A stretch of 35,927 nucleotides of DNA from an uncultured Microcaldota archaeon (GTDB lineage: Archaea > Micrarchaeota > Micrarchaeia > CAILAH01). The position numbers were made by a program, and so were the translations under genes. The stretch is from positions 1-35,927 of the forward strand of contig CAILAH010000017.1 of the NCBI GenBank assembly GCA_903832205.1. The letters run 5' to 3'. The notes below the pieces were generated by a model. The model did no database searches, had not been told where the DNA came from, and saw nothing but the letters and a program-made list of their open reading frames with translations. Each line of letters starts with the position of its first letter. Positions within the stretch are counted from its first letter, which is position 1. Below, piece after piece: positions 1 to 35,927 of the stretch.

Positions 1-435
1 CTTATCATTATACTTTTGTCCCATTAATGCAAGATTCTTGTTTTCCTTCTCGAAATTATTACTCAATTTAGCGAATTCTACTAAATCTTTTTCGCTTGGA
101 ACATTATTCTTTTCCGACACTCGTTCATGCCACTTGTTTATTGCATCTAATGCAATAGCACGGTTCTCAAATGCATCCTTAAGCTCAGGGGCTTTTTTGT
201 TCAAACTAACTCCCCGTGACTTTTTAGAGTGCGCCTTAACATTCTGACCGTTTTTATTTAATTTATTTGAAAGATCTTTTACTTCTGCTTTTTTTTGCAC
301 TTCTATTTTTGCTTGATTGGCTTCGGTTACTTTTGCAACCTTCATTCCTGTGCCGGCTTTCGCTGAGAGAGTCCTCAAATTCTTAAAAGCATCAGCCTTA
401 CTTACCGGTGCAGCTGCAACCTCTTCTTGATTCAT
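1..435 (-). CDS. Unknown lysine-rich protein, C-terminus cut by window edge
   Basis: An open frame starts at an ATG at 435 and stays open for 145 codons to base 1. The protein therefore continues outside the window, and no stop is visible. The translation begins MNQEEVAAAPVSKADAFKNL, is rich in Lys, Asn and Glu, and has neither a hydrophobic segment nor a cysteine, so it looks soluble or a partly disordered coiled coil. I recognise no family. It lies 9 bases after the stop of the secreted protein at 445-942 and is probably co-transcribed with it. The region is visibly AT-richer than the rest of the window. Choice of start rests on the ATG and tight spacing; an upstream TAGGTG-like site lies in the spacer (446-440 in minus sense). 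Coding status is likely but the function is unknown. Confidence 0.6.
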   Translation of the reverse strand, partial: MNQEEVAAAPVSKADAFKNLRTLSAKAGTGMKVAKVTEANQAKIEVQKKAEVKDLSNKLNKNGQNVKAHSKKSRGVSLNKKAPELKDAFENRAIALDAINKWHERVSEKNNVPSEKDLVEFAKLSNNFEKENKNLALMGQKYNDK

Positions 436-444
436 AATTAACAC

Positions 445-942
445 CTATCTCTTTGACAAAGATGGAGCGCACTCCGTTTCATAGATAGGTTTGCTTTCTT
501 TATAATCCTTACAATCAGTGGCGTTGCCCTTATCGCATCCAGTTTTCATTTCACCAAGTAGCTTTTTCATTCCGTCACAGGCCTCGGCTTTCTTTTTTGC
601 CTCCTCTTGGTACTTCTTCTGTGCCTCTTCTTTGGCGATTCTTGCTACGTCCTCTTCTTTCTTGACCTCAACAATCTTCTTAGCTACGTCTTCAGTTTCT
701 TTTAATTGGCACGAAATATCACTAGACTTGCACTCGGTATTGGCAGGTGCCTTTGCAATAGTAGTCTGTTTAGGTGCCCTGACGGTGTCGTCTGCGAATG
801 CGGGTGAGGAGAAGCCGATGCCGACTGCGAATGCAGCGTAGACTGTGGCCATTCCGAATGCCTTCAAGAACGCGCGTTTTGCCTTATTAGGAGTAGTGAT
901 GTCGTCTTTTCTAATGAGTTTTGCATTTTGTGTTACCGACAT
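445..942 (-). CDS. Exported lysine-rich, cysteine-containing protein of unknown function
   Basis: A 165-residue protein of no family I recognise. The N-terminus has a 27-residue basic n-region, a hydrophobic core at about residues 28-44 and an A-x-A type cleavage site after residue 50 (SSPAFA then DD), so export by Sec or Tat is likely. The mature part has a Lys/Glu-rich helical stretch (about residues 85-125) flanked by six cysteines, which could form disulphides outside the cytoplasm. The open frame extends to a GTG at 951, but AGGTG at 949-953 sits 6 bases before the ATG at 942, so I take 942 as the start. A TATA box lies at 976-985. The long n-region and the SSxAxA cleavage context resemble those of the 590-residue protein at 28473-30245, which suggests the same export route. 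Confidence 0.7.
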   Translation of the reverse strand: MSVTQNAKLIRKDDITTPNKAKRAFLKAFGMATVYAAFAVGIGFSSPAFADDTVRAPKQTTIAKAPANTECKSSDISCQLKETEDVAKKIVEVKKEEDVARIAKEEAQKKYQEEAKKKAEACDGMKKLLGEMKTGCDKGNATDCKDYKESKPIYETECAPSLSKR

Positions 943-975
943 TACCCACACCTATATACCATTGCTCATTGATTG

Positions 976-985
976 TATTTAAATA
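976..985 (-). promoter_or_regulatory. TATA box for the exported protein at 445-942
   Basis: The minus strand reads ATATTTAAAT here, 34-43 bases before the ATG at 942. Transcription would start near 955-950 and leave a short leader that contains the AGGTG ribosome-binding site. Confidence 0.5.
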
Positions 986-1025
986 TGACGATTAGCATTT
1001 ACCATATTGGTGGAGCCTTTATAAA

Positions 1026-1439
1026 TCAGACGTCGAACAGAACGCGTAGGGTAGTTGGGCCTGTTTTTGACTTCGAGAGCAGGAATTCGTGGAAGGTGAC
1101 TGCCTTCACCTGGAGACGAGCCTTGCCGTCGGATAGGGAGAGCTCTACGACGGCCTTATGGGCCTTCTCATCCAGGGAAACTACCTTCAGAGAGATGCCA
1201 ATTTTCGACTGTGAATCCATCTCGGCAAGCACGCGGGTAAAGACGTTGATTACCAGGTCCTGGGTATCGATTCCGGACTCGGAAAACTTGACCTTTACGG
1301 GATTAGACGAAACTGAAGATGTTGAAGAAATAGAGTGAAAAAGGCCCTCAGCGACAGACTCGACAGCTTCGGGAAAGGAGTGTCCGCTCCCTTCTATCAG
1401 CAGGTCGCTCCTGTGCTCAAGGTACCTGTAAGAAGGCAT
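1026..1439 (-). CDS. Archease, activator of tRNA ligase RtcB
   Basis: This 137-residue protein matches archease in length and motifs: the N-terminal YRYLEHRSDLLIEG (family form Y-x-x-x-x-H-T-x-D), the KAVTFHEFLL segment near residue 112, and a C-terminus ending LRVLFDV. D12 and D136 correspond to the conserved acidic metal-binding residues of the family. Archease speeds guanylylation and turnover of RtcB, the 3'-phosphate RNA ligase that joins tRNA exons; rtcB is in this window at 6203-7660, but not adjacent. It follows P1 by 32 bases, and an AT-rich stretch at 1456-1468 could be its own TATA box about 22 bases before the ATG, giving a leaderless start. Family assignment is firm. Confidence 0.92.
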   Translation of the reverse strand: MPSYRYLEHRSDLLIEGSGHSFPEAVESVAEGLFHSISSTSSVSSNPVKVKFSESGIDTQDLVINVFTRVLAEMDSQSKIGISLKVVSLDEKAHKAVVELSLSDGKARLQVKAVTFHEFLLSKSKTGPTTLRVLFDV

Positions 1440-1471
1440 AGGAGTAATTGGAGGGATAATAAATAAAACCC

Positions 1472-1771
1472 TCAGCCAAAGAGATTAGCCAAGCCTGCTG
1501 CTGCCTCTTCTTCCTTCTTCTCCTCGGACTTCTCGTCCTTCTTCTCTTCCTTTGCTGCGGCTGCTGGTGCTGCTGCAACTGGTGCGGCTGCTGCCATGGC
1601 GGCATTCTTGAGTGCCTCCTCGATGTTCACGCCGTCAAGTGCGGAAACGAGCGCCTCAATCTTCGCGCCGTTGGCCTCAATGCCAGCTGCCTTAAGAACG
1701 CTTGCGACGTTCTCCTTGGTTATATCCTTCTTTGCGCTGTGTAATAGAAGCGCTGCGTATACATATTCCAT
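1472..1771 (-). CDS. rpl12: Ribosomal stalk protein P1 (archaeal L12)
   Basis: A 99-residue archaeal/eukaryotic-type P1 protein. Residues 1-58 form the helical dimerisation domain ([20 protein letters not shown] and onward). Residues 59-75 are an Ala/Pro hinge, followed by a Lys/Glu-rich stretch and the conserved stalk tail ending GLANLFG, which recruits translational GTPases. GGAGGTTGA at 1777-1785 is its ribosome-binding site and lies inside the last codons and stop of P0, so the two genes are translationally linked. It is the third gene of the L1-P0-P1 operon and is followed by archease. Confidence 0.97.
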
Positions 1772-1776
1772 CTATC

Positions 1777-2640
1777 TCAACCTCCAATTTTAGACTCGAG
1801 GGCTTTGGCATGTGCCGCCGCCTTCGCCAATATCAGGTCCAGAACCTCCTTCTCGGGGAACGAGCTCTCAACCGCCAGGGCGCGCGCATTCCTGTGCGCC
1901 TTGGTTATGAGGAGCTTCATATTGCCCTTCGTCGGATAGGCCACCTCCACGGAGAGCGCTCTTGCATCTACGAACGCTTTCACGAGCCTGTCGAGGTACG
2001 CCTTCTCGTCCACGTCAAGCACATCAGACGCGTAGAGCATGCCTGCGCGGAGCGCATAGGTCATCTCAACGCCAATGTCGAACGGCTTTATGTCGAGTTT
2101 CTGGAGTATTTTCGCAACACCATCTTTGATCGGCTCCCCTTTCTTCACGATGGTCTTGTCCTTTGATATGTGAATCTTGCCGCCCGTGATTTTCACGTCA
2201 AGGCCGGCCTGCTTGAACTCTGAGAGAATGGGTCCCGCGGGGAACTGCGTCTCGCCTGCAGGGATTACGAGATCCATGGGCGAAATCTGCCCCGACTTGG
2301 CATATGCCAGGCCCCTGCTCCTCTTGAGCTCCCTGAACAGCTTGAACGGGTCCGTGTTGGAGAGAATCACTCCGTATGGGCCCTTCTGCTCCGTGAGTAT
2401 ATGTTCGAGCTTAGCCTTCTTGAGCGCCCTGTCAAGCACTGTGCCCTTGGCCATCCTGAACTCGGCCTGGCCGCGCAGCTTTGACTTTGCCCTCTGCAAA
2501 TAGCGTGCGGGCAGGTTGGTGAGGCTGAACAATGCAACCACGGAATACTTGGAAATCTCCTTTGCCAGCTTCTCTACCTGCTGCTCCTTCTCGAGCCTTG
2601 CAGCGCTCTTCTTTGTTTGTGATAGTTTCTTCCTTGGCAT
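1777..2640 (-). CDS. rpl10: Ribosomal stalk protein P0 (archaeal L10), lacking the acidic tail
   Basis: A 287-residue archaeal L10/P0. Residues 1-105 are the rRNA-binding L10 domain and residues 106-180 the insertion domain (the segment with ISPMDLVIPAGETQFPAGP). Residues about 200-287 are the helical spine that holds P1 dimers. The protein ends at AKALESKIGG. Archaeal P0 proteins usually run to about 330-340 residues, with an Ala hinge, a charged stretch and a GLxxLFG tail like that of P1; here that tail is absent, while neighbouring P1 keeps it. The start ATG at 2640 has GGGTGATC directly upstream, overlapping the stop of L1, so translation is coupled. Confidence 0.96.
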   Translation of the reverse strand: MPRKKLSQTKKSAARLEKEQQVEKLAKEISKYSVVALFSLTNLPARYLQRAKSKLRGQAEFRMAKGTVLDRALKKAKLEHILTEQKGPYGVILSNTDPFKLFRELKRSRGLAYAKSGQISPMDLVIPAGETQFPAGPILSEFKQAGLDVKITGGKIHISKDKTIVKKGEPIKDGVAKILQKLDIKPFDIGVEMTYALRAGMLYASDVLDVDEKAYLDRLVKAFVDARALSVEVAYPTKGNMKLLITKAHRNARALAVESSFPEKEVLDLILAKAAAHAKALESKIGG

Positions 2641-2644
2641 GAGA

Positions 2645-3280
2645 TCACCCTATCTTCTTCGGAGAGCCCATCGTAAGCTTTAGGCAGACATTCTTGATGC
2701 CCGATTCCGAAACCTTGCCCCTCACCACATCCAATACGACGGATATGTTTTCCAATAAGTCTTCCTGGGACATATTCTCCGTCCCGACCGCCACGTTAAT
2801 CACGGGCATGTATTTGCCCCTTGAGCGTAATATGACGGTCCTGCGCGCCTTGTTGATAATATCCTCGAACTTGCCGACGAACGGCTTGGGCATCTTGCCC
2901 CTTGCGCCGAGCACCGCACCCAGGGACTTACCTATGTTGGCCATGAGCTTTGGCTCTGCGAGGAATGTGTACTCATTTGCGAGCTTCTTGAGCTCGAGCT
3001 TGCTCTTTGCGTATTTCTCGATTGAGTCGCTTCCGAGGATGAGGTCTGCACCCGCCTTCTTGGCTTCCGTGCCGCCCTGGCCGTCTGCGAACACCGCAAC
3101 CTTTATGGGCTTGCCCCTGCCTTTGGGTAGTGGAACCTCAAGGTTCAGCCTGTTTTCTGGCTTGTTAAAATCAATGCCCCTAAAATTAATGCTCAGGTCA
3201 ACGGTCTGGGGGAATTTCCTCGAGCCCTTTCCCTTGAGCACTTCATCCAATGCCGCTTTTAGTGATTTGTTGTCGATCAT
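2645..3280 (-). CDS. rpl1: Ribosomal protein L1
   Basis: A 211-residue archaeal L1, the L1-stalk protein of the large subunit. Typical landmarks are KGRGKPIKVAVFADGQG near residue 60, the LMANIGKSLGAVLGARGKMP segment near residue 115 (domain II and hinge), and the C-terminal LTMGSPKKIG. It is first in the L1-P0-P1 operon. The L11 gene that often precedes L1 is not here. A TATA box at 3338-3346 would give a leader of about 35 bases. That leader contains a 5-bp hairpin touching the GGAGG ribosome-binding site (3289-3293). L1 represses its own translation in several archaea by binding its mRNA, so this is a candidate control site. Confidence 0.97.
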   Translation of the reverse strand: MIDNKSLKAALDEVLKGKGSRKFPQTVDLSINFRGIDFNKPENRLNLEVPLPKGRGKPIKVAVFADGQGGTEAKKAGADLILGSDSIEKYAKSKLELKKLANEYTFLAEPKLMANIGKSLGAVLGARGKMPKPFVGKFEDIINKARRTVILRSRGKYMPVINVAVGTENMSQEDLLENISVVLDVVRGKVSESGIKNVCLKLTMGSPKKIG

Positions 3281-3292
3281 GTAATTATCCTC

Positions 3293-3305
3293 CCGCCTCA
3301 GGCGG
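3293..3305 (-). promoter_or_regulatory. Hairpin next to the L1 ribosome-binding site
   Basis: CCGCC at 3293-3297 and GGCGG at 3301-3305 are perfect inverted repeats around a 3-base loop. In the minus-strand mRNA the 3' arm shares one base with GGAGG (3289-3293), so the folded hairpin abuts the Shine-Dalgarno site of the L1 gene. A role in L1 autoregulation is inferred. Confidence 0.4.
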
Positions 3306-3337
3306 TAATGACGGATGTGTTCATTAAAAGGGGCAAA

Positions 3338-3346
3338 TTATATAAA
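3338..3346 (-). promoter_or_regulatory. TATA box of the L1-P0-P1-archease operon
   Basis: The minus strand reads TTTATATAA, 58-66 bases before the L1 ATG. Transcription would start near 3315 and produce the hairpin-containing leader. Confidence 0.55.
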
Positions 3347-3381
3347 CCTTGTTGGGTTTCTGCGTGAGAGAACCGACGCAA

Positions 3382-3417
3382 GGGCGGGCATTCGGGGGAA
3401 GGGGCGGGAAAGGGAGG
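3382..3417 (+). other. G-tract cluster between divergent promoters
   Basis: Six runs of three or more G lie within 36 bases on the plus strand, separated by 1-6 bases, with only three C. This satisfies the usual G-quadruplex pattern. It lies between the L1 TATA box and the DRG TATA box. Confidence 0.5.
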
Positions 3418-3432
3418 TATAAGCGCTTCTGG

Positions 3433-3440
3433 TTTTTATA
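3433..3440 (+). promoter_or_regulatory. TATA box of the DRG GTPase gene
   Basis: TTTTTATA lies 25-32 bases before the ATG at 3465. The transcript would therefore start at or next to the ATG, a leaderless mRNA. Confidence 0.55.
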
Positions 3441-3464
3441 CCTTGGTTTCTAATTATCAACACC

Positions 3465-4556
3465 ATGGGCATTCAGGAGAAGATAAGGGAGATAGAGGAT
3501 GAGATAAGGGGCACCCAGCACAACAAGGCCACTGAGCACCATATCGGGCTGTTGAAGGCGAAGATTGCAAAATTGAAGGCGCAGGCCATTTCATCGAAGA
3601 AGGGTGGAGGCGGCGGAGGAGGCGGGTTCGACGTCAAGAGGGGCGGGGATGCAAGGGTCGCGCTCATCGGCTATCCGTCCACGGGTAAATCAACTTTACT
3701 GGGAAAAGTCACAAAGGCAAAATCAAAGACGGCTGCCTATGCATTTACCACGCTTGATGTGGTTCCTGGCCTGATTGAGTACAAGGGTGCAAAAATCCAG
3801 CTGCTTGACTTGCCTGGTATTTTAAGGGGCGCATCAAAAGGAAGCGGAAGGGGCAAGGAAGTGCTTGCGGTTGCGAGGAGTGCGGACCTGGTTGTGATAT
3901 TTGTTGACGTTTTCAACCCCGAGTTTAACGGGCTTATTGAGGAATTGAGCGATGTGGGCGTAAGGCTGGATATGAAGGCGCCGGATATAATGATTAAGAA
4001 AAGGGAGATGGGCGGGATCAGCGTAAACAGGACCGTGCCCACACCGCACCTTGATGATAAGATGATTGTGGACATACTGGGCGTTTACGGGATACACAGT
4101 GCGGACGTAATCATAAGGCAAAATGTCACCACCGATGATTTTATCGACGTGATTGTGGGAAACAGGGTGTATTCAAAATCATTGAGGGTCGTCAACAAGA
4201 CGGATTTGGTGAATGCGAAATACCTGGAAGCGCTCAGGCACAACAACGGCGAGTTCCTTGCCATGGCCGCTGAATCGGGAAAAGGGGTTGAGGAGTTCAA
4301 GGAGAAATTGTTCCAGAAGCTGGACCTCATCAGGGTTTACACACAGTCCAGGTTTGAGGGAGCGAATTTCGATGAGCCGCTTGTGATTAAGAGCGGGTCC
4401 ACCATAGAAGATGTGTGCATCTCAATCCACAGGGACTTGAGGAAGAATTTCAAGTATGCGATCGTTACTGGGCCGAGCGCAAAGTTCAGGAGCCAGCGGG
4501 TCGGGCTCAGCCACGTGTTGATGGACAAGGATGTAATACAGATTTTTGCAAGATAG
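3465..4556 (+). CDS. DRG-family GTPase
   Basis: A 363-residue member of the DRG (developmentally regulated GTP-binding protein) branch of Obg-like GTPases, conserved in archaea and eukaryotes and linked to ribosomes. Order: N-terminal helical region (1-47), the Gly-run linker typical of DRGs (about 48-54), G1 GYPSTGKST (about 69-77), the FTTLDVVPG switch (G2), DLPG (G3, about 109), NKTD (G4, near 243), an AAESGKG G5-like motif, and a C-terminal TGS domain (about 293-363) ending VIQIFAR. The S5D2L insert lies inside the G domain. Length and domain order are normal for DRG. The start is leaderless. The permease follows after 12 bases on the same strand. Confidence 0.95.
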   Translation: MGIQEKIREIEDEIRGTQHNKATEHHIGLLKAKIAKLKAQAISSKKGGGGGGGGFDVKRGGDARVALIGYPSTGKSTLLGKVTKAKSKTAAYAFTTLDVVPGLIEYKGAKIQLLDLPGILRGASKGSGRGKEVLAVARSADLVVIFVDVFNPEFNGLIEELSDVGVRLDMKAPDIMIKKREMGGISVNRTVPTPHLDDKMIVDILGVYGIHSADVIIRQNVTTDDFIDVIVGNRVYSKSLRVVNKTDLVNAKYLEALRHNNGEFLAMAAESGKGVEEFKEKLFQKLDLIRVYTQSRFEGANFDEPLVIKSGSTIEDVCISIHRDLRKNFKYAIVTGPSAKFRSQRVGLSHVLMDKDVIQIFAR

Positions 4557-4568
4557 AGGCATGTAAGC

Positions 4569-5534
4569 ATGGACGTGTTTGAGCAGTTTGGCGAGTGGGT
4601 ATCGCATGATATTCTTAGGCTTGCGCCCGCAGAGCACCTTGGAGAGGCGGTAAGCTTTTTTGCAGGAGACATCGTAAAGGTTACCCTGCTGCTCGCAGTG
4701 ATGGTTTTCATTGTGGCAATCATAAGGACGTATGTAACCCCGAAGAGAATCAAAAAAATGCTGGGAGGGAGCAAGGAAGGCATTGGAAATGTCCTTGCGG
4801 CATTGCTCGGTGTGCCAACGCCGTTCTGCTCCTGTTCCGCAGTCCCATTATTCATCGGGCTCGTTGAGTCCGGCGTTCCGCTGGGAGTCACATTCTCATT
4901 TCTCATAGCATCGCCAATGGTGAACGAGGTTGCAATTGCAATGCTGCTTGGGCTTGTTGGATGGCAGGTCACGCTAATCTACATATTAAGCGGGCTTACC
5001 ATTGCTATTGTTGCGGGCATTGTGATAGGCCGCCTGGGGCTTGAGAAAGAGGTTGAGGATTTTGCGTACAGGATGCACGTGACCAACAGGCGCACAAAGA
5101 AAAACATGAAAGCAAAAGACAGGATTAAATTCGCAATGCAGGAGACCAGGGAAATTGTGAGCAAGGTGTTCCCGTACATTGCGGCAGGAATCGCCCTGGG
5201 GGCATTCATTCACGGTTATGTGCCGGTCGGTTTCCTATCGGATATTGCCGGCAAGGATAATGCGCTTGCAGTTCCAATTGCAGTTCTTATTGGAATACCG
5301 CTCTATTCAAATGCCGCGGGCGTTATACCCATAGTGCAGGCCCTCATGTCCAAAGGAATGGCGCTGGGGACCGCGCTGGCATTCATGATGAGCGTCACCG
5401 CGCTGTCGCTCCCGGAAATGATAATACTTAGAAAAGTACTGAAGCCAAAACTGATTTTCATATTCGCGGCAATATTATTCCTGTGCATAACCGCAACCGG
5501 GCTTCTCTTTAATTTCATACTTTCGGGTGTTTGA
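4569..5534 (+). CDS. DUF318/ArsP-like permease
   Basis: A 321-residue polytopic membrane protein of the DUF318 (ArsP/YraQ) permease family. It has two similar halves of about four helices each, joined by a basic cytoplasmic loop (about residues 160-195). The first half has the diagnostic GVPTPFCSCSAVPLFIGLVE segment, with its CSC motif near residue 88, followed by FLIASPMVNEVA. The second half has GIPLYSNAAGVIPI. Family members export organoarsenicals or are predicted permeases of unknown substrate; the substrate here cannot be read from sequence, and no arsenic gene is nearby. It follows the DRG gene closely and converges on trmI. Confidence 0.85.
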   Translation: MDVFEQFGEWVSHDILRLAPAEHLGEAVSFFAGDIVKVTLLLAVMVFIVAIIRTYVTPKRIKKMLGGSKEGIGNVLAALLGVPTPFCSCSAVPLFIGLVESGVPLGVTFSFLIASPMVNEVAIAMLLGLVGWQVTLIYILSGLTIAIVAGIVIGRLGLEKEVEDFAYRMHVTNRRTKKNMKAKDRIKFAMQETREIVSKVFPYIAAGIALGAFIHGYVPVGFLSDIAGKDNALAVPIAVLIGIPLYSNAAGVIPIVQALMSKGMALGTALAFMMSVTALSLPEMIILRKVLKPKLIFIFAAILFLCITATGLLFNFILSGV

Positions 5535-5549
5535 GCTCTTTACATCAAG

Positions 5550-6119
5550 TTATTTCTTTGCAAACGTCAGGTAGCCGGTGTGCACCATGCCAAAGTTGTC
5601 TGGCCTGCATCCGAAATCCCTTATTGTGTAGTGCGTTACGTTCGAGGTTATGGTGAACACCTGCCTGAAGAGCTTTGAGCACTCAAGCGAGAACTCCTTT
5701 GCCTGCTCGATGTTGGGGCAGTAGCTCACGAGCCAGCCGCCATTCTTAATGCGCGGATGCATTTGCGGGATGAGCAGATTGGAGCCCTTGAAATCTAGGA
5801 ATATTAAATCAAGGTTATCCTGGTCAAGCGCGGACATCTCCTCGTTCTTGAGAGTGACGTTCTCAAGCTTGAGACGCTGTACGTTTGCAAGCGCAACCTT
5901 GTAATGCTCCTCGCGGTTCTCATAGGAATAGACGTGCTTCGCGATGCGCGCGAGCTGGACGGTCATGAATCCAGTGCCGGCACCTGCCTCCGCAACAATA
6001 GAATCCTTGCCAATGCCGGTATAGGCAACCACTGCGCCAAAATCCTTGGGCAGGACAACCGCGGCACCGCGGCTCAATTTCATAAGGTCTTCAGGTATTT
6101 CATTAAAGAACTCTGGCAT
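5550..6119 (-). CDS. TrmI-like tRNA (adenine-N1) methyltransferase, short form
   Basis: A 189-residue SAM-dependent methyltransferase of the TrmI family, which makes m1A at positions 57/58 of the tRNA T-loop in archaea. VVLPKDFGAVVAYTGIG leads into SAM motif I EAGAGTGFMT (residues 44-53), then YENREEHYKVALANV and the LDFKG motif IV. The frame stays open to 6197, but GGAGGTGG at 6125-6132 lies 5-6 bases before the ATG at 6119 (MPEFFNEIP), so I take that start. TrmI is usually about 250 residues with an N-terminal beta domain; here most of that domain is missing. It follows rtcB on the same strand after 83 bases containing two hairpins. Its predicted target is the loop that carries introns in both tRNA genes of this window. 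Confidence 0.8.
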   Translation of the reverse strand: MPEFFNEIPEDLMKLSRGAAVVLPKDFGAVVAYTGIGKDSIVAEAGAGTGFMTVQLARIAKHVYSYENREEHYKVALANVQRLKLENVTLKNEEMSALDQDNLDLIFLDFKGSNLLIPQMHPRIKNGGWLVSYCPNIEQAKEFSLECSKLFRQVFTITSNVTHYTIRDFGCRPDNFGMVHTGYLTFAKK

Positions 6120-6132
6120 TCGTAGCCACCTC

Positions 6133-6155
6133 CTAGGGGCAGATTCCTCCCCTAG
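6133..6155 (-). promoter_or_regulatory. Leader hairpin before trmI
   Basis: CTAGGGG (6133-6139) and CCCCTAG (6149-6155) are perfect 7-bp inverted repeats around 9 bases. In the minus-strand mRNA the hairpin ends against the GGAGGTGG ribosome-binding site of trmI, so it could modulate its exposure. Confidence 0.4.
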
Positions 6156-6166
6156 AACCCCTGATA

Positions 6167-6188
6167 GTTTTTTGCCAAGGCAAAAAAC
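6167..6188. repeat. 10-bp hairpin with TTTTGCC/GGCAAAA arms
   Basis: GTTTTTTGCC at 6167-6176 and GGCAAAAAAC at 6179-6188 form a perfect 10-bp stem with a 2-base loop. It lies between the stop of rtcB and the start of trmI. It resembles the hairpin at 16126-16145. It could act as a processing or attenuation site between the two genes. Confidence 0.55.
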
Positions 6189-6202
6189 ACAGGGCATTAA
6201 TA

Positions 6203-7660
6203 TTATCCCTTTACCACTCCGTGGGGGATCATGCGCGTTACCGCTTTTGCGAGCTTTGCGCCCACCACGGAATCTATCACGTCATCAATATCCTTGTATG
6301 CGCCAGGCGCCTCCTCGGAAATCACTTCGCTTTCTGCGGAGCGTATGTAAATGCCCTTCTGATTAAGCAGGTCCTTTACCATTGAGACCGGGTATGTGCG
6401 AATTGCCTCGTGCCTGCTCATGACCCTCCCTGCACCGTGGCACACTGAATGGAATGATTCTGCTGAGTCTGCAGTGCCCACGAGCACGTAGGATGCGGTG
6501 CCCATGCTTCCCGGGATCATCACCGGCTGGCCCACATCACGGTATGATGCGGGGACTTCCGGGCGGCCTGCTGGCATTGAGCGTGTCGCGCCTTTCCTGT
6601 GCACCCACACGAATCCCTTCTGGCCGTTTTCAAGAACGTGCTCCTCGCGCTTGCCGATGTTGTGGCACACGTCGTAAAGAACATCCATCCCCAAATCCTC
6701 AGGGTCCTGCTTAAGTATGATGCCAACTGATTCGCGCACCCAGTGCGTGAGCAGCTGCCTGTTGACGAATGCGAAGTTCACCGCGCAGTTCATTGCCTTA
6801 ATGTAATCGCTGCCTTCGGTTGAATCCACGTGCGCGTAAACGAGCTCGCGGTCGGCCAAGGTGATGTTGTGCTTGTTCACGTATGAATTGAATGTGCGTA
6901 TGTAATCCGAAGCGACCTGGTGCCCGAGCCCGCGCGAGCCGGTGTGTATCATGATAACGAACTGGCCGGGAAAGAGGCCGAACTTCTTCGCAACCTCCTC
7001 ATCAAGCACCTGGTTGACTTCCTGCAATTCAATGAAATGGTTTCCCGAGCCGATGGTGCCGAGCTGCGGCTTGCCCCGCGAAATCGCCATGTCGCTGACC
7101 TTTGACGGGTCCGCATCCTTCATGCGGCCGTTCTCCTCAATGTAATGCAGATCGCGGTCCCAGCCGTACCCCTCGCGCACCGCCCACTCAACGCCCTCAG
7201 TAAGCACCTTCTTCAGAGTTGTTGGGTCGAGACGAACTTTTCCTTTTGAGCCAACGCCCGAAGGGCAGTTCTCATAAATCGAGTTGATGAGAGGATGCAG
7301 ATGTTGCACCACATCCTTGTACATGAGATTAGTCTTGAGCAGGCGGACGCCGCAATTTATGTCATAGCCAATCCCTCCGGGCGAGATGATGCCCTCCTCA
7401 TCGCGGAATGCGGCAACACCGCCGATTGGGAACCCGTAGCCCTCGTGGCCGTCGGGCATAACATATGCGGAGCGCACGATGCCCGGAAGGGACGCGACGT
7501 TGCAAATCTGCCTGAGCGTCCTGTCACCCTTCATCTTGTCGAGCATTTTCTCGGATGCAAACACCTGAGCAGGCACATTCATATTGCCCGTCTGCGGAAT
7601 CTGCCAAACATAATTGCTGATTTTGTTGAACGTTATTGTGGGTGTTTCTTCCTCTGTCAT
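6203..7660 (-). CDS. rtcB: RNA-splicing ligase RtcB
   Basis: A 485-residue RtcB, the GTP- and Mn-dependent ligase that joins 2',3'-cyclic-phosphate and 5'-OH RNA ends, including tRNA halves after intron excision. Visible motifs in order: MPDGHEGYGFPIGGVAAF (about 68-85), GGIGYDINCGVRL (95-107, with metal ligand Cys103), GSGNHFIELQEV, HTGSRGLGH, CHNIGKREEH, HRKGATRSMPAG, and the active-site segment FHSVCHGAGRVMSR containing the guanylylated His. No intein is present. The frame is open to 7885, but that part overlaps the divergent gene; the ATG at 7660 (MTEEETPTITFN) has a TATA box about 20 bases upstream and gives the usual length. It is upstream of trmI on the same strand. Confidence 0.97.
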   Translation of the reverse strand: MTEEETPTITFNKISNYVWQIPQTGNMNVPAQVFASEKMLDKMKGDRTLRQICNVASLPGIVRSAYVMPDGHEGYGFPIGGVAAFRDEEGIISPGGIGYDINCGVRLLKTNLMYKDVVQHLHPLINSIYENCPSGVGSKGKVRLDPTTLKKVLTEGVEWAVREGYGWDRDLHYIEENGRMKDADPSKVSDMAISRGKPQLGTIGSGNHFIELQEVNQVLDEEVAKKFGLFPGQFVIMIHTGSRGLGHQVASDYIRTFNSYVNKHNITLADRELVYAHVDSTEGSDYIKAMNCAVNFAFVNRQLLTHWVRESVGIILKQDPEDLGMDVLYDVCHNIGKREEHVLENGQKGFVWVHRKGATRSMPAGRPEVPASYRDVGQPVMIPGSMGTASYVLVGTADSAESFHSVCHGAGRVMSRHEAIRTYPVSMVKDLLNQKGIYIRSAESEVISEEAPGAYKDIDDVIDSVVGAKLAKAVTRMIPHGVVKG

Positions 7661-7675
7661 TGGAGTTCCTTTTGG

Positions 7676-7692
7676 GTATAAAGGTATATTAA
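7676..7692. promoter_or_regulatory. Overlapping divergent TATA boxes for rtcB and the PrsW-like gene
   Basis: GTATAAAGG (7676-7684; CCTTTATAC on the minus strand) lies 16-24 bases before the rtcB ATG. GTATATTAA (about 7684-7692) lies 23-31 bases before the plus-strand ATG at 7715. The two elements abut, so the divergent promoters may compete. Confidence 0.5.
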
Positions 7693-7714
7693 GATGGCGG
7701 TTTAATGCTATTTT

Positions 7715-8758
7715 ATGGCCTATCTCGAGCTTGCGGTGTGGCTTTTTGCGGCAACCGCAATTATGATGGTGCTTGCCCTTTACACGGCACTGCACAAAAA
7801 GGGATGGCTGGCAATTGTGGACGTGTTCATGCCGGAGATGAGAGGGCTCACGCCAAGCTCTGAGGTCGCTGCAATCATCGTCCACCCTCTATTCTGGATT
7901 ACATGCGTTGGAATCGTAACATTCTTCACAATCTCGCTCATGTTTACAATAGACCTGACAAAGGTGGGCTATGAATGGCTCGCGTTCTCTTTTTCACTGG
8001 TCATATTCTTCGCATTGTTCGACCCCATGGTGATATGGTTCAGCGAGGGAAAGTACAGGGAGCCGCTGAGGTTCGTGTTCGGCGCATTAAGCTACGGGAT
8101 GTTGTGCGCGTTGGTTGCATTCTTCTTCAACTCCATGGCCAGCCTCTTGCTTAACGAGGAATTCGGCCCCAAGATGGGCGTGCTCATGCTGATAGCCGCA
8201 GCACCGGTGATTGAGGAAGTGCTCAAGATGTTCGGAGTGATTCTCCTTTCAGGGCACAAGAACTTCAGGGGACCGCTTGATGGGATACTTATCGGGTTTT
8301 CAGTAGGTGCAGGGTTCGCAATGGTGGAGAACATATTCTACATATCAACAAAGATACCGGAGAACTCGATTGAGCTGCTCCTGTTCCGCGCGTTATATAA
8401 TACACTGGCGCACGGCGCGTTCACCGCAATAGGAGGCGCGGTGCTCGGCAAGATAAAGCAGGATTTCAAGAAGCCGAACCTGCTGCTGCTTACGGTCCCG
8501 GTGCTGGTTGCCGCGCTCACGCATACCGCATTCAATGTATTGGCAATCGTGGATATAGTGGGAGTCAATTCGCTCGTGCTCAGTTACTACATATTCAGCC
8601 CCGCAATGGTTGTGGCACTGCTCATCATCGTTGCAATACTCATTTTCTACAACTGGAGTGACAGGAAAAAGAGGATGAACAAGGAGCTTGCGGAGCTGGG
8701 CGTGGATGCGAATTTTGACAAGGAATTTGCAAAGCTGAAGAAGAAGGCGAACAAATAA
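7715..8758 (+). CDS. PrsW-like intramembrane metalloprotease
   Basis: A 347-residue membrane protein with about eight predicted helices. The middle has the PrsW-family signature: APVIEEVLKMFGV (about 168-180, with the Glu pair), DGILIGFSVGAGFAMVENIF (about 188-207), HGAFTAIGGAVLG and HTAFNVL. These Glu and His residues are the expected metal and catalytic ligands. PrsW proteases cleave membrane-bound anti-sigma factors in Bacillus; archaeal members exist but their substrates are not established, and there is no anti-sigma target here. The C-terminus (about 310-347) is a charged cytoplasmic tail. The start is a probable leaderless ATG, with a TATA box overlapping the divergent rtcB promoter. 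Confidence 0.85.
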   Translation: MAYLELAVWLFAATAIMMVLALYTALHKKGWLAIVDVFMPEMRGLTPSSEVAAIIVHPLFWITCVGIVTFFTISLMFTIDLTKVGYEWLAFSFSLVIFFALFDPMVIWFSEGKYREPLRFVFGALSYGMLCALVAFFFNSMASLLLNEEFGPKMGVLMLIAAAPVIEEVLKMFGVILLSGHKNFRGPLDGILIGFSVGAGFAMVENIFYISTKIPENSIELLLFRALYNTLAHGAFTAIGGAVLGKIKQDFKKPNLLLLTVPVLVAALTHTAFNVLAIVDIVGVNSLVLSYYIFSPAMVVALLIIVAILIFYNWSDRKKRMNKELAELGVDANFDKEFAKLKKKANK

Positions 8759-8801
8759 TTAAGAGAATAAAAAACTGAAAATAAAAAGAAGAATTTTTGG
8801 C

Positions 8802-10460
8802 TTAGTCCATGTCGCCCATTCCACCCATGCCGCCCATTCCGCCTGGGCCGCCGGGTGGCATCTGGGGCCTGCCCCTGCTCGCGATGACGTCGTCAATGCG
8901 TAGAATCATCTCTGCCGCTTCGGACGCGCTCACGATTGCCTGCCTCTTCACCTTCACGGGCTCAATGACGCCAATCTTAGCCATGTCGCCAATCTTGCCC
9001 GCGTGCACATCAACGCCAAAGGTCTTCAGGCCCTCGTTGTGCTTTGCGCGCAGTGAAACGAGCGTGTCGATTGCATCCATGCCCGCGCTTTCCGCAAGCG
9101 TCTTTGGGACGACTTCGAGCGCCTTTGCGAACGCATCAACTGCGAGCTGCTCACGGCCACCTATCTCGCGCGCATATGCGCGGAGCTTCTCCGCAAGCTC
9201 GATTTCTGCGCTGCCGCCGCCCGTGACATACATGCCTTCCTCGATGACACTGGATACGGAGCCGAGCGCATCCTTGCATGCGCGCTCAACCTCGTTCACC
9301 ACGTGCTCGCTGCCGCCGCGTATGAAAAGCGTAACGCTCTTTGGGTTCTTGCATTCCTTCACGAACACCATCGCCTCGCCCGCAATCTTCTTCTCCTCAA
9401 CAACGCCCGCAAACCCTATGTCATCCTTGGTGGCGTCATCCAGCGAGCTGATGAGCTTTGCGCCCGTTGCGCGCGCGAGCTTTTCCATGTCGCTCTTCTT
9501 CACGCGCCTCACCGCGGCGATTCCCTTCTTTGCGAGGAAGTGCTGTGCGAGGTCATCAATGCCCTTCTGGCAGAACAGGACGTTCGCGCCCGTTGCCGCA
9601 ATCTTGTCAACCATTGACTTGAGTATGTCCTCCTCCTGCCTCAGGAATGCGGTCAGCTGCTCGGGTGCGGTAATCTCAATCTTCGTGTCGGTCTCTGGCT
9701 TTTCAATTTCGAATGCCGTGTCAACGAGAGCGACTTTTGCGTTCTTTATCTCCTTGGGCATTCCGGTGTGCACGATTTCCTTGTCCACAATGATGCCGCG
9801 TATGAGGGAGGTGTCATCCGTGCTGCCGCCCTCCTTTTTCTCAATCTTAATCTGCTCTATGTCAATGTCAAGCGACGTGCCCTTGTCATCGGCGACCATG
9901 AGGATGGCGTCAACGACGAGATTTGCCAGGTGCGATTTTGAAGTGCCCACGCCCGCGCTCTTGGAGCCGAGCGAAACCTCCGCAATCTTCACGAGCGTCG
10001 GCTTGTCTTTGGGGTCGACCTTCTCGCCGATTGTCTTTAGGTATTCGGATGCCTTGCCCGATGCGGCACGGTATCCCTTAACGATTGTGCTTGCGTGGAT
10101 GTTCTGGTCAAGCAGGTCGCCCGCGTTCTTAAGGAGCTCGCCTGCGATTGCCGCGGCGGTTGTGGTGCCGTCGCCCACTTCCTTGTCTTGCGCCTTGGCG
10201 ACTTCAACAACCAGCTTTCCTGCCGGGTGCTCGAGGTGCATTTCCTCGAGGATGGTCGCGCCGTCGTTCGTAATGACGATGTCGCCCATGTCGCTCACGA
10301 GCATCTTGTCCATGCCCTTGGGGCCGAGCGTGGTGCGCACTGCGCTTGCGACCGCGTATGCCACAGCAATATTGGTGCGCTGTGCGTCGCGGCCGATCAT
10401 CCTGCTCGAGCCTTCCGGCAGTATTAAAACCTGTTGTCCATTCATATTTGCTGTTGCCAT
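8802..10460 (-). CDS. ths: Thermosome subunit (group II chaperonin)
   Basis: A 552-residue group II chaperonin that forms the ATP-driven, lidded double ring for protein folding. Landmarks: the N-terminal QQVLILPEGSSRMIGRDAQR, TTLGPKGMDKMLV (ATP site), DIVITNDGATILEEM, GDGTTTAAAIAGELL (catalytic Asp), the apical domain with its helical protrusion in the middle, and GVIEPVKVKRQAIVSASEAA near the C-terminus. The tail is the usual Gly/Met repeat ending GGMGDMD. GAGGTAGAG lies about 8 bases before the ATG at 10460, and a TATA box lies at 10515-10523. It converges on the PrsW-like gene with only 43 AT-rich bases between stops. Confidence 0.98.
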   Translation of the reverse strand: MATANMNGQQVLILPEGSSRMIGRDAQRTNIAVAYAVASAVRTTLGPKGMDKMLVSDMGDIVITNDGATILEEMHLEHPAGKLVVEVAKAQDKEVGDGTTTAAAIAGELLKNAGDLLDQNIHASTIVKGYRAASGKASEYLKTIGEKVDPKDKPTLVKIAEVSLGSKSAGVGTSKSHLANLVVDAILMVADDKGTSLDIDIEQIKIEKKEGGSTDDTSLIRGIIVDKEIVHTGMPKEIKNAKVALVDTAFEIEKPETDTKIEITAPEQLTAFLRQEEDILKSMVDKIAATGANVLFCQKGIDDLAQHFLAKKGIAAVRRVKKSDMEKLARATGAKLISSLDDATKDDIGFAGVVEEKKIAGEAMVFVKECKNPKSVTLFIRGGSEHVVNEVERACKDALGSVSSVIEEGMYVTGGGSAEIELAEKLRAYAREIGGREQLAVDAFAKALEVVPKTLAESAGMDAIDTLVSLRAKHNEGLKTFGVDVHAGKIGDMAKIGVIEPVKVKRQAIVSASEAAEMILRIDDVIASRGRPQMPPGGPGGMGGMGGMGDMD

Positions 10461-10514
10461 AATTCTCTACCTCAAAAGTATTTCGGGTATTACGGGTCTA
10501 TTCAAGTTAATAAG

Positions 10515-10523
10515 TAATAAATA
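10515..10523 (-). promoter_or_regulatory. TATA box of the thermosome gene
   Basis: The minus strand reads TATTTATTA, 55-63 bases before the ATG. This predicts a leader of about 30 bases that includes the GAGGT ribosome-binding site. Confidence 0.45.
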
Positions 10524-10563
10524 GGTTTCGATGGTGCCAGGGCAATTGGCAAAATTACGGCGT

Positions 10564-10660
10564 GGGAACAACGGGCGGGCAATATGGGGGCGGGAATGGA
10601 AGGGCGAATGGAGAGGGAGTGGGAAATCCGGGGCAGGAATTGGGGATAGGGAGAGTAGGG
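10564..10660 (+). other. Long G-tract region upstream of the regulator/ABC operon
   Basis: Twelve runs of three to five G occur within 97 bases on the plus strand, spaced 1-10 bases apart, and the stretch is strongly purine-rich. It lies in the 280-base gap between the divergent thermosome and regulator genes. A minus-strand open frame across it (10502-10708) reads as a low-complexity Ser/Pro sequence and is not credible as a gene. Confidence 0.55.
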
Positions 10661-10681
10661 AGAAAACGTACGAGTTTTAGA

Positions 10682-10703
10682 ATTTTTAGTATTTACTAAA
10701 AAT
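10682..10703. promoter_or_regulatory. 10-bp dyad, probable operator of the ABC operon
   Basis: ATTTTTAGTA (10682-10691) and TACTAAAAAT (10694-10703) are perfect inverted repeats separated by TT. The dyad lies directly upstream of the TATA box at 10711-10720 and 38 bases before the GTG start of a winged-helix regulator. That is the expected place for a dimeric regulator acting on its own operon. Confidence 0.55.
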
Positions 10704-10710
10704 AGCAAAT

Positions 10711-10720
10711 GTTTATAATA
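10711..10720 (+). promoter_or_regulatory. TATA box of the regulator/ABC operon
   Basis: GTTTATAATA lies 21-30 bases before the GTG at 10741, predicting an essentially leaderless transcript. Confidence 0.5.
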
Positions 10721-10740
10721 GTTGACGGCGTAATAATGGT

Positions 10741-11268
10741 GTGGAAAAGCCCCATAAATACCAGCGCATAGAGGAAGTAGACCGCGATTTTGAGGAGCTG
10801 CTGGTTAAGATTAACAGCGCCTATGGGCTTCCGCCAATTATCCCGAAGATTTTGGGAATTCTAATCTTGGAGGCGCGCGAGGTCAGCATGGAGGAAATTG
10901 CGGAGAGAACGGGATACAGCCTGTCCTCGGTGAGCAACAGCCTGAAGAATATGGAGACCATGGGAATTTTAGTCCGTGTCCACAAGGCGGGAACCAAGAA
11001 GGTTTATGTGCGCGTGCACAACAGCTGGAGGGAAACATTACATTCAATGATGATGAGGATGTACGAGCTCAAGGTGCAGCCGGTGGTGGAGGAGCTGCCC
11101 CACGTCATTGAGAAATACAACAAGGTCGCGAAATCCTCAAAGGGCGCTGAGAGCGAAGAGGCGAAAAAGAGGGTTGAGACGCTGCAGAGGCTCAAGACGG
11201 ATATGGAATTCCTGAAGTCCATTGGGCAATACATGGAGAAATGCTACAAGACGGAGAAGGGGAAATAG
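10741..11268 (+). CDS. GbsR/MarR-type winged-helix regulator
   Basis: A 175-residue transcription regulator. Residues about 35-90 form a winged helix: ILEAREVSMEEIAERTGYSL is helix 2 to the start of the recognition helix, SSVSNSLKNMETMGILVRV completes it, and the wing follows near KAGTKKVYV. The C-terminal third is a long amphipathic helix region suited to dimerisation. The pattern matches the COG1510 (GbsR-like) branch of the MarR superfamily. The start is a GTG at 10741, chosen for the TATA spacing; an ATG at 10736 is in another frame. Its stop TAG directly abuts the ATG of the ABC ATPase, so it is the first gene of the transporter operon. It probably binds the dyad at 10682-10703; the inducer is unknown. 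Confidence 0.85.
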   Translation: MEKPHKYQRIEEVDRDFEELLVKINSAYGLPPIIPKILGILILEAREVSMEEIAERTGYSLSSVSNSLKNMETMGILVRVHKAGTKKVYVRVHNSWRETLHSMMMRMYELKVQPVVEELPHVIEKYNKVAKSSKGAESEEAKKRVETLQRLKTDMEFLKSIGQYMEKCYKTEKGK

Positions 11269-12045
11269 ATGAAATCCGGAAAATCCGATGAAAAAAAACT
11301 GCCGCACGGCTTCGGCAAATATGAGAAGGAGAAGAGAATAATAGAGCTAAAGGACGTTTCAAAGATTTACGACATGGGCGAGGGCAACACTGTGAACGCG
11401 CTGCAGAACCTGAGCATGCACGTGCACAAGGGCGAGCACATCAGCATATTGGGCCCGAGCGGGAGCGGCAAGAGCACGCTGCTCCACATGATAGGACTGC
11501 TGGACGTGCCGACAAGCGGAAGGATTTGCCTTGACGGCCACTGCATCGATGAATTGAGCGAGGATGAGAGGGCATATGTGCGCGGGAAAAAGATCGGGTT
11601 CGTGTTCCAAACGTACAACCTGATAAACAGCCTTTCCGCGCTTGAGAACGTAACGCTTCCAATGATGATTTACAACGTGCCCGTGGATGAGAGGGAGGAG
11701 AGGGCGCACAGGCTGCTTGAGCAGCTCGGCATGGAGAACAGGGCGAACCACAAGCCCAACGAGCTGAGCGGCGGGCAGAGGCAGAGGGTCGCCATTGCGA
11801 GATCGCTCGCCAACGACCCGCCTATTATATTAGCGGACGAGCCCACGGGAAACCTGGACTCAAAGACTGGCCAGGAAGTGGTGGAGATATTCGACGAGCT
11901 GCACAACAAGGGCAAGACATTGCTGATAGTCACCCACGATGAGGAGATTGCAAGGTGCGCGGACAAGATACTCAAGGTGAGAGACGGGACTGTAATCAAG
12001 GAAGAAGTGGTGCGCGGCAAGATGTGCACGCTCTCGGAAAAGTAG
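11269..12045 (+). CDS. ABC transporter ATP-binding protein, MacB/LolD type
   Basis: A 258-residue ABC ATPase. Walker A GPSGSGKSTLLHMIGLLD (about residues 62-79), a Q-loop in FVFQTYNLINSLSALENV, signature LSGGQRQRVAIARSLAND, Walker B IILADEPTGNLDSKTG and the H-loop in LIVTHDEEIA are all intact. The GLLDxPTSG and EPTGNLDSKTG forms are typical of the MacB/LolD/FtsE group, which pairs with FtsX-fold permeases and does mechanical work on envelope substrates. The permeases are the two genes at 13577-16013. A 28-residue N-terminal extension precedes the usual domain start. It begins immediately after the regulator stop. Confidence 0.95.
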   Translation: MKSGKSDEKKLPHGFGKYEKEKRIIELKDVSKIYDMGEGNTVNALQNLSMHVHKGEHISILGPSGSGKSTLLHMIGLLDVPTSGRICLDGHCIDELSEDERAYVRGKKIGFVFQTYNLINSLSALENVTLPMMIYNVPVDEREERAHRLLEQLGMENRANHKPNELSGGQRQRVAIARSLANDPPIILADEPTGNLDSKTGQEVVEIFDELHNKGKTLLIVTHDEEIARCADKILKVRDGTVIKEEVVRGKMCTLSEK

Positions 12046-12081
12046 TAAGCATGATGATATTAAAAAATAGAGGTGTATGTT

Positions 12082-13551
12082 GTGAAAAAGTATTTGGGAC
12101 TGTTGGCGTTTTTGTTCCTCCTTTCAGGAGTGTTTGCAGCATTTTCCGTGACCAGCGTTACGGTGGCGCCTTCACAGGCATCGCCCGGCCAGTTCGGGAC
12201 GATTACGTTTGTGATTGCAAACGCGGACACGACCAGCAGCGTGCAGGGCGTGACCATGGAAGTGCGCAAGAGCGATTATATTACCATGACCAACCAGCTG
12301 GTGGTCGGGGATTTGGGCCCGGGGAGCACTACAACGCTTTCAGTGCCGTTCAAGGTTGAGGCGAACACGCCCACGGGGATATATCCAATAGACATTAGCG
12401 TCTACGGCGTCTCCAAGGCAGCTTCAGGCACGGGAACGCAGTCGGAGAGCAAGAAGATAATTGCCGCGCTTAAGGTGATTGTCCCGCCGGCACTACAGTT
12501 CTCGCTCGACAATAGCCAGATAAGCGAGGTTGGCGACGTTACCATACAGGTAAAGAACGATGGCGGCACCGCAAAGAATGTCTACATCAGCATAGCAAAC
12601 AGCGATATCGGTTTCCTAAACCAGGACCTGGTATACGTTGATAAGGTTGAGAAGAACGCAACCATTCCCATATCGATTGATGCGAGAAATGCAAACGAGG
12701 GCTCGCAGAAGCTGCAGCTCACAGTGACATATGAGGACGAGCTCGGCAACAGCTACAGCGTCGCGAGGGAGCTGCCAGTAAGCATAAAGAAACAGAGCGG
12801 CGACTTCGTGTTCACGCAGGTAGGGAGCATGGTGACCGGAAAGGAGGGCACCGTTAAGATGAAGGTGAAGAACGAGGGCGACGATGCGCAGAACATCAGG
12901 CTCTCAGTTATCAGCGGCGACGTGCAGCTTGTGGGCATCAGCGAGTTCCAGATTGGCAACCTGAAGAAGGGTGAATCCATAATTGTCGATGTGCCTTTGC
13001 AGGCAAACGTCGAGCCGGGAACAACGAGCGCAAAATTCGACCTCAAGTGGGTTGAGAACGGCCAGAGCCGCGAGGGCACGAAGAACGTCCCGCTCAAGGT
13101 GAGCTCGGATGCGGACGTGGGCGTGTACTTTGAGGCGAAGCCGTCACCGCTCTACCCAAACAGCGACTACACCATCTCGGTTACGGTATCGAACCTCGGC
13201 TCCTACCCAATCGAGGCGACAACCGCATCATTGAGCGGTGAGGCGTTCGATCTGCTCAGCATACAGCCGGAGCAGTATATCGGCGGCCTGAACAAGGATG
13301 ACTTCAGCAGTGTGCAGTACAAGGTAAGGGTTAAGGACATATCACCCGGCAGCTATCCCCTCAGCGTCATTGTGAAATACAGGGACGCAAGCGGCGAATG
13401 GGTGCAGAAGACCGTGAGCGCGAGCGTGAATGTGCTCAGCCAGCCTTCGCAGGGAGGCACCGGCATCGAGATGCTTGCAGCCATAATAATAGTGGTTGTG
13501 GCGTTGGTGTACTGGTTCTTCCTCAGGCCCAAGCCCGCCTCAAAGAAATGA
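12082..13551 (+). CDS. Membrane-anchored extracytoplasmic protein of the MacB-type exporter (COG1361-like)
   Basis: A 489-residue protein. Residues 1-19 are a signal peptide (MKKYLGLLAFLFLLSGVFAA), followed by about four beta-rich Ig-like repeats of 100-110 residues of the CARDB/NEW3 kind, such as VTIQVKNDGGTAKNVYISIA and GTVKMKVKNEGDDAQNIRLS. A C-terminal membrane helix (about 463-481) is followed by a short basic end. This matches the COG1361 S-layer-like proteins that accompany MacB/LolD-type ABC genes in archaea. It occupies the place that the adaptor MacA has in bacteria, so a substrate-binding or adaptor role outside the membrane is inferred. The frame opens at a GTG at 12073, but GAGGTG at 12070-12075 sits 6 bases before the GTG at 12082, which I prefer. 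Confidence 0.8.
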   Translation: MKKYLGLLAFLFLLSGVFAAFSVTSVTVAPSQASPGQFGTITFVIANADTTSSVQGVTMEVRKSDYITMTNQLVVGDLGPGSTTTLSVPFKVEANTPTGIYPIDISVYGVSKAASGTGTQSESKKIIAALKVIVPPALQFSLDNSQISEVGDVTIQVKNDGGTAKNVYISIANSDIGFLNQDLVYVDKVEKNATIPISIDARNANEGSQKLQLTVTYEDELGNSYSVARELPVSIKKQSGDFVFTQVGSMVTGKEGTVKMKVKNEGDDAQNIRLSVISGDVQLVGISEFQIGNLKKGESIIVDVPLQANVEPGTTSAKFDLKWVENGQSREGTKNVPLKVSSDADVGVYFEAKPSPLYPNSDYTISVTVSNLGSYPIEATTASLSGEAFDLLSIQPEQYIGGLNKDDFSSVQYKVRVKDISPGSYPLSVIVKYRDASGEWVQKTVSASVNVLSQPSQGGTGIEMLAAIIIVVVALVYWFFLRPKPASKK

Positions 13552-13556
13552 GGCGG
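13535..13556 (+). terminator. Hairpin across the stop codon of the COG1361-like gene
   Basis: CCGCCTC (13535-13541) and GAGGCGG (13550-13556) form a perfect 7-bp stem with an 8-base loop, spanning the TGA at 13549-13551. No T-run follows. It may limit read-through or protect mRNA ends between the extracytoplasmic protein and the permeases. Confidence 0.35.
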
Positions 13557-13576
13557 TGCCTAAGGGGTAAATCCAC

Positions 13577-14794
13577 ATGAACCTCAAGGAAAGGTTTGAT
13601 TACTCATTGCACAACCTGAAGTACAGGCAGCTCCGCACCTGGCTCACCGTGCTCGGGATAGTCGTGGGAATCGCGTCCATTATCATCCTGGTGAGCCTCG
13701 CGGACGGGCTGAAGGCGAATGTGGAGGGGCAGCTCTCCAGCTTTGACCCGAGCACGATTATGATTATTCCCGTGAATATTCAGACTGGTGGGTCGTCACT
13801 TGCCATGTCTGGCAGCATGGCGCCAACATCAGGCAAATTATATGAGAGAGACTACCAGAAAATCAGGGGCGTGGATGGCGTCAAGCTGGTCTCAAAGGTC
13901 ATCAGCAATAGGGCGCCGCTGAAATACAAAACTGAAGTGGTAAGCGCGAGCATTTACGCGGTCGAACCGAACGTATTCAGGGACACCTCTTCATTCACGG
14001 TAAACGAAGGCAGGTTCCTGTCCGATTCCGACAGGGGCGTTGCGGTGCTGGGGAGCACGATTGCAAATGACAATTTCAAGACCAAGATCAATGTGGGCGA
14101 TGAGGTCGAGATTGCGGGAAGGAAGTATCATATTGTTGGGATCCTGGACAAGACAGGGGGTTCTTTTGCGCAGTTTGATAGTGTAGTATTCATAACGTTT
14201 GACGAGGGCAGGGATATGTTCAGCGACCAGCTCGTGCCCAATGAGATTACGGTTATAAGGGCGCAGGTGGCGCCGGGTTACAATGTGGAGGACGTGCGCG
14301 CGGAGATTGAGAGCACGCTCATGAATTTGCACAAAGTCACCGAGGAAGACAAGGACTTCAGCGTGATTGACGCAAAGGTGATTGGGGAGCAGATTAATTC
14401 GGTGATTGGGATACTTACGATATTCCTGGGCGCGGTTGCTGCAATCGCACTGCTTGTGGGAACAATAGGAGTGTCAAACACCATGTTCATGGCGGTGATG
14501 GAGAGAACGCATGAGATTGGAGTGCTCAAGGCAATCGGCGCCACAAACAGGGATATCCTGCTCACGTTCACAATCGAGGCGGGGTTGATTGGGCTGGTGG
14601 GCGGGCTTGTTGGCGTTGCAATCGGAACTGGATTCTCACTATTGCTCATACTGATTGGCGTGCAAACCAAGGTTACGCTTGAGCTTGTGATTGGAAGCGC
14701 CATATTCGCATTCATAGTTGGAATTGCAGCTGGAATTCTTCCGGCAAAAAACGCATCGGAAGTGCCCGCAATAGAGGCGCTGAGGTACGAGTGA
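13577..14794 (+). CDS. MacB/FtsX-fold ABC permease, first of a tandem pair
   Basis: A 405-residue permease with the MacB arrangement. One N-terminal helix (about 20-43, LRTWLTVLGIVVGIASIIIL) is followed by a large extracytoplasmic MacB_PCD domain (about 44-275) and an FtsX domain with three helices (about 280-395) ending in NASEVPAIEALRYE. EIGVLKAIGATNRDILLTF is the conserved coupling region that contacts the ATPase. AAGGGGT precedes the ATG. It is clearly paralogous to the next gene, and the pair probably forms a heterodimer with the ATPase at 11269-12045 to move substrates across or out of the membrane. Confidence 0.93.
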   Translation: MNLKERFDYSLHNLKYRQLRTWLTVLGIVVGIASIIILVSLADGLKANVEGQLSSFDPSTIMIIPVNIQTGGSSLAMSGSMAPTSGKLYERDYQKIRGVDGVKLVSKVISNRAPLKYKTEVVSASIYAVEPNVFRDTSSFTVNEGRFLSDSDRGVAVLGSTIANDNFKTKINVGDEVEIAGRKYHIVGILDKTGGSFAQFDSVVFITFDEGRDMFSDQLVPNEITVIRAQVAPGYNVEDVRAEIESTLMNLHKVTEEDKDFSVIDAKVIGEQINSVIGILTIFLGAVAAIALLVGTIGVSNTMFMAVMERTHEIGVLKAIGATNRDILLTFTIEAGLIGLVGGLVGVAIGTGFSLLLILIGVQTKVTLELVIGSAIFAFIVGIAAGILPAKNASEVPAIEALRYE

Positions 14795-14795
14795 C

Positions 14796-16013
14796 ATGAA
14801 GCTTACTGACATGTTCATTTACTCCGTGAAATACCTCCTGACACAGAAGCTGCGCTCATGGCTAACCATCATTGGGATAGTTATCGGCGTAGCAACTGTC
14901 ATCTCACTTGTGTCCATAGGCGACGGGATAAGTGGGGATATCAATGCCCAGCTGTCCTCATTTGGCTCAAACAACCTGATGATTGTGCCGGTGAATGTTG
15001 AGGCCTCATCCTCAATCAGCTCTTTTACAAGGGGAGCCGCAGTGGGCAAGCTCTACGAGAAGGATTTTGAGAAAATCAAGAATACGCAGGGAGTGGATAT
15101 GGCAGGACGGCTGCTTCTGGGAAGGACCAGCGTGCAGTTCAAGGACAAGAGCATTACGGTGACGGTGCGTGCAGGAGATGCCAACATACTGAATTTTTAC
15201 CCGGATTTCTTCAAAATTGAGAGCGGCAGGCTTGCAACCGACAACGACCGCGGCGTGGCCATACTGGGCAGTGCAGCGGCGAATGATTTGTTTGGGAAGG
15301 ACAAAGTAAAAGTGAACAACATAATTTATATCGGCGGCAAGCCGTTTAGGGTAGTCGGGATTTTGCAGAAGGGCGGGAGCTCGCTTTCGCAGGACGATGA
15401 CCAGGCTATATACATACCAATAAAGGATGGGAGGGAGCTGTTCAAGTCAAGCATCCTTGAAAAGGAGATTACGATGATTTATGCGCGGGTCGAGGAGGGC
15501 GCGGACGTAAATGATGTGAAGGCAAACATTGAGCAGCAGATTGATGCCAATCACAAGGTGAACGCGGATACCAGGGATTATTCGGTCATCACGAGCGAAT
15601 TCATCATGAAAACGGTGGGCGCGATTACGGGGACGCTCTCATTGTTCCTCCTGCTCATATCCTCGGTTTCCGCATTCGTCGGCGGGATAGGGATTTCAAA
15701 CACCATGTTCATGAGCGTGCTGGACAGGACGAGAGAGATTGGCGTGCTCAAGTCACTGGGCGCGAAGAGGAATGAGATACTCATGCTATTCATCATGGAA
15801 GCAGTTATTATCGGGCTTATTGGCGGAGTCATAGGCGCAGGGATAGGCATCGGCGTCGCTGAGCTCATCAAGGTGTTCGGCGTGACGACTCTAATAAGCC
15901 CTGTGCTTATCACTGTGGCACTAGTTGCGTCGATGGTGATTGGCGCGGTTGCCGGCGCGGTGCCAGCATATAATGCATCCAATATCCCTGCAATAGAGGC
16001 ACTCAAGTACTGA
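14796..16013 (+). CDS. MacB/FtsX-fold ABC permease, second of a tandem pair
   Basis: A 405-residue permease, the same length as its upstream paralogue and aligned with it throughout. It has the N-terminal helix LRSWLTIIGIVIGVATVISL, the extracytoplasmic MacB_PCD domain, coupling segment EIGVLKSLGAKRNEILMLF, and a C-terminus NASNIPAIEALKY. Its ATG lies one base after the stop of the first permease. The duplication is old, as sequence identity is only moderate and is concentrated at the membrane helices and coupling loops. It is the last gene of the operon. The stop is followed by an AT-rich stretch and a hairpin-rich spacer before tRNA-Ser. Confidence 0.93.
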   Translation: MKLTDMFIYSVKYLLTQKLRSWLTIIGIVIGVATVISLVSIGDGISGDINAQLSSFGSNNLMIVPVNVEASSSISSFTRGAAVGKLYEKDFEKIKNTQGVDMAGRLLLGRTSVQFKDKSITVTVRAGDANILNFYPDFFKIESGRLATDNDRGVAILGSAAANDLFGKDKVKVNNIIYIGGKPFRVVGILQKGGSSLSQDDDQAIYIPIKDGRELFKSSILEKEITMIYARVEEGADVNDVKANIEQQIDANHKVNADTRDYSVITSEFIMKTVGAITGTLSLFLLLISSVSAFVGGIGISNTMFMSVLDRTREIGVLKSLGAKRNEILMLFIMEAVIIGLIGGVIGAGIGIGVAELIKVFGVTTLISPVLITVALVASMVIGAVAGAVPAYNASNIPAIEALKY

Positions 16014-16082
16014 CTTTTCGTTACATTTTTAATTAGCACCTGCCTAATAATTGCTGGAGCTAAACTCCCTTTTGCCTCGGTT

Positions 16083-16095
16083 GCCGGGGTTGCAG
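16083..16095 (+). repeat. Near-copy of the tRNA-Ser 5' end
   Basis: GCCGGGGTTGCAG matches GCCGGGGTGGCAG at 16167-16179 at 12 of 13 bases, 84 bases upstream. The following sequence does not fold as a tRNA. It may be a scar of partial duplication. Confidence 0.35.
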
Positions 16096-16096
16096 G

Positions 16097-16121
16097 CACA
16101 TATTTGCGTGAGCAAATTGTG
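16097..16121. repeat. Bulged hairpin with ATTTGC/GCAAAT arms
   Basis: CACA and ATTTGC (16097-16100 and 16102-16107) pair with GCAAAT and TGTG (16112-16117 and 16118-16121). One bulged T and a GTGA loop give a 10-bp stem. Confidence 0.5.
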
Positions 16122-16125
16122 TCGC

Positions 16126-16145
16126 CTTTTGCCTTTGGGCAAAAG
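16126..16145. repeat. 8-bp hairpin with TTTTGCC/GGCAAAA arms
   Basis: CTTTTGCC (16126-16133) pairs with GGCAAAAG (16138-16145) around a TTTG loop. The arms share the TTTTGCC core of the hairpin at 6167-6188. Confidence 0.55.
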
Positions 16146-16148
16146 AAC

Positions 16149-16163
16149 GGGAGCGCAGCTCCC
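16149..16163. repeat. 6-bp GC hairpin abutting tRNA-Ser
   Basis: GGGAGC (16149-16154) pairs with GCTCCC (16158-16163) around GCA. It ends three bases before the mature tRNA 5' end and may shape the leader for 5' processing. Confidence 0.45.
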
Positions 16164-16166
16164 TGC

Positions 16167-16292
16167 GCCGGGGTGGCAGAATCCGGTAATGCGCTAGACT
16201 CGAAATCTAGTGTCCGCAAGGACTTAGGAGTTCAAATCTGCATCGCAAGCGATGTCTATTCGCTTCGGGCAGCGAAAATCTCCTCTCCGGCG
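16167..16292 (+). tRNA. tRNA-Ser(CGA) with a T-loop intron
   Basis: A complete class II tRNA folds once a 42-base insert is removed. The acceptor is GCCGGGG with CTCCGGC (16285-16291), discriminator G at 16292, and no encoded CCA. The anticodon stem is CTAGA/TCTAG with loop CTCGAAA and anticodon CGA at 16201-16203. A long variable arm has GTCC/GGAC around GCAA. The T stem is AGGAG (16226-16230) with CTCCT (16280-16284). The T-loop is interrupted after TTCAAA (16236) and resumes with T (16279), which restores the canonical 7-base loop TTCAAAT. The mature tRNA would be 84 bases. Serine identity rests on the anticodon and the long variable arm. Confidence 0.9.
16237..16278 (+). other. tRNA-Ser intron at position 59/60 (T-loop)
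   Basis: The 42-base insert fits a bulge-helix-bulge fold. The outer helix is the T stem AGGAG/CTCCT. The 3-base bulge AAT (16277-16279) is at the 3' junction. The central helix pairs TTCA with CGAA (three pairs plus one A-C mismatch). A second 3-base bulge AAT (16235-16237) is at the 5' junction. The inner helix is CTGC (16238-16241) with GCAG. Cutting at the same place in both AAT bulges gives the mature loop. The interior also has CATCGC/GCGATG arms. Confidence 0.8.
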
Positions 16293-16320
16293 TAGGTTTA
16301 TTTTATGTGATGGTGATCTG

Positions 16321-17460
16321 ATGAAGGCGGTGTTTGGAAAAACGGTTTACACGGGCGATAAGTCTGCTGCTAATGCATATGTGGTTTTTGGCGATGATGG
16401 AAAGATTACAGAAGTCACTGCACAGAAACCAAAATGCGATGTGATTGGCGAATATGAAGTTGTCACTCCAGGGTTCATTGATTCGCACTCGCACATTGGG
16501 CTTGACAGGGCTGGCGAGCCGTTCGATGAGGCAGATACGAACGATAAGATGAACTCGCTAATGTTCACGCTTGATGCGTACGATGGATTAGTGATGGAGG
16601 ACAGGTCGTTCAAGGAGTCGGTTGAGTTCGGCGTGCTTTACTCCTGCGTCCTGCCGGGAAGCGGTAATATCGTGGGCGGAAAAGGCGCGGTAATCAGGAA
16701 CTTCGCAAAGGCGAAGGATGAGGCGTACATAAGGAGCGGCGGCATAAAGGCGGCGCTGGGCTGGAACCCCAAGAGCACAAATGAATGGAAGGGCGAAAGG
16801 CCAACAACAAGGCTCGGTGCGGTGGCAATGCTCAGGAATGCGCTCGAAAGCGGAAGGAAGATGAAAGAGCTTGTTGCGAAGGGAAAGAAGGAGAAGGAGG
16901 AGCTGGACCCCGCAGATGATGTCGTAATAAAGCTGCTTAACAGGGAGGAGAGGTTCAGGGTGCACCTGCACAAAGAGGATGACCTGAACACACTGATTAA
17001 GCTGAAGAACGAGTATGGCCTTGATGTGGTGGTTGAGCACGCGGGCGATTTCCACAGGAAGGAATCTTTTGACAGGTTCACCAAGGAGAACATCCCGCTC
17101 ATATTCGGGCCCATTGACAGCTTCCCCTATAAGGTGGAATTGGTCCACGAGAGCTGGAGGAATGTGAAATATCTGATTGAGAGCGGTGCAAAGTATTCAG
17201 TGATGACCGACCACTCAGTTGTATTGCAGAGGAATCTGTTCCTGCAGCTGCGGTTCTTCAGGAGGTTCGGGCTTTCAAAAGAGGAGTGCATCTCAAAGAT
17301 TACAAAGAACGCTTCGGAAATCCTGAAGATTAACGACATGGTTGGGACGCTTGAAAAAGGAAAGATGGCCTCATTGAGCTGCTGGAACGGCGACCCGTTC
17401 AGCCTGGATTCCTATCCCGTGCTGGTTTACGGCGAGGGAAAGGAGCTCTATAGCGAATAA
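16321..17460 (+). CDS. Amidohydrolase-family metalloenzyme, HutI-like
   Basis: A 379-residue amidohydrolase (imidazolonepropionase/COG1228-like group). A beta-sandwich N-terminus leads to metal motif PGFIDSHSHIGLDRAGE (about 50-66). Then come the ESVEFGVLYSCVLPGSGNIVGG segment, HLHKEDD (about 219), VVEHAGD (about 240) and MTDHSVV (about 297), which supply the expected His and Asp metal ligands. ILKINDMVGTLEKGKMASLS is the usual C-terminal motif returning to the sandwich. The substrate cannot be told from sequence, and no histidine-degradation genes are nearby. The frame extends up to 16252 inside tRNA-Ser; GGTGAT just before the ATG at 16321 supports the later start. Confidence 0.82.
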   Translation: MKAVFGKTVYTGDKSAANAYVVFGDDGKITEVTAQKPKCDVIGEYEVVTPGFIDSHSHIGLDRAGEPFDEADTNDKMNSLMFTLDAYDGLVMEDRSFKESVEFGVLYSCVLPGSGNIVGGKGAVIRNFAKAKDEAYIRSGGIKAALGWNPKSTNEWKGERPTTRLGAVAMLRNALESGRKMKELVAKGKKEKEELDPADDVVIKLLNREERFRVHLHKEDDLNTLIKLKNEYGLDVVVEHAGDFHRKESFDRFTKENIPLIFGPIDSFPYKVELVHESWRNVKYLIESGAKYSVMTDHSVVLQRNLFLQLRFFRRFGLSKEECISKITKNASEILKINDMVGTLEKGKMASLSCWNGDPFSLDSYPVLVYGEGKELYSE

Positions 17461-17479
17461 ATGTCGATTTTTTCTTTAC

Positions 17480-17507
17480 TAGTTTTCTCTTTTCCAAAAG
17501 AAAACTA
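17480..17507 (+). terminator. Hairpin downstream of the amidohydrolase
   Basis: TAGTTTT (17480-17486) pairs with AAAACTA (17501-17507), and CTTTT (17489-17493) pairs with AAAAG (17496-17500). The 12-bp stem has a 2-base bulge and a CC loop. It starts 20 bases after the stop and is followed by a T-run at 17517-17521. It probably ends the amidohydrolase transcript. Confidence 0.45.
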
Positions 17508-17547
17508 ACAGAAAGGTTTTTACGCCTAGTTTTACTTATTATACCAT

Positions 17548-18480
17548 ATGGGACTGTTTGACGGCAAGAAGCCTCCCGGAGAAAAGAAGGATGAGAAGAA
17601 AGCGGCAGCGAAGCCGCCATTTGCGGCACAGGCAAGAAAGCCGGAGCCGGACCTTATTGAGACCGTGCTGACAGATACAATTTTTGGGAAGGTAAAACTG
17701 TCAACTTCATATTTCAAGGAAAAGAAAAAGCTGAAGCTTGTTTTCAAGGAAATCACGGAGCTGCCAGATTGCGTGAAGACAATCATCCCGCATGTTGAGG
17801 GCGACAGGGTCGAGGGCGTTTATAGGATATTCATGGGCAACAGGCAGGTATGCACCAAGGTTGTGACGGATGCAAAGGGCAAATCCCGCGTTGAAAAAGC
17901 GCTTGAAATTCCCGTCGTGGAGTTCATCCCATCGTTCATGATAACACCCGAAGAGAAGGATGAATTGGCGGAGATACTCAAATACACAAATGAAAAGGCA
18001 GGCCTGCATTTTGAACTGGCGAAGCTCACTACTGTTGAGAGCATCAACGTGAGGGAAAAGCTTGGCAAGGCGAGAGTCTTGTTCAAGGGTGCAAAGGTAA
18101 GGTATGACTTTGACCTTAAAGAATTTAGCGGAAGGATAAAGGAAGTGCTGCAAACCGCTGAGGGCAACACTTACATTTTGGTTGTGGAGAAGCGCAACGA
18201 CAAGAATAAGGAGGACTCGTTCCTGCTCATTGAGCGCGGCAAAATCAATGTCGATGAGCCGGAGCATCTCCTGAAAGTCGAGAACCTGATTGATTTGGGC
18301 GCGCAGTTTACTGGGATGGAAAGGAGCCACATAATGGCCATGGGGCAGAAGAGCCTGGTGGTTGAGTGCGATGATGGATGCATTGCAATGATAATGCCAA
18401 TCGCGAAGAAGGAGAGCCTCAGCCAGACTTCCTATACAGGGGTTAACCCGGCAGTAAAGCCACCAGAAGAAACGGGATAA
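17548..18480 (+). CDS. Conserved-looking cytoplasmic protein of unknown function
   Basis: A 310-residue protein I cannot assign. Residues 1-33 are a Lys/Pro/Ala-rich, probably disordered leader (MGLFDGKKPPGEKKDEKKAA). The rest is mixed alpha/beta without a signal peptide or membrane helix. A charged middle segment (TPEEKDELAEILKYTNEKAG, about 132-151) precedes a beta-rich region with a YILVVEKRNDKNKEDSFLLI hairpin near 211-230. The C-terminus has two cysteines in a VVECDDGCIAM motif. A TATA-like GTTTTTACG (17516-17524) fits a leaderless start at 17548. It stands alone on the plus strand and converges on the HD gene with a 5-base gap. Codon use looks like that of neighbouring housekeeping genes. 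Confidence 0.75.
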   Translation: MGLFDGKKPPGEKKDEKKAAAKPPFAAQARKPEPDLIETVLTDTIFGKVKLSTSYFKEKKKLKLVFKEITELPDCVKTIIPHVEGDRVEGVYRIFMGNRQVCTKVVTDAKGKSRVEKALEIPVVEFIPSFMITPEEKDELAEILKYTNEKAGLHFELAKLTTVESINVREKLGKARVLFKGAKVRYDFDLKEFSGRIKEVLQTAEGNTYILVVEKRNDKNKEDSFLLIERGKINVDEPEHLLKVENLIDLGAQFTGMERSHIMAMGQKSLVVECDDGCIAMIMPIAKKESLSQTSYTGVNPAVKPPEETG

Positions 18481-18485
18481 CTTTT

Positions 18486-19640
18486 TTATTCGTGGCTATG
18501 TATGAGGCGCATCGCCTCCCTATGCACTTTCTCGCGCTTGTTTTCCGGGACTGCGACAAAGAAGAGGCGCTTCTTGTCGGATGCGTCCCTGATTGATGAG
18601 ACCACATCTGAAATCTCTGAGAGCTCGCGCTCCTTTGCGCCCCCAACGCGCACGTGGATTGGCTTGTAATTGCCGAACGTGTAATGCGATATTATCTCCT
18701 CGTGGGATATGCTGCAGGAGCCGCATATTTCCCTCTCGAATTTTTCAAGGAAAGAGTGCTTCTCTATCTGGGACTTGAGCTTGTCGGGGATTTCATAGCC
18801 GCGCATGAACACTGCCGGCTTGTAGAGGTTCCTGTTGAGCAGCCGCTCGACCAGGGGCGCAGCGCGCTTCGATTCTTTCAGGCGCATCAGGCATTCATAG
18901 TCAACCATGTCCGTGAACTCATCAAGCGTAAATACGCGGTCCTTGTACGCATTCTCGATTGCCTTGCGCAGCATTGCCGCGGCAATCCCCACGGTCTTGT
19001 GCTGATAGACAGTGGTGAACATCATGAACCGCGCGAGCGCAAGCGATTCCGCAACCTCAATGCCTTTCGTGCCGAGCAGGAGATGGTTGCCCTGTAATTC
19101 AACAGTATCAAGCAGGCGCTCGTAATCGATTTTTCCGTGCACCGTGCCTGCGTAATAGGAGTCGCGCATGAGATAATCTATGCGGTCGATGCCTAGCGCG
19201 CCCGCAATCATTATGCCCTTGCCTGCACCCGTAAGATAGCTGCCGACCTTTTTTGGCGACAGGCCGTGCTTTGATATTACGTCGGCGATTTCGCCCCTTG
19301 TCACCTTTGCGACCGAAAGGCCTTCGTGCGAGATGCCCTGCGACTCGAACAGGTGCTCGCTCTCATGGGAGAACGGCCCGTGGCCGATATCGTGCAGCAG
19401 TGCCGCAAGCACCAGCTCCTCATCGGGAGCTTCATTGCGCAGCTCGAAATAGCGCTTCGCAAGAAAGGAGACGCCGAGCGAATGCTCAAACCTTGTGTGG
19501 TTGGCGCCGGGATAAACGAGATAGGCCATTGCCAGCTGCTTCACGTAACGGAGGCGCTGGAATGCGGGGCAGTTAATCACTTCCGTTTCACAGTCGTTCA
19601 GCCGTATGTAATTGTAAAGTGCGTCCTTGAATAGTTTCAT
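18486..19640 (-). CDS. HD-domain phosphohydrolase (SAMHD1/dGTPase-like)
   Basis: A 384-residue HD-superfamily phosphohydrolase of the COG1078 type, related to SAMHD1 and bacterial dNTP triphosphohydrolases. INCPAFQRLRYVKQL (about 20-34) is the typical N-terminal motif. HTRFEHSLGV (metal His), LAALLHDIGHGPFSHESEHL (HD pair, about 79-98) and LGIDRIDYLMRDSYYAG (late Asp) make up the HD metal site. A dNTPase role is the family expectation; other nucleotide substrates are possible. The frame is open to 19679, but the ATG at 19640 (MKLFKDALYNYIRLND) with GGTG six bases upstream is the likely start. It is the last gene of the long minus-strand block. Confidence 0.88.
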   Translation of the reverse strand: MKLFKDALYNYIRLNDCETEVINCPAFQRLRYVKQLAMAYLVYPGANHTRFEHSLGVSFLAKRYFELRNEAPDEELVLAALLHDIGHGPFSHESEHLFESQGISHEGLSVAKVTRGEIADVISKHGLSPKKVGSYLTGAGKGIMIAGALGIDRIDYLMRDSYYAGTVHGKIDYERLLDTVELQGNHLLLGTKGIEVAESLALARFMMFTTVYQHKTVGIAAAMLRKAIENAYKDRVFTLDEFTDMVDYECLMRLKESKRAAPLVERLLNRNLYKPAVFMRGYEIPDKLKSQIEKHSFLEKFEREICGSCSISHEEIISHYTFGNYKPIHVRVGGAKERELSEISDVVSSIRDASDKKRLFFVAVPENKREKVHREAMRLIHSHE

Positions 19641-19703
19641 TTCATACACCGCACAGCATGCCCATTTGCGCCCGTGCAACGAACCAGCATGCCATTTGCA
19701 TAT

Positions 19704-20627
19704 TCACCCTACCAGCTCATACTTGCCGCGGGATTTTTCTATCACATCACCGCTCTCCAGCAGATAATTCAAAACGCCCCTGCAGAGAACCTCATCAATC
19801 TCCAGATTCTTGGCAAGCTCGGTTAATGTTGCGCGCTTGTTCTCGGAAAGGTAGGTGCGGAGCAGGGAATCCGCCTCCAGGTATTTTTTCGTGTGCATGA
19901 TGTAGTATTTGCCATCGAACCCCTTCATGCCCATCACCGCGCCTTTCTTAATCTTTTCCTGCAGGGTGCCTGAGATTGCGCGTGCAAGGTCATCATTTGA
20001 TATAACTACGAAACCGTCTTTATCGAGCACGCGGACCGCATCTGCAACCAGCTTGTACTCCTGCTGAGGCACGATGCGCTGCGGCGATTGCTCTTCGCTT
20101 TTCTGCGGAGATATCTTCTGTTCCTTTGGGACAACCGGCTGCTCCTCGGCCTGCAGCTGTGCCTTCGCAGGCGGCGAGGCACCAATGCCCTCATCAAGAA
20201 CCCTGCGCACGTAGCGGTAGACATCCCTTGGTATTGCATAAACGCCCTTGGCCTGGTATTTGCCGCCCTTGTAGACGCTCAGGATACCGCGGTCCACAAG
20301 CGACTTGAGCTGCTGCATCTCCTTGCCTGAAAGCATCTTGAGCACGTTCTCCGGGATGCGCTCCTCAAATTTCACAGAAGTGATTTTCCTGAGGAGTGAG
20401 AGGTCATCGCCTGTCAGCTCAACCTGCGGAAGCTCCGGCAGCTCGAGCGCCATGCGCACCTTCTCCTTCAAAAGGTCCTTGAAAGAGGACTTGCGGATTA
20501 CTGCAAGCACGCCCCTCTGCAGGGTGATTATGTAAACGTCATCTTCCCTGCCAAGGCCGGCGCCCTCAAGCTGCCTCTTCTTTACGAGTATTGCATAATT
20601 CTCGCTGTCATAGTCGATTATTTTCAT
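19704..20627 (-). CDS. Protein with two winged-helix-like domains and a Gln/Pro linker
   Basis: A 307-residue soluble protein of no family I can name. An N-terminal beta segment (1-45) is followed by a winged-helix-like region at about 70-140, including LSGKEMQQLKSLVDRGILSV. A low-complexity Gln/Pro/Glu linker spans about 150-190. A central alpha/beta part contains GFVVISNDDLARAISGTLQE. A C-terminal winged helix (about 255-307) has TLTELAKNLEIDEVLCRGVL and YLLESGDVIEKSRGKYELVG. This architecture suggests nucleic-acid binding or a protein bridge, but no catalytic motif is visible. Its ATG overlaps the stop of AMMECR1 by 4 bases, so translation is coupled and the two may function together. Confidence 0.8.
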   Translation of the reverse strand: MKIIDYDSENYAILVKKRQLEGAGLGREDDVYIITLQRGVLAVIRKSSFKDLLKEKVRMALELPELPQVELTGDDLSLLRKITSVKFEERIPENVLKMLSGKEMQQLKSLVDRGILSVYKGGKYQAKGVYAIPRDVYRYVRRVLDEGIGASPPAKAQLQAEEQPVVPKEQKISPQKSEEQSPQRIVPQQEYKLVADAVRVLDKDGFVVISNDDLARAISGTLQEKIKKGAVMGMKGFDGKYYIMHTKKYLEADSLLRTYLSENKRATLTELAKNLEIDEVLCRGVLNYLLESGDVIEKSRGKYELVG

Positions 20628-21316
20628 TCAGAATCCCCCGTGAATAGTGCCAATAGGAAGCCCTTCTTCGATTTCGCCTGCTTTTTCTGCTTGGCTGGTG
20701 CAGAAGGCTTTTTCGTTAAGTCCATCACCTGCGCGTTGTGCCCTGCCTGCACGAACACCCTGGTCTCATACATATAATAGCGCAAATCTTCCGCCGAAGC
20801 GGGAAGCCCTGCCTTGGAGCGAACTTTCTTGAGTGCGGCATCAAAGCCCAGTTTCATGTCATCAATATCGCGCGGGAGCAGGACGCCCGCATTGACGCCG
20901 CCCTCTGCGTAGAAGCCGTGCAGCCCGCTTGCGAACCGCGCCTTCGCCTCGGGCAGGCCGTCGGTTATGTCCTGCAGTTCCTTGATGAGCGTCATCTCAA
21001 GCGAGATGTCCGTTACGTCATCGATTATTATGCGCTCATAGCGCGGGTCCTCAACTGCCGCGGCAATCGCAGAGTCGACTGCCGCAAACATCAGCGGCCT
21101 GTCAGTATCTATAAGCCCCATGCAGCCGCGCACGTTCCCTTTCAGGTCCCTGTAGGCCACGAACACGCCGCAGGGCTTTGAGAGCCTTGGGCTGCGCAGG
21201 TTTGGGTACTGCACCACATGTGACGCAAAATAGTATGAGAGCGACTTGCGCACTGACTCAAATAGGGGTAGGAGATCTTCCGGCGTGACTGCATCGACGA
21301 ACTCCTTTGATGCCAT
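20624..21316 (-). CDS. AMMECR1-family protein
   Basis: A 230-residue AMMECR1-domain protein. The diagnostic LKGNVRGCMGLIDTDRPL (family form L-R-G-C-I-G) is near residues 58-75. YERIIIDDVTDISLEMTLI, the GLHGFYAEGG turn and LLPRDIDDMKLGFDAALKKV follow in family order. The last about 30 residues are a Lys/Ala-rich tail ending in a short hydrophobic stretch (GFLLALFTGDSE), not usual for the family. The biochemical role of AMMECR1 proteins is unsettled; they are widespread in archaea and eukaryotes. The stop overlaps the start of the two-winged-helix gene, and secG lies 82 bases upstream. Confidence 0.92.
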   Translation of the reverse strand: MASKEFVDAVTPEDLLPLFESVRKSLSYYFASHVVQYPNLRSPRLSKPCGVFVAYRDLKGNVRGCMGLIDTDRPLMFAAVDSAIAAAVEDPRYERIIIDDVTDISLEMTLIKELQDITDGLPEAKARFASGLHGFYAEGGVNAGVLLPRDIDDMKLGFDAALKKVRSKAGLPASAEDLRYYMYETRVFVQAGHNAQVMDLTKKPSAPAKQKKQAKSKKGFLLALFTGDSE

Positions 21317-21360
21317 AGAATAGGATAAACTGGGAAATATTAAAAGCTGTATGTTGGCGC

Positions 21361-21398
21361 CTTTCCCATTAAGATAATTTCATGGGCGTCTGGGAAAG
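21361..21398 (-). terminator. Hairpin directly after secG
   Basis: CTTTCCCA (21361-21368) and TGGGAAAG (21391-21398) are perfect 8-bp inverted repeats around 22 bases. The first arm begins at the base after the secG stop codon. It may mark the 3' end of the upstream transcript or a processing site before AMMECR1. Confidence 0.4.
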
Positions 21399-21557
21399 CT
21401 AACCTATCAGCGCGCGCAAAATTGATATTGTTATTATTATAACTACAGCCGCTGCAAGCACGTGCTGAGGCTCCACCTTAATGCCGCCGCCGCTAACATC
21501 GCTGAACCTCATAAGCCCTGCGCTCGATGCGGGTGTTGAAACTGAAAATTTTCCCAT
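21399..21557 (-). CDS. secG: Preprotein translocase subunit SecG (Sec61-beta type)
   Basis: A 52-residue gene, too short for ordinary ORF cut-offs. It begins MGKFSVSTPASSAGLMRFSD and continues with SGGGIKVEPQHVLAAAVVII, then a hydrophobic run to ILRALIG and a TAG stop at 21399-21401. This is the archaeal Sec61-beta pattern: a short cytoplasmic N-terminus, the A-G-L-M-R-F-x-D motif, the GGGIKVEP segment, and a single C-terminal membrane helix (about 33-50). It is the accessory subunit of the SecYE channel. It lies 55 bases after the 672-residue surface protein and before AMMECR1 on the same strand. A TATA-like element lies at about 21591-21603. Confidence 0.93.
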   Translation of the reverse strand: MGKFSVSTPASSAGLMRFSDVSGGGIKVEPQHVLAAAVVIIITISILRALIG

Positions 21558-21612
21558 ATATTCACGCTCTGGATATATAGTTAGAAAAATGAATATTTAA
21601 AAATTAAAGATA

Positions 21613-23631
21613 TTAGTAGCCCCTTTCCTCTTTGAGCCTCTTTAGCCTTGCCATCTTCTCCCTGAGCTCAAACTCAAGGCCGTCGATTTCAGAATCTGCC
21701 TTCTTTGGCTGCTCACGTGGCTCCTTCGGGGCCTTCTCCTTTGCGGGCCTTGGCTCCTTCTGTGCCATTGCGGGAGCCGCTGCCACTGATTCACTTGGAG
21801 AAACTGACTCGCGGGTTGCCATATCGCCAACGGTGACGCGCACCCTCTGGTTCTGCTCCGCGTGTGCAGGCATATGCTCATCGTGCGGCTGCGCGTTGCC
21901 CACCATGTAGGTGTAAACAACAAAGAATATGGCAGCTGCAAATATCAGCGCGCCTAAAATGGTCCAAAGGGGCATGGTTGCCTTGATTGCGTCTGCGGGT
22001 GACATTTCACCTGCGAACACGGCAAGGATTGCGCCGAGCATATCACTGGATACGCCGCTTGCTGCATCCACATCGCCTCCCTGATTCTGGCTCATGTTAA
22101 GCGGCTTTATAGGCGGCTTGCTGACCAATGGCACTTCCTTCACCGTAACCACGTTCGTGCCGGATATGGCATACTTGCTCGATTTGAACGTATAATCGCC
22201 AGTTGTTGCGGGGACAAAGGTCAACTTTCCGCCGTTCTTTGTAACCAGCGAAACGGACCTGCCGTCTGGCATGACGACAGTCACGACTACACCGTCAACA
22301 GGGTTGCTATTTGAGTCGAGCACGTTAATCTCAATTGTGTCGCCCACATATGCGGATTCGGGGAGCACGAACTTGAGCACGGTACTGCCACTTAGAGGCG
22401 GTTTCGTGGGTTCGGTGCCGCTGTTTCCAGTGTTTGTGCCCGTATCCGTGCCTGTATTATTGCCTGTTGGAGTGACATTTGTATCCGAGCCTGTGCCGCT
22501 GGTCCTTCTCTTGCTCGGGTCGTAATTCGAAGAGGTGTCCTTCTTGGTCACCAGTATTGTGACTGAGCCGATAAGGCTTGCGTTTGTGCGCGAGGTTGCA
22601 GTAACGGTTGCAGTGCATGCGTTCTGTGAAGAGAACGTGCTTCCCTGCACCACGCCGCAGCTTGTGCCGAAGTCAACGTTTGCGGTTGCCTGGCCGTTGC
22701 CATACTGGTCAACTTCCAATGCGGTCAGCGAGACCGGGTCAGTAGTGTAAACGTTTGTATTGCTTGCCTGCAATGAGAGCGAGCGTACCTGGCCGAAGTT
22801 GACAGTAAGCGTTGAGGTACCGCTCTTGCCGCCGAACAGCGCACTTACGCTGTGCGCGCCGGCTGATGCTGCCACAAGCTTTGGCGAGTAAATCGTTCCC
22901 GCGCCGCCTGAATTCCAGGTTGCCGCAGAGGTGACGTCCTCCTGGTGGCCATCATTGTAGGTTGCTGTTGCTGTGAGCGTTACTTCGCTTCCTGCATTTA
23001 CAGTGGCGCTGCTTAAGCCAACAGCAACTGACTGGACCACGGGGGTCGTGTCAACTGCGGTCGGCTCCAAAGTTGAAGTGACAGTTATGGTTCCTGCAGG
23101 CGCAAGCGAAACGTGGTAAGACTGTTCCGCATGGAATGGTGCGCTGAATATTACATCATAGTCGCCTGGCGAAACGTAAAGATTGCCTGATGCGCCATCA
23201 AGCCTTGCGACAACCTCGTTGCCGCCCTGCATCACGCGCACGAAGCCGTTTGCAAGCGGTGCTGATGCATTGTCATTTACAACTGCATGTATTGTTGCCT
23301 GCGGCACGAGCAAAAGGTTGCCCATGTCAACTGCGCTTGAGGCGCCCACATCTGCTGTGAATGAGCTGCTTGAATAGCCGGTGTCCACAACCCTAACCGT
23401 GTAATGGCCTGTTGCGTTTGCGAGCGAAAATGTGCCGTCCGCTGCGCTTGTGAGCTGCGAAACGAGCACGTTGCCTGAATCGTAGACGTTCACCTGCGCA
23501 TTTGCAATGCCGCCCATGCTCATGGCGTCAACGACTTTTCCAGTAAGGCTGCCTGCAGCTACAGGTGACGCAAGGATTGCGAAAAGAAAAACAAATGCAA
23601 GAATTATGTTTTTTATAGTCATCATCATCAC
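21613..23631 (-). CDS. Membrane-anchored surface protein with Ig-like domains and a charged cytoplasmic tail
   Basis: A 672-residue exported protein. The signal peptide (about 1-26, IILAFVFLFAILASPVAAG) is followed by a carboxypeptidase-regulatory-like domain (27-95, GSLTGKVVDAMSMGGIANAQ), a second similar domain, Big_2-like Ig domains (about 200-365), and a Thr/Asn/Gly linker (about 375-410) suited to spanning a wall or outer layer. Another Ig-like unit follows. One membrane helix (about 553-577, WTILGALIFAAAIFFVVYTY) leads into a tail of about 95 residues ending in a Lys/Glu coiled coil (LREKMARLKRLKEERGY). Four ATGs follow one another at the start, overlapping the upstream stop as TGATG, so the exact start is uncertain. 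It is probably the membrane partner of the 1612-residue protein. Confidence 0.82.
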   Translation of the reverse strand: MMMMTIKNIILAFVFLFAILASPVAAGSLTGKVVDAMSMGGIANAQVNVYDSGNVLVSQLTSAADGTFSLANATGHYTVRVVDTGYSSSSFTADVGASSAVDMGNLLLVPQATIHAVVNDNASAPLANGFVRVMQGGNEVVARLDGASGNLYVSPGDYDVIFSAPFHAEQSYHVSLAPAGTITVTSTLEPTAVDTTPVVQSVAVGLSSATVNAGSEVTLTATATYNDGHQEDVTSAATWNSGGAGTIYSPKLVAASAGAHSVSALFGGKSGTSTLTVNFGQVRSLSLQASNTNVYTTDPVSLTALEVDQYGNGQATANVDFGTSCGVVQGSTFSSQNACTATVTATSRTNASLIGSVTILVTKKDTSSNYDPSKRRTSGTGSDTNVTPTGNNTGTDTGTNTGNSGTEPTKPPLSGSTVLKFVLPESAYVGDTIEINVLDSNSNPVDGVVVTVVMPDGRSVSLVTKNGGKLTFVPATTGDYTFKSSKYAISGTNVVTVKEVPLVSKPPIKPLNMSQNQGGDVDAASGVSSDMLGAILAVFAGEMSPADAIKATMPLWTILGALIFAAAIFFVVYTYMVGNAQPHDEHMPAHAEQNQRVRVTVGDMATRESVSPSESVAAAPAMAQKEPRPAKEKAPKEPREQPKKADSEIDGLEFELREKMARLKRLKEERGY

Positions 23632-26600
23632 CCGTACATTGTCACGTTCTTTGCAAGCTCCGTAAGCGGAGGCAGGTAGAGCGTGTAAAGCGACCTCTGG
23701 TAGTTCGGATGCGTGGTCTCAACCATGTACACTCCTGCGGGCAGTATGAATTCATATCCGCCGTTTGCAAGTGAGGTTGCAGTTGCCACGAGGTTTCCGT
23801 TCCTGTATGCGTTGAGCGTCGCGCCGCTCACGGACTCATTGGTGCTGTTTGAGACAGTGCCGTAGAGCCTGGACATCTTTGTCAATGCATAGTTCCTGGT
23901 CGTTGTGCTGCCGTCGAGCACGTGGATGCCGTAGTCCCTGGCGGGCAGGTAGCCCGTTGCGGTGACCACCACATCATAGGTGTCTGCCGGCAGGTTGAAT
24001 GAGAATGCGCCTGCCGCATCGGTCGTTGTGCTGAATATCACCGCATAGTTCTTCATCACGGTCACGTTGGCGCCCTGGATGGGTGCGCCGCTCGTGTTGG
24101 AGACGACGCCGTTAAGGACGCCGTTGCCTGAAGGCTGCGTCACCGTCACATTCGTTGTGTTGGTGAGCGCTGCCGCGGTTGCTGTGACCATGTAGTTGCC
24201 TGCTGTGTTTGAGCTGAACTGTGCGATCGCCCTTCCGTTTGAATCCGTGTTGACGGATGCCGGCGCGACACTGCCGTTGCTCGCTGTGAACAAGACGGAC
24301 TGGTTCGCCAAAGGCGCGCCGTACTGGTCAAGCACAGTTGCGGTTATGGTGCTCGTTGCGCCTGCGAATATGCTCACAGGGTTTGCAACAAGCTGCAGGA
24401 CGGTTGCGACTGATGCTGCAGTCACTTCCACTGAAGAGCTGTTCTGCATAACGCCTGAAGTTGCGTTGACTGTGTAGTTGCCCACAACTGTGGAGCTGAA
24501 CTGCACTGTCGCATAGCCGGTCGCATTCGTGGTTGCGGTTGCTGCGGACAGGTTGCCACCATCAGCGGTAAAGTTCACCTGCTGGTTCGCAACACCTGCA
24601 CCGTACTGGTCAATCACGCGTGCGGTCACTGCGCTGTGGCCCACTGTAGATATTGCTGCGGGCATCGCAGAGAGCTGAATGCCTGAAGGCACTGAGCCTG
24701 CGCTCACGTTAACCGTGGTTGAGTTTGTCGCTGCGCCTGCCGTTGCGTTTATCGTGTAAACGCCCACAACGGGTGCGCTGAACTGTGCGGATGCGCGGCC
24801 GTTTGCATCGGTAAGCGCCGATGCGGGTGCGATTATTCCGTCAGAAACGAAGTTGACGGTTGCACCGCTTATTGGCTGGCCGAGCGCGTCGCGCACGGTT
24901 GCGGTAACGATGCTCGTGCTTCCGGTGGACAGGTTGTTCGGCACCGCCACCAGGTCAACTGATGCGGGCGGAATAACGTTCACTGAAATGCCGGTTGTGT
25001 TCTGCAGTGCGCCGGTGCTCGCGTTAATGCTGAACATGCCGGGCAATATGGAAACGAACTGTGCAACTGCACGGCCGTTTGCATCCGTGTTCACTGAAGA
25101 GGGCAAAAGAATGCCGCCGCTTGCAGTGAACGCAACGGGTGTGTTTGCAACAGGCTGGCCCCTTGCGTTAAGCACAATTGCCGTAACGGTGCTTATCTGA
25201 CCCACAAGCATGTTGTTGGGCGCTGCGGTAAGCTGCACCGTTGCCAGAGGCACGTCGCTCACCGTAATAACTGTCGAGTTGCTGAGCGCGCTTGAATTTG
25301 CAGCAATTGTATATACACCAGTTATTGAAGTGCTGAAATCCACCAGTGCGTCACCGCTTGCGTTTGTGATTATGGTTATTGGCGAGTTGCTGTATCCGAC
25401 AACAACGTAATCCACTGGCACATTCGCCATCGGCTGGCCGTTCGCATCGAGCGCCTTCGCAGTTATGTTTACTACGTCATCAACGTAAACACTGTTGTTT
25501 GTCGCTGAGATCTGTAGCGTTGTAAGAACAGGCTGCGGGGGCAATACGGTAAGGTCAAAGAAAAGTCCGCTCCTTAGACTACCACCTATGTGCGGCATGC
25601 CCTCAGCAAACACAAGGATCTGAAGATCCCCGTTGTAAACCGAATTATTCACGTCAAAGCTACAGACAGTTGTGAAATTACACTCCTGCACAGTTGTGCC
25701 GTTTATCTGTATTATCATCTTAGATATGCCTGTTGCGTCATCAGCTGTTGCACTAACTGTGAAAGGCTGTGCAACAATGCTGTGCGGCCCGGGTGTTGGC
25801 GGAATAACTCGGACCATTGGGTACACATTATCTACTAAATATGTGCGCTGCACGCTTGCTTCGTTGCCGCGGGTGTCGTTTGCAGTTGCAATAACTGCAA
25901 CCTGCCCGTCGGGATATGCGGAGGTGTCTATCACCACGTTGCATGCGGCAGTTGCGCAATTTGCAACCTGCGTTGATGTTGAGCCGTTTACAACTGAGAT
26001 TACAGTTGCCGCATAGTGCGGGTCTGCCGCCAAAGTTGCAACCGGCAGGTTGCCGCTCAGGCACATGAAATCATATGGAGTCGGGTCCACCCAAGAAATT
26101 ACTGGCGAGCTGACATCAAGTCCGCCGAGCGTAAAGTCAAGCACGACCGGAACGCCCGGGTTTATCATTGTGCCTGCGGAGACGGTATCATAGCCGGGTG
26201 CGGTTGCAGTCACCATGAATTGCGCCAATGCTGAGTTGGGCGCAACGTTGAAAGCATAGTGGCCGTTTGCATCGGTGAGCACGCTGGTGCTGTACACGCT
26301 GTTTTCATAGAGCGTGACGTTTGCATTCTGCATTAGCTGTGCGTTCTCGTCCCTCACGTTTCCTGAAATTGATGTAAGTACCCTCACCTGCATGTCCTGC
26401 GTGTAGTTGTTATTCTGGTCGTCCTTCAAAATCTGGAAGTTGTCAACACGCTCGGTTTGGTAGCCTGCCTTGCTGAACGTTATGCTGTAGTTGCCGTTCA
26501 GGTTTACATTATCAATCCTGTAGGTACCGTTTGCATCTGTTATTGCACTGTACGGCGTGCCCTCTATCTGCACCAGAACGCCCTGGAGCGGTGCCGGACG

Positions 26601-28466
26601 CGTGTAATAATCTGCTACAACACCTGAAAGTGTTGCGTCAGGTATGGACACGGTGAACTGGTCGTTGTCGGTTATTGAAGTGCCGTCGATGTTCATACTG
26701 TAAAGCACGTTGCCTTCAGTAGCGCCAACGGTTACTGCAATGGAAGCAATCCCGTCAACACCAGTATTAATCTGCGCATTGTTCGGCATTGCCGTACCGC
26801 TGAGCACATTGTAATTCACAACGACTCCCTGCACAGGGTTACCGAACTGGTCGGTAACGTTTGCAAAGAGCGTGTGCTGGCTGTTTACAACAGCTGTCGG
26901 GCCCTCTGATAATGCATCAATCCTTGCCGCGGGCCCGTTGGTAACTGTAACGGCTGCGTTTGCGCTGACACCGTTTGAACTGACAGTGACGACATCATCG
27001 CCGACTTTTTGCGGCGCTGTGTAGAGGCCGTTTGCATTGGCAGTTCCGTTAACTGCAGACCAGGTGTATACAGCATTAGGTACCGTTGCATTGTACTGGT
27101 CGTAGAGCACTGCGGTGAACTGCTGCTGTGCGCCCGCAACAACATTTGCTGTAATCGGCTGTATCACAACATAGGACACGTTGCCGTTCCTCACAATCAC
27201 CTGCGCGGTGCCGCTTACTGGCGTTAGCACAACTAGCGGAGAGTTGAAGCAACCGAGCTTGGGAACGCACTGCTGTAGAATAGTTATACTATCATAATAG
27301 ACAGTCGCCGCGATCGTTGAGGCGCCCGGATGCACTGCGGTTGCAACACCGGTCTGGCCCACTGTGGCGACAGATTCATCGCTGCTTGTCCAGTTGATTT
27401 CCTTGCCAGTTATCTCATTCATGTACTTATCGTACACGCGTGCATTGTACTGGACCATCTCATGGACGTTGAGTGTGTTTGTAGCTGGCGCAACAAGAAC
27501 CGATGCGGGAACATCCGGAACAACACTAAAGTAAAATGCCTTGCTCTGGCTGGGACAGAGGAACTGGTCCTTTGTTTTTACTATAACGTGGCTCGTTCCT
27601 GCCAAATTGCCGATTGGAAGCATGAAGCTGACCACACCGCTTGAATCGGAAGAGTTCTTCAGCGAAACCTTCGTGCCGTTCGGTGAGGTGTATTCAAGCT
27701 CCATGGCAACACCGGGCTTTGTGTTGTTATACAAGTCCATTGTGGCTGCGGAAACGGCGATATTATCGCCTGCTGTGTACTGCGCTGAAAGCTCATCCGC
27801 GATGAACGCATTGCATGCACCAGGTATTACGGTGACATTTGCAGAAACAGTCTTGCCCGAGTAATCGGCCTTAAGCATGGTGGTGCCTGCCTTGGAGCCG
27901 ACAAACTGGACCTGGTTCTTTGTCGTAATGCTGGGATGCGAAAGCGCGCCTACACTATTATTAGTAAGCGAAAATGCCGGCTCGGGGACAACTGCAGAGC
28001 CGTCCGGCGCATAGGCACTGGTGGTGAAGTAGTACGGCGTTCCTGCAACTGCAGTATCGAGCTTTACCGGGTCAATGTTAAGCGATTTTATTTCCTGCAC
28101 ACAGCTTGCGGTAGGCTCAAGCACAACAGCGACCTGTAGGCTGTTGCCGCTTATATAATATGTACCACGCGCCTGGGTGGAGGTAAACTTGAATGTGCAG
28201 ACTCCATCCGAGCCGGTCTTGCATCCAAGGTTGGTGTCAGCGTAATTCTGGCTGTACACCTTGATTTGCTTGCCTGGCGAGGATGTGACCTTGATATCAC
28301 AGTACCTTGGCACTGTCTGCGGGTTAACGCTCAATCCGCTCGGTGCGGCGAAAACGTTCGCCACATCGGGATTGTAGATTGTGTCTCCCTGGATGTTCAC
28401 CACAAATGCAGATGTGGAGGCCAGCAGGAAGAGCAGCCCAATTATTATGATTGCCTTGTTGTCCAT
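23628..28466 (-). CDS. Giant Ig-repeat surface protein (adhesin-like)
   Basis: A 1612-residue exported protein, the largest gene here. The signal peptide (about 1-22, AIIIIGLLFLLASTSAFVV) leads to beta-domains with paired cysteines (about 23-330), a Big_2 domain (about 332-395), further Ig units, and two carboxypeptidase-regulatory-like domains (about 610-780). Two Ig-like domains with cysteine pairs (about 785-975) precede five tandem Big_1/invasin-like repeats of about 94 residues (about 979-1447) and two C-terminal regulatory-like domains, ending at MYG. Sequons N-x-S/T are abundant. There is no C-terminal membrane helix, so it must be held by a partner, most simply the next gene. AGGTGGTG before the ATG overlaps the stop of the upstream gene. 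Adhesion or cell-surface structure is inferred. Confidence 0.88.
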   Translation of the reverse strand: MDNKAIIIIGLLFLLASTSAFVVNIQGDTIYNPDVANVFAAPSGLSVNPQTVPRYCDIKVTSSPGKQIKVYSQNYADTNLGCKTGSDGVCTFKFTSTQARGTYYISGNSLQVAVVLEPTASCVQEIKSLNIDPVKLDTAVAGTPYYFTTSAYAPDGSAVVPEPAFSLTNNSVGALSHPSITTKNQVQFVGSKAGTTMLKADYSGKTVSANVTVIPGACNAFIADELSAQYTAGDNIAVSAATMDLYNNTKPGVAMELEYTSPNGTKVSLKNSSDSSGVVSFMLPIGNLAGTSHVIVKTKDQFLCPSQSKAFYFSVVPDVPASVLVAPATNTLNVHEMVQYNARVYDKYMNEITGKEINWTSSDESVATVGQTGVATAVHPGASTIAATVYYDSITILQQCVPKLGCFNSPLVVLTPVSGTAQVIVRNGNVSYVVIQPITANVVAGAQQQFTAVLYDQYNATVPNAVYTWSAVNGTANANGLYTAPQKVGDDVVTVSSNGVSANAAVTVTNGPAARIDALSEGPTAVVNSQHTLFANVTDQFGNPVQGVVVNYNVLSGTAMPNNAQINTGVDGIASIAVTVGATEGNVLYSMNIDGTSITDNDQFTVSIPDATLSGVVADYYTRPAPLQGVLVQIEGTPYSAITDANGTYRIDNVNLNGNYSITFSKAGYQTERVDNFQILKDDQNNNYTQDMQVRVLTSISGNVRDENAQLMQNANVTLYENSVYSTSVLTDANGHYAFNVAPNSALAQFMVTATAPGYDTVSAGTMINPGVPVVLDFTLGGLDVSSPVISWVDPTPYDFMCLSGNLPVATLAADPHYAATVISVVNGSTSTQVANCATAACNVVIDTSAYPDGQVAVIATANDTRGNEASVQRTYLVDNVYPMVRVIPPTPGPHSIVAQPFTVSATADDATGISKMIIQINGTTVQECNFTTVCSFDVNNSVYNGDLQILVFAEGMPHIGGSLRSGLFFDLTVLPPQPVLTTLQISATNNSVYVDDVVNITAKALDANGQPMANVPVDYVVVGYSNSPITIITNASGDALVDFSTSITGVYTIAANSSALSNSTVITVSDVPLATVQLTAAPNNMLVGQISTVTAIVLNARGQPVANTPVAFTASGGILLPSSVNTDANGRAVAQFVSILPGMFSINASTGALQNTTGISVNVIPPASVDLVAVPNNLSTGSTSIVTATVRDALGQPISGATVNFVSDGIIAPASALTDANGRASAQFSAPVVGVYTINATAGAATNSTTVNVSAGSVPSGIQLSAMPAAISTVGHSAVTARVIDQYGAGVANQQVNFTADGGNLSAATATTNATGYATVQFSSTVVGNYTVNATSGVMQNSSSVEVTAASVATVLQLVANPVSIFAGATSTITATVLDQYGAPLANQSVLFTASNGSVAPASVNTDSNGRAIAQFSSNTAGNYMVTATAAALTNTTNVTVTQPSGNGVLNGVVSNTSGAPIQGANVTVMKNYAVIFSTTTDAAGAFSFNLPADTYDVVVTATGYLPARDYGIHVLDGSTTTRNYALTKMSRLYGTVSNSTNESVSGATLNAYRNGNLVATATSLANGGYEFILPAGVYMVETTHPNYQRSLYTLYLPPLTELAKNVTMYG
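24126..25530 (-). repeat. Five tandem Big_1-like repeats within the giant surface gene
   Basis: Each unit is about 280-290 bases and encodes a repeat with the core pattern T-A-x-V-x-D-x-x-G-x-P-x-x-N, then V-N-T-D-x-N-G-R-A-x-A-Q-F, then G-x-Y-x-I-N-A-T. Units are diverged at the DNA level, so recent expansion is not evident. Confidence 0.75.
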
Positions 28467-28472
28467 CTAAAT

Positions 28473-30245
28473 TCACCACCTAATTATTATTCCAAGCCCC
28501 GGCAGGAACATTGAGTTGCTGCCTATCTTGATATAGCGGAAGCTTGCGTTGAGGTCAACGGTATCGTTGATGCTCACAATCTTTGCATTTCCGAACACTG
28601 TCCAGCCGTCAACTGCCTGTGCGTTGTAGAGAAGCTCTCCGTTGTATTTCTTCCCCTCATGATCGTAAGTGCTGTTTGCAGTATCGAAGTGCCCCCTGTA
28701 TGCGGTGCCACCAATTAGGTATGCCGCACCTGCATTAAGGAAACGCCATGTGAGTGAGCCTCCAACCTCACCTGCTCCCAGGAACTTATAGTTGGGGTTT
28801 GCGTTCATGTTATACATGAGGCCGCCAATCACAACGTTTGGGTAAATCGGCATGTCCTTCCAAATCGGAAGCTGTACCTGGAATGTGCCCGCCTGCACTA
28901 AGTAGTTAGAGATGTTTGCACCATCCTGGAATGAGCCGAGCATTCCATCCATCTGGAATATAACCGGATAATCGCTCTGGGTGTCCCAGTATTCCATTGC
29001 GAGCCTTGTGGGCGCATCCTCGCGGAACTGCGTGCTTGCGAGCAGCCTGAATGTGTGGCTGTTCATCATGAGCATCAGGCCCCAGGATTCGCGTGCAAGC
29101 TCGCCGTTCAAAGTTGCGAGCGCGTTCATGCTGAGGTCATCGAACTTCAGCTGCACACCTGCACCGAGCAGTGATGCGTGCCTAGAGGATGAGCCTTCAT
29201 TGAGCGAATAATTGCCGCCATCATAGCCGCCCATCACTGAGAGGCCGAAGTGGTCGGACAGGCCGACGCTCAATACAACCGGCGCAGAGCCGGAGATTGC
29301 GTTGAGCTCCCTGCCATAGGGGTCGAGAATATTCACATATGCGCCGCCCATTGGCACTGCAATCTCAAAGCGCTTAACAGCACTTTCTTTTTCTTTGTCC
29401 TTTATGGTTTTTGTGAGCGCCTTGTTGTCTTCCGGTTCTGAGGTTTTGCCTTTCTCTTCACCGGTATCTTCCTTGTCTTGATTCTCGTTCCTGACAATGG
29501 TGACGGTCGGCTTTTGTGGCTCATCTTTCTTCTTGCCATCTGTCTTGTCCTTGTTAGCATCCTTTCCATCTGCAGCCTTTGTGGGCGCAGTGAACTTCAG
29601 CTTGTCGCAGCCCTCAAGCTTCTTGCCCTGCTTTGTCGCCATGTCGCAGATTGCCTGCTCGTTTGCCTTCTGGTCGACCTGTGCCGGAGCGGCAACCTCT
29701 TTCTTTCCGTTATCCTTTGAAGCTTTCTTATCACCAGTTGTTGGAGGGCCCGTAACAACTGCAGGTGCCTTCTTAGTAGGAGTGCCGCATTTGTCGTTGC
29801 ACTTGCACCACTGCTCAAGGACTTCCCTGAAGGATTTTAGGACCTCTGAGAAATTTTTTGAATCGAGTTTTTGCTCCTTGACAAACCTTGCTGCGGCAAC
29901 TGCAATGCGCGCATTCATGGTGTCCTCATCGAGCTTGCCCTTTTTGTAGGAATCGTATTCTGACTTAAGCTTTGCATCGGGAACAACGCTATACTGCGCC
30001 TTGGTGACGCAGGCCGTTTCAACTGCGGGCTTTGCTTCCTGTGCGTGGGCGCCGCTTGAGAACGCCATAAGGACTGCGAATGCAGTTCCTGCAGCAATCC
30101 TGCGTACGCCGACTGGAACGTGGCTAAGCCACGATTCATTCATGCGTGTTTCCGAGCCCACTGCCTTAACGGATTTCACGCTTGCGCTGAAATCCTGTTT
30201 GGCATCAGCAAACATTACTTCTGACATTTTCATTGAACGAGTCAT
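28473..30245 (-). CDS. Exported protein with beta-barrel-like C-terminal half
   Basis: A 590-residue protein of no family I recognise. Residues 1-49 are an unusually long n-region; a hydrophobic core (50-62, IAAGTAFAVLMAF) ends at an A-x-A site after residue 68 (SSGAHA). A cysteine-containing helical part (about 69-160, with CKCNDKC) is followed by a Lys/Asp/Thr-rich linker (about 160-285). The last 300 residues are rich in short alternating hydrophobic/polar strands and Gly/Asn turns, for example VLSVGLSDHFGLSVMGGYD and GSLTWRFLNAGAAYLIGG, and end at GLGIIIRW with a terminal aromatic. This resembles an outer-membrane beta-barrel. AAGGGGGT about 6 bases before the ATG at 30245 supports the long N-terminus. 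It is first in the surface-protein operon. Confidence 0.75.
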   Translation of the reverse strand: MTRSMKMSEVMFADAKQDFSASVKSVKAVGSETRMNESWLSHVPVGVRRIAAGTAFAVLMAFSSGAHAQEAKPAVETACVTKAQYSVVPDAKLKSEYDSYKKGKLDEDTMNARIAVAAARFVKEQKLDSKNFSEVLKSFREVLEQWCKCNDKCGTPTKKAPAVVTGPPTTGDKKASKDNGKKEVAAPAQVDQKANEQAICDMATKQGKKLEGCDKLKFTAPTKAADGKDANKDKTDGKKKDEPQKPTVTIVRNENQDKEDTGEEKGKTSEPEDNKALTKTIKDKEKESAVKRFEIAVPMGGAYVNILDPYGRELNAISGSAPVVLSVGLSDHFGLSVMGGYDGGNYSLNEGSSSRHASLLGAGVQLKFDDLSMNALATLNGELARESWGLMLMMNSHTFRLLASTQFREDAPTRLAMEYWDTQSDYPVIFQMDGMLGSFQDGANISNYLVQAGTFQVQLPIWKDMPIYPNVVIGGLMYNMNANPNYKFLGAGEVGGSLTWRFLNAGAAYLIGGTAYRGHFDTANSTYDHEGKKYNGELLYNAQAVDGWTVFGNAKIVSINDTVDLNASFRYIKIGSNSMFLPGLGIIIRW

Positions 30246-30308
30246 TTTGTTTACCCCCTTATAGCATTAATTAAAAGGTTTTGGGGATGTCAGTGTTTAA
30301 AAACGTTT

Positions 30309-31145
30309 CTATTTGCCTAGTTCTGCAACGAGGGCTCTTGGCAGCACTCCCAAAAGGCCGGTTGGCATGAAAAAGGGACCGCATTCGCGGCTAAGGGATG
30401 CACCGGCCTTTTTGACCGCACTTGCACCCGCATATGCCGCATCGAACGGCTCAACACCCTGCGCAATAAGCGATGCGCACACGCCTGCGAGAATGTCGCC
30501 CGTCCCGCCTTTTGCGAGATAGACCGATTTGCCTGACGTGTCCTCCACTTCCTTCACGCGCTTCCCGTCCGAAATATAATCAATTGGGCCTTTTGCGAGA
30601 ATTGTACAGCCGACTGAGAATGCGGTTGTTTTTATTGCGCTTGAAGAAAGCGCTTCATTGCCAGAAATGAGCGAGAACTCCTTGAGATTGGGTATGAGCA
30701 AATCCTTTGCGCAAAGGTCCACGAGGTTTGTGCAGTAGAGCGCATCAGCGTCGAAAATGAATGGGATGCTCTTGTGCTCCTTGTGCAGCTGCGCGAGCAG
30801 GTCGAATGATTTTTTCTCACGGCCCATGCCGCTTCCGACGAGCACTGCCGTGACGTTGCGCTTCATTATTGAATTTATTTCAGTGAAATGGTCCGTGTCA
30901 AGGACGTCGCCGCTGAGAGGGTAGGAGACAAGGTCTGGAGAATATGCGACTGCAATGTCCGCGACGCGCTTGGGTGCGGCAATGGTCACCAGGTCAACGC
31001 CGGCAACTGCGGCGCCTAGTGCATTAAGAAGAGGTGCGCCCGCATAGTGCTTGCTGCCTCCGATAATTAGCAAATGCCCATAATCATACTTCTTTGAGTT
31101 GAGAGGGCGCTTCACAATGTCTTTCAGCTTGCGTTCGCGCTCCAT
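30309..31145 (-). CDS. nnrD: ADP-dependent NAD(P)H-hydrate dehydratase
   Basis: A 278-residue member of the YjeF C-terminal / NnrD family (ribokinase-like fold), which repairs hydrated NADH and NADPH at the expense of ADP. HLLIIGGSKHYAGAPLLNAL (about 25-44), VGSGMGREK (about 98), FDADALYC (about 126), NLKEFSLISG and the active-site KGGTGDILAGVCASLIAQG (about 217-235) are all present. The epimerase half (NnrE) found in fused archaeal forms is not part of this gene and not in the window. A TATA box (31170-31178) about 28 bases before the ATG predicts a leaderless mRNA. It stands between the surface-protein block and tRNA-Lys. Confidence 0.93.
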   Translation of the reverse strand: MERERKLKDIVKRPLNSKKYDYGHLLIIGGSKHYAGAPLLNALGAAVAGVDLVTIAAPKRVADIAVAYSPDLVSYPLSGDVLDTDHFTEINSIMKRNVTAVLVGSGMGREKKSFDLLAQLHKEHKSIPFIFDADALYCTNLVDLCAKDLLIPNLKEFSLISGNEALSSSAIKTTAFSVGCTILAKGPIDYISDGKRVKEVEDTSGKSVYLAKGGTGDILAGVCASLIAQGVEPFDAAYAGASAVKKAGASLSRECGPFFMPTGLLGVLPRALVAELGK

Positions 31146-31169
31146 GTTTAACTATTTAAGAATAACGCA

Positions 31170-31178
31170 TATAAATAG
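31170..31178 (-). promoter_or_regulatory. TATA box of nnrD
   Basis: The minus strand reads TATTTATAT, 25-33 bases before the ATG at 31145, which fits leaderless transcription. Confidence 0.5.
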
Positions 31179-31184
31179 CTTCAC

Positions 31185-31214
31185 GGGCCGTATAAACCAA
31201 AGGTTTATAGGCCC
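31185..31214. repeat. 13-bp bulged hairpin containing the tRNA-Lys TATA box
   Basis: GGGCC (31185-31189) and TATAAACC (31191-31198) pair with GGTTTATA (31202-31209) and GGCCC (31210-31214), with one bulged G and an AAA loop. GTTTATAG in the 3' arm lies 26-33 bases before the mature tRNA-Lys 5' end and is probably its TATA box. Confidence 0.6.
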
Positions 31215-31215
31215 C

Positions 31216-31233
31216 GCAAATCAGAAGATTTGC
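31216..31233. repeat. 7-bp hairpin with GCAAATC/GATTTGC arms
   Basis: GCAAATC (31216-31222) pairs with GATTTGC (31227-31233) around AGAA. It ends two bases before tRNA-Lys. The arms resemble those of the hairpin at 16097-16121 upstream of tRNA-Ser. Confidence 0.5.
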
Positions 31234-31235
31234 AC

Positions 31236-31358
31236 GGGCCCGTAGCTCAGCTTGGCTAGAGCGGCGGACTTTTAATCCGAAGGTCGCGGGTTCAAAAGCA
31301 CTTTCTTTGCGCGGCAAAGAACCTGCACTAAGAAAGCCTGAAAATCCCGTCGGGCCCG
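31236..31358 (+). tRNA. tRNA-Lys(UUU) with a T-loop intron
   Basis: A complete tRNA folds when a 48-base insert is removed. The acceptor is GGGCCCG with CGGGCCC (31351-31357), discriminator G at 31358, no encoded CCA. The D stem is GCTC/GAGC. The anticodon stem is GCGGA/TCCGA with a G-A mismatch at 27-43, loop CTTTTAA, anticodon TTT at 31271-31273. The T stem is GCGGG (31286-31290) with CCCGT (31346-31350). The T-loop is interrupted after TTCAAA (31296) and resumes with T (31345), restoring TTCAAAT. The mature tRNA would be 75 bases. A T-run (31362-31366) shortly after the 3' end may be the terminator. Confidence 0.92.
31297..31344 (+). other. tRNA-Lys intron at position 59/60 (T-loop)
   Basis: The 48-base insert fits a bulge-helix-bulge fold. 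The outer helix is the T stem. The 3-base bulge AAT (31343-31345) is at the 3' junction. A perfect 4-bp central helix pairs TTCA with TGAA. A 3-base bulge AAA (31295-31297) is at the 5' junction. The inner stem CTTTCTT/AAGAAAG is preceded by a small internal loop. An alternative inner hairpin TTCTTTGC/GCAAAGAA is also possible. Confidence 0.82.
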
Positions 31359-31464
31359 TATCTTTTTATGTTCTGCTTGGGATAGCTATTCTCTCGTGTT
31401 CTTCCGGCGTTTTATTTAAAGTATATAAACTATACTATTGAATATAGAAACGAGTGGTGATGGG

Positions 31465-31809
31465 ATGAAATTTGCGACATATGCACTTGCCATACTAATG
31501 CTCGGTTTTGCGCTGTCATTTGCAGGCTTTCCTGAGGTAATCAACAATACTTGCGTCGACATTAAGGCAGTGATGCCGCTTATTGCGTTCACGCTGCTCG
31601 TTTTTGCCGGCCTTGTTTACGCGGGCGGCCAGGTGCTTGGCGCGGAATTCAGGTCAAGGACCAACACATGGGCGACAACGATCGCCATCGGTGCGCTCAT
31701 CGGGCTGCTGATAGCGTTCAGTGCACCCTGGATCGTAACCACCATTGGAAGTGCCGCTGGCGAGGATGTCAACAGCTACCAGTACAACTGCAAGGACAAG
31801 ATTTACTGA
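31465..31809 (+). CDS. VirB2/TrbC-like small membrane protein, pilin candidate
   Basis: A 114-residue protein with a signal peptide (about 1-20, FATYALAILMLGFALSFAG), a short extracytoplasmic segment with a cysteine (NNTCVDIKAV), two membrane helices (about 37-58 and 69-90), and a polar C-terminus with a second cysteine (YQYNCKDKIY). A signal peptide plus two helices is the arrangement of VirB2/TrbC pilins and of archaeal DNA-transfer pilins of the Ced/Ted systems, but sequence similarity is too low to prove it by eye. The frame opens at a TTG at 31438; the ATG at 31465 with GGTGATGGG upstream is preferred. A TATA-like GTATATAAAC lies at 31421-31430. It starts the operon that includes the VirB4-like ATPase. 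Confidence 0.7.
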   Translation: MKFATYALAILMLGFALSFAGFPEVINNTCVDIKAVMPLIAFTLLVFAGLVYAGGQVLGAEFRSRTNTWATTIAIGALIGLLIAFSAPWIVTTIGSAAGEDVNSYQYNCKDKIY

Positions 31810-31818
31810 GGTGCACTG

Positions 31819-32580
31819 ATGGAAACCAATGAAACCCTGGCCTATGGCGCACTTGGGCTCGGATTATTTTTCCTACTAATTTCATCCCAGTTCCAGCCTC
31901 TCGCACTGCTCTCAGTGGTGGCTGCGGGAGTCAGCTGGCTGTTCTACTCCTGGGGCAACATATACGTCCCATTCTTCACAAGGGGCCAGAAGGACATTAG
32001 GATGAAATATGATTTTGAGGTATCCCCCGCGGAAGATGCAATCGTAAAGCGGGAGGGGGAGGATTATATCGCAACGGTGTTCCTCGGCATTGATGTTTAC
32101 GAGACGATGACCAACAAGAGCGAGGAGGAAATTAAGGATTACGCACAGTATTTCGAGAGGACCATCTCAAGCCTTAAGGACCCGATTAAGATTTCAACCA
32201 TACTTTACGAGAAGGATATGGGCAAATATATCCATACAATAGAGGAGAAGAAGGCAGTGATTGACACGAAGATTGCACTGGAAAGGCAGAAGAAAAAAGT
32301 GGATGAGAGGGCAATTGAGGTCCTTGAAAGGGAGCACATGATGTGGGACAGGATGCTCGAATCAATGTACAAAACTTCAAACAGGCCGAGGGCAGTCGCC
32401 TACATACTGGCGACATCCGCCAAGGGCACGTCAAAGGACGGGGCAGTGAATGCAGCCAAGGTGCGCGCCAGGGAAATCAAGGCAACGTTCGGCAGCGGCA
32501 TGTCCGTAAGGGTTGATGAGCTTTCGCACAGCAGGATGAAATCCTGTTACGATTGGGACTTTATGTCCCCGGAGTGGTGA
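31819..32580 (+). CDS. Membrane protein resembling VirB3 plus VirB4 N-domain, first paralogue
   Basis: A 253-residue protein with two N-terminal membrane helices (about 8-25 and 28-45) followed by a soluble alpha/beta domain facing the cytoplasm. It aligns with the next gene over most of its length: DPIKISTILYEKDMGKYI matches SPIKLNMLLSTKDVGAYR, and both end with a K-A/N-x-x-A-K/R-E-I-K-A motif and a C-x-D-W motif (CYDWDF here). Two short helices followed by a domain of this kind is what VirB3 fused to the N-terminal part of VirB4 looks like, with the motor domain in a separate gene downstream. GAGGTG precedes the ATG. This role is inferred from architecture and context. Confidence 0.72.
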   Translation: METNETLAYGALGLGLFFLLISSQFQPLALLSVVAAGVSWLFYSWGNIYVPFFTRGQKDIRMKYDFEVSPAEDAIVKREGEDYIATVFLGIDVYETMTNKSEEEIKDYAQYFERTISSLKDPIKISTILYEKDMGKYIHTIEEKKAVIDTKIALERQKKKVDERAIEVLEREHMMWDRMLESMYKTSNRPRAVAYILATSAKGTSKDGAVNAAKVRAREIKATFGSGMSVRVDELSHSRMKSCYDWDFMSPEW

Positions 32581-32584
32581 TGGC

Positions 32585-33385
32585 ATGGTAATGATGCCAA
32601 AGCTCTACATGACAGCGGCCGTTGTGCTCCTCATGCTGATTGCCCTATTCATATCATTCCAGGCAGGGCTTATCTTTTTCATAATCGGGCTGCTGCTTGC
32701 GGCAGTAGTGGGCGGGTTCCTCTATGCAGGCTACGTGCTCACGCCGATACTCACGAAGATAATGAAAATCACATTCACAAAGGGCGAGTACATATTCCCG
32801 CCTGGCCAGGAAGTAATCATTAAGAAAACCGGGAACAAATTTATCGCGGCGAAATACCTTTTGGTGAACATACCTGAAAGGGAGGAGATAGCCGGGAAGG
32901 CGGAGGAGAGGTCAGAGGTTTACCTCAGGGATTTTGAGACCGCACTGGGCGCAATAACCTCGCCAATCAAGCTCAACATGCTGCTCTCAACAAAAGACGT
33001 TGGCGCCTACAGGGAGGGAATACAGGCGAAGACGTATGAGTTCAGCCTCAGGATTAAGAGGGAGATGGAGAAGGCCGAGCCGGACGTAATCAAGATTGAC
33101 AAGTGGCAGAAGGAAAAGGAAAACTATGAGAACCTGCTCAGGAGGCTTGCGAGCGGTGTGAAGCCGCTGGCGGCAGTCATGTACGTTATGACCGTCGGAA
33201 AGGGAATAACGATGGATGAGGCGCGTGACAAGGCAAACAACCAGGCGAAGGAAATCAAGGCAGTCCTATCAAACAACCTCAACGCGGAAGTGGTTGACCT
33301 GATTGGGGAGGATGCAGAGATGTGCCTTGACTGGGAGCGCGTAATACCCGCGAGCTATAACGATCTCGTGGAGAGGACCGGGTGA
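32585..33385 (+). CDS. Membrane protein resembling VirB3 plus VirB4 N-domain, second paralogue
   Basis: A 266-residue paralogue of the preceding gene. Two close N-terminal helices (about 8-24 and 28-52, LIFFIIGLLLAAVVGGFLYA) precede a soluble domain with SPIKLNMLLSTKDVGAY (about 134-150), a charged coiled-coil part, MYVMTVGKGITMDEARDKAN, and a C-terminal MCLDWERVIP corresponding to CYDWDF in the first copy. The ATG at 32585 follows GGTGATGGC and the stop of the first copy by 4 bases; the ATPase ATG is 4 bases past its own stop. Tight spacing and tandem paralogy suggest a hetero-oligomer docking the ATPase to the membrane. Confidence 0.72.
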   Translation: MVMMPKLYMTAAVVLLMLIALFISFQAGLIFFIIGLLLAAVVGGFLYAGYVLTPILTKIMKITFTKGEYIFPPGQEVIIKKTGNKFIAAKYLLVNIPEREEIAGKAEERSEVYLRDFETALGAITSPIKLNMLLSTKDVGAYREGIQAKTYEFSLRIKREMEKAEPDVIKIDKWQKEKENYENLLRRLASGVKPLAAVMYVMTVGKGITMDEARDKANNQAKEIKAVLSNNLNAEVVDLIGEDAEMCLDWERVIPASYNDLVERTG

Positions 33386-33389
33386 TTCG

Positions 33390-34958
33390 ATGGGATTAAT
33401 CAAAGTGAAAAACAAGAAGCTCTACAGCTCGGATATTGCGAGCAGGGGCATCATCACCAGGCCTCCGGAGCCGCCGGCAGAGCTCATCGCCGGGGACCCG
33501 ACCAATTCCATTTACATCGGCAGGACGGCCGTGTTCAACGAGCCGTTCCACTGGAGCTATGAGAACGTCACCAACCCGCACATTGCCGCCGTGGGAATCT
33601 CGGGTGCGGGTAAGTCATATTTCATCAAGACATTCCTGACCAGGGCGTATTTCGTGTGGAAGACGAATGCGCTAATCATCGACTGGGCAGGGGAATACAG
33701 GGACTGGGTAAAGCAGGTGGGCGGCAAGGTGCTCGCGCTTGGAAAAGGCTCATACCTGAACCTGCTGGACCTTGCGGGCATGAGGCCGCTGGACAGGGTG
33801 AAGCAGATTTCAAGGAGCCTTGAGATACTCACGGATATCGGCAGCTACCCGGAGCAGAAGAGGCTGACCGAAGAGGCGATTGAGAGGGCCTATGTCAACA
33901 AGGGATTCAAGATGTCTGAGCGCAACCAGAAGGATGCGCTCGGCAACCTGATGGCGCCGCCGACATTGAAGAACGTGCTGGAAGTGCTTGAGGAGAAATT
34001 GTCCGCGGGCACCTACGAATTCCCGGTTGAGCTGGAGAATGCAATCTACAGGGTAAAGAAATTCACAAGGGAAGGCGAGGATTTCTTCGCGCAGCCGAGC
34101 ACCATTGACCTGGACGCGCTCATCTCATCGGGAATGGTTGATTTGGATTTATCAGGATTGCCGGATGAGACCATGAGGGCGCTCGCTGCGCTCAGCGTCC
34201 TGCAGTTCATCAAGGAGAAGATGAGGCTTACCGGCTTTGAGAAATCAAAAGGGCTCAAGCTCATCATAGTGCTTGACGAGGCGTGGAAGATTGCAAAGGA
34301 GGAGACCAGCGATGCGGTCATGATTGTAAGGGAGGGCCGCAAGTACCAGTTCGCGCTGTTCGTCGCGTCGCAAAACCCCACGGATATCAGCGAGGCCATA
34401 TTCTCAAACGTGGGCACAACGTTCATACTTAGGGTTAAGTTCGAGAAATTCCTTGACTACCTGCAGAACTCGCTCAACTTCAGCGATTACATGCGCAAGC
34501 AGATCGCGAGATTGGGCGTGGGACAGGCTGCGGTTAACATGGCGCTGCAGACAAGCACGCCATACCCGGAGACGTTCCTTCTCTCGAAGATTGAGGGTGA
34601 GGAGCCGGTGGTTGAGTACTTCCTTGATGTGAAGCCAAAGTTTGTTGGAGAGGGTGAGATTGTGGGAAAGACACTTTCGTTCGAGCGCGATGACCTGCGC
34701 AAGAAGCTCAGGATGTTTGGGCTTGCAGATGAGAAAGTCGAGGAGATTACCTCAACATTTGACAAGGCCAACAGGCACCTTGACGTGGTCGACTTCGTAA
34801 TCACGCTGGAGAGGTATGACGTGGACAGGAATGACATTACCGGGTTCCTCAAGGACCTGAGTGTCGAGGACAGCGTCATCATAAACATATTCTCCGAAGC
34901 GGATTACAAGAAGCTCGGCGTGCGTGGGGAAAGTACGGAGGTTGAATTAAGTGGCTAA
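33390..34958 (+). CDS. VirB4/HerA-class motor ATPase
   Basis: A 522-residue P-loop ATPase of the VirB4/TraC/HerA superfamily. IYIGRTAVFNEPFHWSYENV leads to Walker A GISGAGKSYFIKTFL (about 68-82). LIIDWAGEYRDW is the usual strand after it, and LIIVLDEAWKIAKEE (about 291-305) is Walker B. REGRKYQFALFVASQNPTDI (about 315-334) is the motor motif III region, and NVGTTFILRV carries the expected arginine. A C-terminal extension of about 100 residues (after FLDVKPKFVG) is all-helical and ends at ELSG. The N-terminal domain that VirB4 proteins usually have is missing and seems supplied by the two upstream membrane proteins. GGTGAT precedes the ATG. A pilus or substrate-pumping motor is inferred. Confidence 0.9.
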   Translation: MGLIKVKNKKLYSSDIASRGIITRPPEPPAELIAGDPTNSIYIGRTAVFNEPFHWSYENVTNPHIAAVGISGAGKSYFIKTFLTRAYFVWKTNALIIDWAGEYRDWVKQVGGKVLALGKGSYLNLLDLAGMRPLDRVKQISRSLEILTDIGSYPEQKRLTEEAIERAYVNKGFKMSERNQKDALGNLMAPPTLKNVLEVLEEKLSAGTYEFPVELENAIYRVKKFTREGEDFFAQPSTIDLDALISSGMVDLDLSGLPDETMRALAALSVLQFIKEKMRLTGFEKSKGLKLIIVLDEAWKIAKEETSDAVMIVREGRKYQFALFVASQNPTDISEAIFSNVGTTFILRVKFEKFLDYLQNSLNFSDYMRKQIARLGVGQAAVNMALQTSTPYPETFLLSKIEGEEPVVEYFLDVKPKFVGEGEIVGKTLSFERDDLRKKLRMFGLADEKVEEITSTFDKANRHLDVVDFVITLERYDVDRNDITGFLKDLSVEDSVIINIFSEADYKKLGVRGESTEVELSG

Positions 34959-35412
34959 AAAAGAAAATGAAGGATTCCTTGCAAAGCTGTTTTCCATGAG
35001 GCAAAAGCCCAAGGAAGAGGGCGGGCATGCAAAGAAAAGGCATACGGCGCACATGGTGCGCGGCGTGTGCATCCACTGCAACAAGGAGGGCGACGGGAAG
35101 CCAAAGCTTACGCAGGGATACCCAATAAAAGACGATTACGTTATCGGAATTATCAGGTGGCTCAAGAGAAAGACCAGGACCGAGCAGAAAAACAGGCTCG
35201 TGGTGTGCGAGAAGCACGCGGATGAGCACGAGAAGAAAAGGGGCGGGTTTGAGCGCTCGCTCATAATATACGGGGGCATCGGCATATTCCTTTTGGTGAT
35301 ACTGCTGCTGCTCAACCTTTCATTTGGGTCGCTCATCGCAGGGCTGCTATTGTTGTTGTTCCTGGTCGTAACGGCGCACATCAAGTACGTGCCCAAGGCA
35401 GAGGGGATATAG
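34951..35412 (+). CDS. Putative zinc-binding membrane protein of the T4SS-like operon
   Basis: A 153-residue protein of unknown family. A basic N-terminus (1-38) is followed by a C-x2-C pair (C40, C43 in CIHCNK) and a C-x2-H pair (C86, H89 in CEKHADEHEKK), arranged as a possible zinc site. Two C-terminal membrane helices (about 104-123 and 126-145) end in a short basic tail. The start is a GTG at 34951 that overlaps the stop region of the ATPase gene by 8 bases, with GGAGGT at 34938-34943, so translation is coupled. It could be a membrane dock for the ATPase or for a nucleic-acid or protein substrate; nothing more specific can be seen. Confidence 0.75.
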   Translation: MAKKENEGFLAKLFSMRQKPKEEGGHAKKRHTAHMVRGVCIHCNKEGDGKPKLTQGYPIKDDYVIGIIRWLKRKTRTEQKNRLVVCEKHADEHEKKRGGFERSLIIYGGIGIFLLVILLLLNLSFGSLIAGLLLLLFLVVTAHIKYVPKAEGI

Positions 35413-35415
35413 GTT

Positions 35416-35927
35416 ATGTCTAGCGGGATGAAAGCAACGGACATTGCAATCGAGCCGATGGGCGCATCGTTCAAGTTCGGCGCCAAGCGCAAGGTAACCA
35501 AGGAGCAGCTGCTCAAGATGATTGAAAGAATACCTGACGCGGAGATTGCCGACATTAAGGACAGTGTCGCGGTCATCAAGATAGACAGCAGGGACATAGA
35601 CAGTGCCCCCTACCTGTTCAACATCCTCTACCTCAACGCGGACAGCATTGAGATGATGTATACCGTGACACCGGAGATAAGCATGCGCAAGAGGCAGCTG
35701 GAGCTGCTGCGCTACACAACCAACATGCTCACGCTGCTCAAGGATGCCTATGATGTTGACCTGGCAAGCTATATGCAGGTGCTTGACATCTTCCTTGCGG
35801 AGATAAAGGAGTTTGCAACGTCGGATTACGAAAAGCTTTACATTAAATATGATGCGCTGCTCGCAAAGGTCGAGGAGACGCAGAAGCAATATGAGAGGAT
35901 GAAAGAGAGCAATGAGAAAATCAGCAA
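35416..35927 (+). CDS. Coiled-coil protein of the T4SS-like operon, C-terminus cut by window edge
   Basis: An open frame of 170 codons from the ATG at 35416 runs off the window with no stop. It begins MSSGMKATDIAIEPMGASFK. Its first part is alpha/beta (about 25-85, KRKVTKEQLLKMIERIPDAE onward), and the visible end is a charged coiled coil (about 135-170, YDALLAKVEETQKQYERMKE). There is no signal peptide or membrane helix in the visible part. I recognise no family. It lies 3 bases after the zinc-binding membrane protein, so it belongs to the same operon and may be a cytoplasmic partner of the ATPase. Confidence 0.7.
   Translation, partial: MSSGMKATDIAIEPMGASFKFGAKRKVTKEQLLKMIERIPDAEIADIKDSVAVIKIDSRDIDSAPYLFNILYLNADSIEMMYTVTPEISMRKRQLELLRYTTNMLTLLKDAYDVDLASYMQVLDIFLAEIKEFATSDYEKLYIKYDALLAKVEETQKQYERMKESNEKIS

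What the first reader, a model, noticed from the sequence alone, without database searches (positions are those of the whole stretch)
16226..16284. tRNA-Ser(CGA) is interrupted inside the T-loop by a 42-base BHB-type intron
The T stem AGGAG/CTCCT closes only when 16237-16278 is removed. The mature loop becomes TTCAAAT. Both junctions lie in 3-base AAT bulges flanking a central helix with one A-C mismatch. Most archaeal tRNA introns lie at 37/38; T-loop introns are known mainly from Thermoproteales. Standard annotation may miss the gene or call it a pseudogene.
Basis: partly seen in the sequence, partly recalled or inferred. Interest (0 to 1): 0.72.

Follow-up and report, generated by a model that had tools for sequence, protein, structure and literature searches.

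The report
Serine tRNA gene with T-loop intron
In a tiny archaeon (a Micrarchaeote), the gene for one serine transfer RNA is interrupted by a 42-base intron in an unusual place, the T-loop; this is real and one of about nine such cases seen in this genome, but it belongs to a kind of archaeal tRNA intron that is already known.

Summary
Removing 16237-16278 (42 nt) turns an undetectable locus into a complete 84-nt tRNA-Ser(CGA) with T-loop TTCAAAT. The junctions form a 3-4-3 bulge-helix-bulge: TTCA/CGAA with one A.C mismatch, AAT bulges, inner helix CTGC/GCAG; the site is tRNA position 59/60. Genomes of the same genus and family carry this tRNA with an uninterrupted T-loop; the congener instead has inserts in its D arm and anticodon loop. 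The host is a Micrarchaeote with an epsilon-2 EndA close to ARMAN-2's, catalytic triad and loop lysine conserved; RtcB lies in this window. It is not isolated: window tRNA-Lys(UUU) has its own T-loop intron (31297-31344), about seven more occur in this genome, and dozens of 59/60 introns with this motif occur in Micrarchaeota. Position 59/60, ARMAN multi-intron tRNAs and intron transposition are published, so this is a new member of a known kind. More unusual, noticed in passing: structured intron and repeat families recurring in tRNA, rRNA and tRNA-flanking sites. There is no transcript evidence.

The parts
16167..16236 (+). tRNA-Ser(CGA) 5' exon (positions 1-59)
   Evidence: ARAGORN on spliced sequence; homology to relatives
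16237..16278 (+). 42-nt T-loop intron, site 59/60
   Evidence: T-loop uninterrupted in relatives; no related sequence in 117 genomes
16279..16292 (+). tRNA-Ser(CGA) 3' exon (positions 60-73)
16226..16230 (+). T stem 5' strand AGGAG (outer helix of the BHB)
16231..16234 (+). central BHB helix, 5' strand TTCA
   Evidence: sequence; motif shared by other T-loop introns
16235..16237 (+). 5' bulge AAT; inferred cut after the second base
   Evidence: sequence; inference from the archaeal BHB rule
16238..16241 (+). inner helix 5' strand CTGC
16269..16272 (+). inner helix 3' strand GCAG
16273..16276 (+). central BHB helix, 3' strand CGAA (A.C mismatch with TTCA)
   Evidence: sequence; YGAA in most T-loop introns
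16277..16279 (+). 3' bulge AAT; inferred cut after the second base
   Evidence: sequence; AAT in 33 of 41 cases
16280..16284 (+). T stem 3' strand CTCCT
31236..31296 (+). tRNA-Lys(UUU) 5' exon
31297..31344 (+). 48-nt T-loop intron of tRNA-Lys(UUU), central helix TTCA/TGAA
31345..31358 (+). tRNA-Lys(UUU) 3' exon
6203..7885 (-). RtcB, the tRNA-splicing ligase (ORF as called; RtcB domain in residues 126-560)

Best explanation
The locus encodes a functional tRNA-Ser(CGA) whose precursor carries a 42-nt BHB intron at 59/60 in the T-loop. Shown: the intron's CGAA can pair with loop bases TTCA (one A.C mismatch) between the T stem and an intron helix CTGC/GCAG, giving a 3-4-3 BHB, and removal gives a complete class II tRNA. 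Inferred: the epsilon-2 EndA cuts each AAT bulge after its second base, RtcB joins position 59 to 60, and T-loop folding and modification follow. The intron was probably gained in this lineage, because genomes of the same genus and family have this tRNA without a T-loop intron; the source of this particular intron is unknown.
For: ARAGORN detects tRNA-Ser(cga) only after removal of the 42 nt. BHB geometry and low folding energy. Empty site: congener G001 is 100% identical over mature positions 36-84 with an intact T-loop; G002 and G004 have no intron, G003 only an anticodon-loop one. Same motif in many Micrarchaeota tRNAs; in tRNA-Glu, where loop position 57 is G, the intron has CGAA instead of TGAA, a compensatory change. 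Epsilon-2 EndA: E = 1e-120 to 4fz2 (ARMAN-2), with loop Y160/K161 and catalytic Y236/H251/K282 matched in the alignment, residues as named in PMC6379350 and PMC12397907. RtcB with E = 2e-170. No second Ser(CGA) in the assembly.
Against: No RNA data. The central helix has an A.C mismatch, so the motif is slightly relaxed; minimum-energy folding leaves the 7x7 loop open, though TTCA/CGAA also occurs in another lineage (L121) and epsilon-2 EndA is reported to accept relaxed motifs (PMC6379350). The genome is only about 82% complete, so an intact copy could be missing.
Confidence: 0.94

Rival explanations
1. The locus is a tRNA pseudogene broken by an insertion in the T-loop.
For: The finders tried here miss it.
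Against: All stems and the CGA anticodon are intact after splicing; the insertion sits at the site and in the motif shared with many other tRNAs; no other Ser(CGA) in the assembly.
Confidence: 0.03
2. On origin rather than function: the intron arose as a copy of a mobile structured element, tolerated because it can be spliced out; the T-loop site is a landing site for such elements. This is compatible with the intron reading.
For: Other T-loop introns in this genome belong to sequence families shared between different tRNAs, tRNA positions and rRNA.
Against: This particular intron has no detectable relative in 117 genomes.
Confidence: 0.25
3. The insertion is an assembly or chimera artefact.
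For: The assembly is fragmented: 70 contigs, 82% complete.
Against: Exact BHB geometry, exact tRNA continuity on both sides, and the same architecture in independent genomes.
Confidence: 0.01
4. The intron is self-splicing (group I or II), or the gene is split or permuted.
For: Group I introns occur in Micrarchaeota rRNA (PMC6125680).
Against: Only 42 nt; no Rfam match in the window other than a tRNA; both halves lie in order, 42 nt apart.
Confidence: 0.01

Closest known systems
Archaeal BHB tRNA introns at non-canonical positions, including 59/60 (reviewed in PMC4090602 and PMC6379350)
   Same: Same site, 3-nt bulges around a 4-bp helix, removal restores the cloverleaf.
   Different: Host is a Micrarchaeote; one A.C mismatch in the central helix; intron sequence has no detected relative.
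ARMAN-1/2 intron-containing tRNAs and epsilon-2 EndA (PMC4033280, PMC12397907)
   Same: Same phylum, same three-unit endonuclease with the loop lysine; ARMAN tRNAs carry multiple introns.
   Different: A different, more distant lineage of Micrarchaeota; whether ARMAN-2 has this exact Ser(CGA) T-loop intron was not tested.
tRNA intron transposition in Thermoproteales (Fujishima et al. 2010, as cited in PMC4090602)
   Same: Near-identical introns in different tRNAs of one genome, at canonical and non-canonical sites.
   Different: The Ser intron itself is not a member of a shared family; in this lineage one family also occurs in 16S and 23S rRNA and in a second family of the class.
Intron-dense Asgard genomes (PMC11291895)
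   Same: High density of multiple, non-canonically placed tRNA introns.
   Different: Unrelated lineage.

Membership tests
Archaeal BHB tRNA intron | Interrupts a tRNA gene; removal restores a complete cloverleaf | tested here: met
Archaeal BHB tRNA intron | Two 3-nt bulges flanking a 4-bp helix at the junctions | tested here: met
   3-4-3 geometry with 3 of 4 central pairs (A.C mismatch): sequence
Archaeal BHB tRNA intron | Genome encodes an EndA able to cut it | tested here: inconclusive
   Epsilon-2 EndA gene present with catalytic and loop residues conserved; its activity on this precursor not tested
Archaeal BHB tRNA intron | Genome encodes the RtcB ligase | tested here: met
Archaeal BHB tRNA intron | Presence/absence variation among close relatives at the same site | tested here: met
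Archaeal BHB tRNA intron | Excision and exon ligation in the cell | not testable with these tools
   needs RNA
Group I/II self-splicing intron | Catalytic core of several hundred nt | tested here: not met
   42 nt; no Rfam match other than a tRNA in the window
Transposed shared intron family (GGGAUGCC type) | Contains the conserved hairpin core | tested here: not met
   Ser intron lacks it and has no detected relative

The most novel reading that the evidence does not exclude
In Micrarchaeota the T-loop site 59/60 is one landing site of small, structured mobile introns: one family (hairpin with UNGGGAUGCCU loop and GCxCCAGAAA tail) occupies T-loops and anticodon loops of different tRNAs, 16S and 23S rRNA, and once a protein-gene start flanked by a 23-25-nt duplication, and appears in two different families of the class; the Ser(CGA) intron would be an older or diverged product of such traffic.
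Probability: 0.4. Interest if true: 0.65.

Novelty: new member of a known kind. Interest (0 to 1): 0.42.

Why it matters
The only tRNA-Ser(CGA) gene found in this genome is invisible to the tRNA tools tried here, so tRNA counts for such genomes can be too low. The congener pair, with an identical mature 3' part but inserts in three different places of the same tRNA, makes intron gain and loss directly comparable. The abundance of 59/60 introns in a genome with an epsilon-2 EndA fits the published idea that a permissive endonuclease and intron diversity evolve together.

Tried and rejected
The Ser intron was searched against 117 genomes for relatives: none. Rfam on the dispersed repeat families: no match except tRNA. 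The idea that the hairpin-rich stretch just 5' of the tRNA (16094-16166) is flanked by a duplication of the tRNA 5' end was weighed: the copy at L016 keeps the element's GGGGTTGCAG end without resembling its own tRNA, so the likeness is more probably part of the element. Pseudogene, group I intron and split-gene readings are treated as rivals. The scan of 60 genomes with a T-loop intron pattern is only suggestive: 168 matches against 57 for the reversed pattern (counted), many outside tRNAs.

Full report
OBSERVATION. The sequence at 16167-16292 reads as a serine tRNA up to the T-loop and again from the T stem's 3' strand. With 16237-16278 removed, ARAGORN calls tRNA-Ser(cga); with it present it calls nothing, and it finds no tRNA at all in the window. 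Rfam's tRNA model gives the unspliced gene 24.4 bits against a 29-bit cut-off.

BHB. Reading 5' to 3': AGGAG (T stem) - TTCA - AAT bulge - CTGC ... GCAG - CGAA - AAT bulge - CTCCT. The central helix is T-A, T-A, C-G, A.C. Folding of 16225-16285 finds T stem and CTGC/GCAG with a 7x7 loop between them (z -4.1). By the archaeal rule (each bulge cut after its second base; established knowledge) the mature loop is TTCAAAT and the site is 59/60.

NOT ALONE. In the same window tRNA-Lys(UUU) has a 48-nt T-loop intron, 31297-31344, with TTCA/TGAA, again found by ARAGORN only after splicing. A script that closes T stems across inserts and checks the result with ARAGORN found 41 such tRNA genes in the loci at hand, 29 with a 4/4 and 7 with a 3/4 central helix, 33 with the AAT bulge; random placement gives about 2%. 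Part of these loci had been fetched by a GAAAATC pattern and the best of several solutions was taken, so the proportion is inflated. In this genome the set is Ser(CGA), Lys(UUU), Gly(GCC), Glu(UUC), Val(GAC), Thr(GGU), Leu(UAA, TTCA/TGGA with a G.U pair) and two at loci L017/L190 and L019/L188 whose automatic isotype calls (Asn, Ser) are unreliable because further introns are present; L019 looks like Ile(GAU) by eye. Where loop base 57 is G (Glu), the intron carries CGAA rather than TGAA: a compensatory change. A pattern scan of 60 relatives gave 168 matches against 57 for the reversed control.

EMPTY SITES. In the congener G001 the orthologous tRNA matches mature positions 36-84 at 100% with an intact T-loop, but has inserts in the D arm and in the anticodon loop; G004 and G002 have no intron, and G003 only one in the anticodon loop. 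Parsimony favours a recent gain of the 59/60 intron in the window's lineage, though loss elsewhere cannot be excluded. Ser(CGA) of more distant genomes also has 59/60 introns of other sequence (L123, L140), so the site appears to have been used more than once. The Ser intron sequence itself has no detected relative in 117 genomes.

MACHINERY AND HOST. The genome's EndA (contig C13, 390 aa) matches the ARMAN-2 epsilon-2 enzyme 4fz2 over almost its whole length (residues 13-390, E 1e-120). The related loci in the genome collection are labelled Micrarchaeota or Micrarchaeum in nearly all cases, with some titles reading Marsarchaeota, Mancarchaeum or simply archaeon. Residues named in the literature as catalytic (Y236, H251, K282) and as the ARMAN-specific loop (Y160, K161) are conserved in the alignment (PMC6379350, PMC12397907). 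A second, weaker EndA-like protein of 161 aa lies on contig C3. RtcB lies in the window at 6203-7885. Beside it is a methyltransferase with a GCD14 domain (5550-6197), the family of the T-loop adenosine methylase; the assignment to that exact enzyme is an inference.

KNOWN OR NEW. Position 59/60 is listed among archaeal intron sites (PMC4090602); T-loop BHB motifs are mentioned in PMC6379350; ARMAN-1/2 multi-intron tRNAs are listed in PMC4033280; broad specificity of epsilon-2 EndA is described there, in PMC6379350 and in PMC12397907; transposition of introns between tRNAs is known from Thermoproteales (Fujishima 2010, cited in those reviews). I found no paper in the open library describing widespread 59/60 introns in Micrarchaeota, but most subscription papers are not held, nor is the 2011 ARMAN EndA paper, so this absence proves little.

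WIDER PICTURE (PARTLY FOLLOWED). A hairpin with loop UNGGGAUGCCU and tail GCxCCAGAAA recurs as an intron core: 22 exact-core matches in 8 of 117 genomes, none for the reversed pattern. All five genomes of the window's family have it, plus three genomes of another family. It lies in T-loops (Gly, Glu, Val here; a Leu-like tRNA in G084), anticodon loops (Val-UAC here; a triple tandem in a Gly tRNA of G001), what read by eye as 16S rRNA (L226, L254) and 23S rRNA (L216), and once at a protein gene start inside a 23-25-nt duplication (L225). A second repeat (GGTGTAGACCACACGAGG ... CATCAGTG) has 19 matches in this genome, in tRNA introns and just 3' of tRNAs, where the tRNA 3' end is repeated beyond it (30 nt exact at L027). 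How they spread is not established here.

SHOWN VERSUS INFERRED. Shown: sequence, motif, empty sites, genes for EndA and RtcB. Inferred: cleavage positions, ligation, order of T-loop modification, direction of intron gain. Not shown: expression and splicing.

Noticed in passing
window 31236-31358: tRNA-Lys(UUU) also carries a T-loop intron (48 nt, 31297-31344); its sequence resembles the anticodon-loop intron of tRNA-Gly(UCC) at L002.
   Followed up: yes
L027, L030, L013, L005, L226, L216, L238, L225: A structured intron family with the core UUUNGGGAUGCCUAAA recurs at T-loops, anticodon loops, 16S and 23S rRNA, and once at a protein-gene 5' end with a 23-25-nt flanking duplication; exact core in five genomes of the window's family and three of another family.
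   Followed up: partly
L027, L231, L015, L019, L013, L237: A hairpin-rich repeat (GGTGTAGACCACACGAGG...CATCAGTG) sits directly 3' of tRNA genes with the tRNA 3' end repeated beyond it (30 nt exact at L027), and also within tRNA introns (19 matches in the genome).
   Followed up: partly
window 16094-16166; L016; L004: A stable three-hairpin stretch abuts the 5' end of tRNA-Ser(CGA) and of other tRNA genes, where a promoter or short leader would be expected.
   Followed up: partly
L241 (G001 contig C13), L244 (G004 contig C2): The same intron core repeated head to tail two or three times inside or beside a tRNA.
   Followed up: no
window 16252-16320: The longest ORF call of the downstream amidohydrolase starts at an ATG inside the tRNA intron (16252); the start at 16321 is more plausible.
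   Followed up: no
window 5550-6197: A methyltransferase with a GCD14 domain (the family of the T-loop adenosine methylase) lies next to RtcB.
   Followed up: partly
L033 1471-1956 (contig C3): A second, 161-aa EndA-like protein, weakly matching, besides the epsilon-2 EndA.
   Followed up: no

Follow-up and report, generated by a model that had tools for sequence, protein, structure and literature searches.

Integral outer-membrane beta-barrels are a textbook trait of bacteria, mitochondria and chloroplasts, and the insertion of barrels into outer membranes is thought to require proteins of the Omp85 family. Described systems resemble the archaeal locus reported here either in fold or in organization; our comparison spans the outer-membrane protein families that appear among the listed structural matches. 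The bacterial polysaccharide exporters PgaA (4y25), BcsC and PelB share with the archaeal protein 16 strands and a C-terminal barrel placed behind an exported N-terminal part, a similarity of fold only. They differ in sequence (6–10% identity), in that no TPR scaffold was found with the archaeal barrel, and in genomic context: the archaeal gene is flanked by genes for Ig-repeat proteins and for a dehydratase, with the secretion-like cluster nearby, and no polymer synthase genes were identified in this neighborhood. The PopA-type porin superfamily (Bdellovibrio and others), marked by a plug and by loop-8 oligomerization, also has 16 strands and is similar at the level of fold (Z 10.3–10.5 against the archaeal models); however, it gives no sequence match to the archaeal barrel.

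In organization the nearest systems are two-partner secretion (type Vb, TpsB/TpsA) and intimin/invasin (type Ve), which likewise combine an outer-membrane barrel with a large repetitive adhesin. Neither has any sequence relation to the archaeal barrel. In TpsB the barrel is preceded by POTRA, whereas the archaeal protein carries no Pfam domain at all; in intimin and invasin an N-terminal barrel is fused to the Ig-like passenger, whereas in the archaeal system the barrel occupies the C-terminus of one protein and a separate gene encodes the Ig repeats.

Among archaea, Ignicoccus Ihomp1 is comparable as a pore protein of a second membrane. Ihomp1, the major pore protein of that outer membrane, reportedly has no beta-barrel shape and includes an alpha-helical domain (PMC3422733). 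A possible distal PopA relative in DPANN Altiarchaeales, a different archaeal lineage, has been mentioned in one sentence (PMC12228718). Within an incomplete coverage of the literature we found no paper on beta-barrels in Micrarchaeota; outer-membrane barrels are a known kind of protein, and none of the papers found describes a lineage-specific family of them in Micrarchaeota that occurs with no Omp85 in evidence.

The barrel gene and its product

The gene lies in a window (the whole stretch of DNA that was analyzed) of 35,927 nucleotides from an uncultured member of the Micrarchaeota, a phylum of DPANN archaea. Features are collected in Table 1. The start codon is backed by an N-terminus retained in the nearest relative (MTRSMK / MARSMK), and a search for a second copy across nearly the whole source genome revealed no paralogue.

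Table 1. Coordinates of the barrel gene, its parts and its neighbors in the window.
Feature	Position	Strand	Description or basis
Third gene, 672 aa	21613..23631	minus	overlaps stop of giant gene; secreted Ig-like, one C-terminal transmembrane helix plus tail
Giant secreted protein, 1612 aa, presumed partner	23628..28466	minus	repeated Big_1 / Invasin_D3 / carboxypeptidase-regulatory-like domains
Barrel protein gene	28473..30245	minus	ATG start, 590 aa; lone intact copy in genome
Terminal strand GLGIIIRW	28476..28499	minus	fits beta-signal pattern of outer-membrane proteins, polar-x-Gly-x-x-hydrophobic-x-hydrophobic
C-terminal predicted 16-strand beta-barrel domain, residues 291-590	28476..29375	minus	AlphaFold2 and structural matches
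Charged, presumably disordered linker, residues 161-290	29376..29765	minus	composition; L018 counterpart pLDDT <50
Small helical segment with CKCNDKC, ~residues 92-160	29766..29972	minus	L018 model helices 132-188; aligned residues in alignment A1
Extended N-region and signal peptide, residues 1-67	30045..30245	minus	hydropathy; predicted cleavage after GAHA
NAD(P)H-hydrate dehydratase	30309..31145	minus	upstream neighbor in 4/5 barrel loci
Divergent type-IV-secretion-like cluster	about 31438 to 34958/35412	plus	kept beside barrel locus in family

The initial annotation, made from the sequence, had proposed a signal peptide, a cysteine-bearing helical part, a charged linker and a beta domain, and hydropathy and composition bear out both the parts and their order. 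The hydrophobic segment closes on an A-X-A-like site (GAHA, followed by QE), and equivalent signal-peptidase sites occur in relatives (for example SYA, FSA and ASA); read at the level of motifs this is a Sec-type signal sequence, an assignment supported by computation. Four cysteines (79, 147, 149 and 153) fall within a Lys-rich helical segment, the counterpart of which in the relative from Micrarchaeota archaeon SKW51 (L018) is modeled as helices at a pLDDT of about 57–81. The linker of approximately 130 residues is 21% Lys and 20% Asp plus Glu. The 300-residue beta domain, by comparison, is 12% Gly, is poor in Lys and Glu, and contains no Cys.

Predicted fold and structural neighbors

AlphaFold2 predicts 16 antiparallel strands for the C-terminal domain (pLDDT 84.7, pTM 0.80, from a four-row alignment). 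The full-length SKW51 protein, 35–40% identical, is also predicted to have 16 strands in identical order, and its model adds a small stretch of helices and a linker that is disordered. The two models of different family members thus agree on an even-stranded, antiparallel up-and-down barrel, the closure of which we infer from structural alignments. A Foldseek search of the PDB returned 152 chains at E≤0.001, and the 50 matches listed are outer-membrane proteins; at the same threshold, the viral matches that carry names are likewise outer-membrane-type barrels. TM-scores among the matches listed are only 0.2–0.46, and the exact shape of the barrel therefore either differs from that of known structures or is imprecisely modeled. 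With VIA-align the best listed match is 4y25 for both the source protein (Z 12.4, rmsd 4.8, 235 aligned residues) and the SKW51 relative (Z 13.1, rmsd 4.9, 246 aligned residues), and for each model all 50 listed matches are outer-membrane barrels. A soluble beta-sandwich or propeller, the outcome that would have counted against the initial annotation, was not what the predictions returned.

The many short amphipathic strands that had been read into the last 300 residues are also apparent quantitatively. Averaged over the alignment, inside/outside alternation on the AlphaFold2 strands gives z 4.5, above all 3000 within-strand shuffles; the single source sequence gives z 2.6 (p 0.007), and the value is positive in each of the six family members (z 1.66 to 4.02). 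Alternation of hydropathy occurs in soluble beta proteins as well. What separates a membrane protein from a soluble one here is the single 16-strand sheet, since a soluble protein could not fill the interior of so large a barrel with a hydrophobic core. Taken as a model, the barrel fold of the C-terminal domain is well supported.

The family shows a further hallmark at its C-terminus. The terminal aromatic residue noticed in the initial annotation (IIIRW) is a Trp that stands last in five of six family members (28–40% identity), and the full beta-signal pattern is present in three of the six; ends among relatives include ELGLLIRW, QFGIIIVW, QLNLLIRW and PLQFILRW. A paralogue in one genome (G003, L008; L120:9082-10179) is shorter, lacks the terminal aromatic and ends KSRRA; it may be a degraded copy.

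The short contig that bears this paralogue also carries a homologue (L120:16-2772) of a second candidate exported protein of 1491 aa (L121:4938-9413, minus strand of G000 contig C41). The C-terminal ~440 residues of this protein are rich in glycine and aromatic residues and end in Tyr (Phe in G003). Clear matches are confined to G000 and G003, with sugar-nucleotide genes nearby in both; as a candidate barrel it shows no significant strand alternation.

Distribution and archaeal origin

Whole-genome searches located the barrel family in all five searched genomes of one Micrarchaeota family and in none of 296 others, which make up the rest of the class; as searched, the class is coextensive with the phylum. 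A genome from another family of the same class (G033) has no barrel gene; its sole match (E 0.1) falls within the linker. A scan of contigs with the single barrel protein gave no match, whereas a scan with an alignment (A3) recovered three named loci: Micrarchaeota archaeon SKW51, 'Candidatus Micrarchaeum sp.' SulCav_AS07-7 and Micrarchaeota archaeon SKW92. Sequence searches of Pfam, NCBIfam and the PDB with the barrel protein returned nothing informative, and no relatives were found in the viral contigs searched.

The spacer varies within the family. In one relative (L004:493-2697, genome G002) it contains ankyrin repeats, and in SKW92 (L020) a longer insert; both fit a variable, presumably extracytoplasmic spacer. 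Ankyrin repeats are uncommon outside the cytoplasm.

That the gene belongs to an archaeon is supported by computation. The contig carries an archaeal-type gene for ribosomal protein L10, and equal gene order recurs in five metagenome-assembled genomes; on these grounds bacterial contamination was rejected.

Assembly machinery and envelope

If the protein were inserted by a BAM-type machine, then an Omp85 protein should be encoded in the same genomes. A BamA/Omp85 homologue, the presence of which the initial annotation had proposed as a check, was found in none of the five: the Omp85 model (PF01103), which scores above its threshold in seven bacterial genomes used as controls, gave no match at E≤10 in genomes that are 61–93% complete. 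The POTRA model (PF07244) gave one weak match, in G002, which proved to be valyl-tRNA synthetase, and none that is genuine. The probability of missing a universal Omp85 in all five genomes through incompleteness is about 2 in 10,000 (the product of missing fractions 0.18, 0.36, 0.11, 0.07 and 0.39, assuming independence), although a profile search would miss a strongly diverged insertase. Since no genome encodes a recognizable Omp85/BamA, we do not class the barrel protein as a BAM-dependent outer-membrane protein.

We found no images of cells of the barrel-bearing lineage in the literature, and reports on the envelopes of other Micrarchaeota conflict. ARMAN cells are described as having inner and outer membranes by Comolli 2009, as cited in PMC4243693, whereas a single membrane with an S-layer is shown for Micrarchaeum harzensis (PMC8975820). 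The ARMAN images do not apply directly to the barrel-bearing lineage. The proposal of an outer-membrane barrel in an archaeon, with which the analysis began, divides: the predicted barrel fold and the archaeal lineage stand, while no Omp85/BamA was found and an outer membrane is undocumented in this lineage.

A presumed giant Ig-repeat partner

In all five genomes a giant Ig-repeat gene starts within 10 bases downstream of the barrel gene. The N-terminal 330 residues of its product have strong matches (E 1e-58 or better) only in the five barrel-bearing genomes; a few other genomes match this region only at E about 1e-4. Big_1 and Invasin_D3 are domains known in bacterial adhesins, and the giant protein weakly matches intimin models. 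The third gene has a counterpart of equal size and kind, in the same order, in L018 and L019. Computation supports the pairing of barrel and giant through gene order among related genomes. The divergent cluster encodes a weakly matching TrbC/VirB2-like protein, two conserved membrane proteins and a VirB4/TraG-like ATPase, and is conserved at the level of sequence in four loci and of gene size in L019.

These observations are consistent with an integral beta-barrel, specific to this lineage, that serves in a second membrane to anchor or export its giant, adhesin-like partner, an explanation to which we give about an even chance. The protein would be exported by the Sec pathway and cut by signal peptidase after GAHA. 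Its small helical domain and long charged linker would then sit between the two membranes, and the C-terminal barrel would enter the outer one, its last strand serving as an aromatic-terminated beta-signal. The giant product of the same operon may be anchored at the barrel or exported through it. Barrel and giant would then make up a two-gene adhesin system, functionally like the bacterial barrel/Ig-adhesin systems and of independent sequence, and such a surface system may serve host contact.

A wider proposition, which we advance tentatively and would not call probable, is that these archaea possess a genuine outer membrane and integral barrels of their own, and that insertion proceeds without a recognizable Omp85 machine, along a route that is either unknown or evolved independently. 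If real, the protein would rank with the earliest candidates for an outer-membrane barrel in the archaeal domain. A confidently predicted barrel in an archaeal lineage where Omp85 is not detected opens two old questions to experiment: are some archaea genuinely diderm, and can a machine other than Omp85 insert a barrel?

Alternative explanations

The barrel could instead be a general diffusion pore, or a polymer exporter like PgaA or BcsC, with a functionally unrelated downstream neighbor. The closest listed folds are indeed exporters of 16 strands that carry helical parts at the N-terminus (PgaA, BcsC and PelB); however, no TPR domain was found, polysaccharide synthase is absent among the annotated neighbors, and the Ig-repeat gene accompanies the barrel gene in all five genomes. 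We consider this explanation unlikely.

It is also conceivable that the barrel is exported along with the giant adhesin and inserts into a partner cell's membrane, forming a pore there, perhaps with the help of the type-IV-secretion-like machine. Cultivated Micrarchaeota need hosts, and one described host, Scheffleriplasma, is single-membraned (PMC8975820). The secretion-like cluster adjoining the barrel gene, the linked Ig-repeat protein and the failure to find BAM machinery in the barrel-bearing genomes all accord with such a pore. Against it, the length of the linker and the conservation of the N-terminal part point to retention of the protein by its producer, and a terminal beta-signal is typical of proteins assembled into the producer's own outer membrane. 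A pore in the host membrane therefore seems to us distinctly improbable.

Finally, the domain may be a soluble or surface-layer-associated beta-rich one, and the barrel an artefact of AlphaFold2 working from a shallow alignment. The alignments of four rows, the low global TM-scores, the alternation, which occurs in soluble beta proteins too, and the fact that no outer membrane is known for this lineage would all allow for this. Yet pTM is 0.80, a different query gives equal topology, the listed structural neighbors are exclusively outer-membrane proteins, and the domain combines a terminal aromatic with a low content of Lys and Glu, so that an artefact is, in our judgment, quite unlikely. A Cyc2-type cytochrome-porin fusion was rejected, the sequence of the barrel protein having no CXXCH heme motif.

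Having set these aside at the strengths given, we continue to favor the barrel that anchors or exports the giant partner.

Other features of the window

Three further regions of the window deserve mention. Two ORFs of 552 and 571 aa (8802-10460, minus; 8809-10524, plus) overlap almost completely on opposite strands, and the plus-strand ORF has no NCBIfam match. On the minus strand (6203-7885) an RtcB-family protein matches only the C-terminal portion of an intein-containing RtcB model. Between 10741 and 16013 a winged-helix regulator, an ABC ATPase and two MacB/LolC-like permeases lie in series; such permeases can act in envelope transport and are common in monoderm cells too.

Follow-up and report, generated by a model that had tools for sequence, protein, structure and literature searches.

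This locus raises the question of how a tRNA-Lys(UUU) gene with 48 additional bases in its T loop could still yield a normal tRNA, and where those bases came from. It bears on the origin and movement of archaeal tRNA introns. The gene lies in a stretch of 35,927 nt (the window) from a Micrarchaeota genome (G000), an 82% complete MAG of 1.11 Mb in 70 contigs. The features of the window on which the argument depends are the following.

31236-31358, forward strand: pre-tRNA-Lys(UUU), T loop opened by a 48-nt intron
31236-31296, forward strand: 5′ exon, tRNA positions 1-59 (RF00005 match, solver, orthologs in relatives)
31297-31344, forward strand: intron of 48 nt at 59/60 (solver, register test, shuffles)
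31345-31358, forward strand: 3′ exon, comprising T60, the 3′ strand of the T stem, the acceptor 3′ strand CGGGCCC and discriminator G
31286-31290 and 31346-31350, forward strand: T stem, GCGGG/CCCGT
31291-31294, forward strand: 5′ strand of the central helix, TTCA, exonic
31339-31342, forward strand: 3′ strand of the central helix, TGAA, intronic
31295-31297, forward strand: 5′ bulge AAA, predicted cut behind its second base
31343-31345, forward strand: 3′ bulge AAT, predicted cut behind its second base
31298-31336, forward strand: core common to other introns, an imperfect hairpin (31298-31326) with the tail ACTAAGAAAG (31327-31336)
16167-16292, forward strand: pre-tRNA-Ser(CGA) with a 42-nt intron (16237-16278) at 59/60, central helix 3/4
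6203-7885, reverse strand: RtcB RNA ligase, conserved from residue 76 onward (about 7660 to 6203)

An unbiased search for a cloverleaf combined with a bulge-helix-bulge (BHB) motif, run over all intron placements, returned a sole solution for the Lys gene, with the intron at 31297-31344, the anticodon UUU and a product of 75 nt. Removal of the intron leaves a normal cloverleaf of that length, with TTCAAAT in the T loop and all exon stems intact. In BHB splicing, cleavage falls behind the second base of each 3-nt bulge. The motif found here consists of a central helix with 4/4 pairs, an outer helix of 5 bp, an inner helix of 1 bp and two 3-nt bulges. Because both junctions lie within runs of A, four intron registers lead to the same mature RNA, but only 59/60 combines the full central helix with the 5-bp outer helix, scoring 9 against 4 for the next register. 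A first-pass annotation, made from the letters alone, had proposed this 48-base intron, the T stem split by it, and a TTCA/TGAA helix flanked by two 3-base bulges that restore TTCAAAT; the solver and the register test uphold the coordinates, and both T-stem strands and all four pairs are confirmed, as are the two bulges, which read AAA and AAT. It was also right that a tRNA-Ser is opened at the same T-loop site, the Ser(CGA) intron being real and at 59/60. Its expectation of a strong stem in the intron interior was borne out in part: folded alone, the core forms a hairpin of −12.1 kcal/mol (z −2.79), but this competes with the minimum-energy fold of the whole pre-tRNA, in which CTTTCTT pairs with AAGAAAG, and the inner helix beside the bulges amounts to 1 bp. 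A strict BHB has outer and inner helices of at least 2 bp each; with an inner helix of 1 bp the Lys(UUU) motif is not a strict BHB and is filed as the relaxed form, which strict-specificity endonucleases might not cleave.

The pairing of the central helix is unlikely to be fortuitous. With the exons fixed, 2.2% of 4000 dinucleotide shuffles of the Lys intron matched it, and across 19 introns at 59/60 from G000 and its relatives (a set that omits Trp, Leu-UAA and Arg-UCU of G000 and the relatives' two introns at 56/57) the Fisher p is 1.4e-11, a value that is optimistic because several of the 19 share ancestry. The helix also changes along with the exon: TTCA/TGAA is replaced by TTCG/CGAA in Glu and by TTCA/TGGA in two relatives (G004 and G014). 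Standard tools miss or shorten intron-bearing tRNA genes of this kind, as they do in the window, where ARAGORN detected no tRNA anywhere and Rfam RF00005 matched Lys(UUU) at 34.9 bits with an early end (31236-31294) and a distorted 3′ part.

Such introns are widespread in this genome. Among 35 tRNA genes (32 solved or partly solved, plus Arg(UCU), Leu(UAA) and Trp(CCA) added later), 30 carry one or more introns, and a T-loop intron at 59/60 is present in 13. These 13 are Ser(CGA), Lys(UUU), Thr(GGU), Gly(GCC), Gly(CCC), Val(GAC), Glu(UUC), Met(CAU), Ile(GAU), Tyr(GUA), Arg(UCU), Leu(UAA, by eye) and Trp(CCA). The central helix is complete in eight of the first ten and 3/4 in the other two; it is 3/4 in Arg(UCU) and 1/4 in Trp(CCA), so that the Trp intron may not be spliced by the same route. 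Five intron-containing genes were not cleanly solved (Val-UAC, Thr-CGU, Thr-UGU, Ser-GGA and a gene on contig C59 that ARAGORN calls His); for these the anticodon was assigned by eye or by ARAGORN. The counts do not include a Gly(CCC) copy at the edge of contig C20, as it overlaps with the copy on C68. T-loop pattern counts over 41 genomes, which resembled the reversed control in many of them, served as leads only. For comparison, archaeal tRNA genes carry 0.21 introns on average and those of Thermoproteales 0.84, according to figures excerpted from PMC8450103. In tRNA-Arg(CCU) (contig C13, L021, minus strand), an extra 26-nt intron sits near position 9, between the acceptor and D stems.

The Lys(UUU) genes of relatives were compared through the best 30 loci, in G000 and related genomes, among matches to the Lys 5′ exon. 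A T-loop intron was found in 12 of these loci. Seventeen of the 30 are Lys(UUU) genes, of which 12 are uninterrupted (74 or 75 nt) and five interrupted, at 59/60 in G000, G004 and G014 and at 56/57 in G001 and G003. The T-loop introns of Lys(UUU) in the close relatives G001, G003 and G004 are unrelated in sequence, and a further Lys(UUU), that of G100, holds a 173-nt T-loop intron composed of several hairpin copies (central helix 3/4). Taken together, these introns make it seem that the T-loop site of Lys(UUU) has been refilled repeatedly.

BLAST of the 61-nt 5′ exon against G000 matched four places, namely Lys(UUU) itself, Arg(UCU), Lys(CUU) and Arg(CCU), so this search, which the first-pass annotation had proposed, brought up no second Lys(UUU) in the 82% of the genome that is represented; with 18% missing, the absence falls short of proof. 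AAA codons are in use, with 118 AAA against 361 AAG in 16 open reading frames of the window. The annotation's argument that UUU is indispensable, and that the gene must be spliced to be useful, stands, and we infer that tRNA-Lys(UUU) is apparently essential. It could still be supposed that the gene is a pseudogene, a dead copy broken by a repeat, with functional Lys(UUU) supplied from the unassembled part of the genome. The completeness of 81.8% leaves room for this, and the interrupting sequence does belong to a repeat with relatives outside RNA genes. However, the exon stems are all intact, the BHB geometry beats chance across the intron set, and the orthologs in three close relatives are interrupted in the T loop too, by different sequences, which is not expected of a dead gene. 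Furthermore, introns occur in 30 of the 35 tRNA genes found, and splicing must therefore be routine in G000. We consider a dead copy very improbable.

If the gene is spliced, the position of excision could in principle be 56/57 rather than 59/60, since the product would be identical and 56/57, with a 4/4 central helix, is the site in the close relatives G001 and G003. In Lys(UUU) of G000, however, the 56/57 register has neither an outer nor an inner helix (score 4 versus 9), and excision there is very unlikely.

Candidate enzymes for each splicing step are encoded in G000, as both EndA and RtcB are present. EndA, encoded on contig C13, is 390 aa long, carries PF02778 at residues 11-71 and two PF01974 stretches, and aligns over residues 13-390 with the EndA of ARMAN-2 (PDB 4fz2) at E 1e-120. 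In the available portion of PMC6379350, ARMAN-2 EndA is described as an epsilon2 enzyme of 390 aa with broad specificity, and sections of PMC12397907 assign Y160 and K161 to the ASL loop and Y236, H251 and K282 to catalysis, and name R275 as well; all six residues are kept in the alignment. The G000 protein has the alphaN-alpha-betaC arrangement in a single chain of about 390 aa, the catalytic Tyr-His-Lys and the ASL Tyr-Lys that define epsilon2, and is, judging from its sequence, a broad-specificity epsilon2 endonuclease of the ARMAN-2 type. Broad specificity matters because the inner helix of the Lys motif is only 1 bp. The EndA query met 72 loci among named genomes, mostly titled Micrarchaeota or Micrarchaeum and some Marsarchaeota, Mancarchaeum or only archaeon, the best match being isolate SKW51 (86%). 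Contig C3 encodes another protein with a weak PF01974 match, 161 aa long. The RtcB of the window matches PF01139 at E 1.9e-169 and PDB 7lfq and 1uc2 at E of about 1e-180. Directly downstream of endA lies a hairpin (L079:1676-1742, contig C13) that resembles the 37/38 introns of Gly and Arg tRNAs.

We therefore hold with high confidence that the 48 bases are a real, recently copied archaeal BHB intron at 59/60, predicted to be spliced by EndA and RtcB. The T stem, together with T-loop TTCA paired to TGAA at the intron end, would expose the two 3-nt bulges; the epsilon2 EndA would cut once in each; and RtcB would join the exons into the normal 75-nt tRNA-Lys(UUU). The core itself would have been copied recently among tRNA genes of G000, among T loops as well as across T and anticodon loops. 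Cutting and ligation, like the direction and mechanism of core copying, are what we infer.

Copying is indicated by the intron cores. All 39 nt of the Lys core are identical in the T-loop intron of Gly(CCC), and over 39 nt the core shows 95% identity with the intron that Gly(UCC) has at 37/38, in the anticodon loop. Mutual identity is 94-98% among the introns that Gly(GCC), Val(GAC) and Glu(UUC) carry in their T loops. With cores nearly identical in several tRNA genes, the introns seem to have moved recently between genes, and this recurrence in other tRNAs and at another tRNA position is more interesting than the intron alone. The sequence upstream of Lys(UUU) (31181-31235, forward strand) likewise closely matches the flank before Arg(UCU) (contig C31, before 38896), its last 33 bases being identical at 32. 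A common upstream flank of about 55 bases looks like a sign of duplication or gene conversion, which would mean that the tRNA genes themselves exchange sequence in G000. A second repeat of about 60-100 nt, with GTGTGGTCTACACC and a G-rich/C-rich hairpin, occurs on contigs C10, C57, C63, C38 and others (L017, L023, L078), within several tRNA introns (Tyr T loop, Thr UGU, Ser UGA) as well as in intergenic positions, in either orientation; it matches no Rfam family at the cut-off.

The distribution of the hairpin was followed with a model, R1, built from an alignment (A3) of seven equal-length cores, as two earlier alignments (A1, A2) had shifted the stem registers and were discarded. This choice excludes the Lys type, so R1 was built without the Lys intron. 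In R1 the paired fraction of cells is 97.4%, and at two pairs both partners change. The percentage paired, the double-change cells and the covariation score were each reached by 2 of 500 shuffles, while the count of pairs with a double change (397/500) and the pair types (492/500) fail to beat them. R1 matches the Lys intron at 17.9 bits (E 0.02 in 230 kb), which is weak alone; together with the 39/39 and 95% core identities, it places the intron in the hairpin family.

Across the class, R1 matches at E ≤ 0.01 occur in 37 of 117 genomes. In 12 genomes the best match reaches E ≤ 1e-6; four of these supplied training sequences and eight none. The E-values are rough, and matches below about 30 bits, which are to pyrimidine-rich sequence, may have arisen by chance. 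Of the matching places beyond the first set, 20 + 18 were inspected by eye. Sixteen matches in G000 fall into 13 places, comprising nine tRNA introns, one 16S gene and three places outside RNA genes or antisense (contigs C36, C20 and C38). Hairpin copies are also found inside the 23S genes of G002 and G069 and the 16S gene of G107. Tandem arrays consist of 48-nt units in a tRNA-Leu T loop (G004 C2:5682-5769, L223) and of 57-nt units behind a tRNA-Leu (G036 C11:7909-8006, L224), with further arrays at G086:C12:4716-4850 (L251) and at G001:C13:12232-12355 (L252), the latter in a tRNA intron or adjoining a tRNA gene. At G000:C36:8990-9076 (L259) a hairpin stands where, judged by eye, a thiolase-like gene begins, between two similar stretches that look as if they were a target duplication. 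At G000:C44:5982-6021 (L257) a copy interrupts 16S, after which the contig enters a coding sequence of MazG-type appearance (by eye); this junction at the hairpin may be a mis-join at the repeat.

This distribution suggests a mobile repeat, tolerated at sites where splicing takes it out, although the Y1 transposase does not fit as its mover, the weaker matches may have arisen by chance and slippage could account for tandem growth. In its fullest form the proposal, which we rate at about an even chance, is that of a Micrarchaeota introner-like element: a hairpin of about 30 nt with an ACYA-RAAA-like tail, spreading through tRNA T and anticodon loops, 16S and 23S, also by tandem amplification; the Lys(UUU) intron would count among its recent copies. 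Such an element would survive in tRNA and rRNA genes because the epsilon2 EndA and RtcB excise it from the RNA. One candidate for the mover was a Y1 transposase of the IS200/IS605 type acting on the hairpin, as non-autonomous elements of that type are short hairpins, like the repeats described here. However, PF01797 is found in two of 14 chosen genomes with R1 matches versus one of 14 without, and in none of the contigs of G000; being uncorrelated with R1 copies across these 14 + 14 genomes, the Y1 transposase was rejected, and we give it very little chance of having driven the copying.

That the insert is instead a self-splicing or homing-type intron has a negligible probability, given its length of just 48 nt and the lack of any Rfam intron family match in the window at E ≤ 10, even though group I introns occur in Micrarchaeota rRNA genes, as stated in a part of PMC6125680. 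A group I intron or other known RNA family inside the Lys intron was rejected at that threshold, at which the Rfam matches in the window are two tRNAs and two sub-threshold hits elsewhere.

How does this BHB intron, with its hairpin core, compare with known systems? The introner elements of eukaryotic spliceosomal introns are a repeat family that apparently creates introns in many genes. The hairpin likewise appears as a repeat family making introns in many genes, whereas the introns of G000 are of the protein-cut BHB type in stable RNA genes and their mobility is only putative. Compared with EndA of Ca. Micrarchaeum acidiphilum ARMAN-2 (PDB 4fz2, 9w2k), the G000 enzyme has the same 390 aa, unit order, catalytic triad and ASL Tyr-Lys; it is a divergent ortholog and no new type. 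T-arm introns and broad epsilon2 cleavage are already known, as extracts of PMC12397907 make clear.

Archaeal introns at 59/60 are already known as well, and the non-canonical ones treated in portions of PMC4090602 share with G000 the position, a BHB-type splice site and the occurrence of several introns per gene; G000 differs in its Micrarchaeota host with an epsilon2 EndA, in the T-loop introns of 13 of 35 genes and in a core that is a hairpin repeat. Transposition of tRNA introns has been recorded in Thermoproteales (passages of PMC4033280 and PMC4090602), by a mechanism that the consulted pages of the latter describe as unknown. Near-identical introns in different tRNAs and positions, as in Thermoproteales, are also met in G000, but in another phylum and with related copies in 16S and 23S, in tandem arrays, beside protein genes and in antisense. 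In the literature searched, to which Fujishima's key papers did not belong, no description of T-loop intron copying or of the hairpin in Micrarchaeota was found. We accordingly rate the Lys intron itself as known in kind, and the hairpin-built, multi-site family as a novel variation on that kind. The findings fit the co-evolution of broad-specificity endonucleases with intron variety proposed in the sections seen of PMC12397907. Furthermore, a second phylum with still-identical copies, unrelated orthologous introns at 56/57 or 59/60, and related hairpins in rRNA genes and outside RNA genes makes intron gain traceable stepwise.

Follow-up and report, generated by a model that had tools for sequence, protein, structure and literature searches.

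A candidate chromosomal type IV secretion-like machine of Micrarchaeota with a split VirB4 and conserved arrays of six VirB6/CedA-like genes

Gene organization and conservation of the operon

The window, by which we mean the whole stretch of DNA analysed here (35,927 nucleotides), is the whole of contig C17 of a 1.11-Mb archaeal genome that is 82% complete. The initial annotation had supposed a DPANN-like cell from the letters alone and the host is indeed a Micrarchaeota archaeon, its closest named relative as judged by the motor ATPase (93% identical) being 'Candidatus Micrarchaeota archaeon isolate SKW51'. Six tightly packed genes were found on the plus strand at positions 31465-35927, the sixth being broken off by the contig end:

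31465-31809, plus strand: candidate VirB2-like pilin, 114 aa, with a signal-like N-terminus and two transmembrane (TM) helices
31819-32580, plus strand: NTD-1, 253 aa, with a TM hairpin and a VirB4-N-like domain
32585-33385, plus strand: NTD-2, 266 aa, with a TM hairpin and a VirB4-N-like domain
33390-34958, plus strand: VirB4/CedB-like motor ATPase, 522 aa, without the N-domain
34951-35412, plus strand: zinc-site protein with two TM helices (Zn/2TM), 153 aa
35416-35927, plus strand: coiled-coil protein, partial, with the reading frame open at the contig end (to 35925) and 170 aa so far

Consecutive genes are separated by 9, 4, 4, -8 (an overlap) and 3 bases. Both the reading frames and their close packing were found where the initial annotation had placed them.

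Conservation of the operon was observed to be far above chance, with the ATPase present in 55 of 60 relatives. In the relatives whose loci were read, the recurring order is NTD, ATPase, Zn/2TM protein, coiled-coil protein and bitopic protein, where the NTD gene may be single or double and both the Zn/2TM gene and a second ATPase C-terminal domain are optional. Within the same genus (loci L035 and L055, 93% identical ATPase) the operon is completed by a 246-aa coiled-coil protein followed by an 870-aa bitopic protein. A polytopic VirB6/CedA-like protein had been anticipated past position 35927; the relatives have the coiled-coil and bitopic proteins there, which rules out a VirB6 gene directly beyond the contig end, and the polytopic proteins were found on other contigs. 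A viral origin was also ruled out, the ATPase having no relative in viral contigs.

The motor ATPase

The 522-aa protein matches the Pfam families AAA_10, TraG P-loop and DUF87. Its best NCBIfam match is CedB (4e-21), followed by the VirB4-like family CD1110 (1e-17), and mollicute VirB4, CedD and TraC (8e-16) are also matched. These scores lie under the equivalog cut-offs and the assignment to the VirB4-type ATPases is therefore a superfamily match only; for CedB, 75 bits were obtained against a cut-off of 700, making it the nearest family and not one to which the protein belongs. Matches in plasmids are mostly to TraC, with 26% identity over residues 61-374. Its Walker motifs A (GxxGAGKS) and B (VLDEAWK) are kept in 20 relatives.

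It is very improbable that this protein is a HerA-type DNA-repair helicase with membrane genes beside it by chance. HerA chains do rank among its top PDB profile matches and the DUF87 match would also fit such a helicase, but those PDB matches span mainly the Walker B region and the CedB/VirB4 families score higher than HerA (8e-12). The genome's true HerA sits separately on contig C8 and reaches 7e-49 in the same NCBIfam scan. The helicase reading is already contradicted by the phylum-wide retention of the cassette and by the VirB4-N-like fold of the NTD, and the clustering with HerA that the initial annotation had named as counter-evidence was not observed. Judged by its family profiles, the ATPase is nearest to CedB/VirB4 and not to HerA, and it provides the putative VirB4-type motor expected in the type IV secretion system (T4SS) superfamily.

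Two variations of the motor gene were noticed in relatives. In one orthologous ATPase (L176:2665-5829, G023:C37), an in-frame intein (Pfam Intein_splicing, 5e-16) that includes a LAGLIDADG domain is inserted close to the Walker B motif region. In other loci (L117 from 11543, L040:8590-8886 and others), a separate gene of ~100 aa after the ATPase encodes a second copy of its C-terminal domain, corresponding to query residues ~425-514; this copy is absent from the window's family.

The N-domain proteins

NTD-1 and NTD-2 are paralogues with 25-26% identity and are the only NTD copies in the window genome. An AlphaFold2 model of NTD-2, made with 80 relatives with NTD-1 among those aligned, reached a pLDDT of 88.4 and a pTM of 0.76. 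When this model was compared with the PDB, ranks 1-7 were all chains of the R388 T4SS while rank 8 had a probability of only 0.38. The first two are the VirB4-only entries 7o42 and 7o43 (VirB4/TrwK), with probabilities of 1.00 and E-values of 4.5e-3 and 6.4e-3, and the other five are inner-membrane-complex entries with probabilities from 0.97 to 0.82; the TM-score of the fold match is ~0.4 and no E-value is below 0.001. At the N-terminus, two helices look like the hairpin of VirB3, a protein that in R388 is wound around the VirB4 N-domain (PMC9259494). The proposal of two paralogous VirB3/VirB4-N-like membrane proteins is supported by both the identity and the fold matches, and structures unrelated to VirB3/VirB4, which would have spoken against it, were not obtained. 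According to the model, the VirB4 N-domain and VirB3-like hairpin expected in the T4SS superfamily appear to be present as separate proteins. The split VirB4 of the initial annotation gains support from this VirB4-N-like fold together with the CedB/VirB4 scores of a motor that has no N-domain.

Pfam has no family for the NTD, the Zn/2TM protein or the polytopic proteins described below (B6), and PDB profile searches with the NTD, B6 and bitopic proteins gave nothing meaningful. Orthology between the NTD pair of the window and that of other families was found to be unsupported; the tree suggests separate duplications, where the independence of the duplication in the window's family is tentative because the branches are long.

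The pilin and the accessory proteins

The pilin of the window alone gives weak Pfam matches below the cut-off (PF18895, 0.025; PF04956, 0.058). At the family level, PF18895 (T4SS_pilin) and PF04956 (TrbC) are each matched by 13 of 20 members, with best E-values of 9.5e-7 and 2.8e-6 respectively, and relatives of the pilin occur in 49 of 60 genomes. On these family matches of ~1e-6, the 114-aa protein, which had been proposed as a two-helix pilin, is a predicted VirB2-like pilin and supplies the VirB2-like component expected in the T4SS superfamily.

The 153-aa protein has two TM helices by hydropathy, and a CxxC...CxxC/H pattern was observed in the majority of 12 relatives, though not in all, which agrees with its earlier description as a zinc-site membrane protein. 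The truncated coiled-coil protein is 79% identical to that of L035 over the part present; the full gene is found in L035 and L055. The protein has 246 aa in the nearest relative and 246-251 aa across L035-L037 and L055-L057, which are of the window's genus and family. The bitopic protein (~870 aa where intact) has one TM helix at its N-terminus and another ahead of its C-terminal domain, and the large domain between the two helices looks extracellular.

Arrays of six B6 genes

In several families, polytopic B6 genes are located directly upstream of NTD-NTD-ATPase with pilins upstream of the B6 genes. The family of Fermentimicrarchaeum (CP058998) is one example, and the linked order pilin, six B6, NTD, NTD and ATPase is seen in more than one family. 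The window genome has two six-gene B6 arrays on other contigs (C33:14236-21133 and C10:13368-21884), with no linkage to the motor operon seen. Matches to the B6 profile were found in 50 of 60 relatives and in 179 of 196 genomes of the phylum.

The B6 proteins have ~6 or 7 hydrophobic helices. Among PDB structures, the model of one of them (pLDDT 75) is matched best by a chain of 268 residues from an R388 T4SS entry, which we take to be TrwI/VirB6, and this match is weak (probability 0.90, E 0.08, TM ~0.3); rank 5 is a VirB5-VirB6 stalk entry. The pilin profile was observed to align with the first hairpin of B6 (P 2.6e-5, probability 75%), and such kinship has been reported earlier for the pairs CedA1/CedA and VirB2/VirB6 (PMC9905601). 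No sequence match of B6 to P-type VirB6 was found, whether one sequence or an eight-sequence profile was used, so that the label 'VirB6-like' is used here because of context, topology and the weak fold match and carries no sequence-profile link.

Exactly six open reading frames were found in 48 of the 50 complete multi-gene arrays at distinct loci, a count that is not a random sample because the loci were picked by their best B6 or ATPase matches, mostly in metagenome assemblies; clustering at 40% identity gives 23 groups, so the arrays are also not all independent. The other two arrays have seven frames, one member being split in two in L115 and a weak 193-aa fragment being added in L125. Arrays of two to five B6 genes were not found among these loci, and the six single-gene B6 loci all belong to a minimal paralogous system with one pilin, B6, NTD and ATPase in a row (L160, L161, L162, L169, L170 and L171). 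This minimal system occurs in relatives from several families and is absent from the window genome.

A tree of 132 B6 proteins requires 7 changes of position label, where the minimum is 6 and shuffled labels require 84; for 294 proteins, 9 changes were obtained against 191 for the shuffles. In a held-out test, whole clusters of similar arrays were removed, per-position profiles were made from the rest and the removed proteins were scored. The correct position was the top match for 285 of 288 proteins and for 288/288 with one-to-one assignment, which also placed the B6 proteins of the window genome correctly (12/12). Raw percentage identity fails to place these divergent proteins by position whereas the position profiles and the tree succeed. 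Together, the trees and held-out profiles argue for one ancestral six-gene array, whose genes have stayed distinct and have kept their order throughout the phylum, genomes with two arrays included. As far as profiles and trees can tell, each array position is an orthologous group.

The constant number and order of the B6 genes suggest a ring with one copy of each, and the fact that all six are retained together favours their use together in one ring. The same machine might instead use the six proteins as alternative channels or for separate jobs (cargo, partners or assembly steps) that share no ring. We consider this less likely, even though the lengths and extracellular inserts of the B6 proteins vary with position, the only VirB6 ring with a solved structure consists of five identical subunits (PMC9259494) and the roles of CedA and its paralogue CedE differ in part (PMC11868833). 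Every complete array, duplicated ones included, keeps all six genes in the same order, which would be unexpected for interchangeable channels, and a single-gene B6 version does exist in the minimal systems. The homo-pentameric VirB6 of R388 also means that six genes need not give a six-membered ring. A shared ring remains our preferred arrangement, and an obligate hetero-hexamer channel with one each of six ancient VirB6/CedA-like paralogues, joined to a hexameric split-VirB4 motor in most Micrarchaeota, is proposed tentatively, at somewhat under even confidence.

Comparison with known systems

The Ced system of Sulfolobales (CedA, CedA1, CedA2, CedB, CedD and CedE) is likewise chromosomal and without a relaxase, and it has a two-TM pilin, a CedB-like motor and polytopic CedA-like proteins, a likeness that stands here without established sequence-level orthology. 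Its VirB4 N-domain is also spread over proteins, with CedB and CedD each covering part, and in Saccharolobus the two together could form the whole domain (PMC11868833). In Micrarchaeota, however, the split is complete, the N-domain being missing from the motor and forming a separate protein with a membrane anchor; furthermore, there are six CedA-like genes in a fixed array together with the Zn/2TM, coiled-coil and bitopic proteins. The Ted system of Thermoproteales (TedA, TedB and TedC) also has chromosomal archaeal VirB2-, VirB4- and VirB6-like parts (PMC9905601) but is described with one TedA and one TedB, and without a six-gene array or separate N-domain.

The R388 T4SS (TrwL/M/K/I) shares the VirB4 N-fold, possibly the VirB6 fold, and a VirB3 hairpin beside the VirB4 N-domain (PMC9259494). 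Its VirB4 is one chain, however, its VirB6 is a homo-pentamer, and it has a relaxase, a coupling protein, VirB5 and VirB8-11, none of which was identified in the Micrarchaeota machine. VirB4-type systems are also widespread on the chromosomes of Patescibacteria (T4SS) and nanohaloarchaea (VirB4), lineages that have small genomes and depend on partners, although neither a VirB4 split in this manner nor a six-gene array for the channel is described in the available parts of these accounts (PMC12102498, PMC10266531). The machine of Micrarchaeota is a variant of the T4SS kind and is not a member of Ced or Ted.

Proposed machine and its cargo

The kinship of the pilin, N-domain and motor to T4SS components agrees with the initial annotation of a type IV secretion-like operon with a split VirB4. 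From these parts we infer a T4SS-like machine and, less surely, a hetero-hexameric channel. The 522-aa motor and the separate membrane-anchored NTDs (253 and 266 aa) would jointly do the work of VirB4, with the NTDs tethering the motor to the membrane. Six specialised paralogues, one copy each, would form the channel as a VirB6/CedA-like ring matched to a hexameric motor. Motors of this kind are hexameric in their kin, and the replacement of a homo-hexameric MCM by MCM2-7 offers a parallel. The VirB2-like pilins may assemble on the ring as a filament or filament base, and the coiled-coil and 870-aa bitopic proteins could connect the motor with a domain for outer contact.

The likeliest work of this machine would be ATP-driven movement of DNA across the envelope, by import and not conjugation. 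A conjugation system requires both a relaxase and a VirD4-type coupling protein, and in 41 genomes the relaxase search (PF03432 only) returned no match (0/41) while the VirD4 search (PF02534) gave just two marginal partial matches, neither of them convincing; the initial annotation had also seen neither protein. ComEC was likewise absent from the 41 genomes. These results speak against conjugation and ordinary competence, and the kinship of the motor to CedB fits a Ced-like DNA import.

The main alternative is protein delivery to a partner cell or, more broadly, a DPANN host-contact device that exports proteins to the partner or takes molecules from it and moves no DNA. We hold this to be a less probable but serious reading, since the machine occurs in nearly all members of a phylum whose genomes are small, the loci read always encode a large bitopic surface protein with it, and no relaxase or convincing coupling protein was found; a role in host interaction has also been proposed for VirB4 proteins of nanohaloarchaea (PMC10266531). 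However, the nearest named family of the motor is the DNA importer CedB, and no effector-like genes were noticed nearby in an unsystematic look. Taken jointly, a chromosomal, phylum-wide T4SS-like machine with a split VirB4 and a hetero-hexameric B6 ring, most likely importing DNA, is the reading that we favour by a modest degree of confidence.

How DPANN archaea and their partner cells exchange molecules is a long-standing question, and the genes named here give a near-universal candidate exchange machine in one DPANN phylum. A fixed six-gene channel predicts an exact subunit composition. It may also be a prokaryotic case of change from homo-oligomer to hetero-oligomer, for which the single-gene paralogous system in the same phylum allows comparison. 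To our knowledge, a subunit-specialised ring of this kind is not known from any secretion or DNA-transfer system. A literature search that lay outside most subscription journals found nothing naming Micrarchaeota and VirB6 together, and where Micrarchaeota and type IV secretion were joined, each was mentioned just once or twice.

Genes neighbouring the operon and the arrays

The minus strand of the window encodes, at 21613-28466, two large proteins of 672 and 1,612 aa that look secreted and contain repeated Ig-like stretches, and both are kept upstream of the operon across the window's family. Beyond the bitopic gene, a convergent gene in the L035-L037 and L055-L057 group was judged by eye to be glycosyltransferase-like. 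One B6 array of the window genome is adjoined by two genes that look FtsZ-like by eye (L158:4711-6842, G000:C10). Downstream of the other array (L157:15153-19901, G000:C33) are a 249-aa protein that matches no Pfam family and a very large protein of > 1,275 aa which looks secreted and runs off the stretch.
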